Assembly (NCBI RefSeq): GCF_004114535.1
Contig: NZ_LBJC01000005.1
Location: forward strand, 1 to 64,000
Reading direction: 5' to 3'
From: Bradyrhizobium nanningense
GTDB taxonomy: Bacteria; Pseudomonadota; Alphaproteobacteria; Rhizobiales; Xanthobacteraceae
Length of the DNA stretch: 64,000 nt
In this document: positions 1 through 64,000 of the stretch, in pieces
Layout: each line of letters opens with the position of its first letter
Numbering within the stretch: position 1 is the stretch's first letter
Made by a program: the position numbers and the translations under genes
The notes under the pieces: model-generated
What the model was told of the DNA's origin: nothing
Databases searched by the model: none
What the model saw: only the letters and a program-made list of their open reading frames with translations

Positions 1-845
1 AGCAGGCGGCCCAGCCGCCCGCGGCCGGCCCGGCCCCGGCGGCCGCGCCCTCGGCAACCGCACCTGCGGCGCCGACGGCGACCGCTCCGGCAACCCCGTC
101 CGTGATCGCCGCTCCGGCGCCTGCAAAGTCCGAGACGGCGTCCGTCGCGCCGGCGATGAAGGAATTGTCGCCCTGGGTCATGTTCATGTCGGCCGATGTC
201 ATCGTGAAGGCGGTGATGATCGGGCTCGCCTTCGCGTCGCTGATGACCTGGACCGTCTTCATCGCCAAGTCGATCGAGCTGTCGGTCGCCTCCACCAAGC
301 TTCGCTCGGCACTGAAGAAGATTGCGGACACGCGCTCGCTTGCCGAAGCGCAGATGGCGCTCGGTGCCAAGGAGGGCATCCTGCCGTCCTTCCTGGCGGC
401 GGCGCTGCGCGAGGCGCGGATGTCGGCCGGCCTGTCCAGCGATTCCGGCATCAAGGAACGCGCGGCCTCCAGCTTTGCCGAGATCGTGCGCGCAGAGGCG
501 CGCCGCATCCGCATCGGCATGGGCGTGCTTGCCACCATCGGCTCCACCTCGCCCTTCGTCGGCCTGTTCGGCACGGTGTGGGGCATCATGAACAGCTTCA
601 TCGGCATCTCGAAGTCGCAGACCACGAACCTTGCCGTCGTCGCGCCCGGCATCGCCGAGGCGCTGCTTGCCACCGCGATCGGCCTCGTCGCCGCCATTCC
701 CGCGGTCATCATCTACAACCACTTCTCGCGCGTGACGAAGGGCTATCTCGAACTCGTCAGCCGCGCCTCGGGTGCCGCGGCGCGGCTGCTCTCGCGTGAT
801 CTCGACCGCAGCCACGGCAGCGTGCATTCGCGCGCAGCGGAGTGA
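1..845 (+). CDS. exbB: TonB-system energizer ExbB, 5' end outside the window
   Basis: Inner-membrane proton-channel subunit that powers TonB-dependent outer-membrane uptake. The frame is open from base 3 to the stop at 845. About 33 Ala/Pro-rich residues precede the first in-window start codon (GTG at 102), so the true start lies to the left; long ExbB proteins of this group carry a signal peptide and an Ala/Pro linker. Membrane segments lie near residues 33-55, 140-165 and 185-205 counted from that GTG. The MotA/TolQ/ExbB block containing SPFVGLFGTVWGIMNSF is intact. exbD follows after 3 nt and tonB after that, the standard operon order. The family is clear; only the N-terminus is missing. 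Confidence 0.93.
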   Translation, partial: QAAQPPAAGPAPAAAPSATAPAAPTATAPATPSVIAAPAPAKSETASVAPAMKELSPWVMFMSADVIVKAVMIGLAFASLMTWTVFIAKSIELSVASTKLRSALKKIADTRSLAEAQMALGAKEGILPSFLAAALREARMSAGLSSDSGIKERAASSFAEIVRAEARRIRIGMGVLATIGSTSPFVGLFGTVWGIMNSFIGISKSQTTNLAVVAPGIAEALLATAIGLVAAIPAVIIYNHFSRVTKGYLELVSRASGAAARLLSRDLDRSHGSVHSRAAE

Positions 846-848
846 ATC

Positions 849-1304
849 ATGGCTGTTTCGCTCGCAGACAACGATGACGACGACGATTTCTCGGAAACGC
901 ATGACATCAACGTCACGCCGTTCATCGACGTCATCCTGGTGCTGCTGATCATCTTCATGGTCGCGGCTCCGCTCTCCACGGTCGATCTGCCGATCGACTT
1001 GCCGACGTCGAGCGCGACGCCGCAGAAGAAGCCGGACAAGCCGACCTATCTCAGCATCAAGCCCGATCTGACGCTTGCCATCGGAGAAAACCCGGTCCAG
1101 CGGGCCGAGTTGATCGGGACGCTCGACGGACTATCCGACATGAGCAAGGACAAATACGTCTTCCTGCGGGCCGATCGTTCGGTGCCGTATGGGGAGTTGA
1201 TGGGCGTCATGGAGCTCCTGCGCTCAGGCGGCTATGCGCGGGTGAAGCTGGTGGCGCTGGAAGGCCCGCCGGGAGCGCCTGCGGCCGGCGCCGCTCAGCC
1301 TTGA
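849..1304 (+). CDS. exbD: Biopolymer transporter ExbD
   Basis: Partner of ExbB in the TonB motor; a 151-residue single-span protein with a periplasmic C-terminal domain. A run of five Asp residues comes before the conserved segment DINVTPFIDVILVLLIIF, which holds the membrane helix and the functionally important Asp of the ExbD/TolR family. The ATG lies 3 nt after the exbB stop, and the stop codon touches the start region of tonB, so translation is probably coupled. Length and motif match the family. The C-terminus is Pro/Ala/Gly-rich, as is common in this lineage. Confidence 0.95.
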   Translation: MAVSLADNDDDDDFSETHDINVTPFIDVILVLLIIFMVAAPLSTVDLPIDLPTSSATPQKKPDKPTYLSIKPDLTLAIGENPVQRAELIGTLDGLSDMSKDKYVFLRADRSVPYGELMGVMELLRSGGYARVKLVALEGPPGAPAAGAAQP

Positions 1305-1315
1305 GAAGACGCGCT

Positions 1316-2134
1316 ATGTCGGACGAACTCAGACCATCCCGAAAACTCTGGATCCTGGCGGCGGTGGCGGCGCTCGCGCTCCATCTGGGTGGTGCTGCGC
1401 TCGCGCTGGCTCATTTGCGGGCCGACGACGACGGCGACGGCCTGGGTGCGGCCGGCGCAGAGTTCGCGGTCGAGATGGCTTCGCCGGAAGCTCAAGAATC
1501 CGACGTTCCGGTCGGACCGAACGACTCAGCGGCGCAGGAGGAGCGCCCGGAACTTCCGGAACAGAAGGCCGAGATAAAGGAGACGGAGCTTCCGCAGGAT
1601 CGACCGCAAGAGGCCGAGAACCCCGATCGTATCGTCAGCGAAAACAAGGCGAAGAAGGAGCAGGACGACGATCCGAAGGTGGCTGCGGTCGAAACGCCAG
1701 CCATGGAAGCAGCGCCAAAGCAGATCGACCAAGCGCGGCAGACTTTCGAGGACGCAACGCGCGAGGCTGATAAGGCGATGGCTCCTGTGGTCGGTATCGG
1801 CAAGGACATCCTGAAGATCACGGCCGACTGGAACCGCAAGATCAGCGCGCATCTTGCGGCTCACAAGGTCAATCCGGAGGGCAAGGATCCCAGCAATCAA
1901 ACTGTAAAAGTCAGCTTCGCCCTCAATCGGAGGGGAAACGTGATCTCGGTTGACGTCGCGGAATCATCGGGAGATGCGGCTTACGATGCTGCCGCAGTTT
2001 CCATGGTCCACAAATCCGACCCTTTCCCGACACCGCCTGCCGCGATAACTGAGGATCGGATCGAACGCACCGTCCCCATCATCTTCAAGCCACCGGAAGA
2101 GAAGAAAAAGAAGAAGACGGCTCAGCGCCAATAG
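1316..2134 (+). CDS. tonB: Energy transducer TonB family protein
   Basis: Periplasm-spanning protein that transmits ExbBD energy to outer-membrane receptors. It has one N-terminal membrane helix (about residues 8-30), then a long acidic Pro/Glu/Lys linker, then a TonB C-terminal domain over roughly the last 90 residues, including VKVSFALNRRGNVISVDVAESSG. It ends in a Lys-rich tail. I chose ATG 1316, preceded by GAGAAG at 1303-1308; a TTG at 1301 overlapping the exbD stop is possible and adds five residues. It is last in the exbB-exbD-tonB operon. The 3' end overlaps the convergent small membrane-protein gene by 13 bp. Confidence 0.9.
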   Translation: MSDELRPSRKLWILAAVAALALHLGGAALALAHLRADDDGDGLGAAGAEFAVEMASPEAQESDVPVGPNDSAAQEERPELPEQKAEIKETELPQDRPQEAENPDRIVSENKAKKEQDDDPKVAAVETPAMEAAPKQIDQARQTFEDATREADKAMAPVVGIGKDILKITADWNRKISAHLAAHKVNPEGKDPSNQTVKVSFALNRRGNVISVDVAESSGDAAYDAAAVSMVHKSDPFPTPPAAITEDRIERTVPIIFKPPEEKKKKKTAQRQ

Positions 2135-2562
2135 AGCCGGATTCCGACATAGACCACGACCAGGCACGCGAAGATCAGCGCCACCGGGAGCGGTCGTTTC
2201 TGGGGTCCAGCGAATGCCGCCGTCCCGAAGGGGGCGGACTTCTTTGGAGACGGTGCCGGGCGGCGGAAGGCGGTAACATTGTCCGCTGCCGGCTCAGCCG
2301 CGCGTGGGCGGACGTCGGGCGGGATTCCCGCGCCGCCCATCTCGGCATAATAGGCCTTGTAGATCGCCCCGATGGTGGCCTCGGTGGCCTCGCCCTCGCT
2401 CATCTGCGCCAGCAGGTTCTGGTAGCTCGCCAGGAATTCCTGGGCCTCCGGAGGCAACGCGGACGCCCCGTTGAGCTTGGCCATCATCTTCCAGGTGGCG
2501 AAATCGGCACGGGCACGGGTGTCGGCGCGTCGCGCGATCAGCATGTCGGCAGCTTTGACCAA
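2122..2562 (-). CDS. Hypothetical protein with C-terminal membrane anchor
   Basis: A 146-residue protein I do not recognise functionally. The first 80 residues are Ala/Glu-rich and helical (MSEGEATEATIGAIYKAYY), followed by a Pro/Ala linker with KK/RR patches and one hydrophobic helix close to the C-terminus (VALIFACLVVVYVGIRLYW), so it looks tail-anchored. The start is TTG at 2562, with AGAGG about 5 nt upstream; ATG at 2544 is the alternative. It lies just downstream of the site-2 protease gene on the same strand. That position makes a membrane substrate or partner conceivable, but nothing in the sequence shows it. Confidence 0.65.
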   Translation of the reverse strand: MVKAADMLIARRADTRARADFATWKMMAKLNGASALPPEAQEFLASYQNLLAQMSEGEATEATIGAIYKAYYAEMGGAGIPPDVRPRAAEPAADNVTAFRRPAPSPKKSAPFGTAAFAGPQKRPLPVALIFACLVVVYVGIRLYWR

Positions 2563-2606
2563 GTCGGCCTCTGGCCCTTCGGCTTGTGTTCGGTGTCGCT
2601 GTTCAA

Positions 2607-3287
2607 CTAAACGTTGCCGGTCAGGAAGAGAACAGCCTGAATCACATGACCGGTCAACGTTCGCAGTATTGCTGAAATAACATCAAGATTTAGACCGAAC
2701 TGCGAACCCGCCAGCGGCAGCAGGATCAACAGGCCGATCAGGATCAGCATACCGAACGGCTCGAGCCGGGCCAGCGGCGCGGCGAGGGGGCGGGGCAACA
2801 GCCCGACTGCCACGCGCCCGCCGTCGAGCGGCGGGATCGGCATCATGTTGAACACGGCCAGGATCGCGTTGATGATGAGGGCATTCTTGAGGTTGTCGGC
2901 CACCCATTTCGCCGAGCTCGCCGGCACCAGGGGCAGAGCATGGAAGGCGAGGGCGGCGGCGAGCGCCAGCAGGATGTTGGTGGCAGGGCCCGCCAGCGCC
3001 ACCCAAACCATGTCGAGCCTGGGGTTGTTCAGCTTGCGAAAGTTCACCGGCACCGGCTTGGCATAGCCGAACAGGAATGGCGAATGCGCGAACAGCAGCA
3101 TCGCCGGCAGGATCAGCGTGCCGAAGGGGTCGATGTGCCTGACAGGATTGAAGCTGACCCGCCCGAGCTGCGAAGCCGTGTTATCGCCGAGCCGGTCCGC
3201 GACGACGGCGTGCGCAGCCTCATGGAAGGTGATGGCGAGCACCAGCGGCAGCACCCAGACGGAAAGGTCATAAAGGGAAATGTTCAC
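2607..3287 (-). CDS. Site-2 protease family protein (M50 membrane metalloprotease)
   Basis: Intramembrane zinc protease of the rhomboid-sized M50 group, about 226 residues with several membrane helices. Zinc-binding HEAAH lies at residues 22-26 in the first helix, and the second motif NMMPIPPLDGG supplies the Asp ligand. The frame is open 46 codons further upstream, but the family normally begins at the residues VNISLYDLSVWVLPL, so I chose GTG 3287. Its Shine-Dalgarno is weak. Substrate unknown; proteins of this short type often lack PDZ domains, as here. It sits between GFA and the small membrane protein on the same strand. Confidence 0.88.
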   Translation of the reverse strand: MNISLYDLSVWVLPLVLAITFHEAAHAVVADRLGDNTASQLGRVSFNPVRHIDPFGTLILPAMLLFAHSPFLFGYAKPVPVNFRKLNNPRLDMVWVALAGPATNILLALAAALAFHALPLVPASSAKWVADNLKNALIINAILAVFNMMPIPPLDGGRVAVGLLPRPLAAPLARLEPFGMLILIGLLILLPLAGSQFGLNLDVISAILRTLTGHVIQAVLFLTGNV

Positions 3288-3440
3288 GGCTCGTTGATCC
3301 CGGTTTGCCTGCGGCCTTGCAGACGACCCAGCCGAACCGGCGGTGCAGCAACGCTTCAGCGCAACATAGGGCGGCCGGTCCGGAAATGCCACGCCGCTGA
3401 TGATCGGCCGCCCCGAAGTCGCCACGCCGTCCGTGCGGAT

Positions 3441-3833
3441 TTACGCAGGAATCGTCCCCTGATACTGCACCAGGCCGTCGTCGAGCTTCAGCCAGGCGGG
3501 CTTCTCCGAGACCCAGATGTGCTCGGTCGGTGCGAAGGCGTTGCGATCGTCGAAAACGGAGAGGGACACGCCCGCCAGCGTGCCGTTGCGCCGCCACGCG
3601 AACAGCCGCGTGCCACAGTGCTTGCAGAACACGCGGTCGATGTTCTCCGAGGATGCATAGCGCTCCGTTTCACCCTCGACGGTCAGCGCGCGCTGGTCGA
3701 ACTGCGCCCGGGCGAAGAAGGGCGAGCCCATCGCCTTCTGACAGAGGCGGCAATGGCAGACGCGGACGTTGAGCGGCTCGCCCTCCGCCTTGAACCGCAC
3801 CGCGCCGCACAGGCATCCGCCTTCCCGGATCAT
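3441..3833 (-). CDS. GFA family protein (glutathione-dependent formaldehyde-activating enzyme/CENP-V fold)
   Basis: A 130-residue zinc-binding protein of the GFA/CENP-V family. Cysteine pairs are visible as GGCLCGAVRF near residue 7, CHCRLCQ near 26-31 and CKHCG near residue 70, which form the structural and catalytic zinc sites. Start ATG 3833 is chosen because GAGGA lies about 4 nt upstream and the start falls 7 nt beyond the stop of the preceding SDR gene. Family members act on glutathione adducts, but most are uncharacterised, so the reaction is not assigned. It is last in a run with two SDR genes. Confidence 0.88.
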   Translation of the reverse strand: MIREGGCLCGAVRFKAEGEPLNVRVCHCRLCQKAMGSPFFARAQFDQRALTVEGETERYASSENIDRVFCKHCGTRLFAWRRNGTLAGVSLSVFDDRNAFAPTEHIWVSEKPAWLKLDDGLVQYQGTIPA

Positions 3834-3840
3834 GATGTCC

Positions 3841-4587
3841 TCAATAGGTTGCGCGCCCACCCGAGATGTCGAACACGGCGCCGGTCGAGAACGCGCAGTC
3901 CTCCGACGCCAGCCAGCTCACCATCGCGGCGAGCTCTTCCACCAGCACGAAGCGCGCCTTCGGGATCTTCGACAGCATGAAGTCGATATGCTGCTGCGTC
4001 ATCTGGTCGAAGATCGCGGTCTTCGCCGCCGCCGGCGTCACTGCGTTGACGAGAATGTCGTGCGCCGCGAGCTCCTTGCCGAGCGACTTCGTCAGCGCGA
4101 TCAGGCCGGCCTTGGACGCCGAATAGTGCGCCGCGTTCGGATTGCCTTCCTTGCCGGCGATCGAAGCGATATTGACGATCCGTCCGTATTTTTGCTTCAG
4201 CATCGCCGGCACGATCGCCTTGCAGACGATGAAGGGGCCGTCGAGGTTGATGCGCAGCACCTTGCGCCATTCCTCGAGGTCCGTCTCCCAGACCGGCTTG
4301 TTGATTCCGGCGATGCCGGCATTGTTGACGAGGATGTCGATCTTGCCGAAGGCAGCCAGCGTCGCATCGCGGGCCTGCTCGACGGCCGCGGTGTCGGTGA
4401 CGTCGACCTTGAAGACCTTGGTCTCGCCGCCGATCTCCTTCGCCGTCTTCTCGGCCAGCGCCGAGTCAAAATCCCAGATCGCGACCTTGGCGCCGGAGGC
4501 GGCGAAACGCTCGGCGATGGCGCGGCCAAAACCCTGCGCGCCGCCGGTGACGACAGCGATGCGACCGTTGAGATCGATCTTGTTCAT
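3841..4587 (-). CDS. SDR family NAD(P)-dependent oxidoreductase (probable sugar dehydrogenase)
   Basis: Classical short-chain dehydrogenase, 248 residues. The cofactor motif TGGAQGFG is near residue 14, followed by NNAG, a catalytic Ser region (IVNIASIAG) and YSASK. The C-terminal substrate loop is ordinary. ATG 4587 is chosen; GGGGG occurs about 12 nt upstream, and TTG one codon earlier is possible. It lies downstream of another SDR and a XylD-like dehydratase, so an aldose or sugar-acid oxidation step is likely. The exact substrate (pentose, fucose-like or other) cannot be read from the sequence. Confidence 0.85.
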   Translation of the reverse strand: MNKIDLNGRIAVVTGGAQGFGRAIAERFAASGAKVAIWDFDSALAEKTAKEIGGETKVFKVDVTDTAAVEQARDATLAAFGKIDILVNNAGIAGINKPVWETDLEEWRKVLRINLDGPFIVCKAIVPAMLKQKYGRIVNIASIAGKEGNPNAAHYSASKAGLIALTKSLGKELAAHDILVNAVTPAAAKTAIFDQMTQQHIDFMLSKIPKARFVLVEELAAMVSWLASEDCAFSTGAVFDISGGRATY

Positions 4588-4610
4588 CAAGAAATCCCCC
4601 TATCTATCCC

Positions 4611-4706
4611 TCATGGTGAGGAGCGCGCAGCTCGCGCGCGTCTCGAACCATAGAGCCCGTGGCCAATCCGTCGAGACGGCGCTGTCGCGCCTCCTCGGGA
4701 TGAGGC
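4611..4706. repeat. Dispersed palindromic intergenic repeat (CTCATCCTGAGGAG/TCTCGAAGGA family), degenerate copy
   Basis: The gap between the two SDR genes holds a degraded copy of a repeat seen more cleanly near 21.8, 32.2, 39.5 and 58.4 kb: an outer CTCATNNTGAGGAG arm, an inner GC-rich palindrome, TCTCGAA, then a second half ending in CCTCNGGATGAGG. Arms are mismatched. Noncoding. Confidence 0.6.
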
Positions 4707-4711
4707 GTTGA

Positions 4712-5443
4712 TCAGAGCATGTAGCCGCCGTCGACGACGAGGTCGACGCCGGTGGTGAAGGCACTCTCGTCGCTGCCGAGATAGACCGCCATGGATGCGA
4801 TCTCCTCGGCGGTGCCGAGCCGGCCCATCTTCTGGCGCGAGATGAACATCTCCTTGCCCTGCGGGCCTTGCGCGGCGGCGCGGTCGAGCATCGAGGGCGT
4901 CTCGACGGTGCCCGGGCAGATCGAGTTGCAGCGGATGCCCTTGGTGATGAAGTCGAGCGCCACCGCGCGGGTCAGCAGCGACACAGCGGCCTTCGAGGCA
5001 CTGTAGACGTAACGATTGGCCGGCGGCCGCAGCGCGGCGCAGGACGAGATGTTGACGATGCTGCCGCCGCCGCCCGCGAGCATGTCGGGCAGGAACGCCC
5101 TGATGGTCCGGTGCATCGACTTGACGTTGAGGTCGAACGAGAAATCGAAATCCTCCTCCGAGCATTCCAGGATGGTGCCGTGGTGCACGAAGCCGGCCGC
5201 GTTGAGCAGGATGTCGATCTTGCCGACGCGCTTGGCAAACGCGTTGACGTCGGCGGTGTTGCGGACGTCGAGCTTTGCGACCTCGGCAATGCCTTCCTTG
5301 GTCAGGCCGGCGATGCCGGCCTCATTGATGTCTGTCGCGATCACGGTTGCACCCTCACGCGCGAATGCGATGGCGCATGCGCGCCCGATGCCGGCGGCTG
5401 CAGCCGTGACGACGGCGCGTTTGCCCCTGAGGCGGTCTGCCAT
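4712..5443 (-). CDS. SDR family oxidoreductase resembling 2-keto-3-deoxy-sugar-acid dehydrogenases
   Basis: Short-chain dehydrogenase of 243 residues. The cofactor motif is TAAAAGIG, the usual NNAG reads LNAAGF, and the active site is YSASKAA. The overall look (KRAVVTAAAAGIGRACAIAF, ATDINEAGI) resembles the BDH2/2-keto-3-deoxy-L-fuconate dehydrogenase branch. The start ATG 5443 has AAAGGAG 9 nt upstream. It follows a XylD-like dehydratase after a repeat-bearing gap on the same strand. This is consistent with oxidation of a 2-keto-3-deoxy acid, but that role is inferred from context and resemblance only. Confidence 0.8.
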   Translation of the reverse strand: MADRLRGKRAVVTAAAAGIGRACAIAFAREGATVIATDINEAGIAGLTKEGIAEVAKLDVRNTADVNAFAKRVGKIDILLNAAGFVHHGTILECSEEDFDFSFDLNVKSMHRTIRAFLPDMLAGGGGSIVNISSCAALRPPANRYVYSASKAAVSLLTRAVALDFITKGIRCNSICPGTVETPSMLDRAAAQGPQGKEMFISRQKMGRLGTAEEIASMAVYLGSDESAFTTGVDLVVDGGYML

Positions 5444-5485
5444 GTTGTTTTTCTCCTTTGTGTGCATTCGAATGCCAGCCCCACA

Positions 5486-5570
5486 TCATTGCGAGGAGCC
5501 CTTGCGACGAAGCAATCCAGGGTCTCTCCGCGGAGGCAGACTGGATTGCTTCGCTTCGCTCGCAATGACG
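5486..5570. repeat. Palindromic intergenic repeat (TCATTGCGAGGAGC...CTCGCAATGACG family)
   Basis: An imperfect inverted repeat fills most of the dehydratase-SDR gap: TCATTGCGAG pairs with CTCGCAATGA, and GAAGCAATCCAG with CTGGATTGCTTC, around a short loop containing CCGCGG. The same element recurs at 50544-50634 between mmsA and the acyl-CoA dehydrogenase gene. Confidence 0.85.
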
Positions 5571-5579
5571 GTGTGGCTG

Positions 5580-7409
5580 CTAGTGATTATCCCGCGCCAC
5601 GCCAAACGCTCCGGCGACGTTCTGGTAGCGCGTGGCGAGTTCCATGCAGGCGCCGGTCGATTGCTGGCCGACGGTGTTGCGATAGATCTCCTGCCACGGC
5701 GTCTGGTTCGCCGGATGCTTGAAGCCGCCATTGGCCATCAGCTCGGCGTGGCGCTTCTTCAGCTCCTCGTCCGAGATCAGGATGTTGGCGCTGCCCTTGT
5801 TGAGGTCGATGCGGACCTTGTCGCCGGTCTTGAGGATCGCAAGCCCGCCGTTGGCGGCCGCTTCCGGCGAAGCATTGAGGATCGAAGGCGAGCCCGAGGT
5901 GCCGGACTGGCGGCCGTCGCCGATGCAGGGCAGGGACAGGATGCCGCGTTTGATCAGCGCCGCCGGCGGCTGCATGTTCACGACCTCGGCGCCGCCGGGA
6001 TAGCCGATCGGGCCGGTGCCGCGGATGAACAGCACGCAGCGCTCGTCGATGTCGAGCGAGGGATCGTCGATCCGCTCGTGATAGTCCTCCGGACCCTCGA
6101 ACACGATGGCGCGGCCCTCAAAGGCGTTGAGGTCCTTCGGGTTGCTGAGGTAGCGGTCGCGGAATTCCTTCGAGATCACGCTGGTCTTCATGATCGCGGA
6201 GTCGAACAGATTGCCCTTCAGCACCAGGAAGCCGGCGTCCTTCACCAGCGGCTTGTCGTAGGCCCAGATCACGTCGTTGTCGGGCTTTGGCGCATCCTTG
6301 CAATTCTCGCCGATGCCGCGGCCGTTGACGGTGACGGCGTCCTCGTGGATGCGCTTGTGCTTCATCAATTCGCGCACCACGGCCGGGACGCCGCCGGCGC
6401 GGTGAAATTCCTCGCCGAGATAGAAGCCGGCCGGCTGCATGTTGACCAAGAGCGGCACGTCGTGGCCGACCTTCTGCCAGTCCTCGATCGAGAGTTCGAC
6501 GCCGATGTGGCGGGCGAGGGCGTTGATGTGGATCGGCGCGTTGGTCGAGCCGCCGATCGCCGAATTGATCACGATGCAGTTCTCGAACGCCTTGCGGGTC
6601 AGGATGTCCGAAGGCTTGAGGTCTTCCCAGACCATCTCGACGATGCGCTTGCCGGTCTCATATGCGATCTGGCCGCGCTCGCGATAGGGGGCGGGGATCG
6701 CCGCGCAGCCCGGCAGCGAGAAGCCGAGCGCTTCGGCGAGCCCGTTCATGGTCGAGGCGGTGCCCATGGTGTTGCAATGGCCGACCGAGGGCGCCGAGGA
6801 GGCCACGATCTCCATGAACTCTTCATAGTCGATCTCGCCCGCGGCGAGCCGCTCGCGCGACTTCCAGACGATGGTGCCGGAGCCGGTGCGCTCGCCGGCA
6901 TGCCAGCCGTTCAGCATCGGACCGCCCGACAGCACGATCGCGGGCAGGTTCACGGTCGCCGCCGCCATCATGCAGGCCGGCGTGGTCTTGTCGCAGCCGG
7001 TGGTGAGCACGACGCCGTCGAGCGGATAGCCGTAGAGGATCTCGACTAGGCCGAGATAGGCAAGGTTGCGGTCGAGCGCCGCGGTCGGGCGCTTGCCGGT
7101 CTCCTGGATCGGATGGGTCGGGAATTCCATGGCGATGCCGCCGGCCTCGCGGATGCCCTCGCGGACCCGGTGAGCCAGCTCGATATGATGGCGGTTGCAG
7201 GGAGAGAGGTCGTTGCCGGTCTGGGCGATGCCGATGATCGGCTTGCCGGACTGCAGCTCGGCGCGGGTGAGGCCGTAATTGAGGTAGCGCTCCATATAGA
7301 GCGCGGTCATGCCCGGATTATGCGGGTTGTTGAACCATTCCTGCGAGCGAAGATGGCGTCGTGAGCCGTTGCCGGCGGGCGCATGCCCATTGGTTGGTTT
7401 TCTTGTCAT
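5580..7409 (-). CDS. IlvD/Edd family sugar-acid dehydratase (XylD-like)
   Basis: Iron-sulfur dehydratase that removes water from an aldonic acid to give a 2-keto-3-deoxy acid; 609 residues from ATG 7409 (AGGAG 6 nt upstream; a TTG at 7424 adds five). Family motifs visible are [37 protein letters not shown] and [16 protein letters not shown], which include the Fe-S Cys residues and the active-site Ser region. From memory it is closest in style to Caulobacter D-xylonate dehydratase (XylD), including the RSQEWFNNP start and a C-terminal TPWQEIYR. L-arabinonate, galactonate or fuconate are alternative substrates. The gene runs away from the LacI regulator gene, toward the SDR genes. Confidence 0.9.
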
Positions 7410-7531
7410 TGGCTTCTCCTGCAATGCAAACGCACTGGCGTCCGTCCTCGGGTGTCGGCTTGTGCGATGCCCAACGGCGCGAATGATGGATCGCTGGCCC
7501 GCTGGCGGGTCGTTTCCTCACAAATCCGATA

Positions 7532-8632
7532 CTAGTCATGGCCACTTGGTAACGCTACCATTTTGTTCGCCGCACTCGCGCCCGATACGGCTGGCCTGCT
7601 GTCCGAATGGCGCGAGGTCGAGCTTTGCCGCTCGATCACCTTGAAGCCGAGATCGAGCACCGGCTGCTCGGGGCGCCGTCCGTCGATCGCCTCGATCAGC
7701 ATGGTGGCGGCCGTGTTGCCCATCTCGTAGCGGTTGGTGCGCACGCTGGTGAGGGTCGGGACGGCGGATGCCATGAATTCGAGGTCGTTGAAGCCGACGA
7801 TCGCGATCTGGTCGGGGATCGCGATCTCCCGGCGGCGGCATTCGAACAGCACGCCGAGTGCGAGGTCGTCATTGGCGCAGAACACTGCGTCGAGGTCGGG
7901 CTCCCGGGCCAGGAGATCGGCGAACAGGGCGCAGCCGAGCGTGACCGAGGTCGGTGTCGCGGTGGTGACTACGAGGCGCTGCTCGAACAATGCAGCGTCC
8001 TTCATGGCCGAGACATATCCGTCCAGCCGCCGCTGCACCCGCGGATCCATGCGCGCGCCGACGAAGCCGATCTTGCGGCGGCCCTGTTCGAACAGGTGCG
8101 CAACCGCTGCGCGGGCCGCATCATAGTGCGAAAAGCCGATCATCATGTCGACCGGATCGGGGCCGATCTCCATGATCTGCACGATCGGGCAGTCGGCGGC
8201 CTCCAGCATCGCTCGCGATTCCGTGGTCTGGTCGATTCCGGTGACGATCAACCCGGCCGGCTTCTGCGCGAGAAACAGGCGCAGCAGCTTCTCTTCCTGG
8301 AGAATGCTGTAGCGTGTGTTGGACAGCTGGATCGAGTAGCGGCTGCCTTCGGACGCGTCGTAAATGCCGCGCAGCACGTCCGAGAACACGTTGTTGGTGA
8401 GAGAGGGGATCAAGACACCGATGACCTCGGTGCGTTGCGAGGCCAGTGCGCGTGCCGCAAGGTTCGGCACATAGCCGAGCTCCTTGGCCGCGCTCTCCAC
8501 CCGCGTCCTCTTGGCGATCGACAGGGCTTCCGGATTGCGAAAGAAGCGGGACGCCGTAATCGGGCTGACGCCGGCAAGCTCGGCGACTTCCGCCAGCCGG
8601 ATTTTGCCTGACTTGGTGCGTTTTCGACCCAT
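7532..8632 (-). CDS. LacI family transcriptional regulator (GntR-like)
   Basis: Sugar- or sugar-acid-responsive repressor, 366 residues. The helix-turn-helix IRLAEVAELAGVSPITASRFF sits at about residues 11-31 with the hinge YVPNLAARALAS near 55. A periplasmic-binding-protein-like effector domain fills residues 65-335. The VSPIT helix resembles gluconate-type repressors. It is divergent from the ABC importer operon and upstream of the dehydratase gene, so it probably controls both. The last codons contain a LacI-type operator (7547-7560). ATG 8632 is the first in-frame ATG; the upstream Shine-Dalgarno is weak. Confidence 0.92.
   Translation of the reverse strand: MGRKRTKSGKIRLAEVAELAGVSPITASRFFRNPEALSIAKRTRVESAAKELGYVPNLAARALASQRTEVIGVLIPSLTNNVFSDVLRGIYDASEGSRYSIQLSNTRYSILQEEKLLRLFLAQKPAGLIVTGIDQTTESRAMLEAADCPIVQIMEIGPDPVDMMIGFSHYDAARAAVAHLFEQGRRKIGFVGARMDPRVQRRLDGYVSAMKDAALFEQRLVVTTATPTSVTLGCALFADLLAREPDLDAVFCANDDLALGVLFECRRREIAIPDQIAIVGFNDLEFMASAVPTLTSVRTNRYEMGNTAATMLIEAIDGRRPEQPVLDLGFKVIERQSSTSRHSDSRPAVSGASAANKMVALPSGHD
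7547..7560. promoter_or_regulatory. Putative LacI-family operator inside the 3' end of lacI
   Basis: TGGTAACGCTACCA is a 14-bp palindrome with a central CG and 5-bp perfect arms, matching the typical LacI/GalR operator form. It lies in the last coding codons of the regulator and about 140 bp upstream of the dehydratase start, where it could control the dehydratase promoter. Binding is inferred. Confidence 0.6.
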
Positions 8633-8674
8633 TTGCTGCTCTTAACACACTCGGTCCCGCAAACAAAGGAACGT

Positions 8675-8688
8675 TGACAGCGCTACCA
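8675..8688. promoter_or_regulatory. Putative second LacI-family operator in the divergent promoter region
   Basis: TGACAGCGCTACCA shares 11 of 14 positions with the operator at 7547-7560, including the whole CGCTACCA half, and lies between the divergent regulator and ABC-transporter genes. A regulator binding both sites would link dehydratase, regulator and importer expression. Confidence 0.5.
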
Positions 8689-8834
8689 GCAACGACTAAC
8701 CAAAGACAAATTGCCAAAACCGCACAAACTGCCGACAATGTTGCCCGCTACGGTCGGGCTTCGTTCGGCGAAGTCTGAAAAAACAAGACGGTCGCGGCGC
8801 GAAAGGCGTCGTGGACTTTCGAGGAGGGAGCTAG

Positions 8835-9902
8835 ATGTCGTCTGTGCAAATCCGCGACGTGCGGAAATCGTTCGGCAATTTTGAAGTCCTGCACGGCGTG
8901 ACTGTACCGATTGAGGACGGCCAATTCGTCGTTCTGGTCGGCCCCTCCGGCTGCGGCAAGTCGACGCTTCTGCGCATGCTGGCCGGTCTCGAGAACATCA
9001 CCTCCGGTACGATCTCGATCGGCGACCGCGTCGTCAACAATGTCCAGCCCAAGGAGCGGGACATTGCGATGGTGTTCCAGAACTACGCGCTCTATCCGCA
9101 CATGACCGTTGCCGACAATATGGGCTTCTCGCTCAAGCTGCGGAATGCGGGCGCCGACGAGATCAACAAGCGCGTCAAGCGCGCCGCCGAGATCCTCGCG
9201 CTGGCGCCGCTGCTCGATCGCTACCCGCGTCAGCTCTCCGGCGGCCAGCGCCAGCGCGTCGCGATGGGCCGCGCCATCGTGCGCGACCCGCAGGTCTTCC
9301 TGTTCGACGAGCCCTTGTCGAACCTCGACGCCAAGTTGCGCGTCGCCATGCGCACCGAGATCAAGGAGCTGCACCAGCGGCTGAAGACGACGACCGTCTA
9401 CGTCACCCACGACCAGATCGAAGCCATGACCATGGCCGACAAGATCGTCGTCATGCATGACGGCATCGTCGAGCAGATGGGCACGCCGCTCGAGCTCTAC
9501 GACAAGCCCGACAACCAGTTCGTCGCCGGCTTCATCGGCTCGCCCGCGATGAACTTCCTGAAGGGGCATGTGCGCGTCAACGGCGTCGCTGCCTTCGAGG
9601 GGCCCAACGGCGTCAAGCTGCCGCTCAAGACCGCGCCCGCCGCGTCCGACGGCCGTCCTGCGGTCTACGGCGTGCGGCCCGAGCATTTCACCATCGCCGA
9701 CGACGGCGCCGAGGCTGAGATCATCGTGGTCGAGCCGACCGGCTCGGAGACGCAGGTGTTCGCCAAGATCGGCGGCGAGCAGGTCGTCGCGGTCTTCCGC
9801 GAGCGTCACCAGTTCAACCCGGGCGACAAGATCCGGCTGAAGCCCGACCCGTCACTGGTGCACTTGTTCGACGAAGCGACAGGAAAACGCCTGAACGCGT
9901 AG
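8835..9902 (+). CDS. ABC transporter ATP-binding protein (UgpC/MalK type)
   Basis: ATPase of a carbohydrate importer, 355 residues. Walker A GPSGCGKST is at residues 36-44, the Q-loop is in MVFQNYALYPHMTV, the signature is LSGGQRQRVAMGRA, Walker B is VFLFDEPLSNLDA, and the switch His is in THDQIEAMTM. A C-terminal TOBE-type regulatory domain (about residues 240-350) includes YGVRPEHF. GAGGAGGGAG lies just upstream of ATG 8835. It is the first gene of the importer operon and is divergent from the LacI regulator. Confidence 0.95.
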   Translation: MSSVQIRDVRKSFGNFEVLHGVTVPIEDGQFVVLVGPSGCGKSTLLRMLAGLENITSGTISIGDRVVNNVQPKERDIAMVFQNYALYPHMTVADNMGFSLKLRNAGADEINKRVKRAAEILALAPLLDRYPRQLSGGQRQRVAMGRAIVRDPQVFLFDEPLSNLDAKLRVAMRTEIKELHQRLKTTTVYVTHDQIEAMTMADKIVVMHDGIVEQMGTPLELYDKPDNQFVAGFIGSPAMNFLKGHVRVNGVAAFEGPNGVKLPLKTAPAASDGRPAVYGVRPEHFTIADDGAEAEIIVVEPTGSETQVFAKIGGEQVVAVFRERHQFNPGDKIRLKPDPSLVHLFDEATGKRLNA

Positions 9903-9949
9903 TGTGAGTTCTACTTAAGACAACAAAAAAGCATCACAGGGAGGACGAC

Positions 9950-11269
9950 ATGCAAGACTTTACCCGCCGGACGCTGCTTCAAGGCGGAACTGCACTGGCT
10001 GCGACCGGCATGCTCACGGGGCCGGCGCTGTTCGAGTTCGCCAAGGCCTGGGCGCAGAGCGCGCCCTGGAAGGCGGAGCCCGGCGCCAAGCTGACCGTGA
10101 TGCGATGGAAGCGCTTCGTGCCGCAGGAGGACGATGCGTTCAACGCAATGGTGGCGGCGTTCAAGGCGGCCACCGGCACCGAGATGAACGTGTTCAGCGA
10201 GTCCTTCGAGGACGTGCAGCCGAAGGCCTCGGTTGCGGCCAATACCGGCTCGGGGCTCGATCTCGCCTGGGGCTTGCACACGCTGCCGCAGCTGTTTCCC
10301 ACCAAAGTGCTGAAGATGAACGACGTCGCCGATTATCTCGGCAAGAAATATGGCGGCTGGACTGATGCAGCGGCCAAGACCTGCAAGCAGGGCAACGACT
10401 GGCTCGGCATTCCCGTCGCAACCAACGGCGGCTACATGACGTACCGCAAGTCAGCGCTCGACAAGGCCGGGTTCAAGGAATTCCCGAAGGACTTCCCCGG
10501 CTTCCTCGAGATGTGCAAGGCCCTGAAGAAGAACAACACGCCGGCCGGCTTCGCTCTCGGGCATGCCTCGGGCGACGGCAATTCCTGGCTGCACTGGGTG
10601 CTGTGGGGCCACGGCGCCTACACGGTCGACCAGAACGACAAGATCATCATCAATTCGCCGGAGACGGCGAAGGCGCTGGAATATTGCAAGGCGCTGTACG
10701 ACAACTTCATCCCGGGCACCGCGTCCTGGAACGATTCCTCCAACAACAAGGCGTTCCTCGCCGGCGAGCTCTATTGCACGGCGAACGGCATCTCGATCTA
10801 CGTCGCCGCCAAGACCGATGCCAGCAAGAAGGAGCTCGCCGAGGATACCTATCACGCGCTCTGGCCGGTCGGGCCGGTCGGCAAGCCGACCGAGCTGCAG
10901 CTTGCGCTGCCGATCCTCGCCTTCAACTTCACCAAGTACCCGAACGCGGCGAAGGCCTTCGTCGCCTTCATGCTGGAGAAGGAGAACTACGAGAAGTGGC
11001 TGGATGGCGCGCAGGGCTATCTGACGCAGACCTTGAACGCCTATGAGTCGGCGCCGATCTGGACGGCGGATCCCAAGAACGCCGTGTTCGCGCAGGCGTC
11101 CAAGCGCACGCTGCCGGCGTCCGGCATCGGCACGGTCGGCGAAAAGGCAGCAACGGCAATCGCCGACTTCATCGTCGTCGACATGTTCGCCAATTACTGC
11201 ACCGGCACCAAGGATGCGAAGGGCGCGATGGCGGAAGCCGAGCGCCAGCTGAAGCGCATCTATCGCTGA
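9950..11269 (+). CDS. Extracellular sugar (or sugar-acid) solute-binding protein, family 1, Tat-exported
   Basis: Periplasmic binding protein of 439 residues that delivers ligand to the two permeases. The N-terminus carries a twin-arginine motif, TRRTLLQGG, followed by a hydrophobic stretch, so export is probably by Tat. The rest is a cluster-D type carbohydrate-binding fold, with FNFTKYPNAAKAFVAFML near the C-terminus. GGGAGG lies upstream of ATG 9950, 47 nt after the ATPase gene. The enzymes in the locus point to a sugar or aldonic acid ligand; the ligand itself is not identifiable. Confidence 0.9.
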   Translation: MQDFTRRTLLQGGTALAATGMLTGPALFEFAKAWAQSAPWKAEPGAKLTVMRWKRFVPQEDDAFNAMVAAFKAATGTEMNVFSESFEDVQPKASVAANTGSGLDLAWGLHTLPQLFPTKVLKMNDVADYLGKKYGGWTDAAAKTCKQGNDWLGIPVATNGGYMTYRKSALDKAGFKEFPKDFPGFLEMCKALKKNNTPAGFALGHASGDGNSWLHWVLWGHGAYTVDQNDKIIINSPETAKALEYCKALYDNFIPGTASWNDSSNNKAFLAGELYCTANGISIYVAAKTDASKKELAEDTYHALWPVGPVGKPTELQLALPILAFNFTKYPNAAKAFVAFMLEKENYEKWLDGAQGYLTQTLNAYESAPIWTADPKNAVFAQASKRTLPASGIGTVGEKAATAIADFIVVDMFANYCTGTKDAKGAMAEAERQLKRIYR

Positions 11270-11277
11270 GGGTCACG

Positions 11278-11305
11278 GAGCGGGCGGCACGTGCGCCGCC
11301 CGCTC
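11278..11305 (+). other. Stem-loop between binding-protein and permease genes
   Basis: GAGCGGGCGGC pairs perfectly with GCCGCCCGCTC (11 bp) around ACGTGC, starting 8 nt after the binding-protein stop. There is no T-run, so it is unlikely to be a complete terminator. It is placed like the mRNA-stabilising or processing hairpins that keep binding-protein levels above permease levels. Confidence 0.7.
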
Positions 11306-11333
11306 GTCAACATTTCGATCAGGGATATCGGGC

Positions 11334-12287
11334 ATGGCTGATGTCGCAATTCCCCGGGCCAAGCCTCAGATGAGCGAGGACAGCGCCTGGACCCAGCTCA
11401 AACACAATCGCAACTGGCTCGGCTTCTGGTTCATGGTGCCGGCCATGGCGTTCCTGATCTTCTTCCTGGCCTATCCGCTGGGACTCGGTATCTGGCTGTC
11501 CTTCACCGACACCCGGATCGGCAGGGTCGGGCACTTCGTCGCCACCGAGAATTATGAGTGGCTGTGGGACGATTCCATCTTCTGGCTGTCGGTGTTCAAC
11601 ACGCTGCTCTACACCTTCGTCGCCAGCGCCCTCAAATTTGCAATCGGACTCTATCTCGCGCTGCTGCTGAACGAGAACATGCCGTTCAAGGCGATGCTGC
11701 GCGCGATGGTCCTGATCCCCTTCATCGTGCCGACGGTGCTCTCGGCGCTGGCGTTCTGGTGGATCTTCGATTCGCAATTCTCCATCATCTCCTGGTCGCT
11801 GAGGCATCTCGGTGTGATCGATCAGAACATCAACTTCCTCGGCGACACGACCTGGGCCCGCATTTGCGTGATCTTCGCCAACATCTGGCGCGGCGTGCCG
11901 TTCGTGGCGATCACGCTGCTCGCTGGCCTGCAGACGGTGTCGCCGTCGCTCTATGAAGCCGCAACGCTCGATGGCGCGACGCGCTGGCAGAATTTCCGGT
12001 TCATCACCTATCCGCTGCTGACGCCGATCATCGCCGTCGTGATGACCTTCTCGGTGCTGTTCACCTTCACCGACTTCCAGCTGATCTGGGCGATGACGCG
12101 CGGCGGCCCCGTCAACGCCACCCATCTGATGGCGACGCTGTCCTACCAGCGCGCGATCATCGCCGGGCAGCTCGGCGAGGGCGCGGCGATATCCAGCGCC
12201 ATGATTCCGTTCCTGCTCGCTGCGATCATGGTGTCCTGGTTCGGCCTGCAGCGCCGGAAATGGCAGCAGGGAGAGAGCAATGACTGA
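11334..12287 (+). CDS. ABC sugar transporter permease 1 (MalF/UgpA type)
   Basis: Membrane subunit of the importer, 317 residues with about six helices. The EAA loop that contacts the ATPase reads YEAATLDGATRWQNFRFI near residue 205. The N-terminus is cytosolic, followed by a helix at about residues 30-52. ATG 11334 follows AGGGA. It overlaps permease 2 by 8 nt, so the two are translationally coupled and probably form a heterodimer. Confidence 0.93.
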   Translation: MADVAIPRAKPQMSEDSAWTQLKHNRNWLGFWFMVPAMAFLIFFLAYPLGLGIWLSFTDTRIGRVGHFVATENYEWLWDDSIFWLSVFNTLLYTFVASALKFAIGLYLALLLNENMPFKAMLRAMVLIPFIVPTVLSALAFWWIFDSQFSIISWSLRHLGVIDQNINFLGDTTWARICVIFANIWRGVPFVAITLLAGLQTVSPSLYEAATLDGATRWQNFRFITYPLLTPIIAVVMTFSVLFTFTDFQLIWAMTRGGPVNATHLMATLSYQRAIIAGQLGEGAAISSAMIPFLLAAIMVSWFGLQRRKWQQGESND

Positions 12288-13206
12288 CCTGCCAACCAGA
12301 TCCATCGATCTCAAGAATGTGCTGTCGGGCTCGGCGCCTATGGCCGATCACAGCGAGGGCATGAGCTATCTCCAGTCGGTGCCGCGCCGGATCGTGACGC
12401 TGTACCTGCCGCTAACGATCATCGTCGTGGTGCTGTTGTTTCCGTTCTACTGGATGGCGCTGACCTCGGTGAAGCCCGACGATCAGCTGCTCGATCTCGA
12501 CAGGTTCAACCCGTTCTGGACCTGGAATCCGACCTTCAAGCATTTCCACAAGCTGCTGTTCGAGAGCTACTATCCGCACTGGCTCTGGAACACGATGTAC
12601 GTGGCGATCTGCGCCACGGTGCTCTCGATCATCGCGTCGGTGCTCGCGGCGTACGCCATCGTCCGCTTGCGCTACAAGGGCGCCAACCTCGTCGGCGGGC
12701 TGATCTTCCTCGCCTATCTGGTGCCGCCGTCGATCCTGTTCATCCCGCTCGCCACCGTCGTGTTCCAGTACGGCCTGTTCGATTCGCCGCTGGCGCTGAT
12801 CCTGACCTATCCGACCATCCTGATCCCGTTCTCGACCTGGCTCTTGATGGGCTATTTCAAGACCATCCCGTTCGAGCTCGAGGAATGCGCGCTGATCGAC
12901 GGGGCGAGCCGCTGGCAGATCCTGATCAAGATCGTGCTGCCGCTCGCGATTCCCGGCCTGATCTCGGCCTTCATCTTCTGCTTCACGCTGTGCTGGAACG
13001 AGTTCATCTATGCGTTGACCTTCCTGCAGTCGACCAGCAACAAGACGGTGCCCGTCGCGATCGTCAACGAGTTCGTGGACGGCGACATCTACCGCTGGGG
13101 GTCGCTGATGGCGGGAGCCCTGGCCGGCTCGCTGCCGCTCGTCATCCTTTACGCCTTCTTCGTGGAGCATTATGTGTCCGCGATGACCGGCGCCGTGAAG
13201 GAATGA
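12280..13206 (+). CDS. ABC sugar transporter permease 2 (MalG/UgpE type)
   Basis: Second membrane subunit, 308 residues. The EAA loop reads LEECALIDGASRWQILIKIV near residue 200, and the protein has about six helices. The start codon lies inside the end of permease 1. The substrate is presumably the sugar or aldonate handled by the flanking dehydratase, kinase and aldolase. The following dehydrogenase gene begins 68 nt downstream with its own strong ribosome site, so the catabolic genes are likely in the same transcript. Confidence 0.93.
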   Translation: MTDLPTRSIDLKNVLSGSAPMADHSEGMSYLQSVPRRIVTLYLPLTIIVVVLLFPFYWMALTSVKPDDQLLDLDRFNPFWTWNPTFKHFHKLLFESYYPHWLWNTMYVAICATVLSIIASVLAAYAIVRLRYKGANLVGGLIFLAYLVPPSILFIPLATVVFQYGLFDSPLALILTYPTILIPFSTWLLMGYFKTIPFELEECALIDGASRWQILIKIVLPLAIPGLISAFIFCFTLCWNEFIYALTFLQSTSNKTVPVAIVNEFVDGDIYRWGSLMAGALAGSLPLVILYAFFVEHYVSAMTGAVKE

Positions 13207-13274
13207 TCGCGGGGCGGCTAGTGGAGAGCGCGTCAGGAGCGGCGCGCTCCGGCCAATAACAAGGAGTTGAGCTC

Positions 13275-14261
13275 TTGCACATTCTGGTTCTGGGCGCTGC
13301 CGGCATGGTCGGCCGCAAACTCTGTGAACGGCTGCTGCGCGACGGTCGCCTCGGCAAGAGCGACATCACGAAACTGACCATGCATGACGTGGTCGAGCCG
13401 AAGAGGCCGGAGAAGGCCGGTTTCCCCGTCGAGACGGTGTCGGGCGATTTCGCTGTGCCGGGCGCGGCCGAAAAACTGATCGCCGGCCGCCCGGACGTGA
13501 TCTTCCATCTCGCGGCCATCGTCTCGGGTGAGGCCGAGCTCGATTTCGACAAGGGCTACCGCATCAATCTCGACGGCACCCGAATGCTGCTCGATGCCGT
13601 CAGGCTCGTTGGCGGCGGCTACAAGCCGCGGGTGGTGTTCACGTCCTCGATCGCGGTGTTCGGCGCGCCGTTCCCGGATGCGATCGGCGACGAGTTCTTC
13701 CACACTCCGCTGCTCAGCTACGGCACCCAGAAGGCGATCGGCGAACTCCTGCTCGCCGATTATTCGCGCCGCGGCTTCCTCGACGGCATCGGCATCCGCC
13801 TGCCGACCATCTGCATCCGTCCTGGCCTGCCCAACAAGGCGGCCTCCGGCTTCTTCTCCAACATCCTGCGCGAGCCGCTGGCCGGCAAGGAAGCGGTGCT
13901 CCCGGTGTCCGAGGACGTTCGTCACTGGCACGCCACGCCGCGCTCGGCGGTCGGCTTCCTGCTTCACGCCGGCACCATGGATCTTGCCGCGGTCGGCCCG
14001 CGCCGCAATTTGACCATGCCGGGCCTGTCGGCCACGGTCGGCGAACAGATCGCCGCGTTGAAGCGGGTTGCGGGTGAGAAGGTCGCCGCGCGCATCAAGC
14101 GCGAGCCCGATCCCTTCATCGTCGGCATCGTCGGCGGCTGGCCGCGCAATTTCGATGCCAAGCGGTCCCGCGAGCTCGGCTTCACCACCGCCGAGAAGAC
14201 TTTCGACGACATCATCCGCATTCACATCGAAGACGAGCTCGGCGGCAATTTCGTCGCCTGA
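13275..14261 (+). CDS. denD: NAD-dependent epimerase/dehydratase family protein, D-erythronate dehydrogenase (DenD)-like
   Basis: Extended SDR of 328 residues. The Rossmann motif LGAAGMVGRKL is at residues 6-16, and YGTQK forms the YxxxK pair near residue 153. The overall pattern is that of the DenD group, which oxidises D-erythronate (or related tetronates) at C2. The start is TTG 13275, supported by AAGGAG 8 nt upstream; no ATG fits. It is placed between ABC permeases and a KDG-type kinase, so it could instead oxidise a longer sugar acid here. The symbol is by resemblance only. Confidence 0.72.
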   Translation: MHILVLGAAGMVGRKLCERLLRDGRLGKSDITKLTMHDVVEPKRPEKAGFPVETVSGDFAVPGAAEKLIAGRPDVIFHLAAIVSGEAELDFDKGYRINLDGTRMLLDAVRLVGGGYKPRVVFTSSIAVFGAPFPDAIGDEFFHTPLLSYGTQKAIGELLLADYSRRGFLDGIGIRLPTICIRPGLPNKAASGFFSNILREPLAGKEAVLPVSEDVRHWHATPRSAVGFLLHAGTMDLAAVGPRRNLTMPGLSATVGEQIAALKRVAGEKVAARIKREPDPFIVGIVGGWPRNFDAKRSRELGFTTAEKTFDDIIRIHIEDELGGNFVA

Positions 14262-14285
14262 TCTCTGACAGAGCGGGCCCTAGTG

Positions 14286-15254
14286 ATGGCGAGCGTTGCT
14301 TGCATCGGCGAATGCATGGTCGAGCTCAGGCAGGCGCAAGGCGGCGCGTCTGCGGGGCAGGGGGGCGGCCTTTATTCACGCGGCTTCGGCGGCGATACCC
14401 TCAACACCGCCGTCTATCTGGCGCGGCTCGAGGTCAAGGTCGACTATCTCACCGCGCTCGGCGATGACGGTCTCAGCGATGAGATGATCGCGGCCTGGAA
14501 CGCGGAGAACGTCGGCACCAGGCGCGTCGTGCGGATCGCGGGCAAGCTGCCCGGCCTCTACATGATCCAGCTCGATGCGAAGGGCGAGCGCCAGTTCTTT
14601 CACTGGCGCGACAGCGCGGCGGCGCGCCAGCTGATGAGCCTGCCGGAGACCGACGAGCTGCTCAATTCGCTGATGAGCTATGACATCGTCTATCTCTCCG
14701 CGATCACGCTCTCGATCTACGATGCGGCGGGGCGCGATCGCCTGTTCGCGGCGATCAGGCGCGCGCGCCTGCTCGGCACCCGCTTCGTGTTCGACACCAA
14801 TTTTCGTGCGCGGGGATGGCCGGACCGCGACGTCGCGCGCGAGGTGTTTGCCGCAGCGTTCGCGGCTGCCGACATCGTCCTGACCTCGACCGAGGACCTG
14901 CTCGCGCTCTATCCCGGCGAGAGCAACGAGCAATTGATGGCGCGCATCCCGACGCCCGAGCTGGTGTTCCGCCTCGCCGAGCCGGTGAGCCTGCTGCGCT
15001 CCCCCGGTGGCACGAGCGAGGTCCGCGCCGAGCCGATGACCAAGCCGGTCGTGGACACCACGGCGGCCGGCGACAGCTTTGCCGCGGCCTACATCGCCGC
15101 CCGGCTCGCCGGTTCTGAGCCGGTCGAGGCCGCCCGGGCCGGGCATCGCCTCGCCAGCCTCGTGATCTGCTATTCTGGCGCCATCATTCCGGGCTATGCC
15201 ATGCCGCCGAAGAAGCGGCACCGGCCGGCGACCACGCGTCAAGCGACCAAGTAA
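14286..15254 (+). CDS. kdgK: PfkB family sugar kinase, probable 2-dehydro-3-deoxygluconokinase
   Basis: Ribokinase-fold kinase of 322 residues. The N-terminal CIGECMVEL and the C-terminal DTTAAGDSFAAAYIA, with the catalytic Asp in the GDS motif, mark the PfkB family; FDTNFRARGWP is typical of KDG kinases. It directly precedes a KDPG-type aldolase gene (17 nt gap), which supports phosphorylation of a 2-keto-3-deoxy acid. ATG 14286 is preferred; GTG one codon earlier is possible. A short basic tail (KKRHRP) ends the protein. Confidence 0.85.
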   Translation: MASVACIGECMVELRQAQGGASAGQGGGLYSRGFGGDTLNTAVYLARLEVKVDYLTALGDDGLSDEMIAAWNAENVGTRRVVRIAGKLPGLYMIQLDAKGERQFFHWRDSAAARQLMSLPETDELLNSLMSYDIVYLSAITLSIYDAAGRDRLFAAIRRARLLGTRFVFDTNFRARGWPDRDVAREVFAAAFAAADIVLTSTEDLLALYPGESNEQLMARIPTPELVFRLAEPVSLLRSPGGTSEVRAEPMTKPVVDTTAAGDSFAAAYIAARLAGSEPVEAARAGHRLASLVICYSGAIIPGYAMPPKKRHRPATTRQATK

Positions 15255-15271
15255 ACGAAAAGATCCACCAG

Positions 15272-15922
15272 ATGCCCACGACTGCCCAACAGAATCATCT
15301 CGTCGCGCTGTTCAAGGCGGCGACCGTCATTCCCGTCCTCACCATCGAGCGCATCCAGGATGCCGTGCCGCTGGCGCGTGCGCTGGTCGCCGGCGGCGTC
15401 CGCACGCTGGAGGTGACCCTGCGCACCCCGGTCGCGATCGAGGCGGCGCGGGCGATGATGGCCGAAGTGCCCGAGGCTGTCGTCGGCATCGGCACGATCC
15501 TCAATCCGGCCGACTTCACCCGGGTCGAGAAGCTCGGCGTCGCCTTCGGCATCAGCCCGGGCCTGACCTCCGATCTCCTGAAGGCCGCAACCCATAGCTC
15601 CTTGCCGTTCGCGCCGGGCATTGCCACGGCGTCCGAGCTGATGATGGCGCTGTCGCACGGCTTCGACGTCGCAAAATTCTTCCCGGCCGAGCAGGCCGGC
15701 GGCATCAAGGGCCTGCGCGCCCTCGGTGGTCCGTTCCCGAACGTGCGATTCTGCCCGACCGGCGGGGTCGGCGAGGCCAATGCGGCGAGCTGGCTGGCCG
15801 AGCCCAACGTGGTCGCGGTTGGCGGGTCCTGGCTGTGCCCGACGGCGGAGATCCGGGCCGGGAACTGGGCCGGCATAACTGCCATCTGCCAGCGCAGCCT
15901 GAAGGCCCTGAAAGCCGCGTGA
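15272..15922 (+). CDS. eda: 2-dehydro-3-deoxy-phosphogluconate aldolase (bifunctional 4-hydroxy-2-oxoglutarate aldolase type)
   Basis: Class I aldolase of 216 residues cleaving a KDPG-type substrate to pyruvate plus glyceraldehyde 3-phosphate. The Schiff-base Lys is in VAKFFPAEQAGG, and the early motif VIPVLTIERIQDAVPLA is typical of Eda. PTGGVGEANAASWL is the phosphate-binding end. It is last in the sugar-acid operon after the kinase. KDPG and KDPGal cannot be told apart by eye, so the pathway could be of the gluconate or galactonate type. Confidence 0.92.
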   Translation: MPTTAQQNHLVALFKAATVIPVLTIERIQDAVPLARALVAGGVRTLEVTLRTPVAIEAARAMMAEVPEAVVGIGTILNPADFTRVEKLGVAFGISPGLTSDLLKAATHSSLPFAPGIATASELMMALSHGFDVAKFFPAEQAGGIKGLRALGGPFPNVRFCPTGGVGEANAASWLAEPNVVAVGGSWLCPTAEIRAGNWAGITAICQRSLKALKAA

Positions 15923-15981
15923 AGTCTTGCCATCCCTGGGCTAAGACTTAGCTCAGGACAAGACCCCAGGGAGAGATGACC

Positions 15982-17151
15982 ATGACCGCCAGCATCGTCG
16001 GATGGGCGCATACGCCGTTCGGCAAGTTCGACACCGAAACCGTCGAAAGCCTCGTCACCCGCGTCGCCAACGAGGCGATGGCCGATGCCGGCATTTCGGC
16101 CGGCGATGTCGACGAGATCGTGCTCGGCCATTTCAACGCCGGCTTCTCGCCGCAGGATTTTACCGCTTCGCTGGTGCTCCAGGCCGATCCGAAGCTGCGC
16201 TTCAAGCCGGCGACCCGGGTCGAGAATGCCTGCGCGACGGGCTCTGCCGCCGTGCACCAGGGCCTGCGCGCGATCGCCGCAGGCGCGGCTAGAATCGTGC
16301 TGGTCGTCGGCGTCGAGCAGATGACGCGCACCCCCAGCGCAGAGATCGGCAAGAACCTGCTCAAGGCATCCTACCTGCCTGAGGACGGCGACACCGTCGG
16401 CGGCTTCGCCGGCGTGTTCGGCAAGATTGCCAGCTCCTATTTCCAGAAATACGGCGACCAGTCCGATGCGCTGGCGCTGATCGCGGCCAAGAACCACAAG
16501 AATGGCGTCGCCAATCCCTTCGCCCAGATGCGCAAGGATTTCGGCTTCGACTTCTGCCGCGCCGAGAGCGAAAAGAACCCGTACGTCGCCGGCCCCCTGA
16601 AGCGCACCGACTGCTCGCTGGTCTCCGACGGCGCCGCGGCGCTGGTTTTGGCGGATGCCGAGACCGCCAAGAGCATGGCGAAGTCGATCGGCTTCCGCGC
16701 CACCGCGCATGCCCAGGACTTCCTGCCCATGAGCAAGCGCGACATCCTGCAGTTCGAGGGCTGCACCGTCGCCTGGCAGCGCGCGCTGGAGAAGGCCGGT
16801 GTCACGCTGTCCGATCTCTCCTTCGTCGAGACCCATGACTGCTTCACGGTCGCCGAGCTGATCGAATACGAAGCGATGGGCCTGACGCCGAGGGGGCAGG
16901 GCGCGCGCGCCATCAAGGAAGGCTGGACGCTGAAGGACGGCAAGCTGCCGGTCAACCCGTCCGGCGGTCTGAAGGCCAAGGGCCATCCGATCGGCGCCAC
17001 CGGCGTTTCCATGCACGTGATGACCGCAATGCAGCTCGCAGGCCAGGCACCCGAGGGCATGCAGCTCAAGAATGCCAAGCTCGGCGGCATCTTCAACATG
17101 GGCGGTGCCGCGGTCGCGAACTACGTCTCCGTGCTCGAGCCGCTGAAGTAG
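15982..17151 (+). CDS. Thiolase family protein (acetyl-CoA acetyltransferase, SCP2-type)
   Basis: Thiolase of 389 residues catalysing acyl-CoA condensation or cleavage. The nucleophilic Cys is residue 84 in VENACATGSAAV, and the His motif is GGLKAKGHPIGATG. The C-terminal GGAAVANYVSVLE is of the SCP2/short-chain type. ATG 15982 is preferred over ATG 15976 because GGGAG would be only about 2 nt from the upstream ATG. It is monocistronic, flanked by the aldolase gene and a repeat. Physiological direction unknown. Confidence 0.9.
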   Translation: MTASIVGWAHTPFGKFDTETVESLVTRVANEAMADAGISAGDVDEIVLGHFNAGFSPQDFTASLVLQADPKLRFKPATRVENACATGSAAVHQGLRAIAAGAARIVLVVGVEQMTRTPSAEIGKNLLKASYLPEDGDTVGGFAGVFGKIASSYFQKYGDQSDALALIAAKNHKNGVANPFAQMRKDFGFDFCRAESEKNPYVAGPLKRTDCSLVSDGAAALVLADAETAKSMAKSIGFRATAHAQDFLPMSKRDILQFEGCTVAWQRALEKAGVTLSDLSFVETHDCFTVAELIEYEAMGLTPRGQGARAIKEGWTLKDGKLPVNPSGGLKAKGHPIGATGVSMHVMTAMQLAGQAPEGMQLKNAKLGGIFNMGGAAVANYVSVLEPLK

Positions 17152-17154
17152 GCT

Positions 17155-17276
17155 CCTGGGTTAGCCTGCGGCTGCGCGAAGCGCAGGTGCTGGCGTAACC
17201 CACCTCTTTTGTCTCCGCGGGGACAGATTTGGTGGATTACGCCTGCGGCTAATCCACCCTACGACCTTTGCGCTAG
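17155..17276. repeat. Intergenic repeat with two TGGGTTA/GGATTA-type palindromes
   Basis: Two adjacent inverted repeats lie after the thiolase stop: TGGGTTAG...TAACCCA, and TGGTGGATTACGCC...GGCTAATCCACCCTA. They are joined by a loop with CCGCGGGG. The second resembles the GTAGGGTGG-type element at 47899-48014. Noncoding. Confidence 0.7.
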
Positions 17277-17335
17277 ATCATGGTCGGTACGCCGGGGGCC
17301 CCTAAAGCTCTTGATTGACTTGCAGGGAATGCATC

Positions 17336-17542
17336 ATGAGCAATGACTACGAAGACTCGCTGTCGATGGACGCACTCAACGATCGCATCGCGATCCTCGA
17401 GGACAACATCCGGCAGCTCATCGAGCAGGCCGCGGCCGCCTCGGGCGAGCAGAACGAGTCGCGCATCGCCGACCGGATCAGCCAGCAGAACGAGGAGCTC
17501 GACCGGCTGCTCAAGATCCGCGAATCCCGGCAGAAGAAATAG
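17336..17542 (+). CDS. Small conserved-looking coiled-coil protein, 68 residues
   Basis: Very acidic and helical: NDRIAILEDNIRQLIEQ and RISQQNEELDRLLKIRE give heptad-like hydrophobic spacing, so a short coiled coil is likely. No membrane segment, no Cys. AGGGA lies about 9 nt before ATG 17336. The shape recalls SlyX-like or cell-division accessory small proteins, but I do not recognise a named family. It stands alone between a repeat and the CoA-transferase gene. Confidence 0.7.
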   Translation: MSNDYEDSLSMDALNDRIAILEDNIRQLIEQAAAASGEQNESRIADRISQQNEELDRLLKIRESRQKK

Positions 17543-17666
17543 CGGCCGGTATCGCCGCGCGGCGCATGCGGCCATACGCCGGCCGGCCTTGCGCGCGGGG
17601 CATCAGTGCCCTTAGCTGCCGAAATCGCCGGGCCGTGTCCAGAGCCCGCGCAATCGGGAGCGAACG

Positions 17667-18866
17667 ATGGGGCCGCTGAAGGGCATCAAGGTCATCGACA
17701 TGACCACCGTGCTGATGGGGCCGTATGCGACCCAGATGCTCGGGGACTATGGTGCCGATGTCATCAAGGTGGAATCGCTCGACGGCGATGTTACCCGCCT
17801 GATTGGCCCGATGCGCCACGCCGGCATGGGCCCGGTCTTTCTCAACACCAACCGCAGCAAGCGCTCGATCTGCCTCGATCTGAAGAAGCCCGCGGGTCGC
17901 GATGCGGTGCTGCGGCTGCTGAAGGACGCCGACGTCCTCGTCTACAACGTCCGCCCGCAGGCGATGGCGCGGTTGCAGCTCGGCTACGATGTCGTGTCCG
18001 CAATCAATCCGCGCCTGGTCTATGCCGGCGTGTTCGGCTTCGGCCAGGACGGGCCCTATGCCGTAAAGCCCGCCTATGACGATCTGATCCAGGGCGCCAC
18101 CGCGCTGCCGGCGCTGATGGCGCAGACCGGCGACGGTGTGCCGCGCTACGTGCCGAACGCGCTGGTCGACCGCATCGTCGGTCTCACCGCGGTCGGCGCG
18201 ATCTGCGCCAGCCTGGTGCACCGCGACCGCACCGGCCGCGGCCAGCGTCTGGACATCCCGATGTTCGAGACCATGGCCGGCTTCGTCATGGGCGACCATA
18301 TGGGCGGCCTCACTTACGAGCCGCCGCTCGACAAGGGCGGCTACGCCCGCCACTTGTCGCGCGACCGCAGGCCCTACAAGACCTCGGACGGCTATCTCAG
18401 CGTCATCGTCTACAATGACAAGCAGTGGGAGAATTTCTTCAAGGCGACAGGCCGCGACGACCTGCGCGCCGATCCCAAATTCGCAACCTTCGCCGGCCGC
18501 GCTGCCAACATCGACGTCGTCTATGCCGAGCTCGCGCGCATCTTCGAGACGCGCACGACCGCCGAATGGATCGACTTGCTGACCAAGGCCGACGTGCCGG
18601 TCATGCCGATGCACGATCTCGCCTCGATCCTGCACGATCCGCATCTGGAAGCGACAAATTTCTTTCCGGTCGTGACCCATCCGACCGAGGGCCCGATCCG
18701 CAGCATGAAGGTGACGGCGACTTGGTCGGAGACCGAGGCGGAGCCGGTGCAGCTCGCACCGCGTCTCAACGAGCACGGCGCGGATATCTTGCGCGAGCTC
18801 GGCTATTCGCAAGACGAGATCGCCGCCATGGTGCGCGATGGCGTCACCCGCTCGGCGCCGGAGTAG
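17667..18866 (+). CDS. Family III CoA-transferase (CaiB/BaiF)
   Basis: Transfers CoA between carboxylic acids; 399 residues. The N-terminal GIKVIDMTTVLMGPYATQML and the GDYGADVIKVE motif are typical. The catalytic Asp is probably D168 in NALVDRIVG, aligned by eye to formyl-CoA transferase D169. The C-terminal domain carries HDPHLEATNFFPVVTHP. It is followed by the thiolase-like and DUF35 genes, suggesting a three-step acyl-CoA module: activate a carboxylate, then cleave or condense it. Confidence 0.92.
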   Translation: MGPLKGIKVIDMTTVLMGPYATQMLGDYGADVIKVESLDGDVTRLIGPMRHAGMGPVFLNTNRSKRSICLDLKKPAGRDAVLRLLKDADVLVYNVRPQAMARLQLGYDVVSAINPRLVYAGVFGFGQDGPYAVKPAYDDLIQGATALPALMAQTGDGVPRYVPNALVDRIVGLTAVGAICASLVHRDRTGRGQRLDIPMFETMAGFVMGDHMGGLTYEPPLDKGGYARHLSRDRRPYKTSDGYLSVIVYNDKQWENFFKATGRDDLRADPKFATFAGRAANIDVVYAELARIFETRTTAEWIDLLTKADVPVMPMHDLASILHDPHLEATNFFPVVTHPTEGPIRSMKVTATWSETEAEPVQLAPRLNEHGADILRELGYSQDEIAAMVRDGVTRSAPE

Positions 18867-18888
18867 GGAATGACGAGGAGGAGTGACC

Positions 18889-20025
18889 ATGAGCTTCATC
18901 ACCGGCGTCGGCCTCACCCCGTTCGGCAAGCATGAAGGCTCGTCCTCGCTCGATCTGATGAGCAAGGCCGCGCAAGCCGCGCTCGATGACGCTGGCCTCA
19001 AGCGGAGCGAGATCGACGGCATCCTCTGCGGCTATTCTACCGTCTCGCCCCACATCATGCTGGCGACCGTCTTCGCCGAGCATTTCGGCATCCGCCCGTC
19101 TTACGCCCACGCCGTGCAGGTCGGCGGCGCCACGGGGCTCGCGATGACGATGCTGGCGCATCACCTCGTCACGTCAGGCGTTGCGCGCAACGTGCTCGTC
19201 GTCGCCGGCGAGAACCGCCTCACCGGGCAGAGCCGCGATGCCTCGATCCAGGCGCTGGCGCAGGTCGGTCATCCCGACTACGAGGTGCCGTTGGGGCCGA
19301 CCATTCCCGCCTATTACGGCCTCGTCGCCAGCAGATACATGCACGAATATAGCGTGTCCGAAGAAGACCTCGCCGAGTTCGCCGTGCTGATGCGCGCGCA
19401 CGCTTGCACCCATCCCGGCGCGCAATTTCAAGATCCCATCACGGTCGCCGACGTCATGGCCTCGAAGCCGGTGGCAATGCCGCTCAAGCTGCTCGACTGC
19501 TGCCCGGTGTCAGACGGCGGCGCGGCCTTCGTCGTCAGCCGCGAGCGGACCGGGGAAGCGGGCGTGTGCATCCGCGGCTGCGCCCAGGCGCACACGCATC
19601 AGCATGTCACCGCAGCACCGGCATTGAGCGAACTCGGCGCGGAAATCGCTATCGCCCGTGTCAAGGAAGCCACGGGCCTCGCAATCTCCGACGTGCGCTA
19701 CGCCGCGATCTACGACAGTTTCACCATCACGCTCGCGATGCTGCTGGAAGACCTCGGCCTTGCCGGCCGCGGCGAAGCCGCGGCTCGCGTGCGCGCGGGT
19801 CATTTCGGCCGCGACGGTGCGATGCCGCTGAACACCCATGGCGGCCTGCTCAGCTACGGCCATTGCGGCGTCGGCGGCGCGATGGCGCATCTGGTTGAGG
19901 CGCATTTGCAGATGACGGGACGGGCGGCGACCCGTCAGGTGCGCGATGCCTCGATCGCGCTGCTGCATGGCGATGGCGGCGTGCTATCGTCGCACGTGAG
20001 CATGTTCCTGGAGCGGGTGCGATGA
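18889..20025 (+). CDS. Thiolase-like protein lacking the nucleophilic Cys (SCP2/Ltp2-type)
   Basis: A 378-residue thiolase-fold protein. AGGAGGAG lies 5 nt before ATG 18889. At the position where thiolases have NACASG, this protein has QVGGATGLAMTM, so the nucleophilic Cys is absent; the C-terminal motif is GGLLSYGHCGVGGA rather than GHPIGATG. Cys-less members paired with a DUF35 protein include Ltp2, a retro-aldolase of steroid side-chain degradation. The stop overlaps the DUF35 start by 4 nt, so an obligate complex is likely. The reaction is inferred to be aldol-type, not thiolytic. Confidence 0.82.
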   Translation: MSFITGVGLTPFGKHEGSSSLDLMSKAAQAALDDAGLKRSEIDGILCGYSTVSPHIMLATVFAEHFGIRPSYAHAVQVGGATGLAMTMLAHHLVTSGVARNVLVVAGENRLTGQSRDASIQALAQVGHPDYEVPLGPTIPAYYGLVASRYMHEYSVSEEDLAEFAVLMRAHACTHPGAQFQDPITVADVMASKPVAMPLKLLDCCPVSDGGAAFVVSRERTGEAGVCIRGCAQAHTHQHVTAAPALSELGAEIAIARVKEATGLAISDVRYAAIYDSFTITLAMLLEDLGLAGRGEAAARVRAGHFGRDGAMPLNTHGGLLSYGHCGVGGAMAHLVEAHLQMTGRAATRQVRDASIALLHGDGGVLSSHVSMFLERVR

Positions 20026-20381
20026 GTGAACCTCTGGCAGGCTGGACCAAAGGCGGAGAGGCCATCACCTACCAGGCTTGCACCTCATGCGGGCACGTGC
20101 AGTATTTCCACCGCGCCTTCTGCGCGGCGTGTGGCGAATCGGGTCCGCGCGAGCTGCGCGCCAGCGGCAAGGGCAGGGTCTACGCCACCTCGCTGGTCTG
20201 CCGCGCCGCGACGCCCGAGACGCGGGCGCACGTGCCCTACAACATCCTGCTGGTCGATTGCGCCGAGGGATTTCGCATGATGGCGCACGGCGAGAATGAC
20301 CTTGCCATCGGCGATTCGGTTGTTGCGAGCTTCAGGCCGTTCGCCGGCAAGCTCGTGCCGTTCTTTGCTAAGAAAAAATAG
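20022..20381 (+). CDS. Zn-ribbon/OB-fold protein (DUF35), partner of the thiolase-like protein
   Basis: A 119-residue protein with an N-terminal rubredoxin-like zinc ribbon (CTSCGHVQYF then CAACGES) followed by an OB-fold (GKGRVYATSLVCRAATPETR, FRMMAHGENDLAIGDSV). DUF35 proteins bind and complete the active site of thiolase-like partners and contact acyl-CoA. ATG 20022 sits in ATGA overlapping the upstream stop. The C-terminal Lys-rich tail is ordinary. Confidence 0.92.
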   Translation: MSEPLAGWTKGGEAITYQACTSCGHVQYFHRAFCAACGESGPRELRASGKGRVYATSLVCRAATPETRAHVPYNILLVDCAEGFRMMAHGENDLAIGDSVVASFRPFAGKLVPFFAKKK

Positions 20382-20394
20382 TGGGGGAGCGGGA

Positions 20395-20480
20395 TTCGTC
20401 ATTCGGGGGCGGTCCAAGGGACCGAGCCTGGAACGGGATTCTGGGCCTGGCCTGTGCGAGAGCCACCCCGGAATGACGAA
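20395..20480. repeat. Palindromic repeat (TCGTCATTCGGGG...CCCCGGAATGACGA)
   Basis: Outer arms of 13-14 nt pair with one mismatch around a loop containing GGTCCAAGGGACC and GGAACGGGATTCTGGG. The element separates the DUF35 gene from the small membrane peptide and may serve as a bidirectional end signal. Confidence 0.7.
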
Positions 20481-20496
20481 AACTCGAAAACTCGAA

Positions 20497-20598
20497 CTAA
20501 CGCCCGTAGAACAAGATGCTGGCGATGACGAGCATCGCCGTCACCGCCAGCATATGCGCGAGCGCTCCCGAGGCCGCCCCCTTGGTGGCTTCCTTCAT
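20497..20598 (-). CDS. Small membrane peptide, 33 residues
   Basis: The reading frame begins MKEATKGAASGALAHM and continues into one hydrophobic helix (LAVTAMLVIASILFY), ending GR, then TAG. The upstream sequence GGGAGTAAAGGC supplies a ribosome site 7-10 nt before ATG 20598. The clean cytosolic-start, single-helix design and good ribosome site argue for a real gene. I believe similar short peptides occur in Bradyrhizobium, but function is unknown. Confidence 0.65.
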   Translation of the reverse strand: MKEATKGAASGALAHMLAVTAMLVIASILFYGR

Positions 20599-20870
20599 GC
20601 CTTTACTCCCTAGACTTGGGCGTGACTCATCGTTGTGCGGCTAGCGCACCCGACGGCCAATTGTTTTACTCGGAACACCCCACTTCTCGAGTACTCACCG
20701 CAATGTGTCCCCACGCGGCGAATATCGACTGTCTCAAGGTCGATCAGCAATGCGGCGGCATTTTGACTCGATGATGTTGCTCCCGCGTCGGTGCAAGAAT
20801 AGAGTTTCAAGGAACTCTCGCCGGCAGTTACAAAAAGCATCAAAAATTCAGGGAAAACTTCAGGAAAATC
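20599..20870. other. Gene-free stretch upstream of the carboxymuconolactone-decarboxylase-like gene
   Basis: About 270 bp that is noticeably less GC-rich than its flanks. It should hold the promoters of the divergent small peptide and decarboxylase-like genes. I saw no strong palindrome or confident -35/-10 pair. Confidence 0.4.
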
Positions 20871-21398
20871 ATGGCCCGCATCGATTACAGCGACCCGTCC
20901 AAGGCATCCGACCGCACCCGCGAGATCCTCGACAAGAACCGCAACGCCAACATCTTCCGCATGATGTCGCACTCGCCGAGCTATTTCGAACAGTACTGCC
21001 GGCTCGGGGGCGCGATCCGCCACAAGGGCGAACTCGATCCGATCGTTCGCGAACTCGCGATCACCCGCACCGGCATCTTGTGTGAGGCGCCGTACGAGAT
21101 CGTCGCGCACAAGCGGATCGGCAAGAATGTCGGCGTCACCGACGCACAGAACGAGGCGCTCGAGAACTGGCAGGCCGCGACCTGCTTCAATGAGGTGCAG
21201 CGCGCCGCGCTCGCCTTCACCGACGAGATCGTGAAGCTGAAGAAGCCGACGGATGCGACCTTCAAGGTGATCGCGTCAAAGCTGACGCCGGCCGCGCTGG
21301 TCGAGCTGCAGCTCTCGGTCGGCTTCTACATCATGACCTCGAAATTTCTGGAAACGTTCGAGATCGATCTCCAGCCCGTCACTGAAGTGGTGGGCTGA
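20871..21398 (+). CDS. Carboxymuconolactone decarboxylase family protein
   Basis: All-helical AhpD/CMD-fold protein of 175 residues. The segment around VRELAITRTGILCEAPYEIVAHKRIG carries a single Cys and a His at the usual active-site location, so it lacks the CxxC of AhpD peroxidases and is more like the decarboxylase or a stress-related homologue. The upstream region is unusually A-rich (CAGGAAAATC before ATG). Actual substrate unknown. Confidence 0.85.
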   Translation: MARIDYSDPSKASDRTREILDKNRNANIFRMMSHSPSYFEQYCRLGGAIRHKGELDPIVRELAITRTGILCEAPYEIVAHKRIGKNVGVTDAQNEALENWQAATCFNEVQRAALAFTDEIVKLKKPTDATFKVIASKLTPAALVELQLSVGFYIMTSKFLETFEIDLQPVTEVVG

Positions 21399-21426
21399 TC
21401 CAAAGCTTGGCTTGCGAGGGATGCTT

Positions 21427-21729
21427 ATGACGATCGATGAATATGCGGCCTGGGCCGCAACCATTGCCAAAGTCGATGAGCATCCGTCCAACGAGCGGTT
21501 GTCCTATCTCGGGCTCGGCCTCGCCGGCGAGGCCGGCGAAGTCGCCGACCACATCAAGAAGCTGCTGCGCGACGACTGGCTCGACAAGGCGGGTCTGGTC
21601 GATGAGCTCGGTGATGTCATCTACTACTGGGCCTGCCTGTGCGCCGCGACCGGCCAGCAGCCATCCGAGCTGCTGGAGGCCAGCGCAAAGAAGATCAAGC
21701 GTCGGCTGAGCGAGGCCGCGAGCCGCTGA
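21427..21729 (+). CDS. MazG-like nucleotide pyrophosphohydrolase
   Basis: A 100-residue all-alpha NTP pyrophosphohydrolase domain. Metal-binding residues appear in GEAGEVADHIKK and DELGDVIYYW, fitting the EExxE...ExxD pattern. GAGGG is 6 nt before ATG 21427, preferred over ATG 21421. A short single-domain MazG of this size usually hydrolyses non-canonical or excess NTPs. It is 28 nt after the previous gene and probably shares its transcript. Confidence 0.85.
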   Translation: MTIDEYAAWAATIAKVDEHPSNERLSYLGLGLAGEAGEVADHIKKLLRDDWLDKAGLVDELGDVIYYWACLCAATGQQPSELLEASAKKIKRRLSEAASR

Positions 21730-21754
21730 GACGAGCGAGGCAACGACTTCACTG

Positions 21755-21897
21755 TGGCCTTCCTTCGAGACGCCCGCCGGTGGCGGGCCCTCAGGATGAG
21801 GACCGAGGACGCGGCAGTAGCTTCAACGAGCAACGATGCCGCTTAGCCTCATCCTGAGGAGACCGCGAAGCGGTCATCTCGAAGGACGAGGCGCGCG
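21755..21897. repeat. Dispersed palindromic repeat (CCTCATCCTGAGGAG/TCTCGAAGGA family), two copies head to head
   Basis: The MazG-glutaminase gap holds two opposed copies: CCTTCGAGACGCCCGCCGG...CCTCAGGATGAGG and CCTCATCCTGAGGAGACCGC...GCGGTCATCTCGAAGGACG. The genes converge here, so the element may double as a bidirectional terminator. Confidence 0.8.
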
Positions 21898-21930
21898 CTC
21901 AGCTCGCGCAAAATGCAAGGATCCCGCCGC

Positions 21931-23778
21931 TCACGTCGACGTCAAAATATCCACCTTCGCGTTGGCGACGATCAGGCGGTCGGCGAGCAGTTGCGCGAGG
22001 TTGCGCATGATGCGCTCGCTGGCGCGCGGGTGCTGCTTGCGGAAGCGTTCGAACTCCTTCAGCGGCACTTCGAACGCGGTCGCCGCCATGTCGGCGAACA
22101 CGTCGGCCGAGCGCGTCGTCTCGAGCAGCGCCATCTCTCCGAAGGCCATGCCGGCAGTCAGCGTCGCCAGCCGCACGCCATCGGGCAGCGTGACATGCAC
22201 CGCGCCACTGCGCAGGAAGAACAGGGAGGAGGCCGGATCGCCCGTGGTGATGATCTTCGCGCCGGCCTGAAAGGTTCGGATCGTGCAGATCGAGGCGAGA
22301 TCCGTCAGCTCTTCCTCGCTCATGCCTGATAGCAGCGGCTGCTCGGCAAGCGCGGTGGTCTCGTGGAAGTCGATCGAGCCGCCATAGCGATAGACGATCT
22401 GATCTTCCGCCCATTCGATCGCGGTGTCGAGCAGGTAGAAGTCGCGGACGTTCTTCAGCTCGGCGGTCCATTCCCGCAAAGACTCCCATTCCCTGGAGGC
22501 GCGCCCGACGCCGGATAGCACCACCGTGACATTCAGTGCCGCGAGCTCCTCGAACGCTTCGGCGATCAGGCGCGCACCGGCGCGCGTGGTCGAGGTGACG
22601 CGGTGCAGGTCGAACACGACGATTTGCGGCCGCGGTCGTCCGGCCAGCCGGCGCGAGACGTAGTCGACGGCCGACAGCGACAGCGTGCCGACCAGCTCGA
22701 TGACCCGCACCTCCTGCTCATGGGCCGCCAGGATCTCACGCTCCTGCGGCCGGCGCACACGGCGTGACGGGCTCTTGCCGATGTCGTAATCGGCGATGAC
22801 GGCGTTGCGGGCATCGTCGCTGCGGTTGAGCATGTGCAGGTCGTAATGCGCCGACAGCGCCTCGCAGACCTTGATGCCGCGCACGCTGTTGCCGTGCTTG
22901 TCGAGCCTTGGCGAATAGCTGCCGAGCCCGAGGCGGGCAGGGAGCGCGGCCAGAATGCCGCCGCCGACGCCACTCTTGGCGGGAATGCCGATGCGGTAGA
23001 TCCATTCGCCGGCATAATCGTACATGCCCGAGGAGGTCATCACCGAAAGCGTGCGCGAGATCGCGTAAGCGCTCAGCACCTGCTCGCCGGTAACCGGATT
23101 GACGCCGCGATTGGCCAGCGTTGCCGCCATCACTGCGATATCGCGCGCGGTGACCAGCACGGCACATTGCCGGAAATAGACGTCGAGCACGGCGGCGACG
23201 TTGTCCGAGATCACCGCGTTGGTCTTGAGCAGGTAGCCGATCGCGCGGTTGCGGTCGCCGGTCTGGCTTTCGGAAGCATAGACGGCCTCGTCCACGGCGA
23301 GCTCGCGGCCCGCAAAGCGGCCGAGTGCGAGACGGATCTGCTCGAAGGCATCCGCGCCCTTGCTATCGTGGATCAGCCCGGTGCAGGCGATTGCGCCGGC
23401 ATTGACCATCGGGTTGAACGGGTGGTTCTCGGAGTTGAGGCGGATCGAGTTGAAGGGATCGCCCGAGGGCTCGACGCCGATCGCGCTCTCAACCTTGCCT
23501 GCGCCCAAAAGGTCCAGCGCCAGCGCGAACACGAACGGTTTTGACATCGACTGGATGGTGAAGGGCACCATGGAGTCGCCGACCTCGTAGACGTGGCCAT
23601 CCAGTGTCGCGAGGCTGATGCCGAAATGGGCAGGATCAGCCTTGCTCAGCTCGGGAATGTAGTCGGCGACGTTGCCCGCAGTTTCGGCGGAGAATTCATT
23701 GAGGCAATTGTCCAGAAACCGCAGCAAAGGCGGTTTCGAGCGGGTCCAGGCGGCGGCGAGAGGCGAGAGCGGTGTCAT
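21931..23778 (-). CDS. glsA: Glutaminase A fused to STAS and cyclic-nucleotide-binding domains
   Basis: Hydrolyses glutamine to glutamate and ammonia. It is 615 residues, about twice the size of a plain glutaminase. Residues 1-310 are a beta-lactamase-fold glutaminase with the catalytic S77-x-x-K80 in QSMSKP and HPFNPMVNAGAI. Residues about 350-450 are a STAS-like domain (VRVIELVGTLSLSAVDYV). Residues about 480-600 are a cNMP-binding domain (AGAKIITTGDPASSLFFL, FGEMALLE). It is 21 nt downstream of a TRAP permease gene, so transport and hydrolysis are probably co-expressed. ATG 23778 is chosen; TTG 23799 adds seven residues. Confidence 0.92.
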   Translation of the reverse strand: MTPLSPLAAAWTRSKPPLLRFLDNCLNEFSAETAGNVADYIPELSKADPAHFGISLATLDGHVYEVGDSMVPFTIQSMSKPFVFALALDLLGAGKVESAIGVEPSGDPFNSIRLNSENHPFNPMVNAGAIACTGLIHDSKGADAFEQIRLALGRFAGRELAVDEAVYASESQTGDRNRAIGYLLKTNAVISDNVAAVLDVYFRQCAVLVTARDIAVMAATLANRGVNPVTGEQVLSAYAISRTLSVMTSSGMYDYAGEWIYRIGIPAKSGVGGGILAALPARLGLGSYSPRLDKHGNSVRGIKVCEALSAHYDLHMLNRSDDARNAVIADYDIGKSPSRRVRRPQEREILAAHEQEVRVIELVGTLSLSAVDYVSRRLAGRPRPQIVVFDLHRVTSTTRAGARLIAEAFEELAALNVTVVLSGVGRASREWESLREWTAELKNVRDFYLLDTAIEWAEDQIVYRYGGSIDFHETTALAEQPLLSGMSEEELTDLASICTIRTFQAGAKIITTGDPASSLFFLRSGAVHVTLPDGVRLATLTAGMAFGEMALLETTRSADVFADMAATAFEVPLKEFERFRKQHPRASERIMRNLAQLLADRLIVANAKVDILTST

Positions 23779-23799
23779 CGCCTCAGTTGTGCAACGCAA

Positions 23800-25872
23800 T
23801 CAGGGAGCGCGCAACCCGTCCGGCACCGTGGTCTGCCGCCGGACCAGTACAAGTGCCAGCAAGACCGTGGGCGCAAGGATGGCAAGGCCCAGCATCGTCA
23901 CCTGCAGCTGCGACAGCGGCATGATCCCGCCGCCCGGTGTCGCCACCACGAAGCCGCCGATCACCAGCAGCACGCGGAACGGCCATTCCAACGCGCCGGT
24001 GCCGCGCAAGTCACCGACGAAGGGCTGGTAGCCCTGGATGCCGCCGCAGATGAACAGCGTTCCGAACGCCGCAAGTCCCATCAGGCCGAGGCCGGCCAGA
24101 TACGGGCTCGGCCCCTGCAACACCAGCGCCGGATTGAGCACGAAGAAGAACGGCAGGAAATAGATGATGCTGCCGACCCACATCGATTCCCAGCCGGTCT
24201 TCATCGCCGGCGAGCCGGCGATGCCGGCTGCGGCGAACGACGCGATCGCGACCGGAGGGGTGATCGACGACAGCATGCCCCAATAGAAGATGAACATGTG
24301 CACCGCCATGCGGTTGAGCCCGAGCTTCTCCAGCGCGGGCGCGACCAGGATGGCGAGGAAGATGTAGCAGGCCGTCGTCGTCAGCCCGAGACCCAGGATC
24401 AGGCTGGTCAGGGCGCACATCGCCAGCAGCAGGAAGGGATTGTCGCCGGCAATATGCAAGAGGTCATTGGCAAGGCTCGACACCACGCCGGTCATCGAGA
24501 ATGCGCCGATCAACAGGCCGCAGCCGGCGAGGATGCCGACCAGCTCGACGAAGGTGCGACCGTTGACTTCGAGGAATTTGCCGATGGTCGCAAGCGTCCA
24601 GCGCGTGTCCTTGGAGAAGAATTGGTTGAGCACGAGCAGCAGCGCCGTGGCGTAGAACGGCGCGTGGCTCTCGCGCTTGAAGTAGAGCAACATCACGATC
24701 AGTAGGGCGATGACGAAGACGTAGTACCAGCCGTCCTTGATCGTATCCATGATCCGCGGCAGCTCGGCGCGCGGAATGCCCTTCAGCTTGTGGCGCGCGG
24801 CGTAGGCGTCGACCTGCATGAACAGGCCGACGTAATAGAGCGCGGCGGGTATGATCGCGGCGACCGCGACGTCGGCATAGCTGACATTGAGGAACTGCGC
24901 GATCACGAAGGCGGTGGCGCCCATCACCGGCGGCGCCAGCACCGCTCCGGTCGAGGCGCAGGCCTCGATCGCGCCGGCATAGGAGGCGCGAAAACCGCTC
25001 TTCTTCATCACGGGGATGGTCATGGTGCCGGCGGTCAGCACGTTGGAAATGATCGAGCCCGACATCATGCCGAGCAGGCCGCTGGCGAAGATGCAGACTT
25101 TTGCCGCGCCGCCGCGGAAGGTGCCGCACAGCGCGAAGGCGAGGTTGATGAAGAACTTTCCGGCGCCGGTCATCATCAGCGCGGTGCCGAACACCAAAAA
25201 GCCGATCACCGTGTCGGCGAAGGCCTGGATGGGAATGCCAAGCAGGCTCTCGCCCGACAGCACGTGATAGGCGGTCGCCTGTTCGATCGTCGATTGCGTG
25301 CCGCGAAACGGGCCGAGCCAGCCAGCTTCGGCGAACAGCGGATAGACGGTGAAGGGGAGCACGCTGAGCAGCAGGCTCCAGCCGCCGGTGCGGCGCAGCG
25401 CCTCCATCAGCATCACCCACATCACGAGGCCCGCGGCGATGACGTTGTTCGGCGCGCCGCCGAACTCCCAACCCGCCTCGGCCGCCTTGCGTACATTCGA
25501 CATCAACAGCAGCGCGGCGGCAAACGTCGCGACGAACAGGACGAGGTCATACCAGGGAATGCGATCGAGCGGCGCGCGCTCGGTGCCAGGGAAGATCAGG
25601 AAAGTGAACGGTAGCATCAACGCGATCAGGAGATAGAAATACTCCGTGTTGAGCTGGGTATAGCCGATGAAGAATCGCAGCGAGAATTGCTGGTTGATGC
25701 AGAGCAGGATGGTCGCCGCGGTCGCGGCCACCAGCAGCCAGCGCCAGGCGCCGCGAAGCGCACGCACGCGCGTGACCTCCGCTTCCTGCATGTTGGCGGC
25801 GGCGCCATGCGGATCATCGAACACGACCCGCTTGGCCTCGTCTTGCGGGGCGGTGGAGATGGAAGCTGACAT
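23800..25872 (-). CDS. TRAP transporter fused permease (DctQM-type), TAXI system
   Basis: A 690-residue membrane protein with about 18 predicted hydrophobic helices, combining the small and large TRAP permease subunits in one chain. Typical pieces are GSGSIISNVLTAG-like MMSGSIISNVLTAGTM, ASTGAVLAPPVMGATAFV and WGMLSSITPPVAIASF. Fused permeases are usual for TAXI-type systems, and a TAXI binding protein is encoded 243 bp upstream. ATG 25872 is chosen; GTG one codon earlier is possible. It energises import by an ion gradient. Confidence 0.94.
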   Translation of the reverse strand: MSASISTAPQDEAKRVVFDDPHGAAANMQEAEVTRVRALRGAWRWLLVAATAATILLCINQQFSLRFFIGYTQLNTEYFYLLIALMLPFTFLIFPGTERAPLDRIPWYDLVLFVATFAAALLLMSNVRKAAEAGWEFGGAPNNVIAAGLVMWVMLMEALRRTGGWSLLLSVLPFTVYPLFAEAGWLGPFRGTQSTIEQATAYHVLSGESLLGIPIQAFADTVIGFLVFGTALMMTGAGKFFINLAFALCGTFRGGAAKVCIFASGLLGMMSGSIISNVLTAGTMTIPVMKKSGFRASYAGAIEACASTGAVLAPPVMGATAFVIAQFLNVSYADVAVAAIIPAALYYVGLFMQVDAYAARHKLKGIPRAELPRIMDTIKDGWYYVFVIALLIVMLLYFKRESHAPFYATALLLVLNQFFSKDTRWTLATIGKFLEVNGRTFVELVGILAGCGLLIGAFSMTGVVSSLANDLLHIAGDNPFLLLAMCALTSLILGLGLTTTACYIFLAILVAPALEKLGLNRMAVHMFIFYWGMLSSITPPVAIASFAAAGIAGSPAMKTGWESMWVGSIIYFLPFFFVLNPALVLQGPSPYLAGLGLMGLAAFGTLFICGGIQGYQPFVGDLRGTGALEWPFRVLLVIGGFVVATPGGGIMPLSQLQVTMLGLAILAPTVLLALVLVRRQTTVPDGLRAP

Positions 25873-25950
25873 CACATGGATCCCGCGCGTGGGCTACTGA
25901 AAGCAGATCAATCGAATGGCAGTTGGTTGAATCGCCCGCGCCACGGGCTC

Positions 25951-26070
25951 GACCTCTCCCGCTTGCGGGAGAGGTCGCGCCGAAGGCGCGGGTGTGGGCT
26001 TTCTCCTCTCGGGGAGTCCCACCGTGGAAACACCCTCTCCCCAATCCTCCCCCGCAAGCGGGGGAGGGAG
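25951..26070. repeat. Two strong GC hairpins between TAXI binding-protein and permease genes
   Basis: GACCTCTCCCGC/GCGGGAGAGGTC (12 bp, 2-nt loop; 25951-25976) and CCTCCCCCGC/GCGGGGGAGG (10 bp, 2-nt loop; 26046-26067) form two perfect hairpins in a region reading CTCTCCCGCTTGCGGGAGAGG, a dispersed repeat style common in this group. They lie inside the probable transport operon and may adjust downstream expression. Confidence 0.8.
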
Positions 26071-26114
26071 CGCACTTCTTGCGGGGCGGCGATCAAACGC
26101 AACAACATCGCGCT

Positions 26115-27281
26115 CTATTCCTCGAACCCGTTCGGCATGTCAGCCTTCGCAAGCGCCGCCGCGCGCGCCTTCATCCAGCCGTCGAGGAAGGCTTTGTCAT
26201 CGGACGGCGGATTGGACTTGCCGTAATCAGCCCATGCTGCGCCAAGCACCTCTTGCCGCTTGATCAGCTTGTTGTTGTACGCTTCCTGCGCATCGCTCCA
26301 TTGCCCGGCTTCCTTCAGGGCCTTTACGGCGCCGGGATGCACCGGCACCACCCAGTTCTTGGTCTGACGGTCGGCTGCGAGACCGCCGGCGCCGGGCGCG
26401 GAATCCTTGTAGGCGTCGTAGTTCACGATCATGGCCTTGGTCATGGCATAGACCTGGTCGGCCGGTTGCGAGGCGTAGGCCACGAAGATCGGGTAGGGAT
26501 AGTTGCCGAGTTCGACGGGCTTCTCCGGCGAGATGCCGGCGCCGCAGGTAGCTAACTGTGGGAAGAAGAACGAGCCGACCTTCTGCATCCGCGCCCAGCC
26601 TTCCTTGTCCTTGGCGGGCAGCGGTGGCCAGATCAGACCGCGCGGCGAAGTCTCGGCTTCCTTGGCGGGGCCGGTGATGGTGGTGCCGAAGGCCGCATCG
26701 ACGTCGTTGTTGATCAGACCTTTCCACATCGCGCCGTAGCTCGCGAACTCGACGACCTTGACGTCCTTCTGCGTCAGGCCGGCGAAGGCGAGCACCGCGA
26801 GCGAGTTCTGGTTCAGAGCGGGCGAGCCGACCACGAAGCCGACGCGCTTGCCTTTGAGGTCTTTCAGCTCTTTCACGCCGGTGTCGGCGGCAACGCCGAG
26901 CGATCCGCAATTGCAGTCGACCGACGAGAGCAGGATCTGGAGCGGCTGTGGGCCCCATTCCTTCGCGCCGAACTCGAACACGCCTTCCTGCGCGAAATAG
27001 GTGCCCGATCCCATGGCTGCGGACGCCGCGCGCTTGGAGCGCAGCGGCGCAAGGCGGGCGACATCGTTGCCTGCGGGGAGCACGCGCACGTCGGTGCCGT
27101 ACTTGTCCTTCATCATCTTGCCGACGCCGACCGCGATGTTGAAGCCGGCGGTGCCGGTGTCATAGGCGGTGAAGGCCAGGGTCGGCGGCAGCTTGATGTC
27201 TTCAGCGAATGAGTAGCGTGTAGACGCAAAAGAAATGCCCGCAACCAGCGCAGGCGCGAGCATGAGCAGCCCACGAAGCAT
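26115..27281 (-). CDS. TAXI family TRAP transporter solute-binding protein
   Basis: Periplasmic binding protein of 388 residues with a Sec-type signal peptide (LRGLLMLAPALVAGISFAS). TAXI hallmarks are the early TGTAGFNIAVGVGKMMKDKYG and the C-terminal PVHPGAVKALKEAG. GGAGGG lies 4 nt before ATG 27281. TAXI proteins studied structurally bind glutamate or glutamine, which fits the glutaminase encoded in the same direction after the permease. Ligand here is inferred. Confidence 0.93.
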   Translation of the reverse strand: MLRGLLMLAPALVAGISFASTRYSFAEDIKLPPTLAFTAYDTGTAGFNIAVGVGKMMKDKYGTDVRVLPAGNDVARLAPLRSKRAASAAMGSGTYFAQEGVFEFGAKEWGPQPLQILLSSVDCNCGSLGVAADTGVKELKDLKGKRVGFVVGSPALNQNSLAVLAFAGLTQKDVKVVEFASYGAMWKGLINNDVDAAFGTTITGPAKEAETSPRGLIWPPLPAKDKEGWARMQKVGSFFFPQLATCGAGISPEKPVELGNYPYPIFVAYASQPADQVYAMTKAMIVNYDAYKDSAPGAGGLAADRQTKNWVVPVHPGAVKALKEAGQWSDAQEAYNNKLIKRQEVLGAAWADYGKSNPPSDDKAFLDGWMKARAAALAKADMPNGFEE

Positions 27282-27333
27282 GTTTCCCTCCAATCATCCT
27301 CGCTTTGCCGCGAAGATTTTCTTTCTTTGTTTG

Positions 27334-27349
27334 AAACAACGTTTTGTTT
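27334..27349. promoter_or_regulatory. Putative operator upstream of the TAXI binding-protein gene
   Basis: AAACAACGTTTTGTTT is a perfect 6-bp inverted repeat around CGTT, resembling KdgR/IclR-type boxes. It is embedded in the direct repeat TTTGTTTGAAAC/TTTGTTTGCAAC (17-bp spacing), about 53 bp upstream of ATG 27281. The IclR regulator encoded nearby is the natural candidate to bind it. Confidence 0.5.
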
Positions 27350-27443
27350 GCAACAGATCATGTCACCGCGATCAAGCGATGGCAACGCCGTACCGCGCAT
27401 GCGGGAATGAGGCTGACAGATTGTCGAACGACAGATAGAGCAC

Positions 27444-27665
27444 TCAGCTCGCGACGATCGCGATGGCCTGGCCCTCTGCGACGACGTCGTCGAGTTTCAC
27501 CAGCAGTGATGTGATCGTGCCGTTCGCAGGCGAGGGCACAGGTATCTCCATCTTCATGGCTTCGACCACCACAACGTCATCGCCATCCGCGACGGTTCCT
27601 CCAACTTGCACGGGAGTTGCGCAGATGCGACCGGCGACCTCCGTGACGATCTTAATTTCTGGCAT
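27444..27665 (-). CDS. Free-standing biotin/lipoyl carrier protein (BCCP-like)
   Basis: A 73-residue single biotinyl domain. The biotin-acceptor Lys is K38 in VEAMKME, inside GDDVVVVEAMKMEIPVPSP, with the second half-domain GTITSLLVKLDDVVAEGQ. AAAGGGA precedes ATG 27665. It is divergent from an IclR regulator gene whose downstream neighbour is a carboxyltransferase, so it probably carries carboxybiotin for that enzyme. No biotin carboxylase gene is in the window. Confidence 0.9.
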   Translation of the reverse strand: MPEIKIVTEVAGRICATPVQVGGTVADGDDVVVVEAMKMEIPVPSPANGTITSLLVKLDDVVAEGQAIAIVAS

Positions 27666-27728
27666 GCCATCCCTTTTTGTTGTCGTCGCAAAATGCCTGA
27701 GGTAGCGTCGTCTGCAAGTGGAATTTAA

Positions 27729-27743
27729 TTCCGCACAGCGGAA
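27729..27743. promoter_or_regulatory. Putative IclR-type operator in the divergent promoter region
   Basis: TTCCGCACAGCGGAA has perfect 6-bp arms around ACA. It lies 15 bp before the regulator start and about 64 bp upstream of the biotin-carrier start, so one bound dimer could control both directions. Inferred from position and symmetry. Confidence 0.6.
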
Positions 27744-27758
27744 CAGACGGTAGGGAAC

Positions 27759-28733
27759 ATGGGACGACGATCCGAGCGATTGAGTAGGCAAGGCGTACTC
27801 GCTGGCGATGCCGGCGAGGGAGATGTCATCCAGGTGGTCTCGCGCGCGTTCGACGTGTTGCGATGCTTCGAGGGCCACGAGGCGAGACTCGGCAATCTCG
27901 AGATTTCAAATCGCTGCGGCCTGCCGCGCTCGACGGTGTCGCGGCTCACGCACACGCTGACTCGCATGGGGCAGCTGGTTTACCTGCCGCGCGATCAAAA
28001 GTATCGCATCGGGCCGAGCGCGGTCGCGATGAGCGCCACGATGATGAAGGGCGCGCAACTGCGCAGCATGATCCGTCAGCGGCTGCAGGAAGTCGCCGAG
28101 CAGCTTCCTGGCACGGTCGGCTTCGTCGTTCCGGATCGCTTCCATCTCGTCTATCTCCTGTTCGCGCGCTCGGCGACCGCACTCGGCCTGCACGAGGGCA
28201 CCGGCAGCCGCATCTCGATGGCCTCGACCGCCGCGGGCGCGGCCTACACGGCGGCCTTGTCGCCGGAAGTCGGCGATGCCTTCATCGCGGACATGGAGCG
28301 GGAAGCTCCCGAGGCCGCGAAGATCCTGAAGCCTCGCATCGAAGCTAACCGTCAGATGTTGCGCGAGCGCGGCTACGTCGTGGCCTGCGGCTTGTGGAGC
28401 CCACACATCAACGGTCTCGCGCTGCCGATATGGTCGCCGCAGTACCAGACTTTCGTGGTCATCACGATCGGCCTGCTGTCGGCGATGTATGACGAGGAGC
28501 GGCTGCATGCCGAAGTCGCGCCATTGATGCTCGAACTCGGTCGTTCGCTCGGCGGCCTGCTCGAGGGCGCGGAAGGCGACGTCTTCAACAACCGCATCCC
28601 GCGTAAACCGGTCGCAATGGCCGTGCACAACAATAACAAGCCGATCCATTCGGAGGGAGTGAATGAACTGGAAGCCGGAACTCGACGAGCTCGCCCGGCG
28701 CGAAGCCTTCGCGCGGGAGATGGGCGGCGTTGA
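27759..28733 (+). CDS. IclR family transcriptional regulator
   Basis: Regulator of 324 residues. The winged helix-turn-helix is at about residues 25-90 (LEISNRCGLPRSTVSRLTHT), followed by the effector-binding domain (GTGSRISMASTAAGAAYTAA, YVVACGLWSPHINGLALPI). It is longer than usual (about 260) because of a 20-residue N-terminal lead and a basic tail that overlaps the next gene by 71 nt. ATG 27759 is the earliest in-frame start; a later start cannot be excluded. It probably controls the carboxylase and perhaps the TAXI genes. Confidence 0.9.
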   Translation: MGRRSERLSRQGVLAGDAGEGDVIQVVSRAFDVLRCFEGHEARLGNLEISNRCGLPRSTVSRLTHTLTRMGQLVYLPRDQKYRIGPSAVAMSATMMKGAQLRSMIRQRLQEVAEQLPGTVGFVVPDRFHLVYLLFARSATALGLHEGTGSRISMASTAAGAAYTAALSPEVGDAFIADMEREAPEAAKILKPRIEANRQMLRERGYVVACGLWSPHINGLALPIWSPQYQTFVVITIGLLSAMYDEERLHAEVAPLMLELGRSLGGLLEGAEGDVFNNRIPRKPVAMAVHNNNKPIHSEGVNELEAGTRRARPARSLRAGDGRR

Positions 28734-30222
28734 CAAGGTCAAGCGACAGCATGACCAGGGCCGGCTGACTGTTCGGGAACGTATCGACAAGCTGATCGAC
28801 AAAGGCAGCTTTCACGAGATAGGTGCCGTCGCCGGCATCGGCGAGTACGATTCCAGCGGCGAATTGCAGAAATTGACGCCGGCCAACTGCGTGTTTGGCC
28901 GTGCGCGCGTCGACGGCCGCACCGTTGTGGTGGTCGGCGACGACTTTACGGTCCGCGGCGGCTCGGCGGATGCGTCGATCTCGGCAAAGCCGTTGATGGC
29001 GGAGGAGATGGCGCACGACTTCCGTCTGCCGATCGTCCGCATCATCGAAGGCTCCGGTGGCGGCGGCTCGGTCAAGACCATCGAGACCAAGGGCGCGGCC
29101 AACCTGCCGGGCGGCATCGGCGGCACGCGCTGGTACCGCTTCACGACAGAGAATCTGTCGCGCGTGCCGGTGGTCGCGCTCGGCCTCGGTTCGGTGGCGG
29201 GCTTAGGGGCCGCGCGCCTTGCCGCCAGCCACTATTCCATCATGACACGGAAGTCCGCGATGTTCGTCGCGGGCCCGCCGGTGGTGAAGGCGCTGGGGCA
29301 GGACCTCTCGAAGGAGGAGCTCGGCGGCGCCGACATCCAGACTCGCGCAGGCGCGATCGACCATGCCGTCGATACGGAAGAAGAGGCGTTCGCCTGCGCG
29401 CGGCGTTTCCTGTCCTATCTGCCGTCATCGGTCTACGAGCTGCTGTCGACCTTGGCCTGCGCCGACAATCCGGAGCGCAGCGACGAAGCGCTGATGAACG
29501 CGGTGCCGCGTAACCGCAAGCAAGTCTACAAGGTGCGCCCCATCATCGAGTCGGTCGCCGACAGGGGCTCGTTCTTCGAGGTCGCCAAGAATTTCGGCAA
29601 GCCGATCATCGTCGGCCTGGCGCGACTCGAGGGCAGGGCAGTGATGGTGCTGGCCAGCGACAGCTTTCACTATGGCGGCTCCTGGACGGCGGATGCCTGC
29701 CAGAAGGTGGTGCGCTGGGTCGACTTCGCCGAGACCTTCCACCTGCCGATCGTCTACCTCATGGACTGCCCCGGCTTCATGATCGGCCTCGATGCCGAGA
29801 AGGCGGCGACCATCCGCCACGGCGTCCGCGCCATGGCCGCGGTCAACCAGACCACCGTGCCCTGGTGCACCGTGATCCTGCGCAACGCCTTTGGTGTCGC
29901 CGGTGTCGTGCACCAGCCGGCCGATCGCTTCTCGATCCGCTACGCCTGGCCGTCGGCCTATTGGGGCTCGCTCCCGCTCGAAGGCGGCATCGAAGCCGCC
30001 TATCGCGCCGACATCGATGCGGCCGAGGACAAGGCGGGCAAGCTGAAGGAGATCGAGGAGCGTCTCAACAAGCTGCGCTCGCCGTTCCGCTCGGCCGAGA
30101 AATTCTGGGTCGAGGAGATCATCGATCCCCGCAAGACGAGGTCGCTGCTGTGCGAGTTCGCCCGCCTCGCCGAGCCGCTGCGCAAGTCGGGGCCGCCGGA
30201 GAATTTTTCGATCAGGCCTTAG
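28663..30222 (+). CDS. Acyl-CoA carboxylase carboxyltransferase (beta) subunit
   Basis: Carboxyltransferase of 519 residues of the propionyl/methylcrotonyl-CoA carboxylase or MmdA family; moves carboxyl from biotin to an acyl-CoA. Two crotonase-fold halves are visible: FTVRGGSADASISAKPLMAE in the first, and the oxyanion-loop GRAVMVLASDSFHYGGSWT with PIVYLMDCPGFMIG in the second. GGAGGG precedes ATG 28663. It overlaps iclR. Neither a biotin carboxylase nor a membrane decarboxylase subunit is adjacent, so the acyl-CoA substrate is open. Confidence 0.9.
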   Translation: MNWKPELDELARREAFAREMGGVDKVKRQHDQGRLTVRERIDKLIDKGSFHEIGAVAGIGEYDSSGELQKLTPANCVFGRARVDGRTVVVVGDDFTVRGGSADASISAKPLMAEEMAHDFRLPIVRIIEGSGGGGSVKTIETKGAANLPGGIGGTRWYRFTTENLSRVPVVALGLGSVAGLGAARLAASHYSIMTRKSAMFVAGPPVVKALGQDLSKEELGGADIQTRAGAIDHAVDTEEEAFACARRFLSYLPSSVYELLSTLACADNPERSDEALMNAVPRNRKQVYKVRPIIESVADRGSFFEVAKNFGKPIIVGLARLEGRAVMVLASDSFHYGGSWTADACQKVVRWVDFAETFHLPIVYLMDCPGFMIGLDAEKAATIRHGVRAMAAVNQTTVPWCTVILRNAFGVAGVVHQPADRFSIRYAWPSAYWGSLPLEGGIEAAYRADIDAAEDKAGKLKEIEERLNKLRSPFRSAEKFWVEEIIDPRKTRSLLCEFARLAEPLRKSGPPENFSIRP

Positions 30223-30248
30223 CATCCTTGCGGCAAGCCGTGACGCGC

Positions 30249-30411
30249 GTGCCCCGGACGCAGCGCAGCGCTTCCCTGGCGATGCGAAGCATCGTCCAGT
30301 GCAGCGGTGCGCTGCAGAGCCGGGGCCCATGCCAAAGCGAATCCGGAGCCTCCTGGGTCCCGGCTCAGCGCCGCAACGCTTGAAGCGTTGCAGCGCGTCC
30401 GGGACACGAGG
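30249..30411. repeat. Long imperfect palindromic repeat (GCCCCGGACGC...GCGTCCGGGAC)
   Basis: Outer arms CCCCGGACGCAGCGC and GCGCGTCCGGG pair. Internal palindromes include GATGCGAAGCATC, CAACGCTTGAAGCGTTG and CAGAGCCGGGGCCC/GGGTCCCGGCTCAG. Typical dispersed element of this lineage, filling the gap before the GMC gene. Confidence 0.75.
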
Positions 30412-30498
30412 TGCGACGCCGACGCAATCCAAAACCCTTCCACGGCAAAACAATAACGCGCTAAGCTCCGTCAACAAAAACAACAGGAAGCGTCAATC

Positions 30499-32196
30499 GT
30501 GTACGACTTCATTATCGTGGGCGGCGGCTCGGCGGGGTCCGTGCTGGCCCATCGGCTCTCGGCGAGGAGCGCCAACAAAGTCCTGCTGTGCGAGGCCGGG
30601 CAGGACACACCGCCCGGCAACGAGCCGGCCGAGATCAGGGACAGCTATCCGGGCACGGCCTATTTCGATCCGCGCTTCCACTGGACCGAGCTCAAGGTCA
30701 CGACCCAGGTCGTCAGCCACAACAATCCGAACGAGGCCCGTCCTCCGTTGCGCAAATACGAGCAGGCGCGCGTGCTCGGCGGCGGCTCGTCGATCAATGG
30801 CCAGATGGCCAACCGCGGCGCGCCGACCGATTACGACGAATGGAACGCGCGCGGCGCCGAAGGGTGGACGTGGAACGACGTGCTGCCTTTTTTCAAGAAG
30901 GTCGAGCACGATCTCGATTTCGACGGGCCGTATCACGGCAAGGACGGCAAGATCCCGGTCCGCCGCATTCCCAGGGAGCACTGGACGAAGCATTCGCAGG
31001 CGTTTGCAGAAGCCTTCCAGCAGGCCGGCCATCAATTCCTGCCCGACCAGAACGGCGAGTTCGTCGACGGTTATTTTCCGGTGACGCATTCCAACCAGGC
31101 CGAGCAGCGCGTCTCGGCTGCCATGGGGTATCTCGACCGCGACACCCGCAAGCGCGCCAATCTCACCATCTCCACCGACACCCAGGTGCGCGAGCTGCTC
31201 TTCGAAGGCACGCAATGCGTCGGCGTGAAGGCTGTCGTCGGCGGACGCGAGCAGGAATTCCGGGGACGCGAGATCATCCTCTCCAGCGGCGCCATCCATT
31301 CGCCCGCGCATCTCTTGCGTGCCGGCATCGGTCCGGTCGGCCATCTCAAGGACTTGGGGATTCCCGTGTTGATGGGCTTGCCGGGCGTCGGGCAGCGCCT
31401 GATGGATCATCCGTCGATCTCGCTGTCGTCCTTTGTCCGCCGCGGCGCGCGCATGAACGAGCACACCAGGCGCCACATGCAGCTGGGCCTGCGCTATTCG
31501 TCGGACCTTGCAGGCGTGCCGAAGGGCGATATGTTCGTCGTCCTGCTCTCCAAGTCGGCCTGGCATGCGGTCGGCGAGCAGATCGGCTCGCTGCTCACCT
31601 TCGTCAACAAGACCTATTCAGAGACCGGACAGGTCAAGCTCGCCTCGCGCGATCCGTCGGCAGAGCCGATCGTCGAGTTCAACCTGTTGTCCGACCGGCG
31701 CGATCTCGACCGGCTGATGAGCGGCTTCCGCAAGATGGCTGCGATCCAGATGAGCGACATCGTCAGGAAGGTGACGGACAAGCCGTTCCCGGCCGCCTAT
31801 ACCGACAAGGTCCGCAAGATCGGCGTGGTCAATACCAGGAACAGGATCTTGACCAAGGTCGCCGCGGCGTTGATGGACGGGCCGGCAGCGCTGCGCCACT
31901 ACATGATCGACAATTTCGTGGTCGAAGGCTTCACCTTCGATCAGGTCATGAACGACGACGAGGCGCTGGAGGCCTTCGTGCGCAAGGCGACCATTGGTGT
32001 GTGGCACGCCTCCTGTTCATGCCGCATGGGTCGCACTGAGGATCCGATGGCGGTGGTCGACAACCAGGGTCGCGTCAAGGGCATCCAGGGCCTGCGCGTC
32101 GTCGACGCCTCGATCTTCCCGGTGGTGCCGTGCGCCAACACCAACTTCCCGGTCCTGATGTCGGCGGAGAAGATCGCGGCCGCGATCATGCAGTAG
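30499..32196 (+). CDS. GMC family oxidoreductase (choline dehydrogenase-like)
   Basis: FAD-dependent alcohol dehydrogenase/oxidase of 565 residues. The N-terminal FAD-binding motif is DFIIVGGGSAGSVLAHRL; GGGSSINGQMANRGAPTDYD follows the first GMC signature; the second signature is GREIILSSGAIHSPAHLL. The C-terminal WHASCSCRMG and VPCANTNFPVLMSAEK hold the active-site His/Asn region. GTG 30499 is chosen, with AGGAAG 8 nt upstream. Substrate not determinable; an alcohol feeding the adjacent carboxylase pathway is one idea. Confidence 0.92.
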   Translation: MYDFIIVGGGSAGSVLAHRLSARSANKVLLCEAGQDTPPGNEPAEIRDSYPGTAYFDPRFHWTELKVTTQVVSHNNPNEARPPLRKYEQARVLGGGSSINGQMANRGAPTDYDEWNARGAEGWTWNDVLPFFKKVEHDLDFDGPYHGKDGKIPVRRIPREHWTKHSQAFAEAFQQAGHQFLPDQNGEFVDGYFPVTHSNQAEQRVSAAMGYLDRDTRKRANLTISTDTQVRELLFEGTQCVGVKAVVGGREQEFRGREIILSSGAIHSPAHLLRAGIGPVGHLKDLGIPVLMGLPGVGQRLMDHPSISLSSFVRRGARMNEHTRRHMQLGLRYSSDLAGVPKGDMFVVLLSKSAWHAVGEQIGSLLTFVNKTYSETGQVKLASRDPSAEPIVEFNLLSDRRDLDRLMSGFRKMAAIQMSDIVRKVTDKPFPAAYTDKVRKIGVVNTRNRILTKVAAALMDGPAALRHYMIDNFVVEGFTFDQVMNDDEALEAFVRKATIGVWHASCSCRMGRTEDPMAVVDNQGRVKGIQGLRVVDASIFPVVPCANTNFPVLMSAEKIAAAIMQ

Positions 32197-32211
32197 CGCC
32201 CCGCGCGTTCC

Positions 32212-32262
32212 GTCCTCATCCTGAGGAGCCCGCATCAAGCGGGCGTCTCGAAGGACGGGCGC
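32212..32262. repeat. Palindromic repeat (CCTCATCCTGAGGAGCCCGC...GCGGGCGTCTCGAAGGACG)
   Basis: Clean copy of the family also at 21.8, 39.5 and 58.4 kb: CCTCATCCTGAGG plus CCCGCATCAAGCGGG and TCTCGAAGGACG. It sits between converging genes and may act as a bidirectional terminator. Confidence 0.85.
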
Positions 32263-32280
32263 AGGCGAGTTTCTGCAATC

Positions 32281-33756
32281 CTATAGCCGCAGCACCTTGC
32301 CGGGATTCATGATGTTCTGCGGATCGAGCGCGCGCTTGATGGTGCGCATGATGTCGAGCTCGGTCTTCGAACGGTAATGGCTGAGCTCGTCCAGCTTGTC
32401 GATGCCGATGCCGTGCTCGGCCGAGATCGAGCCGTCCATGGAGGTGACGAGGTCGTTCACGGCCCGCGTGATGGCGGCCTTGTATTGCGTCAGCGTCTGC
32501 TGATCCATGCCCACCGGCGCCATGAACGAAAAATGCAGATTGCCGTCGCCGATGTGTCCCAAAGGATAGGGCCGGATGGACGGGAGAATGTCGAGCACGG
32601 CCTTGAGCCCGAGGTCGATGAACTCCGGAATCCTTGAGATCGCCACCGAGACATCGTAGCTGAGCCCCGGCCCCTCGGCGCGGGAGGCTTCTGCGACGCT
32701 TTCCCTTATGCGCCACATGTTGTGCGATTGATGTCCGGTCTGAGCGATGACTGCGTCGAGCACGCGCCCGGCCTCGAGTTGATCGGCCAGAAACTGCTCC
32801 ATCTTCTCGGACATGCCCTCGGCGCCGTCCCGGCGTGCGCGCGCGGACGACCATTCCAGCAGCAGGTACCATGGCGTCTCCGCTCTCAGCGGATCCTGCA
32901 CGCCGGGTATGTGGCGGAGCACCATGTCGATCGCGCTGCGGCTCATCAGCTCGCAGGAGCCGACATTGTCCTCGGATGCGCTATGGGCTTCCGACAGGAT
33001 TTCCAGCGCCGCGCGCGGATCCCGGATCGCCAGCCACGCGGTGCAGACGTCCTTGGGAGCCGGCCATAGCTTGAGCACGGCCTTCGTGATGATGCCGAGC
33101 GTGCCTTCGGCGCCCATGAAGAGGTGCTTGAGGTCGTAGCCCGTGTTGTCCTTCTTGAGCGCACGCAATCCGTCCCAGACCTCGCCGCTCGGCAGCACGA
33201 CTTCAAGTCCCAGGACGAGATGGCGGGCATTGCCATAGCGGAGAACCTGCACGCCACCGGCGTTGGTCGACAGATTGCCGCCGATCATGCACGAGCCTTG
33301 GGCGCCGAGGCTGAGGGGCAGGAACCTGTCGTGCCGGCTTGCTGTCTCCTGCAGAGTCTGCAGCACGCAGCCGGCCTCGACCGTCATGGTGTACCCTGTG
33401 GGATCGAGCTCCAGCACGCGGTTCATGCGGCCGAGCGACAACACGATGCCCGTGTGCGCGGGCCAGGGCGTGGCTCCGCCCATCAGACCGGTGTTGCCAC
33501 CCTGCGGTACGATCGCGATCCCATGGTCATGGCAGAGCCTGACCACCTGCGCGACTTCCTCTGTGCTGCCGGGGCGAACCACGGCGCCGGCGCGTCCAAC
33601 CAGCAATCCGCGCCAATCCGTCACGAACGGCTGCTTGCCGTGCTCGTCCTCGATAAGGCCCTTCGCGCCCACGATCGCGCGCAGGGAATCGCGCATTTGG
33701 GCGGTGAGCGGAACGGTTGGAATGATGGGTTCGGACGACGGACCGGCTGCCGGCAT
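32281..33756 (-). CDS. FAD-binding oxidoreductase (D-lactate/D-2-hydroxyglutarate dehydrogenase-like)
   Basis: FAD-linked 2-hydroxyacid dehydrogenase of 491 residues. The PCMH-type FAD domain contains VPQGGNTGLMGGATP and GGNLSTNAGGVQVLRYGN; the C-terminal oxidase domain has LGHIGDGNLHFSFMAP and SISAEHGIGIDKL. The open frame extends upstream to 33990, but I chose ATG 33756, which has AGGGA 6 nt upstream and gives the normal family length. The substrate is a D-2-hydroxyacid; which one is open. Confidence 0.9.
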   Translation of the reverse strand: MPAAGPSSEPIIPTVPLTAQMRDSLRAIVGAKGLIEDEHGKQPFVTDWRGLLVGRAGAVVRPGSTEEVAQVVRLCHDHGIAIVPQGGNTGLMGGATPWPAHTGIVLSLGRMNRVLELDPTGYTMTVEAGCVLQTLQETASRHDRFLPLSLGAQGSCMIGGNLSTNAGGVQVLRYGNARHLVLGLEVVLPSGEVWDGLRALKKDNTGYDLKHLFMGAEGTLGIITKAVLKLWPAPKDVCTAWLAIRDPRAALEILSEAHSASEDNVGSCELMSRSAIDMVLRHIPGVQDPLRAETPWYLLLEWSSARARRDGAEGMSEKMEQFLADQLEAGRVLDAVIAQTGHQSHNMWRIRESVAEASRAEGPGLSYDVSVAISRIPEFIDLGLKAVLDILPSIRPYPLGHIGDGNLHFSFMAPVGMDQQTLTQYKAAITRAVNDLVTSMDGSISAEHGIGIDKLDELSHYRSKTELDIMRTIKRALDPQNIMNPGKVLRL

Positions 33757-34240
33757 TTGTTTTCCCTGGCGCATCTTGATGTGCACTGCGCACGCGACGT
33801 GCGTCGGGGCATTGTCCACGTTTGCGCCGTGGAGTCTAACGGCAATATGTGTCTCACCCAGATGGCCACGTCGGTAGTCGCCTCGCACCGACGACCGTGC
33901 ATGGGGTGTTTCGGATTTCCCGTTTGGGCCGGCACCGCACGAGACGCCGGCCGTACGCGCGGCCAGCCGGCGCGCGCAGTTCATCCGCAATTCTACGGTG
34001 TTTTCCCGGGGTTTAGCGCCAATCCCTGCGTCCGCATTTAAGCGACGTTAATGATGCCTTCTCGATATGAGACATCTGGATCCCGTCAGGTTCCATTTTG
34101 TGAACCGTCCGTAAGCGTTGATTAAGAGAGCCATCGCCATATTCCGCCCCGTGATGGGCGGGTGCCGGGATCAAATCCCGACAGCCTCTTCCGTCGACTT
34201 CAGGGAAAGGGCCGCTGCTGCCGCAGCGACGGCAGCCAGG
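33757..34240. other. Gene-free region upstream of the TadG-like gene
   Basis: About 480 bp between divergent genes with no convincing coding frame. GGTTC-N8-GAACC at 34089-34106 is the only small inverted repeat noted. An open frame reaches upstream of the TadG start (to 34118) but lacks a ribosome site and homology-like composition. Promoters for both neighbours are expected here. Confidence 0.4.
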
Positions 34241-35677
34241 ATGAACGACATGCTCCGCCGCGCAATGCTCTGTTTCGCGACAGACCGGAAGGCCAACGTC
34301 GCCATCATCTTTGCGATGACGATGGTTCCTATCATCTTTCTCCTGGGGATGACGCTCGACTACACGCTGGCCTTGCGCAAGCGCGAGCAGTTGAACGCAG
34401 CCGCCGACGCGGCCGCGATCGCAGCCGTGCGGCCCGCGATGCTGGCGCAGAGCGACAAGGCCACCATCGAGAACACGGCAGCCGCCGTCTTTGCCGCGAA
34501 GGCGAATCTCGCCGGCCTGGCGGCCGTGCCGACGCCGACGATCACGGTCGCGGATGTCGGTCTGTCGCGGACCATCACGGTGTCCTACATAGCGGAGTCC
34601 GTCAACAATTTCCCCGGCGTTCTCGGCAAGCAGACCTGGCAGGTGTCCGGTTCGGCGACGGCGCAGGCGTCCAGCGCGCCCAATATGAATTTCTATCTAC
34701 TGATGGATGACTCGCCGTCCATGGGAATCGGCGCGACCGCGGGCGACATCAGCAGTCTCATCAAGTACACGGCCTCCACGTACCAGTCGGCGGGAGCCTC
34801 GCAGAATTGCGGCTTCGCCTGCCATGAGACCAATATCGCTCACGACGGCGGCACCATCGATAACCTCACGATCGCGCGAAATAGAAATATCACCTTGCGG
34901 ATCGATCTGGTGACGAGCGCCGTCAACCAGCTGCTCAATTCATGGTCGGCCTGCCCGCAGTCGGGCATTTCTGGTGGCGTGATGCAATGCATGGCGACGT
35001 TGAACAACACCACCTACAAGGCGGCGCTCTATACGTTCGACATAGCCTTGAACGAATTGGCCGCGCTGACCACCCCGTCCGGCGCAGGAGCCAAGGTTTC
35101 CAGCATTGCGCTGATGCCGGTCTACTATCAGAACTGCGTCTTTTCAGGCTGCTCCTCCAAAAGCGCGACCAATCCCCCGACCGATTATGGCACGGATATC
35201 GCCGGCGCGCTGAGCAGCGTCAACAACATCATGCCCAATCCCGGGCTTGGCAGCAATGCAGCGAACGATACGCCGCAGGAAGTGGTGTTCATCGTCACCG
35301 ACGGCGTCGAAGACAAGATCTCCGCGACTTGCCCCAACGGCAGCTTTGCGTCCTACAAGCGATGTCAGCAGCCGCTCGACACGTCGATATGCAAGACTAT
35401 CAAGGACCGGGGCATCAAGATCGCCGTGCTCTACACGGAGTATCTGCAGCTCATCGCCGATCCCAATACCGGCATCCAGAAAACGGATAACTGGTACATG
35501 AGCTGGATCGACAAGTACGACGAGCCGACGTCCTTGACCGGTACGATCGCGCAGAACCTCAAGACGTGCGCTTCGCCTGGCTTTTATAAAAGTGTTCAGA
35601 ACGGCCAGAACGTCTCCGATGCGCTGAGGGACCTCTTCATCGCGGTCGCGTCCAGCACAGCCAGCCTCGTGCAGTAG
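34241..35677 (+). CDS. tadG: TadG-like pilus assembly protein with von Willebrand factor A domain
   Basis: A 478-residue protein with the TadE/TadG N-terminal hydrophobic segment (ANVAIIFAMTMVPIIFLLG) followed by helical KREQLNAAADAAAIAAV, then a VWA domain beginning FYLLMDDSPSMG near residue 157 (MIDAS DxSxS) and containing VVFIVTDGVEDK. Many Cys residues in the VWA domain suggest disulfides outside the cytosol. Start ATG 34241 is a choice among 34118, 34241 and 34250. Together with the two TadE-like genes it forms a pseudopilin set. Such proteins are processed or exported with Flp pili. Confidence 0.85.
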   Translation: MNDMLRRAMLCFATDRKANVAIIFAMTMVPIIFLLGMTLDYTLALRKREQLNAAADAAAIAAVRPAMLAQSDKATIENTAAAVFAAKANLAGLAAVPTPTITVADVGLSRTITVSYIAESVNNFPGVLGKQTWQVSGSATAQASSAPNMNFYLLMDDSPSMGIGATAGDISSLIKYTASTYQSAGASQNCGFACHETNIAHDGGTIDNLTIARNRNITLRIDLVTSAVNQLLNSWSACPQSGISGGVMQCMATLNNTTYKAALYTFDIALNELAALTTPSGAGAKVSSIALMPVYYQNCVFSGCSSKSATNPPTDYGTDIAGALSSVNNIMPNPGLGSNAANDTPQEVVFIVTDGVEDKISATCPNGSFASYKRCQQPLDTSICKTIKDRGIKIAVLYTEYLQLIADPNTGIQKTDNWYMSWIDKYDEPTSLTGTIAQNLKTCASPGFYKSVQNGQNVSDALRDLFIAVASSTASLVQ

Positions 35678-35687
35678 GGAAAGCGCC

Positions 35688-36239
35688 ATGACGGGGCCAG
35701 GGGTGGCAACAACCATGAGACGCCGCAATCGCTGTGCCGCTTTCGCGCGGGACAGCAGGGGGGCCACGGCCGTCGAGTTCGCGCTCGTCGCCCCGCCGTT
35801 TCTCGCCCTCGTCATAGCACTGATCCAGACCTTTCTCGTCTTCTTCGCCCAGCAGACGCTCGAGTCCATCGTGCGCCAGTCGGCGCGCCTGGTCATGACC
35901 GGACAGGTTCAGTCCGCGAACATGACGCAGGCCGTCTTCAAGCAGAAGGTCTGCGATCAGATCGTGATCCTGTTCAATTGCAGCGGCCTGATGGTGGACA
36001 TGCAGGTCGCGACGTCGTGGACGTCCGCGAATACGGCGCTGCCAACCCTGACCTACGACGGCTCGGGCACGGTCTCCAACGTCTGGCAATACAACCCGGG
36101 CGTGCCCGGCGATATCGTCGTGCTCCGCATCATGTACGAGTGGCCGGTCGTCCTCGGTCCGCTCGGTTTCAACCTGTCGAACCTCAGCGACGGCAACCGG
36201 CTGATCATGTCGTCCGCCGCGTTCCAGAACGAGCCATGA
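35688..36239 (+). CDS. tadE: TadE/TadG family pseudopilin
   Basis: A 183-residue protein. A short positively charged leader (RRRNRCAAFARDSRGATA) comes before VEFALVAPPFLALVIALIQT, the hydrophobic TadE segment with the E that follows the prepilin cleavage region. AGGGA lies about 7 nt before ATG 35688; ATG 35715 is an alternative. Only 10 nt separate it from tadG. The C-terminal part is extracytoplasmic and of unknown structure. Confidence 0.88.
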   Translation: MTGPGVATTMRRRNRCAAFARDSRGATAVEFALVAPPFLALVIALIQTFLVFFAQQTLESIVRQSARLVMTGQVQSANMTQAVFKQKVCDQIVILFNCSGLMVDMQVATSWTSANTALPTLTYDGSGTVSNVWQYNPGVPGDIVVLRIMYEWPVVLGPLGFNLSNLSDGNRLIMSSAAFQNEP

Positions 36240-36247
36240 GCTAATTG

Positions 36248-36901
36248 ATGATCTCAGCCCTGTCGTCTCGCGCCCGTCACCTGTTGACCGATGTCCGCGC
36301 CGTCGCGGCGACCGAGTTCGCCATCGTGACGCCGTTCATGCTGCTGCTCTATATCGGCGGCGTCGAGCTCGGCAACGGGCTTGCCATGAACGTCAAGGTC
36401 AGCGCGACCGCGCACAGTGTCGCCGACATGATCACGCAGAACACGGCCCTTACCTCGACCCAGATGGACGGCATTCTCGCGGCCGCGACCGCCATCATGG
36501 CCCCATACCCCATCAAGAATGGCAGCACCTCCTTGATGACGATCACCGTCTCGGAAGTCTCGACCGACGCCAGCGGCAATGCGACGGTGCGATGGAGCAA
36601 ATCGACCAGCTCGTCGGGAGCAAGGACTGTCGGCCAGACGATGACGTTGTCCTCCTTCACCGCGCCGGGCGGTACCAGCAACGCCAACATCTCCCTCATC
36701 CTGAGCGAGGTGTCCTACGACTACACGCCCAACCTCGGCTTCACCATCGCGGGCACCGTCAAGCTGTCCGACAGCTACTATCTGTTCCCGCGCTGCTCGA
36801 CCAACGGGCCGAGCACATTGATCCCTCCCTATTACGACGTGAAATATCCGGCGACGGCCACCTGCACCTGCGTCCAGCACTTGCAGCAGAAGACCTGTTA
36901 G
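36248..36901 (+). CDS. Second TadE-like pseudopilin
   Basis: A 217-residue protein. The leader SSRARHLLTDVRAVAATE precedes the TadE hydrophobic segment FAIVTPFMLLLYIGGVELG. The C-terminus has several Cys (CSTNGPSTL, CTCVQHLQQKTC), probably disulfide-bonded. ATG 36248 lies 9 nt after the previous stop (TTG 36245 possible). It completes a tadG-tadE-tadE trio. No Tad ATPase, secretin or prepilin peptidase is in the window, so these must work with machinery encoded elsewhere. Confidence 0.86.
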   Translation: MISALSSRARHLLTDVRAVAATEFAIVTPFMLLLYIGGVELGNGLAMNVKVSATAHSVADMITQNTALTSTQMDGILAAATAIMAPYPIKNGSTSLMTITVSEVSTDASGNATVRWSKSTSSSGARTVGQTMTLSSFTAPGGTSNANISLILSEVSYDYTPNLGFTIAGTVKLSDSYYLFPRCSTNGPSTLIPPYYDVKYPATATCTCVQHLQQKTC

Positions 36902-37269
36902 TCTCACGCGAGCGGGGTTGACCGAACGGGGCGCCGCAGAGCCGGCGTGTCCTACTCCCCGAGAGAAGTTCATCTCGCTGGAACATGGGCTTGTATGGCA
37001 GTGGGCCTGCGCATAGGCTCGCCTGCAGTCGCCTAGGCTCGCCCGGCGCGCGGGGCTGGTCTACAGCACCCCGCATTGCTTTACGACATCGAGGCAGGCA
37101 TTGATGGCGACAGCCTCACGTGCTTCTTCTGCATCGGCTGGGAGGGTGCGGTGCTTCGGGCGGAGCTGGGACGACGTATCGGAGGATTTCTTGCCATCAC
37201 CCGGGCCAAGGACATGAAGAAAGCGACGGCGAGCAATTCCCATCGACCAGCCCTAAGGATATTCAGACC
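36902..37269. other. Gene-free region between pseudopilin and AhpD-like genes
   Basis: About 370 bp. It contains two near-direct repeats of TAGGCTCGCC (around 37014 and 37034). A 60-codon minus-strand frame ending at 37061 shows no recognisable family. No strong hairpin or operator seen. Confidence 0.4.
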
Positions 37270-37845
37270 ATGACCCAGGCACTTGCCATCAGTCGCTTCC
37301 CTGTCCCTGATCTCGCCGACATGCCTGACGACATTCGGGCTCGCATCATGGCCGTGCAGGAGAAGTCCGGCTTCATTCCGAACGTGTTTCTCGTGCTCGC
37401 GCACCGGCCGGACGAGTTTCGCGCGTTCTTTGCCTACCACGATGCGCTGATGGACAAGCCCGGCAACCTCACCAAGGCCGAGCGGGAAATGATCGTGGTT
37501 GCGACCAGCAATCTCAATCAGTGCCAATATTGCGTCATCGCGCATGGCGCGATCCTGCGCATCCGGGCCAAGGATCCGCTGATCGCCGACCAGGTCGCGG
37601 TCAACTACCGCAAGGCGGACATCACGGATCGGCAGAAGGCGATGCTCGACTTCGCCGTCCGTGTCTCGATGGAGGCCTACAAGGTTTCCGAATCCGATTT
37701 CGCCACGCTGAAATCGCATGGGTTCACGGAAGAAGACGTCTGGGACATTGCCGCGATCACGGCCTTCTTCGGCCTCTCCAACCGGCTTGCCAACGTCACC
37801 AGCATGCGCCCGAACGCTGAATTCTACAGCATGGGACGCGGCTGA
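37270..37845 (+). CDS. Peroxidase-related AhpD/CMD-fold protein
   Basis: A 191-residue alkylhydroperoxidase-like protein. The motif NQCQYCVIAHG gives CxxC plus His, the redox and proton-relay residues of AhpD. The early PNVFLVLAHRPDEF is typical of the peroxidase-related branch. AAGGA is about 10 nt upstream of ATG 37270. It precedes the two CoA-transferase-like genes but with a 78-bp gap, so a shared operon is possible, not certain. Confidence 0.88.
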   Translation: MTQALAISRFPVPDLADMPDDIRARIMAVQEKSGFIPNVFLVLAHRPDEFRAFFAYHDALMDKPGNLTKAEREMIVVATSNLNQCQYCVIAHGAILRIRAKDPLIADQVAVNYRKADITDRQKAMLDFAVRVSMEAYKVSESDFATLKSHGFTEEDVWDIAAITAFFGLSNRLANVTSMRPNAEFYSMGRG

Positions 37846-37923
37846 CGGAGTCCGCAAGTTCACGATCGGGGGGGCGGCTCAGGTGCTGAGAAGGGATTCG
37901 GGAAGCGAGGGAGAGGTGAAGAG

Positions 37924-38730
37924 ATGACGGATTTCGTAACGCCGCAGAAGATGGCGGAGATGATACCCTCGGGCTGTAAGCTCGGCTTGGCCCCGGACGA
38001 CTATGCTGCGGCTCCTGGACTGGTTCGAATGCTGATCGATCGCCGCATCCGCGATCTGCACGTGGTCTGTGCGCCGATCGGCGGCATGCAGGTCGATATG
38101 CTCATCGGCGCCGGTGCCGTGGCGACGCTGGAGACGAGCGCCGTCAGTCTCGGAGAGGCGGGCGGCGCACCGTGTTTCAGCCGGGCCGTTCGCGACGGAT
38201 CCATTCGTCTCCGCGACGCAACCTGTCCCGCAGTGTTCGCAGGCCTGACGGCCGCCGAGAAGGGCGTTCCGTTCATGCCGATTCGCGGCATCATCGGCAG
38301 TGACGTCCTGGAGAAACGGGACGACTGGAAGGTGACGTCTAACCCGTTCGACGACAGCGAGAAGATCGTCGTGGTCTCGGCGATCCAGCCCGACATCGCA
38401 TTGTTTCATGCGCCTGAAGCGGACCGGTTCGGCAACGTTCGGCTGGGGCGTCGGCGCGAGGTGATGTTGCTGGCGCACGCGTCGAAGAAAGCATTCGTGA
38501 CCGTGGAGCGCATCTCCGACGTGTCGCTGCTCGAAGACGAGAAGATGGCCGCGGGCGTGCTGCCTGCGATCTATGTGAGTGCGGTGGCGCAGCTGAAGAA
38601 CGGCGGATGGCCCACCGGGCTTTACGCCGAATATCCCAGGGATGGGCAGGAAGTCGAGAAATACGCGCGGGCGGCGCGCTCGCCGGAAGGCTTCCAGACC
38701 TACATCCAGGGTTCGAGGAGCGCGGCATGA
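37924..38730 (+). CDS. Family I CoA-transferase-like protein, subunit A
   Basis: Alpha subunit of a class I CoA-transferase-fold enzyme, 268 residues. Visible are the fold segments IRDLHVVCAPIGGMQVDMLI, GVPFMPIRGIIGSD and FHAPEADRFGNVRLGRRREV (the GN motif). The pattern recalls IpdA of the steroid-ring hydrolase IpdAB more than glutaconate CoA-transferase. A purine-rich stretch precedes ATG 37924. The stop overlaps the start of subunit B by 4 nt. Confidence 0.85.
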   Translation: MTDFVTPQKMAEMIPSGCKLGLAPDDYAAAPGLVRMLIDRRIRDLHVVCAPIGGMQVDMLIGAGAVATLETSAVSLGEAGGAPCFSRAVRDGSIRLRDATCPAVFAGLTAAEKGVPFMPIRGIIGSDVLEKRDDWKVTSNPFDDSEKIVVVSAIQPDIALFHAPEADRFGNVRLGRRREVMLLAHASKKAFVTVERISDVSLLEDEKMAAGVLPAIYVSAVAQLKNGGWPTGLYAEYPRDGQEVEKYARAARSPEGFQTYIQGSRSAA

Positions 38731-39473
38731 GCGAGGCATGCACCAGCCGTGAGTTGATGATCTACACGATCTCGCGGCTGCTGAAGGGCGTGCGGCATGT
38801 TGCGGTCGGCCAGTCGTCTCCGATGCCGGCCGCAGGCGCGATGCTGTTGCGTGCGCTCAACGAGCGCGATGGACGGGAGCGCGTGCAGGTTTCGATCCTC
38901 GGGTCGGTCAAGCACAATTCCTTCACCGGCGGCGCCGAGGAGCTGTTCGATTGCGCCGCGCAGGGACGCCTGGATGCCTTCTTTCTCGGCGGGGGCCAGA
39001 TCGACGGCCAGGGCAACGTCAATCTCGTCGGCACCGGCGACTACCCGAACAATCCAGTCAGATGGCCCGGCTCGTTCGGCTCCGCCTACCTTTATTTTCT
39101 CGTTCCGCGGGTCATTCTGTTCCGGGAAGAGCACAGCTTGCGATCCCTGGTCGAGCGCGTGGACTTCGTGTCTGCGCCTGGCGTTACCGACGAGACGGTC
39201 TATCGGCGCGGCGGCCCGCACGCGCTGCTGACCAACGCGGCGTTGTTTTCCTTCGAGCGCGAGGCGGGACGCTTTCGCCTCCAGAGCACGCATCGGGGAT
39301 ATGATTGGCGTGACATCCGAGCCACGACGGGCTTCGCGTACGACAATGAGCAATGCGAGGCCACGACACCGATGCCGGACGAGACGACGCTGGCCTTGAT
39401 CCGGGGCCGAATTCGCGAGGAGCTGCGCGAATGCTATCCGCAGTTCGCCGGCAATATGCCGGGGCCGGGGTAG
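38727..39473 (+). CDS. Family I CoA-transferase-like protein, subunit B
   Basis: Beta subunit, 248 residues. Visible are RELMIYTISRLLKGVRHVAV, AFFLGGGQIDGQGNVNLVGT and VDFVSAPGVTDETVYRRGGP. Where GctB-type transferases carry the catalytic Glu (VESG), this protein reads VSILGSVKHN, so the covalent-CoA Glu appears absent. GAGGAG lies about 8 nt before ATG 38727. A hydrolase or lyase activity like IpdAB is therefore more likely than CoA transfer; this is my reading of an eye alignment. Confidence 0.82.
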   Translation: MSEACTSRELMIYTISRLLKGVRHVAVGQSSPMPAAGAMLLRALNERDGRERVQVSILGSVKHNSFTGGAEELFDCAAQGRLDAFFLGGGQIDGQGNVNLVGTGDYPNNPVRWPGSFGSAYLYFLVPRVILFREEHSLRSLVERVDFVSAPGVTDETVYRRGGPHALLTNAALFSFEREAGRFRLQSTHRGYDWRDIRATTGFAYDNEQCEATTPMPDETTLALIRGRIREELRECYPQFAGNMPGPG

Positions 39474-39510
39474 GGATCGCGTATGGCATTTCGCGAGACC
39501 TGAGCGCACG

Positions 39511-39645
39511 CCTCGTCCTTCGAGACGGCGCTTACGCGCCTCCGCAGGATGAGGCTAAGGAGCATCGGTGTGCGTTGAAACGACAGCCGCGCGCTCAGTC
39601 CTCATCCTGAGGGCCCGCCAACGGCGGGCGTCTCGAAGGATGGCC
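39511..39645. repeat. Dispersed palindromic repeat, two halves (CGTCCTTCGAGACGGCG...GATGAGG and CCTCATCCTGAGGG...TCTCGAAGGATGG)
   Basis: Same family as at 21.8, 32.2 and 58.4 kb. The two half-elements face each other across about 30 bp, each with its internal palindrome (GGCGCTTACGCGCC; GCCCGCCAACGGCGGGC). Confidence 0.8.
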
Positions 39646-40220
39646 GCAGGGAAGCTTTCCTATGTGATGGCCCTGCGAGTGGCGCGTCCTCGTCAGAGCT
39701 AAGTCATTGATCGCTCGTGTCTCGGCTACTGTGCATGGGGTTGTTTTCTCGCTTTTGCTTGACCACTCGTACGCGCGCACCGTCTCCTGTGGTCGGTCCC
39801 GGTCCAAAATTCGCTTTACAAGAATTCGGATATACCGTATGTTTCGCGCATCCCGCCCGCCGCAAGGGGCGTTTCGCGATCGTCACGAGACGCGGGCCGG
39901 GAGGCGGTGGCTGCGACGGCGTCGGCGCGCCGGGCTGGCTGCAGGGCGGAATTCCCGTGAGCAGCAGCACGCGCGATACGACACGGCGCTGACAGCGTCC
40001 TCGTTCGGTCCCGATGGCGAGCGCACGCCAGCCATCGGAGACAAGCGCGGGGATGTGCGCGGCGGCAAAATCGTGTGGTCCTGACGCCCGGGGTCTGTGC
40101 GTCAAGTGTTGCGGTGATTGCGGCGGCCCGACCGGGTCCGCGCATCAGCCATCCGCAAGGCGACGGGGGCAATAGTGCATCGCTCCCCGGGGAGAGCGCG
40201 ACATAAGCCGTAAAACCATC

Positions 40221-40327
40221 CGCGCAGGGGAGGCCGGTCGTTCCGGCGTCACCTGTAGTCCACCCCGTGCGCGTCTTGTTCGCACACGGGACCGCGGGTG
40301 CCAGCCGGCGCCCGGCCTTCCCTGCGC
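40221..40327. repeat. Long imperfect hairpin element, candidate structured RNA or dispersed repeat
   Basis: GCGCAGGGGAGGCCGG (40222-40237) pairs with CCGGCCTTCCCTGCGC (40312-40327) with one mismatch. Inside, CCGGCG-TCACC pairs with GGGTG-CCA-GCCGG, and CCCGTGCGCG with CGCACACGGG around TCTTGTT. Nested stems of this quality with unpaired bulges suggest an RNA or a mobile repeat of the kind found many times in related genomes. Confidence 0.5.
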
Positions 40328-40586
40328 CCTTTCTCACCAAGGGAGCAACGAAGAGAGCAAAGCTCGGGCGAAATGAGCCGCGAGAACGCGAAGATGTGTC
40401 TTCTGAAAAGGATCAAGTGTTGTGGGTGCGCTCGCGCCCGGATGCCGGCGGCGACGAAGGTGGCGGCGCCATAGGGCGCTATCATCAAGCTGTAACACTG
40501 GCGTAATTGAGTACCCGCGTGGGTCCGGAAGAAGATGCCGTCAACCATCTTTCGGAACGGGTGGTCGGTGACGGTAGGGGGCGGCC

Positions 40587-41603
40587 ATGGCCGAGCCGGC
40601 TAAGCTTGTCAGCGCGCTAGTGAACGTCGAACCCGCCATTCCCGGGCTGGTCTGGGCGTTTCGCCTGCGCGGCGACGGCAGCGCCGAGGCCCTGCCGCTC
40701 GACCAGCCGATCGAGCTCGGCCATGACGGCCGACTATGGCTGCATTTCAACCTGACCGATGCGCGCGCGCGGCCGTGGATCTCGGCGTCACAGCTGCCGC
40801 CGCTCGCGCGCGAGCTGCTGCTGTCGAACGACACCTTCCAGCAGCTTCACGTGATCGACCACTGCGTCTACGGCGTGTTCTCCGATCTCGTGCGCGAGAT
40901 CGACGCCGCGACGGAGGAGACCGCGTTCCTGCGCTTCGCCATGACCGAGCGCCTTCTCGTCAGCGGCCGCCACCAGGCGCTGTGCTCGGCCGACGCGACG
41001 CGGCGCGTGCTCGAAGGCGGCTACCGCGTCGACAATGTCGCCCATCTCCTGGAGAAGATCGTCGACGAGGTCGCCGACACGCTGGATAGAATGACCGACA
41101 AGTTGGGCCAGGAGATCGACGAGATCGAGGAGCGCATCCTCGCCGACGATACGAAACCGGAGATGCGCCGCAAGCTCGGCCGCCTGCGCCGGACCTGTGT
41201 GAGATTGCACCGGCAGCTCACCGGCCTGCGCGTGCTGTTTCACCGGCTCGACCAGAAGGACACCGATCACCTCTCGCCCGCCTTGCGTATCCGGGCCGGC
41301 AAGCTTGCGCAGCGGCTCGACGGCCTCGATCACGACATCGTCGAGCTGAGGGAGCGTAGCCGCCTGCTCGAGGAGGAGCTACGCTTCAAGAACGAGGAGG
41401 AGAGCAATCGCCACCTGCACACGCTCTCGATCGTGACCTCACTCTTGCTGCCGCCGACGCTGATCACCGGCATTTTTGGTATGAACACCAAAGGCCTGCC
41501 GCTGACGGACGTCGAGAGCGGATTTCTCGTGGCGGCGGTGCTGATGGCGTCATCCGTCGGCGCGGCCTATCTATTCATGCGGCGCACAGGCATTTTCAAA
41601 TAG
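40587..41603 (+). CDS. zntB: CorA-family divalent cation transporter (ZntB-like)
   Basis: A 338-residue pentameric channel or exporter subunit. A large N-terminal cytosolic domain contains the long helix region NVAHLLEKIVDEVADTL. Two C-terminal membrane helices follow, the first ending in the signature GMN within GIFGMNTKGLP. The ZntB style (zinc) is suggested by length and by the segment VIDHCVYGVFSDLVREID. ATG 40587 follows GGGGGCGG. It is 12 nt before the porin gene, so they likely share a transcript. Confidence 0.88.
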   Translation: MAEPAKLVSALVNVEPAIPGLVWAFRLRGDGSAEALPLDQPIELGHDGRLWLHFNLTDARARPWISASQLPPLARELLLSNDTFQQLHVIDHCVYGVFSDLVREIDAATEETAFLRFAMTERLLVSGRHQALCSADATRRVLEGGYRVDNVAHLLEKIVDEVADTLDRMTDKLGQEIDEIEERILADDTKPEMRRKLGRLRRTCVRLHRQLTGLRVLFHRLDQKDTDHLSPALRIRAGKLAQRLDGLDHDIVELRERSRLLEEELRFKNEEESNRHLHTLSIVTSLLLPPTLITGIFGMNTKGLPLTDVESGFLVAAVLMASSVGAAYLFMRRTGIFK

Positions 41604-41615
41604 AGCGCGCCGATC

Positions 41616-43007
41616 GTGAGTTGGAGTATCCGAAGAACCCTGGCTGCGATCGCCCTGGCCTGCACGGCGGCAAGCACCAGCGCATTCGCCGGCGCGAAGG
41701 ACGAGAACGCGGCCGAATGGCTGGCGCCGAAATGGTTCGACGAGTGGCACGACGGGCTTGCCGACAAGGGCCTCAACTTCGGCGCGACCTATATCGCCGA
41801 CAACATCGCCAATGCCTCCGGCGGCGTGAAGCGCGGCGCCATCCATTTCGGCCGTCTCGATCTGTCGGTCGATGCCGATCTCGACAAGCTGGTCGGCTGG
41901 ACCGGCGGCCGCCTCTACGCCAATGCCTTCGTGATCTACGGGCGAGGGCTGAGCCGCAATTACGTGATGAACCTCGCCACGATCAGCGAGATCGAGGCGC
42001 TGCCGGACCAGCGGCTCTACAACGCCTATGTCGAGCAGAGCTTCTTTGGTGACAGGCTGAACATCCGAGCCGGCCAACAGGCGGCCGACGTCGAGTTCTT
42101 CGACAGCCAGACCGACGACCTCTTCATCAACGGCACCTTCGGCTGGCCCGCGATCAAGGCGTCCAACCTCCCGGCCGGTGGCCCGGCGCCGCCGATCGCG
42201 GTGCCCGGCATTCGCATCAAGGCCGCGCTGTCGGACCAGATCACGGCGTACGCTGCGGTGTTCAACGGCGATCCGTCGGGGCCGGGCGATCAGGATCCAC
42301 AGCTGCGCGACCATCACGGTCTGGCCTTCCGCATCAACGATCCGCCGTGGGTGATCGGGCAGATCCGCTTCAACTACGACATCGATATCGGCGGCCGGCC
42401 GCTTGCCGGCAATGTCACGCCGGGTGCCTGGAAGCATTACGGCTCGTTCGACAGCCAGCGTTTCACGGCGCAGGGCCTGTCGATCGCCGATCCCGGCGGA
42501 AGCGGCATTCCCGCAAAACTTCGCGGCAATTATGGAATCTTCGCGGTCGTCGAGCAGGTGCTGTACCGGCCGCCTGAGGTCAGGGAGAACAGCACGTCGG
42601 CCTCGCTGCCTGGAGTGACCGCGTTCGGCCGCATCGCCTACAGCCCGCCGGATCGAAATTTGATCGGCCTCTATCTCGACGGCGGCATCGGCTTCGTCGG
42701 CTTCACCCCCGGCCGTCGGCTCGACCGGTTCGGCGTGGCGATGGCGTACATGCGGATATCGAACACGGCGCGCAATCTCGATCTGGACACGCAATTATTC
42801 ACGGGCGTTCAGAGCCCGATACGGAGTAACGAGACGCTGATCGAGATAATTTACGAGGCGCATGTCAGGCCGGGATGGCTCGTGGCGCCATACCTTCAAT
42901 ATGTATTCCGTCCCTCGGGCGGCATCTTAAATCCGAACGATCCGTCCGGCGTCGCGCGAATTGGTGACGCCGCTGTGTTCGGCGTCACCACCACGATCAG
43001 GTACTAG
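41616..43007 (+). CDS. Carbohydrate porin (OprB-like outer-membrane protein)
   Basis: A 463-residue beta-barrel with a signal peptide (RRTLAAIALACTAASTSAFA). Alternating hydrophobic and polar residues and Gly/Tyr-rich strands appear throughout (RLYANAFVIYGRG, FGVAMAYMRIS), and it ends in TTTIRY, with an aromatic last residue as required for outer-membrane insertion. The N-terminal WLAPKWFDEWHDGLADKG is typical of OprB. GTG 41616 is the start. Its 3' end overlaps the convergent MFS gene by 4 nt. Probably a sugar-selective channel. Confidence 0.88.
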   Translation: MSWSIRRTLAAIALACTAASTSAFAGAKDENAAEWLAPKWFDEWHDGLADKGLNFGATYIADNIANASGGVKRGAIHFGRLDLSVDADLDKLVGWTGGRLYANAFVIYGRGLSRNYVMNLATISEIEALPDQRLYNAYVEQSFFGDRLNIRAGQQAADVEFFDSQTDDLFINGTFGWPAIKASNLPAGGPAPPIAVPGIRIKAALSDQITAYAAVFNGDPSGPGDQDPQLRDHHGLAFRINDPPWVIGQIRFNYDIDIGGRPLAGNVTPGAWKHYGSFDSQRFTAQGLSIADPGGSGIPAKLRGNYGIFAVVEQVLYRPPEVRENSTSASLPGVTAFGRIAYSPPDRNLIGLYLDGGIGFVGFTPGRRLDRFGVAMAYMRISNTARNLDLDTQLFTGVQSPIRSNETLIEIIYEAHVRPGWLVAPYLQYVFRPSGGILNPNDPSGVARIGDAAVFGVTTTIRY

Positions 43008-44299
43008 GCCATGGCAGGTTTCGGCTGCGGCTGCGGTTGCCGCGACAGCGCCAGCACGATCAGCGCGGCGAACACGCAGAGCGCGCCGGCGATGAAGAAG
43101 GCGGGCAGGTAGCTCTGATAGACCGTCCGCGAAAAACCTGCCCCGAAGGCGGCGGTGCCGGCGCCGAGCTGATGGCCGGCGAAGATCCAGCCGAACACCA
43201 GGTTGGCGCGCTCGGGGCCGAATTTCTGCGCGGTGAGCCGCACCGTGGGCGGCACCGTTGCGATCCAGTCGAGCCCGTAGAACATCGCGAACACGGAGAG
43301 GCCATAGAACGAGAAATCGCTGAAGGGCAGGAAGATCAGCGAGAGCCCGCGCAGGCCGTAATACCAGAACAGCAAATAGCGGTTGTCGTAGCGGTCCGAC
43401 AGCCAGCCCGACATGATCGTGCCGAAGAAGTCGAAGATGCCCATCGCTGCGAGCAGGCTCGCGGCCTGCACCTGGGGGATGCCGAAATCGAGGCACATCG
43501 GGATCAGATGCACCTGGACGAGACCATTGGTGGAAGCACCGCAGACGAAGAAGGTCGCGAACAGGATCCAGAACGCGGTCGACTTCGAGGCGTCGCGCAG
43601 CGTGCCGAGCGCCACACCCGTGATCGAGCCGTGGCTGACGGGCGGCGCGGGCAGGGGGGTGGTGCCCTCGTCGCCGAACGGACGCTGGCCGACATCGCTC
43701 GGCCGGTCGCGCATGGCGAGCAGGACGGCGAGCGCGGAGACGCCGAGCATGATGCAGACGAAGCCGAGCGCGAGCCGCCAGCCGTAACGTTCGGTGAGGC
43801 TCGCGAGCAGCGGCAGGAACACGAGCTGGCCGGTGGCGACGCTCGCGGTCATGATGCCGACGACGAGGCCGCGCCGCGCCGCGAACCAGCGCGTCGCGAT
43901 CGTCGCGCCCAACACCAGCGCGGTCATGCCGGTGCCGATGCCGATCACCACGCCCCACAGCGCCACGAGCTGCCAGACCTCGGTCATGCCGAGCGAGAGC
44001 ACGAGCGCCGAGACGACGATCAGCTGCGCGGCCAGCGTGACGTTGCGCAGGCCATAGCGGTTCAGCAGCGCTGCCGCGAACGGCGCCATCAGCCCGAACA
44101 GGATGAAGCGGATCGACAGCGCGGACGAGATCTCCGCCGTGCTCCAGCCGAACTCCTTCTGAAGCGGAACGATGAACACGCCGGGCGCGCCAACCGTGCC
44201 GGCGCTGATCAGCGCGGCAAGGAAGGTCACGCCGACCATCACCCAGCCGTAATGGATGTTGCGGCGGACGAGTGCTGCCGCGAGCCAGTTCGAGATCAT
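43004..44299 (-). CDS. MFS transporter (monocarboxylate/oxalate-antiporter-like)
   Basis: A 431-residue protein with 12 predicted helices. The N-terminal segment HYGWVMVGVTFLAALISAGT resembles the monocarboxylate/OFA group. The loop SDRYDNRYLLFWYYGLRG between helices 8 and 9 and the central cytosolic loop (RDRPSDVGQRPFGDE) fit the fold. ATG 44299. A hairpin lies upstream. Substrate unknown; an organic acid is plausible. Confidence 0.9.
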   Translation of the reverse strand: MISNWLAAALVRRNIHYGWVMVGVTFLAALISAGTVGAPGVFIVPLQKEFGWSTAEISSALSIRFILFGLMAPFAAALLNRYGLRNVTLAAQLIVVSALVLSLGMTEVWQLVALWGVVIGIGTGMTALVLGATIATRWFAARRGLVVGIMTASVATGQLVFLPLLASLTERYGWRLALGFVCIMLGVSALAVLLAMRDRPSDVGQRPFGDEGTTPLPAPPVSHGSITGVALGTLRDASKSTAFWILFATFFVCGASTNGLVQVHLIPMCLDFGIPQVQAASLLAAMGIFDFFGTIMSGWLSDRYDNRYLLFWYYGLRGLSLIFLPFSDFSFYGLSVFAMFYGLDWIATVPPTVRLTAQKFGPERANLVFGWIFAGHQLGAGTAAFGAGFSRTVYQSYLPAFFIAGALCVFAALIVLALSRQPQPQPKPAMA

Positions 44300-44365
44300 T
44301 GGGCCTCAATCTTGGTTGGCGAGCCCGAGAGGGACCCGCATCATCGTTGCAATCTGGCACAAATA

Positions 44366-44393
44366 AGGGAAGTCTAAAATGTCAGACTTCCCT
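44366..44393 (-). terminator. Hairpin after the thiolase gene, probable intrinsic terminator
   Basis: AGGGAAGTCT pairs perfectly with AGACTTCCCT (10 bp) around 8 nt. On the minus strand the stem is followed by TATTT, giving a terminator-like form at the end of the thiolase gene. It also lies 67 bp upstream of the MFS start, so an operator role is the alternative. Confidence 0.6.
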
Positions 44394-44411
44394 CAATTTC
44401 GGACATTGCCG

Positions 44412-45608
44412 TCAGCGGGCCGACCGTTCGACGGCGATCGCCGTGGCTTCGCCGCCGCCGATGCAGAGCGCGGCAACGCCGCGCTTGAGGTTGTTGGCCT
44501 CGAGTGCATGCAGCAGCGTCACGATCAGCCGCGCGCCGGTCGCGCCGATGGGGTGACCGAGCGCGCAGGCGCCGCCATTGACGTTCAGCTTGTCGCGGGG
44601 AATGCCGAGATCGCGCTGCGCCGCCATCGCCACCACGGCGAAGGCCTCGTTGATCTCGAACAGGTCGACATCGGAGGCAGCCCAGCCGATCTTGTCGAGC
44701 AGCTTGCGGATCGCCGGGATCGGCGCCGTGGTGAACCATTGCGGCTCCTGGCTGTGGGTGGCGTGGCCCTTGATCTTGGCGAGAACAGGCAGCCCGTTCC
44801 GATCGGCGAGCGAGCGCTTCGTCAGCACCAGCGCCGCGGCGCCGTCGGCATTGGCGGAGGAGGCAGCGGGCGTGATGGTGCCGTTGGCGCGGAAGGCCGG
44901 CTTGAGTCCCGGGATCTTGGCCGGATCGACCTTCAGCGGATGCTCGTCATTGGCGACGATGCGCGGGCCGGCTTTCTCGGTCAGGGTGATTGGTGCGATC
45001 TCGGCCTTGAACGCGCCGCCCTCGACCGCCTTGCGGGCGCGGCCCAGCGTCTCCATGGCATAGGCGTCCTGGTCCTTGCGGGTGAACTGGTAGGCCTCCG
45101 CCGTGGCCTCGCCGAAATCGCCCATGGAGCGGCCGGTCTCATAGGCGTCCTCCAGCCCGTCCATCATCATGTGGTCGATGATGCGGTCATGGCCGGCACG
45201 ATAGCCGCCGCGCGCCTTGGCCAGCAGATAGGGCGCGTTGCTCATGCTCTCCATGCCGCCGGAGACGACGATGTCGGCAGATCCGGCGCGGATGATGTCG
45301 TGCGCCAGCATGGTCGCCTTCATGCCGGAGCCGCAGACCTTGTTGACGGTGGTGGCGCCGGTGGCATCGGGCAGACCCGCGGCGCGCGCGGCCTGGCGCG
45401 CCGGCGCCTGGCCTTGTCCGGCCGGCAGCACGCAGCCCATCAAGACCTCGTCGACCTTCTCGGGGGCGAGCCTGGCGCGTTCCAGCGCCGCGCCGATCAC
45501 GTGCGAGCCAAGCTTATGCGCGGCAAGCGGCGACAACTCGCCCATGAAGCGACCGAGTGGGGTGCGGGCGGCTGAGACGATGACGACGGGATCGGCGGCT
45601 TCGGCCAT
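44412..45608 (-). CDS. Acetyl-CoA C-acetyltransferase (PhaA-type thiolase)
   Basis: Condenses two acetyl-CoA or cleaves 3-ketoacyl-CoA; 398 residues. The nucleophilic Cys is C92 in VNKVCGSGMK, the second motif is NVNGGACALGHPIGATGA, and the last is CIGGGEATA. The start MAEAADPVVIVSAARTP is typical. A palindromic operator (45638-45651) lies 30 bp upstream of ATG 45608. It is separated by 141 bp from the enoyl-CoA hydratase gene upstream. Confidence 0.95.
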   Translation of the reverse strand: MAEAADPVVIVSAARTPLGRFMGELSPLAAHKLGSHVIGAALERARLAPEKVDEVLMGCVLPAGQGQAPARQAARAAGLPDATGATTVNKVCGSGMKATMLAHDIIRAGSADIVVSGGMESMSNAPYLLAKARGGYRAGHDRIIDHMMMDGLEDAYETGRSMGDFGEATAEAYQFTRKDQDAYAMETLGRARKAVEGGAFKAEIAPITLTEKAGPRIVANDEHPLKVDPAKIPGLKPAFRANGTITPAASSANADGAAALVLTKRSLADRNGLPVLAKIKGHATHSQEPQWFTTAPIPAIRKLLDKIGWAASDVDLFEINEAFAVVAMAAQRDLGIPRDKLNVNGGACALGHPIGATGARLIVTLLHALEANNLKRGVAALCIGGGEATAIAVERSAR

Positions 45609-45637
45609 GACGAGAACTCCCTGCGATGACGGGTAAG

Positions 45638-45651
45638 ATGATGTTCATCAT
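45638..45651. promoter_or_regulatory. Putative operator upstream of thiolase (ATGATG-TT-CATCAT)
   Basis: Perfect 6-bp arms around TT, immediately followed by ATATGATG, which gives a second overlapping palindrome (CATCATATGATG). It shares ATGAT-NN-TCATCATA with the site at 46644-46661, suggesting one regulator, perhaps the nearby TetR-type protein. Confidence 0.6.
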
Positions 45652-45749
45652 ATGATGCGGCGCAAAAAATGCAACCACGCCAGGAATGAGAAAATGTCGT
45701 GGTTCGGATGAGATTTGCTCGTTCGATGGGAGGAGGTCGGCGCGCGCGC

Positions 45750-46520
45750 CTACCGCTTCCTATTCACAAACGCCTGCATCAGCCGCGTCGGCTCGTCCGT
45801 GAGGAACGATTCGCCGAACACTTTCACGCTCAAATTCACCGACTCCGTCAGCGGCAGTTCCTCCCACTGGCGCAGCAGCGCCTTCTGCGACCGCAACGCT
45901 TCGGGTCCGCATGCGAGCAATGCCTGCACGAGGTGCTCGATAACCGCATCCAATTCGCCTTCCGGAGCGACCTTGTCGACCAGTCCCCAGGCCAGCGCGG
46001 TCGGCGCGTCGATGTTTTCCGCGGTCATTACCAGCCAGCGCGCGCGGGCCCAGCCGATCAGGCGCGGCAAAAGGGCCGCGTGGATCACCGAGGGGATGCC
46101 GACGCGCACCTCGGGCATGCCGAAATGCGCATCATGCGCCGCGATCCGGAAATCGCAGGCGGCGGCGACTTCGAGCCCGCCGCCGAGGCACCAGCCGGGC
46201 ATCCTCGCGATGACCGGGACGGGGAAGGCGCGCACCGCCTCGCAGAGATCGCGCAGGCGGCTGATGAAGGCTTCGGCCGATGCCCGGTCGAGCTTCACCA
46301 TCTCCTTGATGTCGGCGCCGCCGATCATGCTCTTCTCGCTCTGGCCGCGCAGCACCAGAACGCGGATGCTGCGGTCGGAGCTGAGCTGCTGCAAACCCTC
46401 GCGCACGGCGTCGGTCACCGGCGAGCCGAGGATGTTGAGCGGGCCGGCGTTGCAGATCGCGACATGGACGACGCCGCGCGTATCGCGCGTCACGCCGCAA
46501 TGGTTGTTGAGCACTTGCAT
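45750..46520 (-). CDS. Enoyl-CoA hydratase/isomerase family protein
   Basis: Crotonase-fold protein of 256 residues. The oxyanion-hole segments are KSMIGGADIKEM and GWCLGGGLEVAAACDF. The usual catalytic pair is partly visible in GMPEVRVGIPS. The open frame runs upstream to 46601, but ATG 46520 fits the family start. Its promoter region is shared with the thioesterase gene and contains the operator 46644-46661. Acts on a short or medium acyl-CoA; exact role open. Confidence 0.87.
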   Translation of the reverse strand: MQVLNNHCGVTRDTRGVVHVAICNAGPLNILGSPVTDAVREGLQQLSSDRSIRVLVLRGQSEKSMIGGADIKEMVKLDRASAEAFISRLRDLCEAVRAFPVPVIARMPGWCLGGGLEVAAACDFRIAAHDAHFGMPEVRVGIPSVIHAALLPRLIGWARARWLVMTAENIDAPTALAWGLVDKVAPEGELDAVIEHLVQALLACGPEALRSQKALLRQWEELPLTESVNLSVKVFGESFLTDEPTRLMQAFVNRKR

Positions 46521-46643
46521 CGTGGGATCTCGAAGCTTTCGTGGACCGGCGCAAGGCGCGCCGATCGGGGTCACTCCGGGCTGAAACCACCTGCTTGTCA
46601 AGCGGGATGGGGCCAGAGTTGTCAGCGCGAAGTCCGTCGCATA

Positions 46644-46661
46644 GTATGATTGTCATCATAC
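46644..46661. promoter_or_regulatory. Putative operator between divergent enoyl-CoA hydratase and thioesterase genes
   Basis: GTATGAT-TGTC-ATCATAC is a perfect 7-bp inverted repeat, ending 12 nt before the thioesterase start. It shares ATGAT-NN-TCATCATA with the site at 45638-45651 upstream of the thiolase gene. Confidence 0.65.
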
Positions 46662-46673
46662 GAAGAGGATGAC

Positions 46674-47201
46674 ATGACCGATATCGATCGACCCGATCTG
46701 TTTTCGCCGGCACAGCGGCGCGAGCGTGTGGTGGACTGGCAGGTGCCGGCCCCGGTTGCGAAGGTGGCCATGGGCCTGTCGGGCATGGATGCGATGCTCG
46801 GCATCCGCGACGGCCGACTGCCGCCGCCGCCGTTCGCGAAACTGATCGGCTTCACCATGGCCGTGGTCGAGCCCGGGCGGATCGTCATGGAACTGGAGCC
46901 GCGTGAGGATCTCGAAAACACCATCGGCCTGATCCACGGCGCGACCGCCGCGGCGCTGCTCGATACCGCCATGGGCTGCGCCATTTCGACCCGGCTCCAG
47001 GCCGGGCAGAGTTCGGTAACGCTGGACTTGAAGCTGGCCTTCCTGCGTCCGCTCTCGGTCCGTTCCGGTTTGATCTCGGCCGAGGGTAAGGTGATCAAGC
47101 TGGGGCGGCAAACCAGCTACGCCGAAGGCTTCGTCCGGGACGGCAAGGGCGCCCTTGCGGTACATGCAACTGCGACGTTTTCGATATCGGAAGCAACTTA
47201 A
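46674..47201 (+). CDS. PaaI family hotdog-fold thioesterase
   Basis: A 175-residue acyl-CoA thioesterase. The active-site region NTIGLIHGATAAALLDTAMG carries the GG/HG-A pattern with the Asp of PaaI-type enzymes; the strand TLDLKLAFLRPL follows. AGAGGA lies 5 nt before ATG 46674, and an upstream GTG/ATG-containing lead is unlikely. It sits just after the shared operator and before the TetR gene. Probably hydrolyses acyl-CoA in the same pathway as the thiolase and hydratase. Confidence 0.88.
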   Translation: MTDIDRPDLFSPAQRRERVVDWQVPAPVAKVAMGLSGMDAMLGIRDGRLPPPPFAKLIGFTMAVVEPGRIVMELEPREDLENTIGLIHGATAAALLDTAMGCAISTRLQAGQSSVTLDLKLAFLRPLSVRSGLISAEGKVIKLGRQTSYAEGFVRDGKGALAVHATATFSISEAT

Positions 47202-47270
47202 CATGAATTAATGCACCTATTTCGTCATTTGCGTGTTATGAGATGACCATCGACATCCAATGAGAACCGC

Positions 47271-47888
47271 ATGCGCTATTCCCCGGAACACAAGCAGGAA
47301 ACCCACGACCGCATCGTCAAGAAGGCGTCCGTGCGGCTGCGTGAAAAGGGCGCCCACGGCATTGGCGTCGCCGACCTCATGAAGGAGGCCGGCCTGACCC
47401 ATGGCGGCTTCTACGCGCATTTCGATTCCCGCGAGGCGCTGGTGATCGAGGCGTTCGGCTATGCGATGGACCGCTCGATGGAGCACTGGCGCAAGATCAC
47501 GGACGAGGTTTCGCCGGAAAAGCGACTGGCACTGATCGCGGAGGCCTACCTCTCCGCGCTGCATCGCGACAATCCCGGCCAAGGCTGTTCGATTCCCGCG
47601 CTGGGCGCGGAGATCGCCCGCGAGAGCCCGAAGGCGCGAAAGGCATTTGCCGGCAAGCTCGACGAAATGATCGAGCTGCTGGCGGACTATATCCCGAACA
47701 TGCCGCGCAAGGCCGCGCGCAAGCAGGCGATTGCGACGCTGGCGACGATGGCCGGCACCATGCTGCTGGCGCGCGTCGCGGGCTCAAGCGAGCTGTCGGA
47801 CGAGGTGTTGAAGGCGGGCCGGGATACCGCGCTGGAGGGTACGAAGCGCGAGCCGAAGGCTGCGGCGGCGAAGAAGGCGAAGAACTAG
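47271..47888 (+). CDS. TetR/AcrR family transcriptional regulator
   Basis: A 205-residue regulator. The helix-turn-helix is at about residues 25-50 (GIGVADLMKEAGLTHGGFYAHF), and the C-terminal ligand domain has QGCSIPALGAEIARESPKAR. A Lys/Ala-rich tail (KAAAAKKAKN) is unusual but common in this lineage. It is 69 nt after the thioesterase gene. The two matching palindromes nearby make it the candidate repressor of this acyl-CoA group; no clear copy of the palindrome is seen before its own start. Confidence 0.9.
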   Translation: MRYSPEHKQETHDRIVKKASVRLREKGAHGIGVADLMKEAGLTHGGFYAHFDSREALVIEAFGYAMDRSMEHWRKITDEVSPEKRLALIAEAYLSALHRDNPGQGCSIPALGAEIARESPKARKAFAGKLDEMIELLADYIPNMPRKAARKQAIATLATMAGTMLLARVAGSSELSDEVLKAGRDTALEGTKREPKAAAAKKAKN

Positions 47889-47898
47889 GCGAGGTCCC

Positions 47899-48014
47899 GT
47901 AGGGTGGGCAAAGGCGCAGAGCGCCGTGCCCACCATCTCGCCGCGCGGGCGGTTGACGTGGTGGCCACGCCACGCGCCGCGCATGCGCGCGTCTCGTCGC
48001 TTTGCCCACCCTAC
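47899..48014. repeat. Inverted repeat GTAGGGTGGGCAAAG...CTTTGCCCACCCTAC
   Basis: Perfect 15-bp arms at both ends enclose GC-rich sequence with further symmetric parts (GGCGCAGAGCGCC, GTGGTGGCCACGCCAC). Located between the converging TetR and LysR genes. Confidence 0.85.
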
Positions 48015-48024
48015 AAGAACGGTG

Positions 48025-48933
48025 TTACCGCCCCGCAAACAGCGCCCGTTCGCGCTCGACGATCTCGCCGATGTAATCCGCCACCGCGCGTATGCGCGCT
48101 AGATCCTTGCTGTCGGCGTGCATCAACATCCAGAACGTCCGCGTGATCGAGATCTCGTCGGGCAGCACTGGAACGAGTTGCGGATAGTCGTTCGCCATGA
48201 AGTGGGGCAGCACCGCGATGCCGAAACCGGAGAGCGTGGCATTGAGCTGGGCGATCAGATTGGCGCTGCGGAAGCGCGCGGAGATCCGCGGCGACACCTG
48301 TGGCAGATAATCGAGCTCCGGCGTGAACAAGAGCTCCTCGATGTAGCCGACGAAGCGGTGCTGCGGCAGCACCTCGCGCGAGGCGATTTTTGGGAAGCGG
48401 TCGAGATAGGCGGGGGCCGCATAGAGACCGAGGCGGTAGTCGAGCAGCTTGCGGCCGACGATGCGGCCTTCCTTCGGCATGGTCAGGCTGATGGCGATAT
48501 CGGCCTCGCGCTTGGAGAGGCTGAACAGCCGCGCGGTCGCCACAAGTTGCAGATCGAGATCGGGATACCGGTCGGCGAAGGGCGCCAGCCGCGGCGCCAG
48601 GAAGGCGGTGCCGAAGCCGTCGGGCGCGCCGATCCGGACCGTGCCGGTCAGCCGCGCCACCGAGCCGCCGACCTGCTCCTGGTTGGCGACGATGGTCGAT
48701 TCCATGGCTTCCGCGCTATCGGCGACGCGCTGGCCGGCCTCGGTGAGGAGGTAGCCGGTCTTGCGCCGGTCAAACAGTTTTGCCGAGAGATGTTTTTCCA
48801 GCCGGTCGACGCGGCGGATCACCGTGGCATGGTCGACGCCGAGCTGTTTTGCCGCAGCCGAGACCGAGCCGCCCCGCACGATGGCCAGCACGAAGCGGAA
48901 GTCGTCCCAATCGATAGCGCCTTGATCCAGCAT
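48025..48933 (-). CDS. LysR family transcriptional regulator
   Basis: A 302-residue regulator. The winged helix is at residues 10-65 (VSAAAKQLGVDHATVIRRVD), followed by a substrate-binding domain (TGTVRIGAPDGFGTAFLAPR). I chose ATG 48933 (MLDQGAIDWDDF), the normal beginning for this group, over the longer frame. It is divergent from mmsA with about 100 bp between starts, so it probably controls the valine-degradation genes. Confidence 0.9.
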   Translation of the reverse strand: MLDQGAIDWDDFRFVLAIVRGGSVSAAAKQLGVDHATVIRRVDRLEKHLSAKLFDRRKTGYLLTEAGQRVADSAEAMESTIVANQEQVGGSVARLTGTVRIGAPDGFGTAFLAPRLAPFADRYPDLDLQLVATARLFSLSKREADIAISLTMPKEGRIVGRKLLDYRLGLYAAPAYLDRFPKIASREVLPQHRFVGYIEELLFTPELDYLPQVSPRISARFRSANLIAQLNATLSGFGIAVLPHFMANDYPQLVPVLPDEISITRTFWMLMHADSKDLARIRAVADYIGEIVERERALFAGR

Positions 48934-49031
48934 TTTCGCACATCTATGGTGCAATATCTCAGACTTGAATCCCAATAAATGCAGGTCGATAGGATTTGTC
49001 AAAGCGGATCAGGCCTCAAGGAGAGCATTCC

Positions 49032-50528
49032 ATGCGTTCAGTCGGACATTTCATCGGTGGCAAGGAGGTCAAGGGTACCTCGGGCCGCACCGCCGACGTT
49101 TTCGAGCCGATGACCGGTGACGTCCAGGCCAAGGTGGCGCTGGCGTCCAAGGCCGAGGTCCGCGCCGCCGTCGAGAACGCGCGCGCCGCGCAGCCCGAAT
49201 GGGCCGCGACCAACCCGCAGCGCCGCGCCCGCGTGATGATGAAATTCGTCGAGCTGGTGCAGCGCGACTACGACAAGCTCGCCGAGCTGCTCGCGCGCGA
49301 GCACGGCAAGACCGTGCCGGACGCCAAGGGCGACATCCAGCGTGGCCTCGAGGTCGCGGAATTCGCCTGCGGCATCCCGCATCTGATGAAGGGCGAGTAC
49401 ACTGAAGGCGCCGGCCCCGGCATCGACATCTATTCGATGCGCCAGGCTCTCGGCGTCGTCGCCGGCATCACGCCGTTTAACTTCCCGGCGATGATCCCGA
49501 TGTGGAAGTTCGCGCCGGCGATTGCCTGCGGTAACGCCTTCATCCTCAAGCCGTCGGAGCGCGATCCCGGCGTGCCGATGATGCTCGCCGAGCTGATGAT
49601 CGAGGCGGGCCTGCCGGCCGGCATCCTCAACGTCGTCAACGGCGACAAGGAAGCGGTCGACGCCATCCTCGATGACCCCGACATCAAGGCGATCGGCTTC
49701 GTCGGCTCCACCCCGATTGCGCAGTACATCTATGAACGCGCAGCGCAGACCGGCAAGCGCTGCCAGTGCTTCGGCGGCGCCAAGAACCACGCCATCATCA
49801 TGCCCGACGCCGACATGGACCAGGCGGTCGACGCCCTGATCGGCGCCGGCTACGGCTCGGCCGGCGAGCGCTGCATGGCGGTCTCTGTTGCCGTCCCCGT
49901 CGGCAAGGCCACGGCCGATCGGCTGATGGAAAAGCTGGTCCCGCGCGTCGAGAGCCTCAAGATCGGCACCTCGATCGATCCGTCCGCCGATTACGGCCCG
50001 CTGGTGACGCGCGAGGCGGTCGAGAAGGTCAAGAGCTACATCGACATCGGCATCAAGGAAGGCGCGACGCTCGCCGTCGATGGCCGCGGCTTCAAGATGC
50101 AGGGCTACGAGAAGGGCTTTTATCTTGGCGGCTCGCTGTTCGACAACGTCACCAAGGACATGCGGATCTACAAGGAAGAGATCTTTGGCCCCGTGCTCTC
50201 GGTCGTGCGCGCGCACGACTACAAGGAAGCACTGGCGCTGCCGTCCGACCATGACTACGGCAACGGCGTTGCCATCTTCACCCGCGACGGCGACGCCGCG
50301 CGCGACTTCGCGGCCAAGGTCAACGTCGGCATGGTCGGCATCAACGTGCCGATCCCGGTGCCGATCGCCTATTACACCTTCGGCGGCTGGAAGAAGTCCG
50401 GCTTCGGCGATCTCAACCAGCACGGTCCGGACTCGGTCCGCTTCTACACCAAGACCAAGACGGTGACCTCGCGCTGGCCGTCCGGCGTCAAGGAAGGTGC
50501 GGAGTTCTCGATCCCGCTGATGAAGTAA
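49032..50528 (+). CDS. mmsA: CoA-acylating methylmalonate-semialdehyde dehydrogenase
   Basis: Converts methylmalonate semialdehyde, NAD and CoA to propionyl-CoA and CO2, the last step of valine breakdown; 498 residues. The catalytic Cys is C281 in GSAGERCMAVSVAV. The MmsA-type start HFIGGKEVKGTSGR and the family signature PFNFPAMIPMWKFAPAIACG are present. AAGGAG is 8 nt before ATG 49032. It is followed by isobutyryl-CoA dehydrogenase, HIBYL-CoA hydrolase and mmsB genes. Confidence 0.95.
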   Translation: MRSVGHFIGGKEVKGTSGRTADVFEPMTGDVQAKVALASKAEVRAAVENARAAQPEWAATNPQRRARVMMKFVELVQRDYDKLAELLAREHGKTVPDAKGDIQRGLEVAEFACGIPHLMKGEYTEGAGPGIDIYSMRQALGVVAGITPFNFPAMIPMWKFAPAIACGNAFILKPSERDPGVPMMLAELMIEAGLPAGILNVVNGDKEAVDAILDDPDIKAIGFVGSTPIAQYIYERAAQTGKRCQCFGGAKNHAIIMPDADMDQAVDALIGAGYGSAGERCMAVSVAVPVGKATADRLMEKLVPRVESLKIGTSIDPSADYGPLVTREAVEKVKSYIDIGIKEGATLAVDGRGFKMQGYEKGFYLGGSLFDNVTKDMRIYKEEIFGPVLSVVRAHDYKEALALPSDHDYGNGVAIFTRDGDAARDFAAKVNVGMVGINVPIPVPIAYYTFGGWKKSGFGDLNQHGPDSVRFYTKTKTVTSRWPSGVKEGAEFSIPLMK

Positions 50529-50543
50529 GGCTGTAGCCCAGCC

Positions 50544-50634
50544 CGTCATTGCGAGGAGCGGAGCGTAGCGACGAAGCAATCCAGAGTCTTTCCGCGGAGG
50601 CAGCCTGGATTGCTTCGCTGCGCTCGCAATGACG
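50544..50634. repeat. Palindromic repeat (CGTCATTGCGAGGAG...CTCGCAATGACG), second copy
   Basis: Second copy of the 5486-5570 element: CGTCATTGCGAG/CTCGCAATGACG outer arms and GAAGCAATCCAG/CTGGATTGCTTC inner arms. It lies inside the valine-degradation gene run, between mmsA and the dehydrogenase gene, where it may tune downstream expression. Confidence 0.9.
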
Positions 50635-50659
50635 ATGGGGCAAGAGGGTAGGCGGCAGC

Positions 50660-51805
50660 ATGCAGTTCGCTCTGAACGAGGATCAGATCGCGGTTCGCGA
50701 CATGGCGCTCGCGTTTGCGGCGGAAAAGATCGCGCCGCATGCGCTGCGCTGGGACGAGGAGAAGCATTTCCCCGTCGACGTCATGCGCGAGGCGGCGACC
50801 CTCGGCATGGGCGGCATCTACATCCGCGACGATGTCGGGGGATCCGCGATGACGCGGTTCGACGCAGCGCTGATCTTCGAGGCGCTGGCGACGGGCTGCC
50901 CGACCACCTCGGCCTTCATCTCCATCCACAACATGGCGAGCTGGATGATCGATGCCTACGGCAGCGACGCCCAGCGCCATCAATGGCTGCCGAAGCTCTG
51001 CACCATGGAGCTGATCGCGAGCTACTGCCTGACTGAGCCGGGCGCCGGCTCGGACGCGGCGGCTCTGCGCACCCGCGCGGTGCGTGAGGGCGACCATTAC
51101 GTCCTCAACGGCCAGAAGCAGTTCATTTCCGGCGCCGGTGGCACCGATTTGCTGGTGGCGATGGTGCGCACCGGCGGTGACGGCCCCGGCGGCATCTCGA
51201 CCCTCGTCATCGACGGCAAGACGCCGGGCGTCTCCTTCGGCGCCAATGAGCGCAAGATGGGGTGGAACGCGCAGCCGACCCGTGCGGTCATGTTCGAAAA
51301 CGCGCGCGTGCCTGTTACCAATCGCCTGGGCGAGGAGGGCATCGGCTTCAAGATCGCGATGGCCGGCCTCGACGGTGGCCGTCTCAACATCACGGCTTGT
51401 TCACTGGGCGGTGCGCAGACGGCGCTCGACAAGGCGCGCGCCTACATGAAGGAGCGCAAGGCGTTTGGAAAACGTCTCGACGAATTCCAGGCGCTACAAT
51501 TCCGCCTTGCCGACATGGCGATCGAGCTCGAGGCCGCGCGCACCTTTTTGTGGCGGGCTGCCGCAGCGCTCGACCGCAAGGACCCTGATGCCACCATGCT
51601 GTGCGCGATGGCCAAACGCTTCGGCACCGATGTCGGTTTCGAAGTCGCCAACCAAGCGCTGCAGCTTCACGGCGGCTACGGTTACCTCAGCGAATACGGC
51701 ATCGAGAAGATCGTGCGGGACTTACGCGTGCACCAGATCCTCGAAGGCACCAATGAAATCATGCGGCTGATCGTGGCGCGCAAGCTGATCGAGGGCGCGC
51801 GATGA
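50660..51805 (+). CDS. Acyl-CoA dehydrogenase, probable isobutyryl-CoA dehydrogenase
   Basis: FAD-dependent dehydrogenase of 381 residues. Signature segments are CLTEPGAGSDAAALRTRA and FGKRLDEFQALQFRLADMAI, with the C-terminal VHQILEGTNEIMRLIVAR, which carries the family catalytic Glu. Placement between mmsA and the 3-hydroxyisobutyryl-CoA hydrolase strongly suggests isobutyryl-CoA as substrate. It overlaps the next gene by 4 nt. GCAAGAGGG is the likely ribosome site for ATG 50660. Confidence 0.93.
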   Translation: MQFALNEDQIAVRDMALAFAAEKIAPHALRWDEEKHFPVDVMREAATLGMGGIYIRDDVGGSAMTRFDAALIFEALATGCPTTSAFISIHNMASWMIDAYGSDAQRHQWLPKLCTMELIASYCLTEPGAGSDAAALRTRAVREGDHYVLNGQKQFISGAGGTDLLVAMVRTGGDGPGGISTLVIDGKTPGVSFGANERKMGWNAQPTRAVMFENARVPVTNRLGEEGIGFKIAMAGLDGGRLNITACSLGGAQTALDKARAYMKERKAFGKRLDEFQALQFRLADMAIELEAARTFLWRAAAALDRKDPDATMLCAMAKRFGTDVGFEVANQALQLHGGYGYLSEYGIEKIVRDLRVHQILEGTNEIMRLIVARKLIEGAR

Positions 51806-52869
51806 ATGCAGCGGAAGAGGGCGATCTCGTCGCCCGCGTCGAGGGTGCGGCCGGCATCATCAGGCTCAACCGTCCCAAGGCGATCAATGCCGTGACGCTG
51901 GAGATGTTTCGCGACATCGAGAAGGCGCTCGACCGTTTCGAATCCGATCCGGCCGTCAGCGTCATCGTGCTGGAAGGTGCCGGCGAGCGTGGCCTCTGCG
52001 CCGGCGGCGACATCCGCGCGCTCTGGGAGAGCTCGAAGGTGAACGGCGACCTCGGCAAGATCCTGTGGCGCGAGGAATACATCCTCAACGCCCGGATCAA
52101 GAAGTTCCCAAAGCCGTATGTCGCCTTCATGGACGGCATCGTGATGGGCGGCGGCGTCGGTCTGTCGGCCCATGCCAGCCATCGCGTCGTCACGGATCGG
52201 ACGAAGCTGGCCATGCCCGAGGTCGGTCTCGGCTTCTTCCCCGATGTCGGCGGCACCTATCTGTTGTCGCATTCGCCGGGCGAGATCGGCACCTATTTCG
52301 GGCTGACCGGCCAGACCATGAACGGGCCGGACGCGATCCATGCGAAGTTCGCCGATTGGGTCGTGCCGGCGGTGAAGTTGCCGGAGCTGCGCGAGGCGCT
52401 AACGAAGCTGCGTTCCGGCGCGGCCGCCGCCGATGTCGGCAAGCTCATCAGCGGCTTTGCCACCGGTGAGACCGCGGGGCCGGTGGCTGCGAAGGAGCCA
52501 ATCATCGATGCGCTGTTCGGCTTCGATCGCATGGAGGACATCCTTGCGGCGCTCGACCGCGACGGCTCCGAATTTGCACTTGCAACGCTGAAGGCGCTCA
52601 ACGAAAAATCGCCGCGCGGCATGGTGGTGACGCTGAAGCTCTTGCGGCTCGCGCGCGCTTCATCGAGCCTGGAGGAGTGTCTGGTGCGGGAATACCGCGC
52701 TGCGCTGGAAGTCTTCCGCAGCGACGATTTTCGCGAAGGCGTGCGTGCTGCCGTGATCGACAAGGACCGCAACCCGACCTGGTCGCCGCGAGCAATCGAG
52801 GATGTGACGCCGGAGATGCTTGCACCATATTTTGCCGAGATCGGCACTGATGAGCTGAAGTTCAGCTAA
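51802..52869 (+). CDS. 3-hydroxyisobutyryl-CoA hydrolase (crotonase fold)
   Basis: Hydrolyses 3-hydroxyisobutyryl-CoA to free 3-hydroxyisobutyrate; 355 residues, the longer length typical of HIBCH versus 260 for plain hydratases. Segments are GLCAGGDIRALWESSK and FMDGIVMGGGVGLSAHASHR, with the C-terminal YRAALEVFRSDDFREGVRA. The start overlaps the dehydrogenase stop. It fits exactly between dehydrogenase and mmsB in the valine pathway, although the enoyl-CoA hydratase step is not encoded in this run. Confidence 0.92.
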   Translation: MNAAEEGDLVARVEGAAGIIRLNRPKAINAVTLEMFRDIEKALDRFESDPAVSVIVLEGAGERGLCAGGDIRALWESSKVNGDLGKILWREEYILNARIKKFPKPYVAFMDGIVMGGGVGLSAHASHRVVTDRTKLAMPEVGLGFFPDVGGTYLLSHSPGEIGTYFGLTGQTMNGPDAIHAKFADWVVPAVKLPELREALTKLRSGAAAADVGKLISGFATGETAGPVAAKEPIIDALFGFDRMEDILAALDRDGSEFALATLKALNEKSPRGMVVTLKLLRLARASSSLEECLVREYRAALEVFRSDDFREGVRAAVIDKDRNPTWSPRAIEDVTPEMLAPYFAEIGTDELKFS

Positions 52870-52894
52870 CAACGCGACAGCGGAGGAAACGACA

Positions 52895-53782
52895 ATGGCC
52901 ACGATCGCATTCATCGGTCTCGGCAACATGGGCGGCCCGATGGCCGCAAACCTCGTCAAGGCCGGCCACAAGGTCGTGGCGTTCGACCTCGTCGAAGCCT
53001 CCCGCAATCAGGCGAAGGCCGATGGCGCCAGCATTGGCGAGAGCGCAGCCGGTGCGGTGAGGGGTGCCGATGTCGTCGTCACCATGCTTCCCGCAGGCAA
53101 GCATGTGCTCGGCGTCTGGAACGAGGTCGTGCCCGCCATGACCAAGGGCGCGCTGATCATCGACTCTTCCACCATCGACGTCGAGAGCGCGAGGGCCGCG
53201 CATGCGCTGGCCGCCAAGAACGGCGTGCTTTCGGTCGATGCGCCGGTCTCCGGCGGCACCGGCGGCGCCAAGGGCGCGACGCTCACCTTCATGTGCGGCG
53301 GCGAGGAGAAGGCATTTGCCGCGGCCAAGCCGGTGCTGGAGAACATGGGCAAGAAGATCGTCCATTGCGGCGGCGCCGGCGCAGGCCAGGCGGCCAAGAT
53401 CTGCAACAACATGATCCTCGGCATCTCCATGATCGCGGTCAGCGAAGCCTTTGCGCTCGGCGAGAAGCTCGGCCTCTCGCACCAGGCGCTGTTCGACGTC
53501 GCCTCGACCTCGTCGGGCCAGTGCTGGTCGTTGACGACCTATTGCCCGGTGCCGGGCCCGGTGCCGACCTCGCCCGCCAACAACGACTACAAGCCGGGCT
53601 TTGCCTCGGCGCTGATGGTGAAGGATTTGACGCTGGCGCAGGACGCCGCGAAGGCTGCTGGCGCGGCCACGCCGCTCGGCAAGCATGCGCAGGAGATCTA
53701 TCAGTCTTTCGACGCAGCAGGCCAGGGTGGGGTGGATTTTTCCGGAATTATCAAGCACGTTCGCAGCCTCGCTGGAAAATAG
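52895..53782 (+). CDS. mmsB: 3-hydroxyisobutyrate dehydrogenase
   Basis: NAD-dependent oxidation of 3-hydroxyisobutyrate to methylmalonate semialdehyde, which MmsA then uses; 295 residues. The N-terminal Rossmann motif is FIGLGNMGGPMAANLVKAGH, the substrate loop DAPVSGGTGGAKGATLTFM, and the catalytic Lys is in GQAAKICNNMILG. GGAGGA precedes ATG 52895. It closes the valine-degradation gene run. Confidence 0.95.
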   Translation: MATIAFIGLGNMGGPMAANLVKAGHKVVAFDLVEASRNQAKADGASIGESAAGAVRGADVVVTMLPAGKHVLGVWNEVVPAMTKGALIIDSSTIDVESARAAHALAAKNGVLSVDAPVSGGTGGAKGATLTFMCGGEEKAFAAAKPVLENMGKKIVHCGGAGAGQAAKICNNMILGISMIAVSEAFALGEKLGLSHQALFDVASTSSGQCWSLTTYCPVPGPVPTSPANNDYKPGFASALMVKDLTLAQDAAKAAGAATPLGKHAQEIYQSFDAAGQGGVDFSGIIKHVRSLAGK

Positions 53783-53794
53783 CGAGGCTTCGTG

Positions 53795-53877
53795 GCCCGG
53801 ATGGAGCGAAGCGCAATCCGGGATAGGTCCTCGCCGAGGCCAAGTTGGCCCCGGATTGCGCTTCGCTCCATCCGGGC
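53795..53877. repeat. Perfect 28-bp inverted repeat (GCCCGGATGGAGCGAAGCGC...)
   Basis: Left arm 53795-53822 and right arm 53850-53877 are exact reverse complements, with a 27-nt loop. It starts 12 nt after mmsB, so it may form the end hairpin of that transcript as well as being a dispersed repeat. Confidence 0.9.
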
Positions 53878-53910
53878 TACGCTCGAAGATCAAATCGACG
53901 GGCCCGGATC

Positions 53911-55629
53911 ATGACGACATTTTTGGAAGCGCGCGCGTTTCTGCTGGATCACGGCACGGACTACGAGGCCGCGGTCAAAGGCTTCCGCTGGCCGGATCCG
54001 GTTGCCTTCAACTGGGCGCTCGATTGGTTCGACGCCGAGCTGGCAGCAAATGCGGAGAGCAGGGATCGTCCCGCGCTCTGGATCGTCGATGCCGCACAGG
54101 ATCGCCAGACGAAGCTGTCCTTCGCGGCGCTCTCGAAGCGCTCCAACCAGGTCGCGAATTTCCTCCGTGCGCAGGGCCTGAAGCGCGGCGATCATCTCCT
54201 GCTGCTGCTCGGCAATGTGGTTCCGCTGTGGGAGACCATGCTGGCGGCGATGAAGCTCGGCGTCGTCGTAATTCCCGCCACCACGCTGCTCACCGCGGAT
54301 GAGCTCCGCGATCGTCTCGATCGCGGCAAGGCGCGAGCCGTGGTGGCGGCTGAGGACCAGGTTACGAAATTCGCAAGCCTTGGCTCCGAGAATGTCGTCC
54401 GCATCGTGGTCGGCGCGGCCTCCGACGGATGGCTCGCTTACGATGAGGCCGCGAAGGCCTCTGAGAGTTTTGCGGCTGACGGTCCGACCAATGCTGACGA
54501 TCCGATGCTGCTTTATTTTACCTCGGGCACGACCGCCAAACCAAAACTCGTCCGGCACAGCCAGCGCAGCTATCCCGTCGGCCATCTCTCGACCATGTAC
54601 TGGATCGGGCTGAAGCCCGGCGACGTCCATCTCAACATTTCCTCGCCCGGCTGGGCCAAGCACGCCTGGAGCTGCTTCTTCGCTCCGTGGAATGCGGGGG
54701 CGACGGTGTTCGTGGTCAACCAGCCGCGCTTCGATGCGAAAGGCCTGCTTGCCACCATCGGCCGCTGCGGCGTCACCACGCTGTGCGCGCCGCCGACGGT
54801 GTGGCGGCTGTTCATCCAGGAGAACCTCGCATCGTTCAAGGTGGCCTTGCGCGAGGTCTGCGGCGCTGGCGAGCCGCTGAACCCTGAAGTGATCGACCAG
54901 GTGCGGGCGGCCTGGGGCCTCACCATTCGTGACGGCTACGGCCAGACCGAGACCACGGCGCTCGCCGGCAACTCGCCGGGCCAGAAGATCAAGATCGGCT
55001 CGATGGGCCGGCCGCTACCGGGCTATCGCGTACAGATCAGCGACGCCGACGGCCAGCCCGCCAGGGAAGGCGAGGTCACGCTGGTGCTCGGCGCCGAGCG
55101 GCCCGCCGGCCTGATGCAGGGCTACCAGAGCGACGACGGCAAGCTGTCCGGCGCCGAGGACGAGCTGTACCGCAGCGGCGATGTGGTGTTCGAGGACGAC
55201 GAAGGCTATCTCACCTTCGTCGGCCGTTCCGACGACGTGTTCAAATCATCCGATTACCGCATCAGCCCGTTCGAGCTCGAGAGCGTGTTGCTCGAGCACG
55301 AGCTCGTCGCGGAAGCTGCGGTGGTGCCGAGCCCGGACCCGATCCGCCTTGCCGTCCCCAAGGCGTTCGTGCTGCTGACCTCGGGCACCGAGCGGACGCC
55401 GGAGACGGCGCTCTCCATCTTCCGGCACCTGCATACGCGGCTTGCCCCGTTCAAGCGCATCCGCCGCCTCGAAATCGTCACCGAGCTGCCGAAGACGATC
55501 TCTGGCAAAATCCGTCGCGTGCAGCTACGACGGCTTGAACGCGACGACGATCGCGAGGATCCCCTGCGCGGCCGGGAATTCCGCGAGGAGGATTTTCCTG
55601 ACTTGTCGAAAACACGGAGTGAGAGCTAA
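53911..55629 (+). CDS. AMP-dependent acyl-CoA synthetase
   Basis: Activates a carboxylic acid to its CoA ester; 572 residues. The P-loop-like LLYFTSGTTAKPKLV, the A5 motif DGYGQTETTALAG, A7 (YRSGDVV) and the C-terminal catalytic Lys in KTISGKIRR are in order. The start ATG 53911 is the first codon giving the full domain. It is followed at once by a MaoC hydratase and an SDR, suggesting a beta-oxidation-like pathway for a short or branched acid. Confidence 0.93.
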   Translation: MTTFLEARAFLLDHGTDYEAAVKGFRWPDPVAFNWALDWFDAELAANAESRDRPALWIVDAAQDRQTKLSFAALSKRSNQVANFLRAQGLKRGDHLLLLLGNVVPLWETMLAAMKLGVVVIPATTLLTADELRDRLDRGKARAVVAAEDQVTKFASLGSENVVRIVVGAASDGWLAYDEAAKASESFAADGPTNADDPMLLYFTSGTTAKPKLVRHSQRSYPVGHLSTMYWIGLKPGDVHLNISSPGWAKHAWSCFFAPWNAGATVFVVNQPRFDAKGLLATIGRCGVTTLCAPPTVWRLFIQENLASFKVALREVCGAGEPLNPEVIDQVRAAWGLTIRDGYGQTETTALAGNSPGQKIKIGSMGRPLPGYRVQISDADGQPAREGEVTLVLGAERPAGLMQGYQSDDGKLSGAEDELYRSGDVVFEDDEGYLTFVGRSDDVFKSSDYRISPFELESVLLEHELVAEAAVVPSPDPIRLAVPKAFVLLTSGTERTPETALSIFRHLHTRLAPFKRIRRLEIVTELPKTISGKIRRVQLRRLERDDDREDPLRGREFREEDFPDLSKTRSES

Positions 55630-56109
55630 GTGAACCAAATCTGGAAGTCGCCGCCGATCACGCTGGAGGCCTATCGGGCCCTGGTCGGCAAGGAGATCGG
55701 CGTGTCGTCCTGGCATCTGATCGACCAGCCTCGTATCGACACCTATGCCGACGTGACCGAGGATCACCAGTTCATCCACGTCGATCCTGAAAGAGCCAGG
55801 ACGGAAACCGCGTTCGGCACCACCATCGCCCACGGCTTCCTGACGATGTCGATGCTATCGGTGATGTCCTACGAGGTGATGCCGGCGATTGCGGGCACCA
55901 CGATGGGCGTCAATTACGGTTTCGACAAGCTGCGTTTCATCTCGCCGGTGCGCTCGGGCAAGCGCATCCGCGGCCGCTTCGTACTGGCCGAAGCCAAGCT
56001 GCGCAAGCCGAATGAACTGCAGTCCCGCACCAATGTCACGGTCGAGATCGAAGGCGAGGACAAGCCGGCGCTGATCGCGGAGTGGCTGGGTCTGATCTAT
56101 TTCGCCTGA
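55630..56109 (+). CDS. MaoC family (R)-specific enoyl-CoA hydratase-like protein
   Basis: A 159-residue hotdog-fold hydratase. The hydratase-2 motif YADVTEDHQFIHVD contains the catalytic Asp and His, followed by TTIAHGFLTMSML. GTG 55630 begins directly after the upstream stop codon, so translation is coupled to the synthetase. Likely hydrates an enoyl-CoA formed from the activated acid. Confidence 0.92.
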   Translation: MNQIWKSPPITLEAYRALVGKEIGVSSWHLIDQPRIDTYADVTEDHQFIHVDPERARTETAFGTTIAHGFLTMSMLSVMSYEVMPAIAGTTMGVNYGFDKLRFISPVRSGKRIRGRFVLAEAKLRKPNELQSRTNVTVEIEGEDKPALIAEWLGLIYFA

Positions 56110-56116
56110 TCCGAGC

Positions 56117-56203
56117 CGTCATGGCCGGGCTTGACCCGGCCATCCAGCGCTGCTCAAAAGCCTTTCGATTTGATGGATGGCCGGGTCAAGCCCGGCCATG
56201 ACG
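56117..56203. repeat. Perfect 30-bp inverted repeat (CGTCATGGCCGGGCTTGACC...)
   Basis: Left arm 56117-56146 and right arm 56174-56203 are exact reverse complements with a 27-nt loop; each arm also contains GGCCGGG-CTTGA-CCCGGCC symmetry. A related diverged copy is at 62881-62983. Confidence 0.92.
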
Positions 56204-56227
56204 AACTAGCATCTAGGAAACGCACTC

Positions 56228-57145
56228 ATGGCAATCAGGTTCGACGGACGCGTCGCCATCGTCACCGGCGCGGGCAATGGTCTCGGCAAGGCGCATGCGC
56301 TGGGGCTGGCCAGCCGCGGCGCGAAAGTGGTGGTCAACGATTTCGGCGGCGGGCGCGACGGCACCGGCGGCTCGCTGTCGCCGGCCGAGGCCGTGGTCGA
56401 GGAGATCCGCAAGGCCGGCGGCACCGCGATGGCCGACGGCGCGGACGTCTCCAATTTCGAGCAGGTCACCGCCATGGTCGAGCGCGCCACCAGGGAGTGG
56501 GGCAGCGTCGATCTCATGTGCGCCAATGCCGGCATTTTGCGCGACAAGTCGTTCGGCAAGATGGAAGCGGCCGATTTCCAGAAGGTGCTCGACGTGCATC
56601 TCGTCGGCACTTTCTATTGCTGCAAGGCGGCCTGGGCCGGCATGCGCGACCGCAACTACGGCCGCATCGTGCTGACGACGTCGTCCTCGGGCCTCTACGG
56701 CAATTTCGGCCAGGCCAATTACGGCGCGGCGAAATCAGGCATGGTCGGCCTGATGAACGTGCTGGCCGAGGAAGGTCGCAAGAACGACATCCGCGTCAAC
56801 ATCATCTCGCCGACGGCGGCCACCCGGATGACCGAAGAGCTGCTGCCGCCCCAGGCGCTGCAACTGATGAAGCCGAACGCGATCACGCCCGCAGTCGAGT
56901 ACATGCTGAGCGAGGACGCGCCGACCCGCACCATCATGGGCGCCGGCGCCGGCTCTTTCGCCGTGATCAAGATCCTGGAGAGCGAAGGCATCAACCTGCC
57001 GGAGTCTGAATGGACGCCGGACGCCGTCGCCGCGCATTTCGCCGAGATCAGCGACATGTCGAAGGCCAAGGCGCTCACAGGCGCGTTCGAGCAGACGCAG
57101 AAATACGTGGCGCAGGCCGCGGCACGGGCGGGGATCAAGCTCTGA
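56228..57145 (+). CDS. SDR family oxidoreductase (HSD17B4/multifunctional-enzyme-like 3-hydroxyacyl-CoA dehydrogenase)
   Basis: A 305-residue short-chain dehydrogenase, longer than usual. The cofactor motif is TGAGNGLGKAHALGLASRGA, followed by VVNDFGGGRDGTGG, an insertion characteristic of the peroxisomal multifunctional-enzyme type, and YGAAKSG. It would oxidise the (R)-3-hydroxyacyl-CoA made by the adjacent MaoC hydratase. The C-terminus extends about 45 residues beyond the SDR core. The stop overlaps a flavoprotein start in CTGA. Confidence 0.9.
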   Translation: MAIRFDGRVAIVTGAGNGLGKAHALGLASRGAKVVVNDFGGGRDGTGGSLSPAEAVVEEIRKAGGTAMADGADVSNFEQVTAMVERATREWGSVDLMCANAGILRDKSFGKMEAADFQKVLDVHLVGTFYCCKAAWAGMRDRNYGRIVLTTSSSGLYGNFGQANYGAAKSGMVGLMNVLAEEGRKNDIRVNIISPTAATRMTEELLPPQALQLMKPNAITPAVEYMLSEDAPTRTIMGAGAGSFAVIKILESEGINLPESEWTPDAVAAHFAEISDMSKAKALTGAFEQTQKYVAQAAARAGIKL

Positions 57146-58362
57146 CTGACATCGCCGTCATCGGCACCGGTCCCGCCGGGCTGATGGCGGCGGAAGTGCT
57201 GGCGCAGGGCGGCGCCCGCGTCACCGTCTACGACGCCATGCCGTCCGCGGGCCGCAAATTCCTGATGGCGGGCCGGGGCGGGCTCAACCTCACCCACAGT
57301 GAGCCGCTGCCGCAGTTCATGGCGCGCTATCGTGAGGCCGCACCGACGCTGCAAGCGGCGATCGCGGCGTTTTCGCCTGAGGCGCTGCGTGTCTGGAGCG
57401 AGGCGCTCGGCGAGCCGACCTTTGTCGGCAGCAGCGGGCGCGTGTTTCCAAAAGCGTTCAAGGCCTCGCCTTTGCTGCGCGCCTGGCTGCGGCGCCTCGA
57501 TGCGAGCCGCGTGCGGTTTGCCTTCCGGCATCGCTGGACCGGCTGGGATGGCGAGGGACGGCTGCTGTTTCGAACGCAGGAAGGCCTGGCCGCCGTCGTT
57601 GCCGACGCGACCGTGCTGGCGCTCGGCGGCGCGAGCTGGCCACGGCTCGGCTCGGACGGCAGCTGGGTCGAATTCCTCGCGGCAAAAGGCGTTGCCATCT
57701 CAAAGCTGCGGCCAGCCAATTCCGGCTTCATGGTTGCTTGGTCAGATGTGTTTCGCGATCGTTTCGAGGGACAGCCGCTCAAGGGCGTGGCGCTGACGGT
57801 CGGCGCACACACGGTGCGCGGCGAAGCCATGATCACCCGCAGCGGTATCGAAGGCGGCACGGTCTACGCGCTGTCGGCGGAGCTGCGGGAGGCGGTACTG
57901 GGTCTCGGGCAAGCGAATTTGATGATCGCGTTGCGGCCCGACCTCGACGCGGCCGCGCTGACCACGCGGCTATCGGGCACGCGCGGCAAGCAATCCCTGG
58001 CGAATTTCCTGCGCAAGGCGGCGCAAGTGATGCCGGTCGGAATCGGCTTGATGCAGGAAGCCGCCATCGCCTCAGGACGGCCGCTCGCATCGCTCTCGCC
58101 GGCGGAGCTTGCGCACCTGATCAACGCCATTCCGATTCAGCTCACCGGCGTCGCTCCGATCGATCGCGCGATCTCGACCGCGGGCGGGATCGCTCTTGGT
58201 GAACTCGACGAGCACTTCATGCTGCGCAAGCTGCCGGGCGTGTTCGCGGCCGGCGAGATGCTGGATTGGGAGGCACCGACCGGCGGCTATCTGCTGCAAG
58301 CCTCGTTCGCGACGGGGGCTGCGGCGGGCAGGGGTGTGTTGGCGTGGCTGCAGCGTTCGTAG
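57142..58362 (+). CDS. NAD(P)/FAD-dependent flavoprotein (BaiN/TIGR03862-type) with apparent CTG start
   Basis: A flavoprotein of about 406 residues with the N-terminal dinucleotide motif AVIGTGPAGLMAAEVLAQGG followed by RGGLNLTHSE, and at the C-terminus GGYLLQASFATGAAAGRG. No ATG, GTG or TTG lies in frame between an ATG at 57010, which would add 44 Arg-rich residues read inside the SDR gene, and the first residues of the family. CTG 57142, overlapping the SDR stop as CTGA, gives the normal TDIAVIG beginning. Function unknown; members act as reductases or HI0933-like flavoproteins. Confidence 0.85.
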   Translation: MTDIAVIGTGPAGLMAAEVLAQGGARVTVYDAMPSAGRKFLMAGRGGLNLTHSEPLPQFMARYREAAPTLQAAIAAFSPEALRVWSEALGEPTFVGSSGRVFPKAFKASPLLRAWLRRLDASRVRFAFRHRWTGWDGEGRLLFRTQEGLAAVVADATVLALGGASWPRLGSDGSWVEFLAAKGVAISKLRPANSGFMVAWSDVFRDRFEGQPLKGVALTVGAHTVRGEAMITRSGIEGGTVYALSAELREAVLGLGQANLMIALRPDLDAAALTTRLSGTRGKQSLANFLRKAAQVMPVGIGLMQEAAIASGRPLASLSPAELAHLINAIPIQLTGVAPIDRAISTAGGIALGELDEHFMLRKLPGVFAAGEMLDWEAPTGGYLLQASFATGAAAGRGVLAWLQRS

Positions 58363-58371
58363 AACGCCGCC

Positions 58372-58520
58372 GCCCTTCGAGGGCTGCTGACGAAGCGGCC
58401 ACCTCAGGGTGACGGCTACGAGAGAGCGTTAGCTTGCGATGGCCTAGAGAGAGCGTCATCCTGAGGTGCGAGCGGCGCAATGCAAAGCAGCGCGCCGGGA
58501 GCCTCGAAGGATGCGCGAGC
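58372..58520. repeat. Dispersed palindromic repeat (CCTTCGAG...CCTCAGGGTGACGG and GCGTCATCCTGAGGTG...CTCGAAGGATG)
   Basis: Two opposed half-elements of the CCTCATCCTGAGG/CTCGAAGGA family between converging genes, with internal loop sequence between them. Probably serves as a bidirectional terminator. Confidence 0.75.
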
Positions 58521-58545
58521 GTTCCGACGCCAGCGACGCAGCTCT

Positions 58546-59625
58546 CTACCGCAGCTTTCCCCGCGCCGCCACCGGCAGCGTGCCGATGATTTCCTCGCCG
58601 CGGACCATCACCACCTCGTCCATCATGTTGACGACGACGCAGACATGGTTCGGCACGATGCGGACGACATCGCCGATATTGGGGCGCGTGTTGCTGCGGG
58701 AGAGGTCGAGAAAGCCGTGCTCCTCCGCGAACTTGGCGATCTTGGCCTCGGGGTGCTCCAGGATCAGGCCGTGGCCGTCGAGACCGCCGGTGTCCGTGGT
58801 CAGCGTCTTCGAACCGGCGTCGAGGATGCCGCGCTCGGGCGCGGCGCGGCTCACCACCGTCGAATAGATGTGCAGCGCGCAATCGTCCCAGGTCGCCGAG
58901 CCCGCCGCGACCTGCATGCGGTCGTTGTAGATGTAGGTGCCGAAGCGATGCTCGGTGCCGCCCTTGAGCTTGCCGATGTTCTTCAGGTTCGGCGTGCCTC
59001 CGGTGGAGACGATTTTTGCATCCAGCCCGTGCGCGCGCACGCCCGCCAGCGCCTCGTCGTAGAATTTTTGCGCGTCCGCCCAGCCGGTCTCGGTCGGATA
59101 CAGCATGAAGCCGGCGAACTCGAGTCCCTTGGATGCCGCGATCTCGCGCGCCAGCGCTATCGCTTCAGCTGGCGTCTCGACGCCGGCGCGCTTGCGGCCG
59201 GTGTCGCATTCGACCACGACCGAGAGCGGACGGCCGGACGCCGCGGCCGCCTTGGGCAGGCCGGCGACGACGGTGGAGTTGTCAGCGGCCACCGTCATGT
59301 TGGCCTTGGCCTGCAGCGCGCCGAGCCGCGCCATCTTCTCTTCACCCAGCAGATTGTAGCTGATCAGGATGTCGTCGATGCCGGCATTGGCCATGATCTC
59401 GGCTTCGCCGAGCTTCTGGCAGGTGATGCCCTTGGCGCCGGCCGCGACCTGCATCTTCGCGATGGTCGGGTTCTTGTGGGTCTTGATGTGCGGCCGGTTG
59501 GCGATTCCTGCGTCGTCGCAGGCCTTCTGAATTCGCGCGATGTTGCGCTCGACCCTGTCCATGTCGATGACGGCACAGGGCGTGCCGTACTCACGGGCGA
59601 TCTTGGCGGCGAGGGGAGTGGTCAT
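58546..59625 (-). CDS. PLP-dependent DSD1 family enzyme (D-threonine aldolase/3-hydroxy-D-aspartate aldolase-like)
   Basis: A 359-residue fold-type III (alanine-racemase-like) enzyme. The PLP Lys is in RPHIKTHKNPT near residue 50; STGGTPN and GTYIYNDRMQV follow, and the C-terminal metal-binding region ends with VPNHVCVVVNMMD. Acts on a D-beta-hydroxy amino acid by aldol cleavage or dehydration. Its start is 3 nt after the ABC-F stop, the last of three tightly packed genes. Confidence 0.9.
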   Translation of the reverse strand: MTTPLAAKIAREYGTPCAVIDMDRVERNIARIQKACDDAGIANRPHIKTHKNPTIAKMQVAAGAKGITCQKLGEAEIMANAGIDDILISYNLLGEEKMARLGALQAKANMTVAADNSTVVAGLPKAAAASGRPLSVVVECDTGRKRAGVETPAEAIALAREIAASKGLEFAGFMLYPTETGWADAQKFYDEALAGVRAHGLDAKIVSTGGTPNLKNIGKLKGGTEHRFGTYIYNDRMQVAAGSATWDDCALHIYSTVVSRAAPERGILDAGSKTLTTDTGGLDGHGLILEHPEAKIAKFAEEHGFLDLSRSNTRPNIGDVVRIVPNHVCVVVNMMDEVVMVRGEEIIGTLPVAARGKLR

Positions 59626-59628
59626 GAG

Positions 59629-61440
59629 TTATGCCTGTTCAATTTCTTCGCGGAGCATTTCCAGTTCGAGCCAGCGCTCTTCGGCCGCCGACAATTCGTC
59701 ATGCGCCTTGGCGATGGCGGCTGAGGTGTCGTCGAATTTTTTGCGATCCCTCGCATAGAGGTTGGGATCGTCAAGCACCCGCTGCAGCTTGGCGATGTCG
59801 GCCTGCAACGTTTCCATCTTCTTCGGCAGCGTCTCCAGCGCATGCTTCTCGTTGAAGCTCAGCTTCCGCTTCGGCGAGGAGGCGGGAGCAGCGGAGCGCT
59901 CTTCCTTCTTCTCCGTCGGGACTTGCGTCTTCGCCGTCTCGCGCTTCAGGTCCGCGCCGCGCTGCACCAGCATGTCGCTGTAACCGCCGGCGTACTCGAT
60001 CCACTTGCCGTTGCCCTCGGGCGCGATCACGGAGGTCACGACGCGGTCGAGAAAGTCGCGGTCGTGGCTGATCAGGATGACGGTGCCTTCGTAATCGCCG
60101 AGCATCTCCTCGAGCACGTCGAGCGTTTCGAGATCGAGATCGTTGGTCGGCTCGTCCAGCACCAGGAGGTTCGAGGGTTTTGCCAGCGCGCGCGCCAGCA
60201 TCAGCCGGCCGCGCTCACCGCCGGAGAGCACCTCCACCGGAGTGCCGCGCTGCTCTTGCGCGAACAGGAAGTCCTTCATGTAGCCGACGACATGCTTCGG
60301 CTTGCCGCCGACCATGATTTGATCGCCACGACCGCCGGTCAAGGCTTCAGCCAGCGTCGATTTGGGATCGAGGCTTTCGCGGTGCTGGTCGAGCGTGGCC
60401 GTCTCCAGATTGGCGCCGAGACGTATCATGCCGGAATCCGGCTGCATGCCGCCGGTGAGCAGATTGACCAGCGTGGTCTTGCCGGCGCCGTTTGGCCCGA
60501 TGATGCCGAGCCGGTCGCCGCGCTGGATGCGGGTCGAGAAATTCTCGACGATCTTGCGATCGCCGTAGGCCTTGGTGATGCCCTTGGCCTCGATCACCAG
60601 CTTGCCTGACTGCTCCGCTTCGGCGGCCGCGAGACTGGCGGTGCCGGCGGTGCCGCGATAGTTGCGGCGCTGGTCGCGCAGTGCGTGCAGATTGGCGAGG
60701 CGCTTGACGTTGCGCTTGCGCCGGCCGGAGACGCCATGGCGCAGCCAGTGCTCTTCGTCGACGATCTTGCGGTCGAGCTTGTGCTGGTCGCGCTCTTCCT
60801 CGGCCAGCACCTCGTCGCGCCAGGTCTCGAACGAGGCAAAGCCGCGGTCGATCTGCTTGATCCTGCCGCGGTCGAGCCAGGCGGTGGAACGCGACAGATT
60901 GGTCAAGAAGCGGCGATCATGGCTGATGATCACCAGCGCGCTGCGGCGGCCGTCGAGCTCCTGTTCCAGCCATTCGATGGTGGCGAGATCGAGATGGTTG
61001 GTCGGCTCGTCCAGCAGCAAAATGTCGGGCGAGGGCGCCAGCACATAGGCCAGCGCCGCGCGACGGGCTTCGCCACCGGAGAGATCATGCGGGTTCTCCT
61101 CGCCGGTGAGGCCGAGCTGCTCCAAGAGATAACGCGCCTGGTGCTGGTCGTCGCCGGGCGCAAGCCCGGACTCGACGTAAGCAAGCGTGGTCTTGTGCTC
61201 GCCGAAATCGGGCTCCTGCGGCAGATAGCGGACGGTGGCGCCGGGCTGCACGAAGCGCGTGCCGCCGTCGGGCTCGACCAGGCCGGCCGCGATTCTGAGC
61301 AGCGTCGATTTGCCGGAGCCGTTGCGGCCGATCAGGCAGACGCGCTCGCCTGGGGCGACATTGAGCTCGACGCCGGACAGAAGCGGCGTCCCGCCAAAAG
61401 TCAGCCGGATGTCTTTCAGTTGGACCAGCGGCGGCGCCAT
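59629..61440 (-). CDS. uup: ABC-F family ATPase (Uup-like)
   Basis: A 603-residue soluble twin ATPase, no membrane domain. The first Walker A is GRNGSGKST near residue 40 with signature LSGGEARRAALAYVL; the second is GPNGAGKTT with signature LSGGERGRLMLARAL and Walker B LLVLDEPTNDLDLETLD. The C-terminal coiled coil (about residues 530-600, EKHALETLPKKMETLQADIA) is typical of Uup. Works on ribosomes or DNA intermediates. It lies between the DUF188 and DSD1 genes with 2-3 nt gaps. Confidence 0.93.
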   Translation of the reverse strand: MAPPLVQLKDIRLTFGGTPLLSGVELNVAPGERVCLIGRNGSGKSTLLRIAAGLVEPDGGTRFVQPGATVRYLPQEPDFGEHKTTLAYVESGLAPGDDQHQARYLLEQLGLTGEENPHDLSGGEARRAALAYVLAPSPDILLLDEPTNHLDLATIEWLEQELDGRRSALVIISHDRRFLTNLSRSTAWLDRGRIKQIDRGFASFETWRDEVLAEEERDQHKLDRKIVDEEHWLRHGVSGRRKRNVKRLANLHALRDQRRNYRGTAGTASLAAAEAEQSGKLVIEAKGITKAYGDRKIVENFSTRIQRGDRLGIIGPNGAGKTTLVNLLTGGMQPDSGMIRLGANLETATLDQHRESLDPKSTLAEALTGGRGDQIMVGGKPKHVVGYMKDFLFAQEQRGTPVEVLSGGERGRLMLARALAKPSNLLVLDEPTNDLDLETLDVLEEMLGDYEGTVILISHDRDFLDRVVTSVIAPEGNGKWIEYAGGYSDMLVQRGADLKRETAKTQVPTEKKEERSAAPASSPKRKLSFNEKHALETLPKKMETLQADIAKLQRVLDDPNLYARDRKKFDDTSAAIAKAHDELSAAEERWLELEMLREEIEQA

Positions 61441-61442
61441 GA

Positions 61443-61946
61443 TCAGCCTTGATTCAGATTTTGGCTCGTTGCCGCCTGATCGGCGCGGCGGCGCTGGATT
61501 CGGCGCAGCGTCTGGTCAAGCGCCGAGAGGAAGGCGGAACGGTCGCGCGGCGAGTACGATCTGGGGCCCCCGGTGACCTCACCGGCCGAGCGCAGATCCG
61601 TCATCAGATTGCGCACCGCCAATGTCATGCCGATCGATTCCTCGGTGAACGGCTTGCCGTTCGGCGCGATCACGTCGGCCCCCGCCTTCACGCAGCGGCT
61701 GGCGAGCGGGATGTCGGAGGTGATGACGACGTCGCCCGGCTTGGCGCGCTCGGCGATCCAATCGTCGGCCGCGTCCATGCCGCTACCTGCGACGATGCGC
61801 TCGATCAGCGGGTCCTGCGGCACGCGGATGAAATTGCCCGCGACCACGCTGACCGGCACGCCGTGCCGGAGCGCGACGCGATAAATCTCGTCCTTCACCG
61901 GGCAGGCGTCGGCGTCGACATAGATACGGGTGGGGGCCTCAGTCAT
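61443..61946 (-). CDS. YaiI/YqxD family protein (DUF188)
   Basis: A 167-residue PIN-like, probably nuclease-fold protein. The family signature [17 protein letters not shown] is near residue 10, and [25 protein letters not shown] and [14 protein letters not shown] follow. ATG 61946 is the family start; the frame open above it is ignored. It is the first of the three-gene minus-strand set with the ABC-F and DSD1 genes. Function is not established for the family. Confidence 0.92.
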
Positions 61947-62050
61947 TCGCCGCGTGGTACCCCATTCGGGCCGCAAAGGCGAGGGGATTGACCGCTGTTC
62001 CCCGGCGCCTACGATCGGCCCGAAACAACAAGAATATGGGAACGCCAGCC

Positions 62051-62851
62051 ATGCCGAACCGGCTCGAAACCTACCGCGTCGAGGCCTACAACACCGCAAA
62101 ACAATCCGAAAACAAGATGCATGACGACAAAGTGGCGCGCCGCTTCGGGTTTTCCGGCGGGCTTGTCCCGGGCGTCGACGTCTTTGCCTACATGATGCAC
62201 GTGCCGATCGCGCGCTGGGGCCGCGATTTCCTGAGCTGCGGGCTGGTCGAGGCCCGCTTCATCAAGCCGGTCTATGACGGCGAGACGGCCGATGTCGATG
62301 CCACCGAGCATAACGGCTTGCTGACCATCGAGGTGTTCAGCCGCACCGAGCTCTGCGCGACCGGGACGGCCTCGCTGCCGGCGGCTGCGCCGGCGGTGTC
62401 GCTCAGCGACTATGTCGCGGTGCCCGCGGTGACCGAGCGCAAGCCGGTGAGCCCTGCGACGTTCGAGACCGGCAAATGGCTGGGGACCACGCCGCGCCGT
62501 TGGGCCGGGCAGGATGCGACGGACTATCTCACTGACGTCAGGGAGAACGATCCGATCTTCGCGCGGGAGGGGCTCGGCCATCCCGGCCTGATCCAGCGCG
62601 TCATGAACCGGGTGCTGGTCGACAACACCATTCTGGGCCCCTGGATCCACGTCGGCAGCCGCATGCAGCTGCTGTCCGCCGCCCGCGCCGGCGACGAGAT
62701 CACCGCGCTGGCCAAGGTCACCGCGAATTACGAGAAGAAAGGCCATCGCTTCGTCGAGCTCGACGCGCTCGTCGTCGCCAACGGCACCACGCCGCTCGCC
62801 CACTGCCAGCACACCGCGATCTACCAGCCGCGCGAGCAGGCGGCGGCTTAG
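62051..62851 (+). CDS. Hotdog-fold protein of unknown function (MaoC/HotDog dehydratase-like)
   Basis: A 266-residue protein with two hotdog-like halves: [20 protein letters not shown] in the first and [20 protein letters not shown] in the second. The second resembles acyl-CoA hydratase or thioesterase strands, but a clear catalytic Asp/His pair is not obvious. ATG 62051 is chosen with GGGAAC about 10 nt upstream; ATG 62036 is an alternative. Monocistronic, divergent from the DUF188 gene. Confidence 0.75.
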
Positions 62852-62880
62852 GGGAGGCAAGCCTGTCACCACAAACGCGA

Positions 62881-62983
62881 TGTCATGCCCCGGCTTGACC
62901 GGGGCATCCAGTACGCCGCGGCCCATCCGTGAATTACTGCTGTCTCGGAATACTGGATCGCCCGATCAAGTCGGGCGATGACA
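62881..62983. repeat. Palindromic repeat (TGTCATGCCCCGGCTTGACCGG...CGGGCGATGACA)
   Basis: Outer TGTCAT/ATGACA and inner ATCCAGTA/TACTGGAT pair. Each arm has its own hairpin (GCCCCGG-CTTGA-CCGGGGC; CGCCCGA-TCAAG-TCGGGCG). Same family as 56117-56203 but with diverged arms. Confidence 0.85.
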
Positions 62984-63028
62984 GTTGTGCGTGTGGTGGC
63001 GGCGAGTGACCGTCTGCGAAAGAGTCCC

Positions 63029-64000
63029 TTACGCCGCCTTTGCCTTCGCGTCCTGGATCGCGCGCCACACGCGCTCCGGGGTCAGCGGCATGTCGATGTG
63101 CTTGATGCCGTAATCCGAGAGCGCATCGAGCACGGCGTTCACCACCGTCGACAGGCTGCCGGCGCAGCCGGCTTCGCCGCAGCCCTTGCTGCCGAGCGGG
63201 TTGGTGGTGGCGGGCACCGGATGATCGCCGATCGTCATGTTGGGCACGTCCTCGGCGCGGGGCAGGGCATAGTCCATCAGCGAGCCCGTGATCGGCTGGC
63301 CGCTCTCGTCGTAGCGGATGTGCTCCATGAGCGCTTGCCCGATGCCCTGGACCACGCCGCCATGGAGCTGGCCCGCGACCAGCAGCGGGTTGATCACCGT
63401 GCCGAAATCGTTGACCGCGCTGTAGCGCACGATCTGCACCACGCCGGTCTCCGGGTCGATCTCGACCTCGGCGACATGGCAGCCGTTCGGGAACGCCGAG
63501 GCGATCGGTTCGCTGGTGTGATCGACGTCGAGCGTATCAGGCACGCCCTCCGGCACTTTGCCGTCGTGCAGTTTCTTGGCGAGCTCCATGATGTCGATGC
63601 TGCGATCGGTGCCGGCGATCGTAAAGCTGCCGCCTTCGAATTCGATGTCGGCTTCCGATGCTTCGAGCACATGCGCCGCCGCGCGCTTGCCTTTCTCGAT
63701 GACGAGCTTTGCTGCCCCAACGATGGCCTGGCCGCTCGCAGTGATCGAGCGTGAGCCGCCGGTGCCGTTGCCGGTGTGGACGATGTCGCTGTCGCCCTGC
63801 ACCAGCTTGATGCTTTCGAAGGGAACCCCCAACTGCGCGCTCAGCACCTGCGCGAACGGCGTGGCATGGCCCTGGCCGTAATCGAGCGTGCCGGTGATGA
63901 GCTGCACGGAGCCATCGGGATCGAACACGATCTTGCCGAGTTCGACGCCGGGAGGCGCGGTAACCTCCAGATAGGAGCCGACGGCGATGCCGCGGAGCTT
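63029..64000 (-). CDS. Xanthine dehydrogenase/CO dehydrogenase-type molybdopterin-binding large subunit, 5' end outside the window
   Basis: C-terminal 323 residues of a molybdenum hydroxylase large subunit; the frame is open to the right edge. The second molybdopterin-binding domain shows TGTLDYGQGHATPFAQVL, NGTGGSRSITASGQAI and the active-site Glu segment GSKGCGEAGCAGSL. The typical end is PLTPERVWRAIQDA. The CoxL/aerobic-type family is clear. The substrate cannot be told from this part, and partner FAD and 2Fe-2S subunits would lie outside the window. Confidence 0.93.
   Translation of the reverse strand, partial: KLRGIAVGSYLEVTAPPGVELGKIVFDPDGSVQLITGTLDYGQGHATPFAQVLSAQLGVPFESIKLVQGDSDIVHTGNGTGGSRSITASGQAIVGAAKLVIEKGKRAAAHVLEASEADIEFEGGSFTIAGTDRSIDIMELAKKLHDGKVPEGVPDTLDVDHTSEPIASAFPNGCHVAEVEIDPETGVVQIVRYSAVNDFGTVINPLLVAGQLHGGVVQGIGQALMEHIRYDESGQPITGSLMDYALPRAEDVPNMTIGDHPVPATTNPLGSKGCGEAGCAGSLSTVVNAVLDALSDYGIKHIDMPLTPERVWRAIQDAKAKAA

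Follow-up and report, generated by a model that had tools for sequence, protein, structure and literature searches.

The intergenic DNA that separates a CoA-transferase gene from a CorA gene in Bradyrhizobium nanningense probably harbors one member of a new family of large structured RNA genes, probably trans-acting and carried on a unit that is dispersed as DNA. In the window, which is the whole stretch of 64,000 nt that was analyzed, the CoA-transferase gene stops at 39473 and the CorA gene starts at 40587, and 39474-40586 between them is free of genes; the initial annotation of this DNA had called 39750-40450 gene-free. The RNA would be read from the + strand and would be about 550 nt long here and roughly 490-580 nt elsewhere (both ends predicted), with a promoter that each copy apparently carries just ahead of its first helix. 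The predicted fold begins with a 5' hairpin and continues through a large domain and a long hairpin rich in GC to two small 3' hairpins. The large domain is predicted to be closed by a GCGGUGG/CCAYYGC long-range helix and to contain, besides a variable arm, the central multi-branch core, which is strongly conserved.

Table 1. Features of the family copy in the window (window positions)
Feature	Position	Strand	Basis
Conserved unit, one family copy	39806-40401	+	nhmmer, near full length in relatives and in own genome; BLASTN boundaries
Leader	39779-39805	+	Diverged in the window copy; TTGYGTTGCCCGACGGGCAAAACAC at this place in many other copies, part of the dispersed DNA unit
Putative sigma-70-like promoter, TTTACA-17-TATGTT	39815-39843	+	9/12 matches; near-consensus at the equivalent place in other genera
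Predicted transcript	39850-40400	+	Start about 7 nt past the -10 box; 3' end placed at the end of conservation
5' hairpin	39852-39901	+	Helices 39852-39858/39894-39901 and 39869-39879/39883-39893
Large domain	39904-40223	+	Closed by long-range helix 39904-39910/40216-40223
5' arm of large domain	39911-40062	+	Helices with compensatory changes; fast-evolving part about 39976-40056
Central multi-branch domain, best conserved part	40057-40215	+	Covariance model R1
Long GC-rich hairpin of the initial annotation	40222-40327	+	Helices of 22 and 7 bp, with 11 compensatory double changes between them
Small 3' hairpin	40326-40345	+	2 compensatory double changes
3' terminal hairpin, CTCGGGCG...AGCCGCGAG	40363-40384	+	9 compensatory double changes

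The span first proposed for the element, 39750-40450, is a near match to the conserved unit delimited by nhmmer. A 16-bp outer stem with one mismatch had been described within it, and that stem is found with GCGCAGGGGAGGCCGG (40222-40237) opposite CCGGCCTTCCCTGCGC (40312-40327); the single mismatch is G-T, that is, a G.U wobble as RNA. The further stems that it was said to enclose are present by folding and in the coordinates of the conserved pairs. A second hairpin, CGCTCCCCGGGGAGAGCG (40181-40198), exists in the window copy but is not conserved as a local hairpin, as four of its five pairs hold in 59-101 of 120-121 copies. The conserved partner of its CCCCG is CGGGG at 40164-40168, a pairing kept by 120-121 of 120-121 copies, and two of the five pairs of that helix show changes on both sides. 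Inspection by eye also showed inverted stretches of REP-like sequence, CATCCTGAGG together with its complement, just upstream of the unit at 39500-39650.

The element proved to be multi-copy, as had been guessed. A BLASTN search with 39700-40500 returned 53 matching stretches in the organism's own 8.29-Mb genome, pieces included; the number takes in 10 rows of the first 65 bases, three opposite-strand re-hits of the palindromic hairpin and several split copies. The 10 rows that match query positions 1-65 alone fall on a second short dispersed repeat around GGCTACTGTGCATGGGGTTGTTTTC, at 39700-39764 of the window. A search of further genomes matched 34 of 36 from the genus (G007 and G033 had no match) and gave two marginal matches outside it, with E values of 9.6e-4 and 2.5e-4. 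When the fetched loci were searched with a profile, 247 rows were obtained, 129 of them near end-to-end and 94 covering the hairpin part only. Removal of duplicates left 121 distinct copies of 561-668 nt including the leader, a set from which copies with large inserts would have been split and lost; they form two length classes, 44 copies being under 610 nt.

Covariance model R1 finds 24 central domains in the organism's own draft genome, 19, 37, 44, 12, 18 and 54 in six single-contig Bradyrhizobium genomes, and 19, 7 and 35 in three further ones. In a sample of the family, with at most 15 candidates scored per genome, 44 of 198 genomes and 9 of 47 genera had a match. The other genera account for 33 of these 44 genomes and carry 1-10 copies each, or 11 in the case of G307 (second R1 count); in G315 one central-domain copy was detected. 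Homologues in other genera are near full length and include the promoter. Across 199 genomes of the order, R1 matched outside the family in G391 only (E 9.5e-5), probably by chance. The core pattern occurs, among the matches listed, in Bradyrhizobium, Rhodopseudomonas, Afipia, 'Bradyrhizobiaceae', Hyphomicrobiales and unclassified MAG records. The unit had no match in a plasmid collection. Two IMG/VR viral contigs (L360 and L361) carry the central-domain pattern and are possibly prophage contigs with host flanks.

The copies are non-coding. The overlapping minus-strand frames, taken for phantoms in the initial annotation, are indeed broken elsewhere: the longest has an in-frame stop in 114 of the 120 other copies and the second longest in 105, three shorter pieces have stops in 56-77 of 120, and shifted frame lengths occur in 76-89 of 120 copies. 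Conservation at the codon level was looked for and not found, the frames being interrupted and the variability by position modulo three (0.228, 0.235 and 0.223) having no three-base period. A protein-coding gene family on either strand would explain why the window copy has long open frames and why open stretches on the minus strand slightly exceed those of shuffles in length (median 146 codons, against 131 on the + strand and 127 in shuffles, whose 95th percentile is 202-206), but given the stops, the shifted lengths and the lack of period it is refuted in the main, and we assign it next to no probability. Open frames crossing family copies are spurious.

The proposal of a structured RNA is supported by compensatory changes, both within the genus and across genera. 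Folding of the single copy gave z scores of -2.56 (+) and -2.65 (-), and 0 of 100 shuffles folded as well; this is moderately above shuffles, so one copy alone is not decisive, and single-sequence folding was dropped as proof of an RNA. RNAalifold on the 121 copies, whose alignment was not fitted to a structure model, gave 168 pairs, and double changes were counted on a FastTree tree. In these pairs, 147 double changes keep pairing. When the partners were slid by 1-6 columns the number was 5-15, and in 200 sets of rate-matched random pairs it was 7.8 +/- 2.8 with a maximum of 17. Of the single changes on the tree, 835 preserve pairing and 555 disrupt it. By helix, the 5' hairpin has 16 (outer) and 3 (inner) compensatory double changes, and the long-range helix has no double change but 41 single changes that keep pairing against 3 that break it. 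Median identity to the window copy is 0.42 in the fast-evolving part of the 5' arm and 0.845 in the central domain.

Across genera, 95.2% of the cells of the central domain pair, and 29 of its 38 pairs are changed on both sides. Cells changed on both sides number 163, compared with 41.2 in shuffles, and none of 500 shuffles reached any of the five measures; of the 26 rows in the underlying alignment two, L200 and L206, are weak, and the alignment was fitted to the model, which favors the structure. A home-made test resembling R-scape, run on all column pairs, gave two pairs at E 0.05, both in the structure, and a second version gave none; these numbers are small because the null is heavy-tailed. 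In the second version, z exceeded 4 in 9 of 60 structure pairs with enough changes versus 1150 of 91167 other pairs. The tree counts with slid and rate-matched controls replaced these tests.

The RNA strand is the + strand. The structure predicted from it contains 2022 G.U and 377 A.C cells, a comparison biased by the choice of strand. In the 134 pairs predicted from both strands, however, G.U still outnumbers A.C by 1008 to 307 (about 3:1), and a fold that forbids G.U gives 1013 to 350; this excess in strand-neutral pairs identifies the + strand as the RNA. The Rfam 15 covariance models had no match in the window at gathering thresholds, the best match below threshold being MIR1437 (E 0.39, 21.5 bits vs 168), and ARAGORN found no tRNA or tmRNA gene in the window.

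The putative promoter is the only sigma-70-like site found in 39600-40600, where 0.1 is expected, and it stops a few bases 5' of the first helix. In other genera, 13 of 16 copies have at least 10 of 12 promoter matches at the equivalent place, a level found on the opposite strand in 2 of 16 and in 1.2% of shuffles; the 16 are the 18 loci L182-L199 minus two whose match lacks the 5' part. At least 8 matches are seen in 14 of these copies, 11 of which start at one profile position. Within the genus the candidate promoters are weaker: at least 8 matches occur in 67 of 121 copies (43 of them at one position), against 22 of 121 on the opposite strand and 21.8% of shuffles, and at least 9 of 12 in 29 of 121. 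Judged by sequence match, the family appears to have its own promoter on the covarying strand, weak in the genus, and the unit is presumably transcribed. A search of the window copy for intrinsic terminators gave none. Many promoter regions of L182-L199 have a palindrome like GGATTATATTCC or GGACTATAGTCC across the -10 box, and many copies in the genus have CCGAAATTCGG in the promoter spacer; these palindromes are possible operator sites. A recurrent motif like CTGTTTGAAATTTGAATC is found just 3' of five other-genus copies (L184, L194, L195, L197 and L198), and we take it to resemble the rRNA antitermination boxA.

Neighboring genes and their orientation vary among the copies, so that action of the RNA in trans is most likely, rather than a role as leader or terminator of a neighbor. 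For 25 copies in the organism's own genome, a crude GC3 gene caller showed upstream and downstream genes in all four combinations of orientation, in numbers of 6, 6, 6 and 4, with one side missing in 3. A shared neighbor gene as partner of the RNA was considered and rejected, as no gene family was present in more than 3 of 17 other-genus contexts according to a crude gene caller. Neighbors that these contexts do share come from syntenic pairs and distant relatives, and include groEL in three genera.

The unit disperses at the DNA level. Pairs of copies that are 91-95% alike lie at unrelated sites within one genome. Among 11 pairs inspected by eye, 8 have in common a block starting slightly ahead of TTGYGTTGCCCGACGGGCAAAACAC or a variant of it; the end lies at GTGTCTG(C) in 3 pairs and further on, in REP-like sequence, in others; the leader hairpin and REP-like sequences border many copies. 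At one syntenic site the unit is present in G002, G022 and G034 and absent in G008, the same two genes being 761 nt apart where the unit is present and 89 nt apart in G008. At that site G079 and G026 carry the unit beside the right-hand gene alone, and G005, G021 and G083 match just from the right-hand gene onward. No clear target duplication was seen there, and the junction could not be placed to the base because REP-like sequence surrounds the site. A search for empty sites at the first two loci found no relative with both flanking genes adjacent and no unit. The unit ends have no terminal inverted repeat, and the longest word shared between the 60-nt ends has a median of 6 in the 121 copies and 6 in shuffles. 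The promoter travels with the copies, which would argue for dispersal by DNA and not by copying of the transcript. A RAYT as current mover has little support: Y1_Tnp was over the cut-off in 4 of 16 genomes, in one of them with an internal stop, and not in G005, which has 44 copies.

Copies also recur at fixed loci. Next to CorA, the copy is 90.1-94.2% identical to that of the window in seven of eight species in which CorA itself is 87.2-89.9% identical, and in the eighth (G079) it is 85.0% vs 87.1% for CorA; these species were drawn from a strict high-similarity search, which favors alike copies. In two more species, compared through the CoA-transferase gene, the copies are 93.2 and 93.9% identical vs 89.0 and 89.9% for the genes. 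Of these 10 species, 4 have upstream intergenic DNA that can be aligned, over 17-33% of its length, and 6 have none that aligns; in 8, the intergenic DNA downstream shows 78-88% identity across 31-94% of its length. More than 2 kb separate the copy from CorA in six of the eight CorA species; within 1.5 kb of CorA, 26 CorA loci contained only the 2 known copies and no hidden divergent ones. Gene conversion between copies could be an alternative cause of their likeness. In the 11 copies of the CorA and CoA-transferase loci, 19% of paired and 36% of unpaired sites vary, and 36 changes preserve pairing and 22 disrupt it (11-22 and 9-18, respectively, in slid controls). A different copy is contiguous, at least in G070, G083 and G005, with one gene that these genomes share, and in three other genera groEL has a copy 1.9-3.3 kb downstream that keeps the same orientation. 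We infer that selection acts on single copies.

The orientation of copies on the chromosome is only suggestive. Of the 241 copies listed for nine single-contig genomes, 172 point along replication, with the origin set at dnaA and the terminus at the opposite point; the lists of three genomes miss one or two copies, and copies shared by descent are not independent. The aligned copies are 119 of 147 within 35% of genome length from dnaA and 53 of 94 beyond. With origin and terminus fitted, p 0.05 was reached by permutation in only 3 of 9 genomes. In G005, G271 and other single-contig genomes the orientation appears polarized on the chromosome arms and is lost near the terminus. The bias fits either a co-directionally transcribed gene or a strand-biased mover. 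A chromosome-organizing or replication-linked DNA element would also produce replication-aligned copies, but we consider it very improbable in view of the fitted test, the loss of bias near the terminus, the non-independence of copies related by descent, a bias measured on family copies alone, and covariation of the RNA type.

The number of copies, 7 to 54 per genome, is odd for an ordinary RNA gene and suits a mobile element. The question then is whether the unit is selfish, non-autonomous mobile DNA like a REP or MITE, the hairpins of which serve a transposition enzyme supplied in trans while the host gains nothing from the RNA. The highly alike copies at unrelated sites, the site that is filled in three genomes and unfilled in a fourth, and the leader hairpin and REP-like borders would all be expected of such DNA, as would the replication-following orientation, since single-strand transposition could give this orientation. 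We nevertheless regard it as unlikely, though deserving real weight. The unit has no terminal inverted repeat, no clear target duplication was seen, and the Y1 transposase domain is below the cut-off in most genomes searched, including one rich in copies. Moreover, strand-asymmetric G.U pairs and a conserved promoter are unexpected for a DNA hairpin, and alike copies persist at one fixed locus. A mobile unit might instead encode an RNA that serves the element, for instance by guiding or scaffolding a nuclease or transposase whose gene lies elsewhere, in the way that omega RNAs serve IscB and TnpB. This would agree with the presence of a folded RNA in a unit that disperses and has hairpins at its borders, and with a fold kept among divergent copies, but the 121 contiguous copies have no room for a gene such as an IscB or TnpB ORF (copies with large inserts would have dropped out of this set), neither HEARO nor another Rfam model matches, and the other-genus contexts share no candidate gene beyond the few noted above. 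We consider an element-serving RNA improbable.

The reading that we prefer is that of an RNA gene that spreads with its DNA. The folded RNA would assemble with protein or with itself and act in trans. Its amplification in Bradyrhizobium would have come about as a unit including the promoter dispersed at the DNA level, after which selection on the RNA would have retained some of the inserted copies at least. Such promoter-bearing, DNA-spreading RNA genes might even supply a structural or regulatory particle maintained by the host, with tens of paralogues per cell, a possibility that we put forward tentatively. In that case the RNA would be a large ornate one of an undescribed kind, whose gene number rose in Bradyrhizobium from that of a low-copy ancestor within the family. 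The family is present in a studied symbiont genus with up to 54 central-domain copies per genome, and genomes with one detected copy (e.g., G315) would offer a clean knockout target, so that function is directly testable.

Dispersed repeats of Bradyrhizobium have been described previously. Br-REP1 and Br-REP2 of Bradyrhizobium japonicum are likewise multi-copy intergenic palindromic repeats; in the available part of that report they have a short consensus, of which the window has no match at up to three mismatches, and Br-REP2 is stated, with data not shown, to be part of a larger element (PMC5082802). GTAG/CGTC-tagged REPs were reported in Bradyrhizobium in the accessible text of another study, and REP-like sequences border many copies of our unit (PMC3733652). 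The palindromic unit of REP/BIME elements is given there as 20-40 bp, whereas the conserved unit is about 600 bp and has an RNA-type fold and a candidate promoter. The BjsR sRNAs of B. japonicum are intergenic like our unit, and some have imperfect copies in Bradyrhizobium; as described in the portion of the report available, these copies number 2 to 4, which sets them apart (PMC5082802). In a partial search of open papers, no description of the element was recognized.

To our knowledge, large structured bacterial RNAs are few, and most are without a known function. Among them are the large ornate RNAs OLE, GOLLD and ROOL, the subject of PMC9723947 and PMC12286853. These RNAs, OLE being about 600 nt long, resemble the unit in size class, in a multi-domain conserved fold, in conserved loop residues, in having no ORF and in a biochemical role that is unclear. 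The unit differs from them in having no match to an Rfam covariance model and in its dozens of chromosomal copies, each with what appears to be its own promoter.
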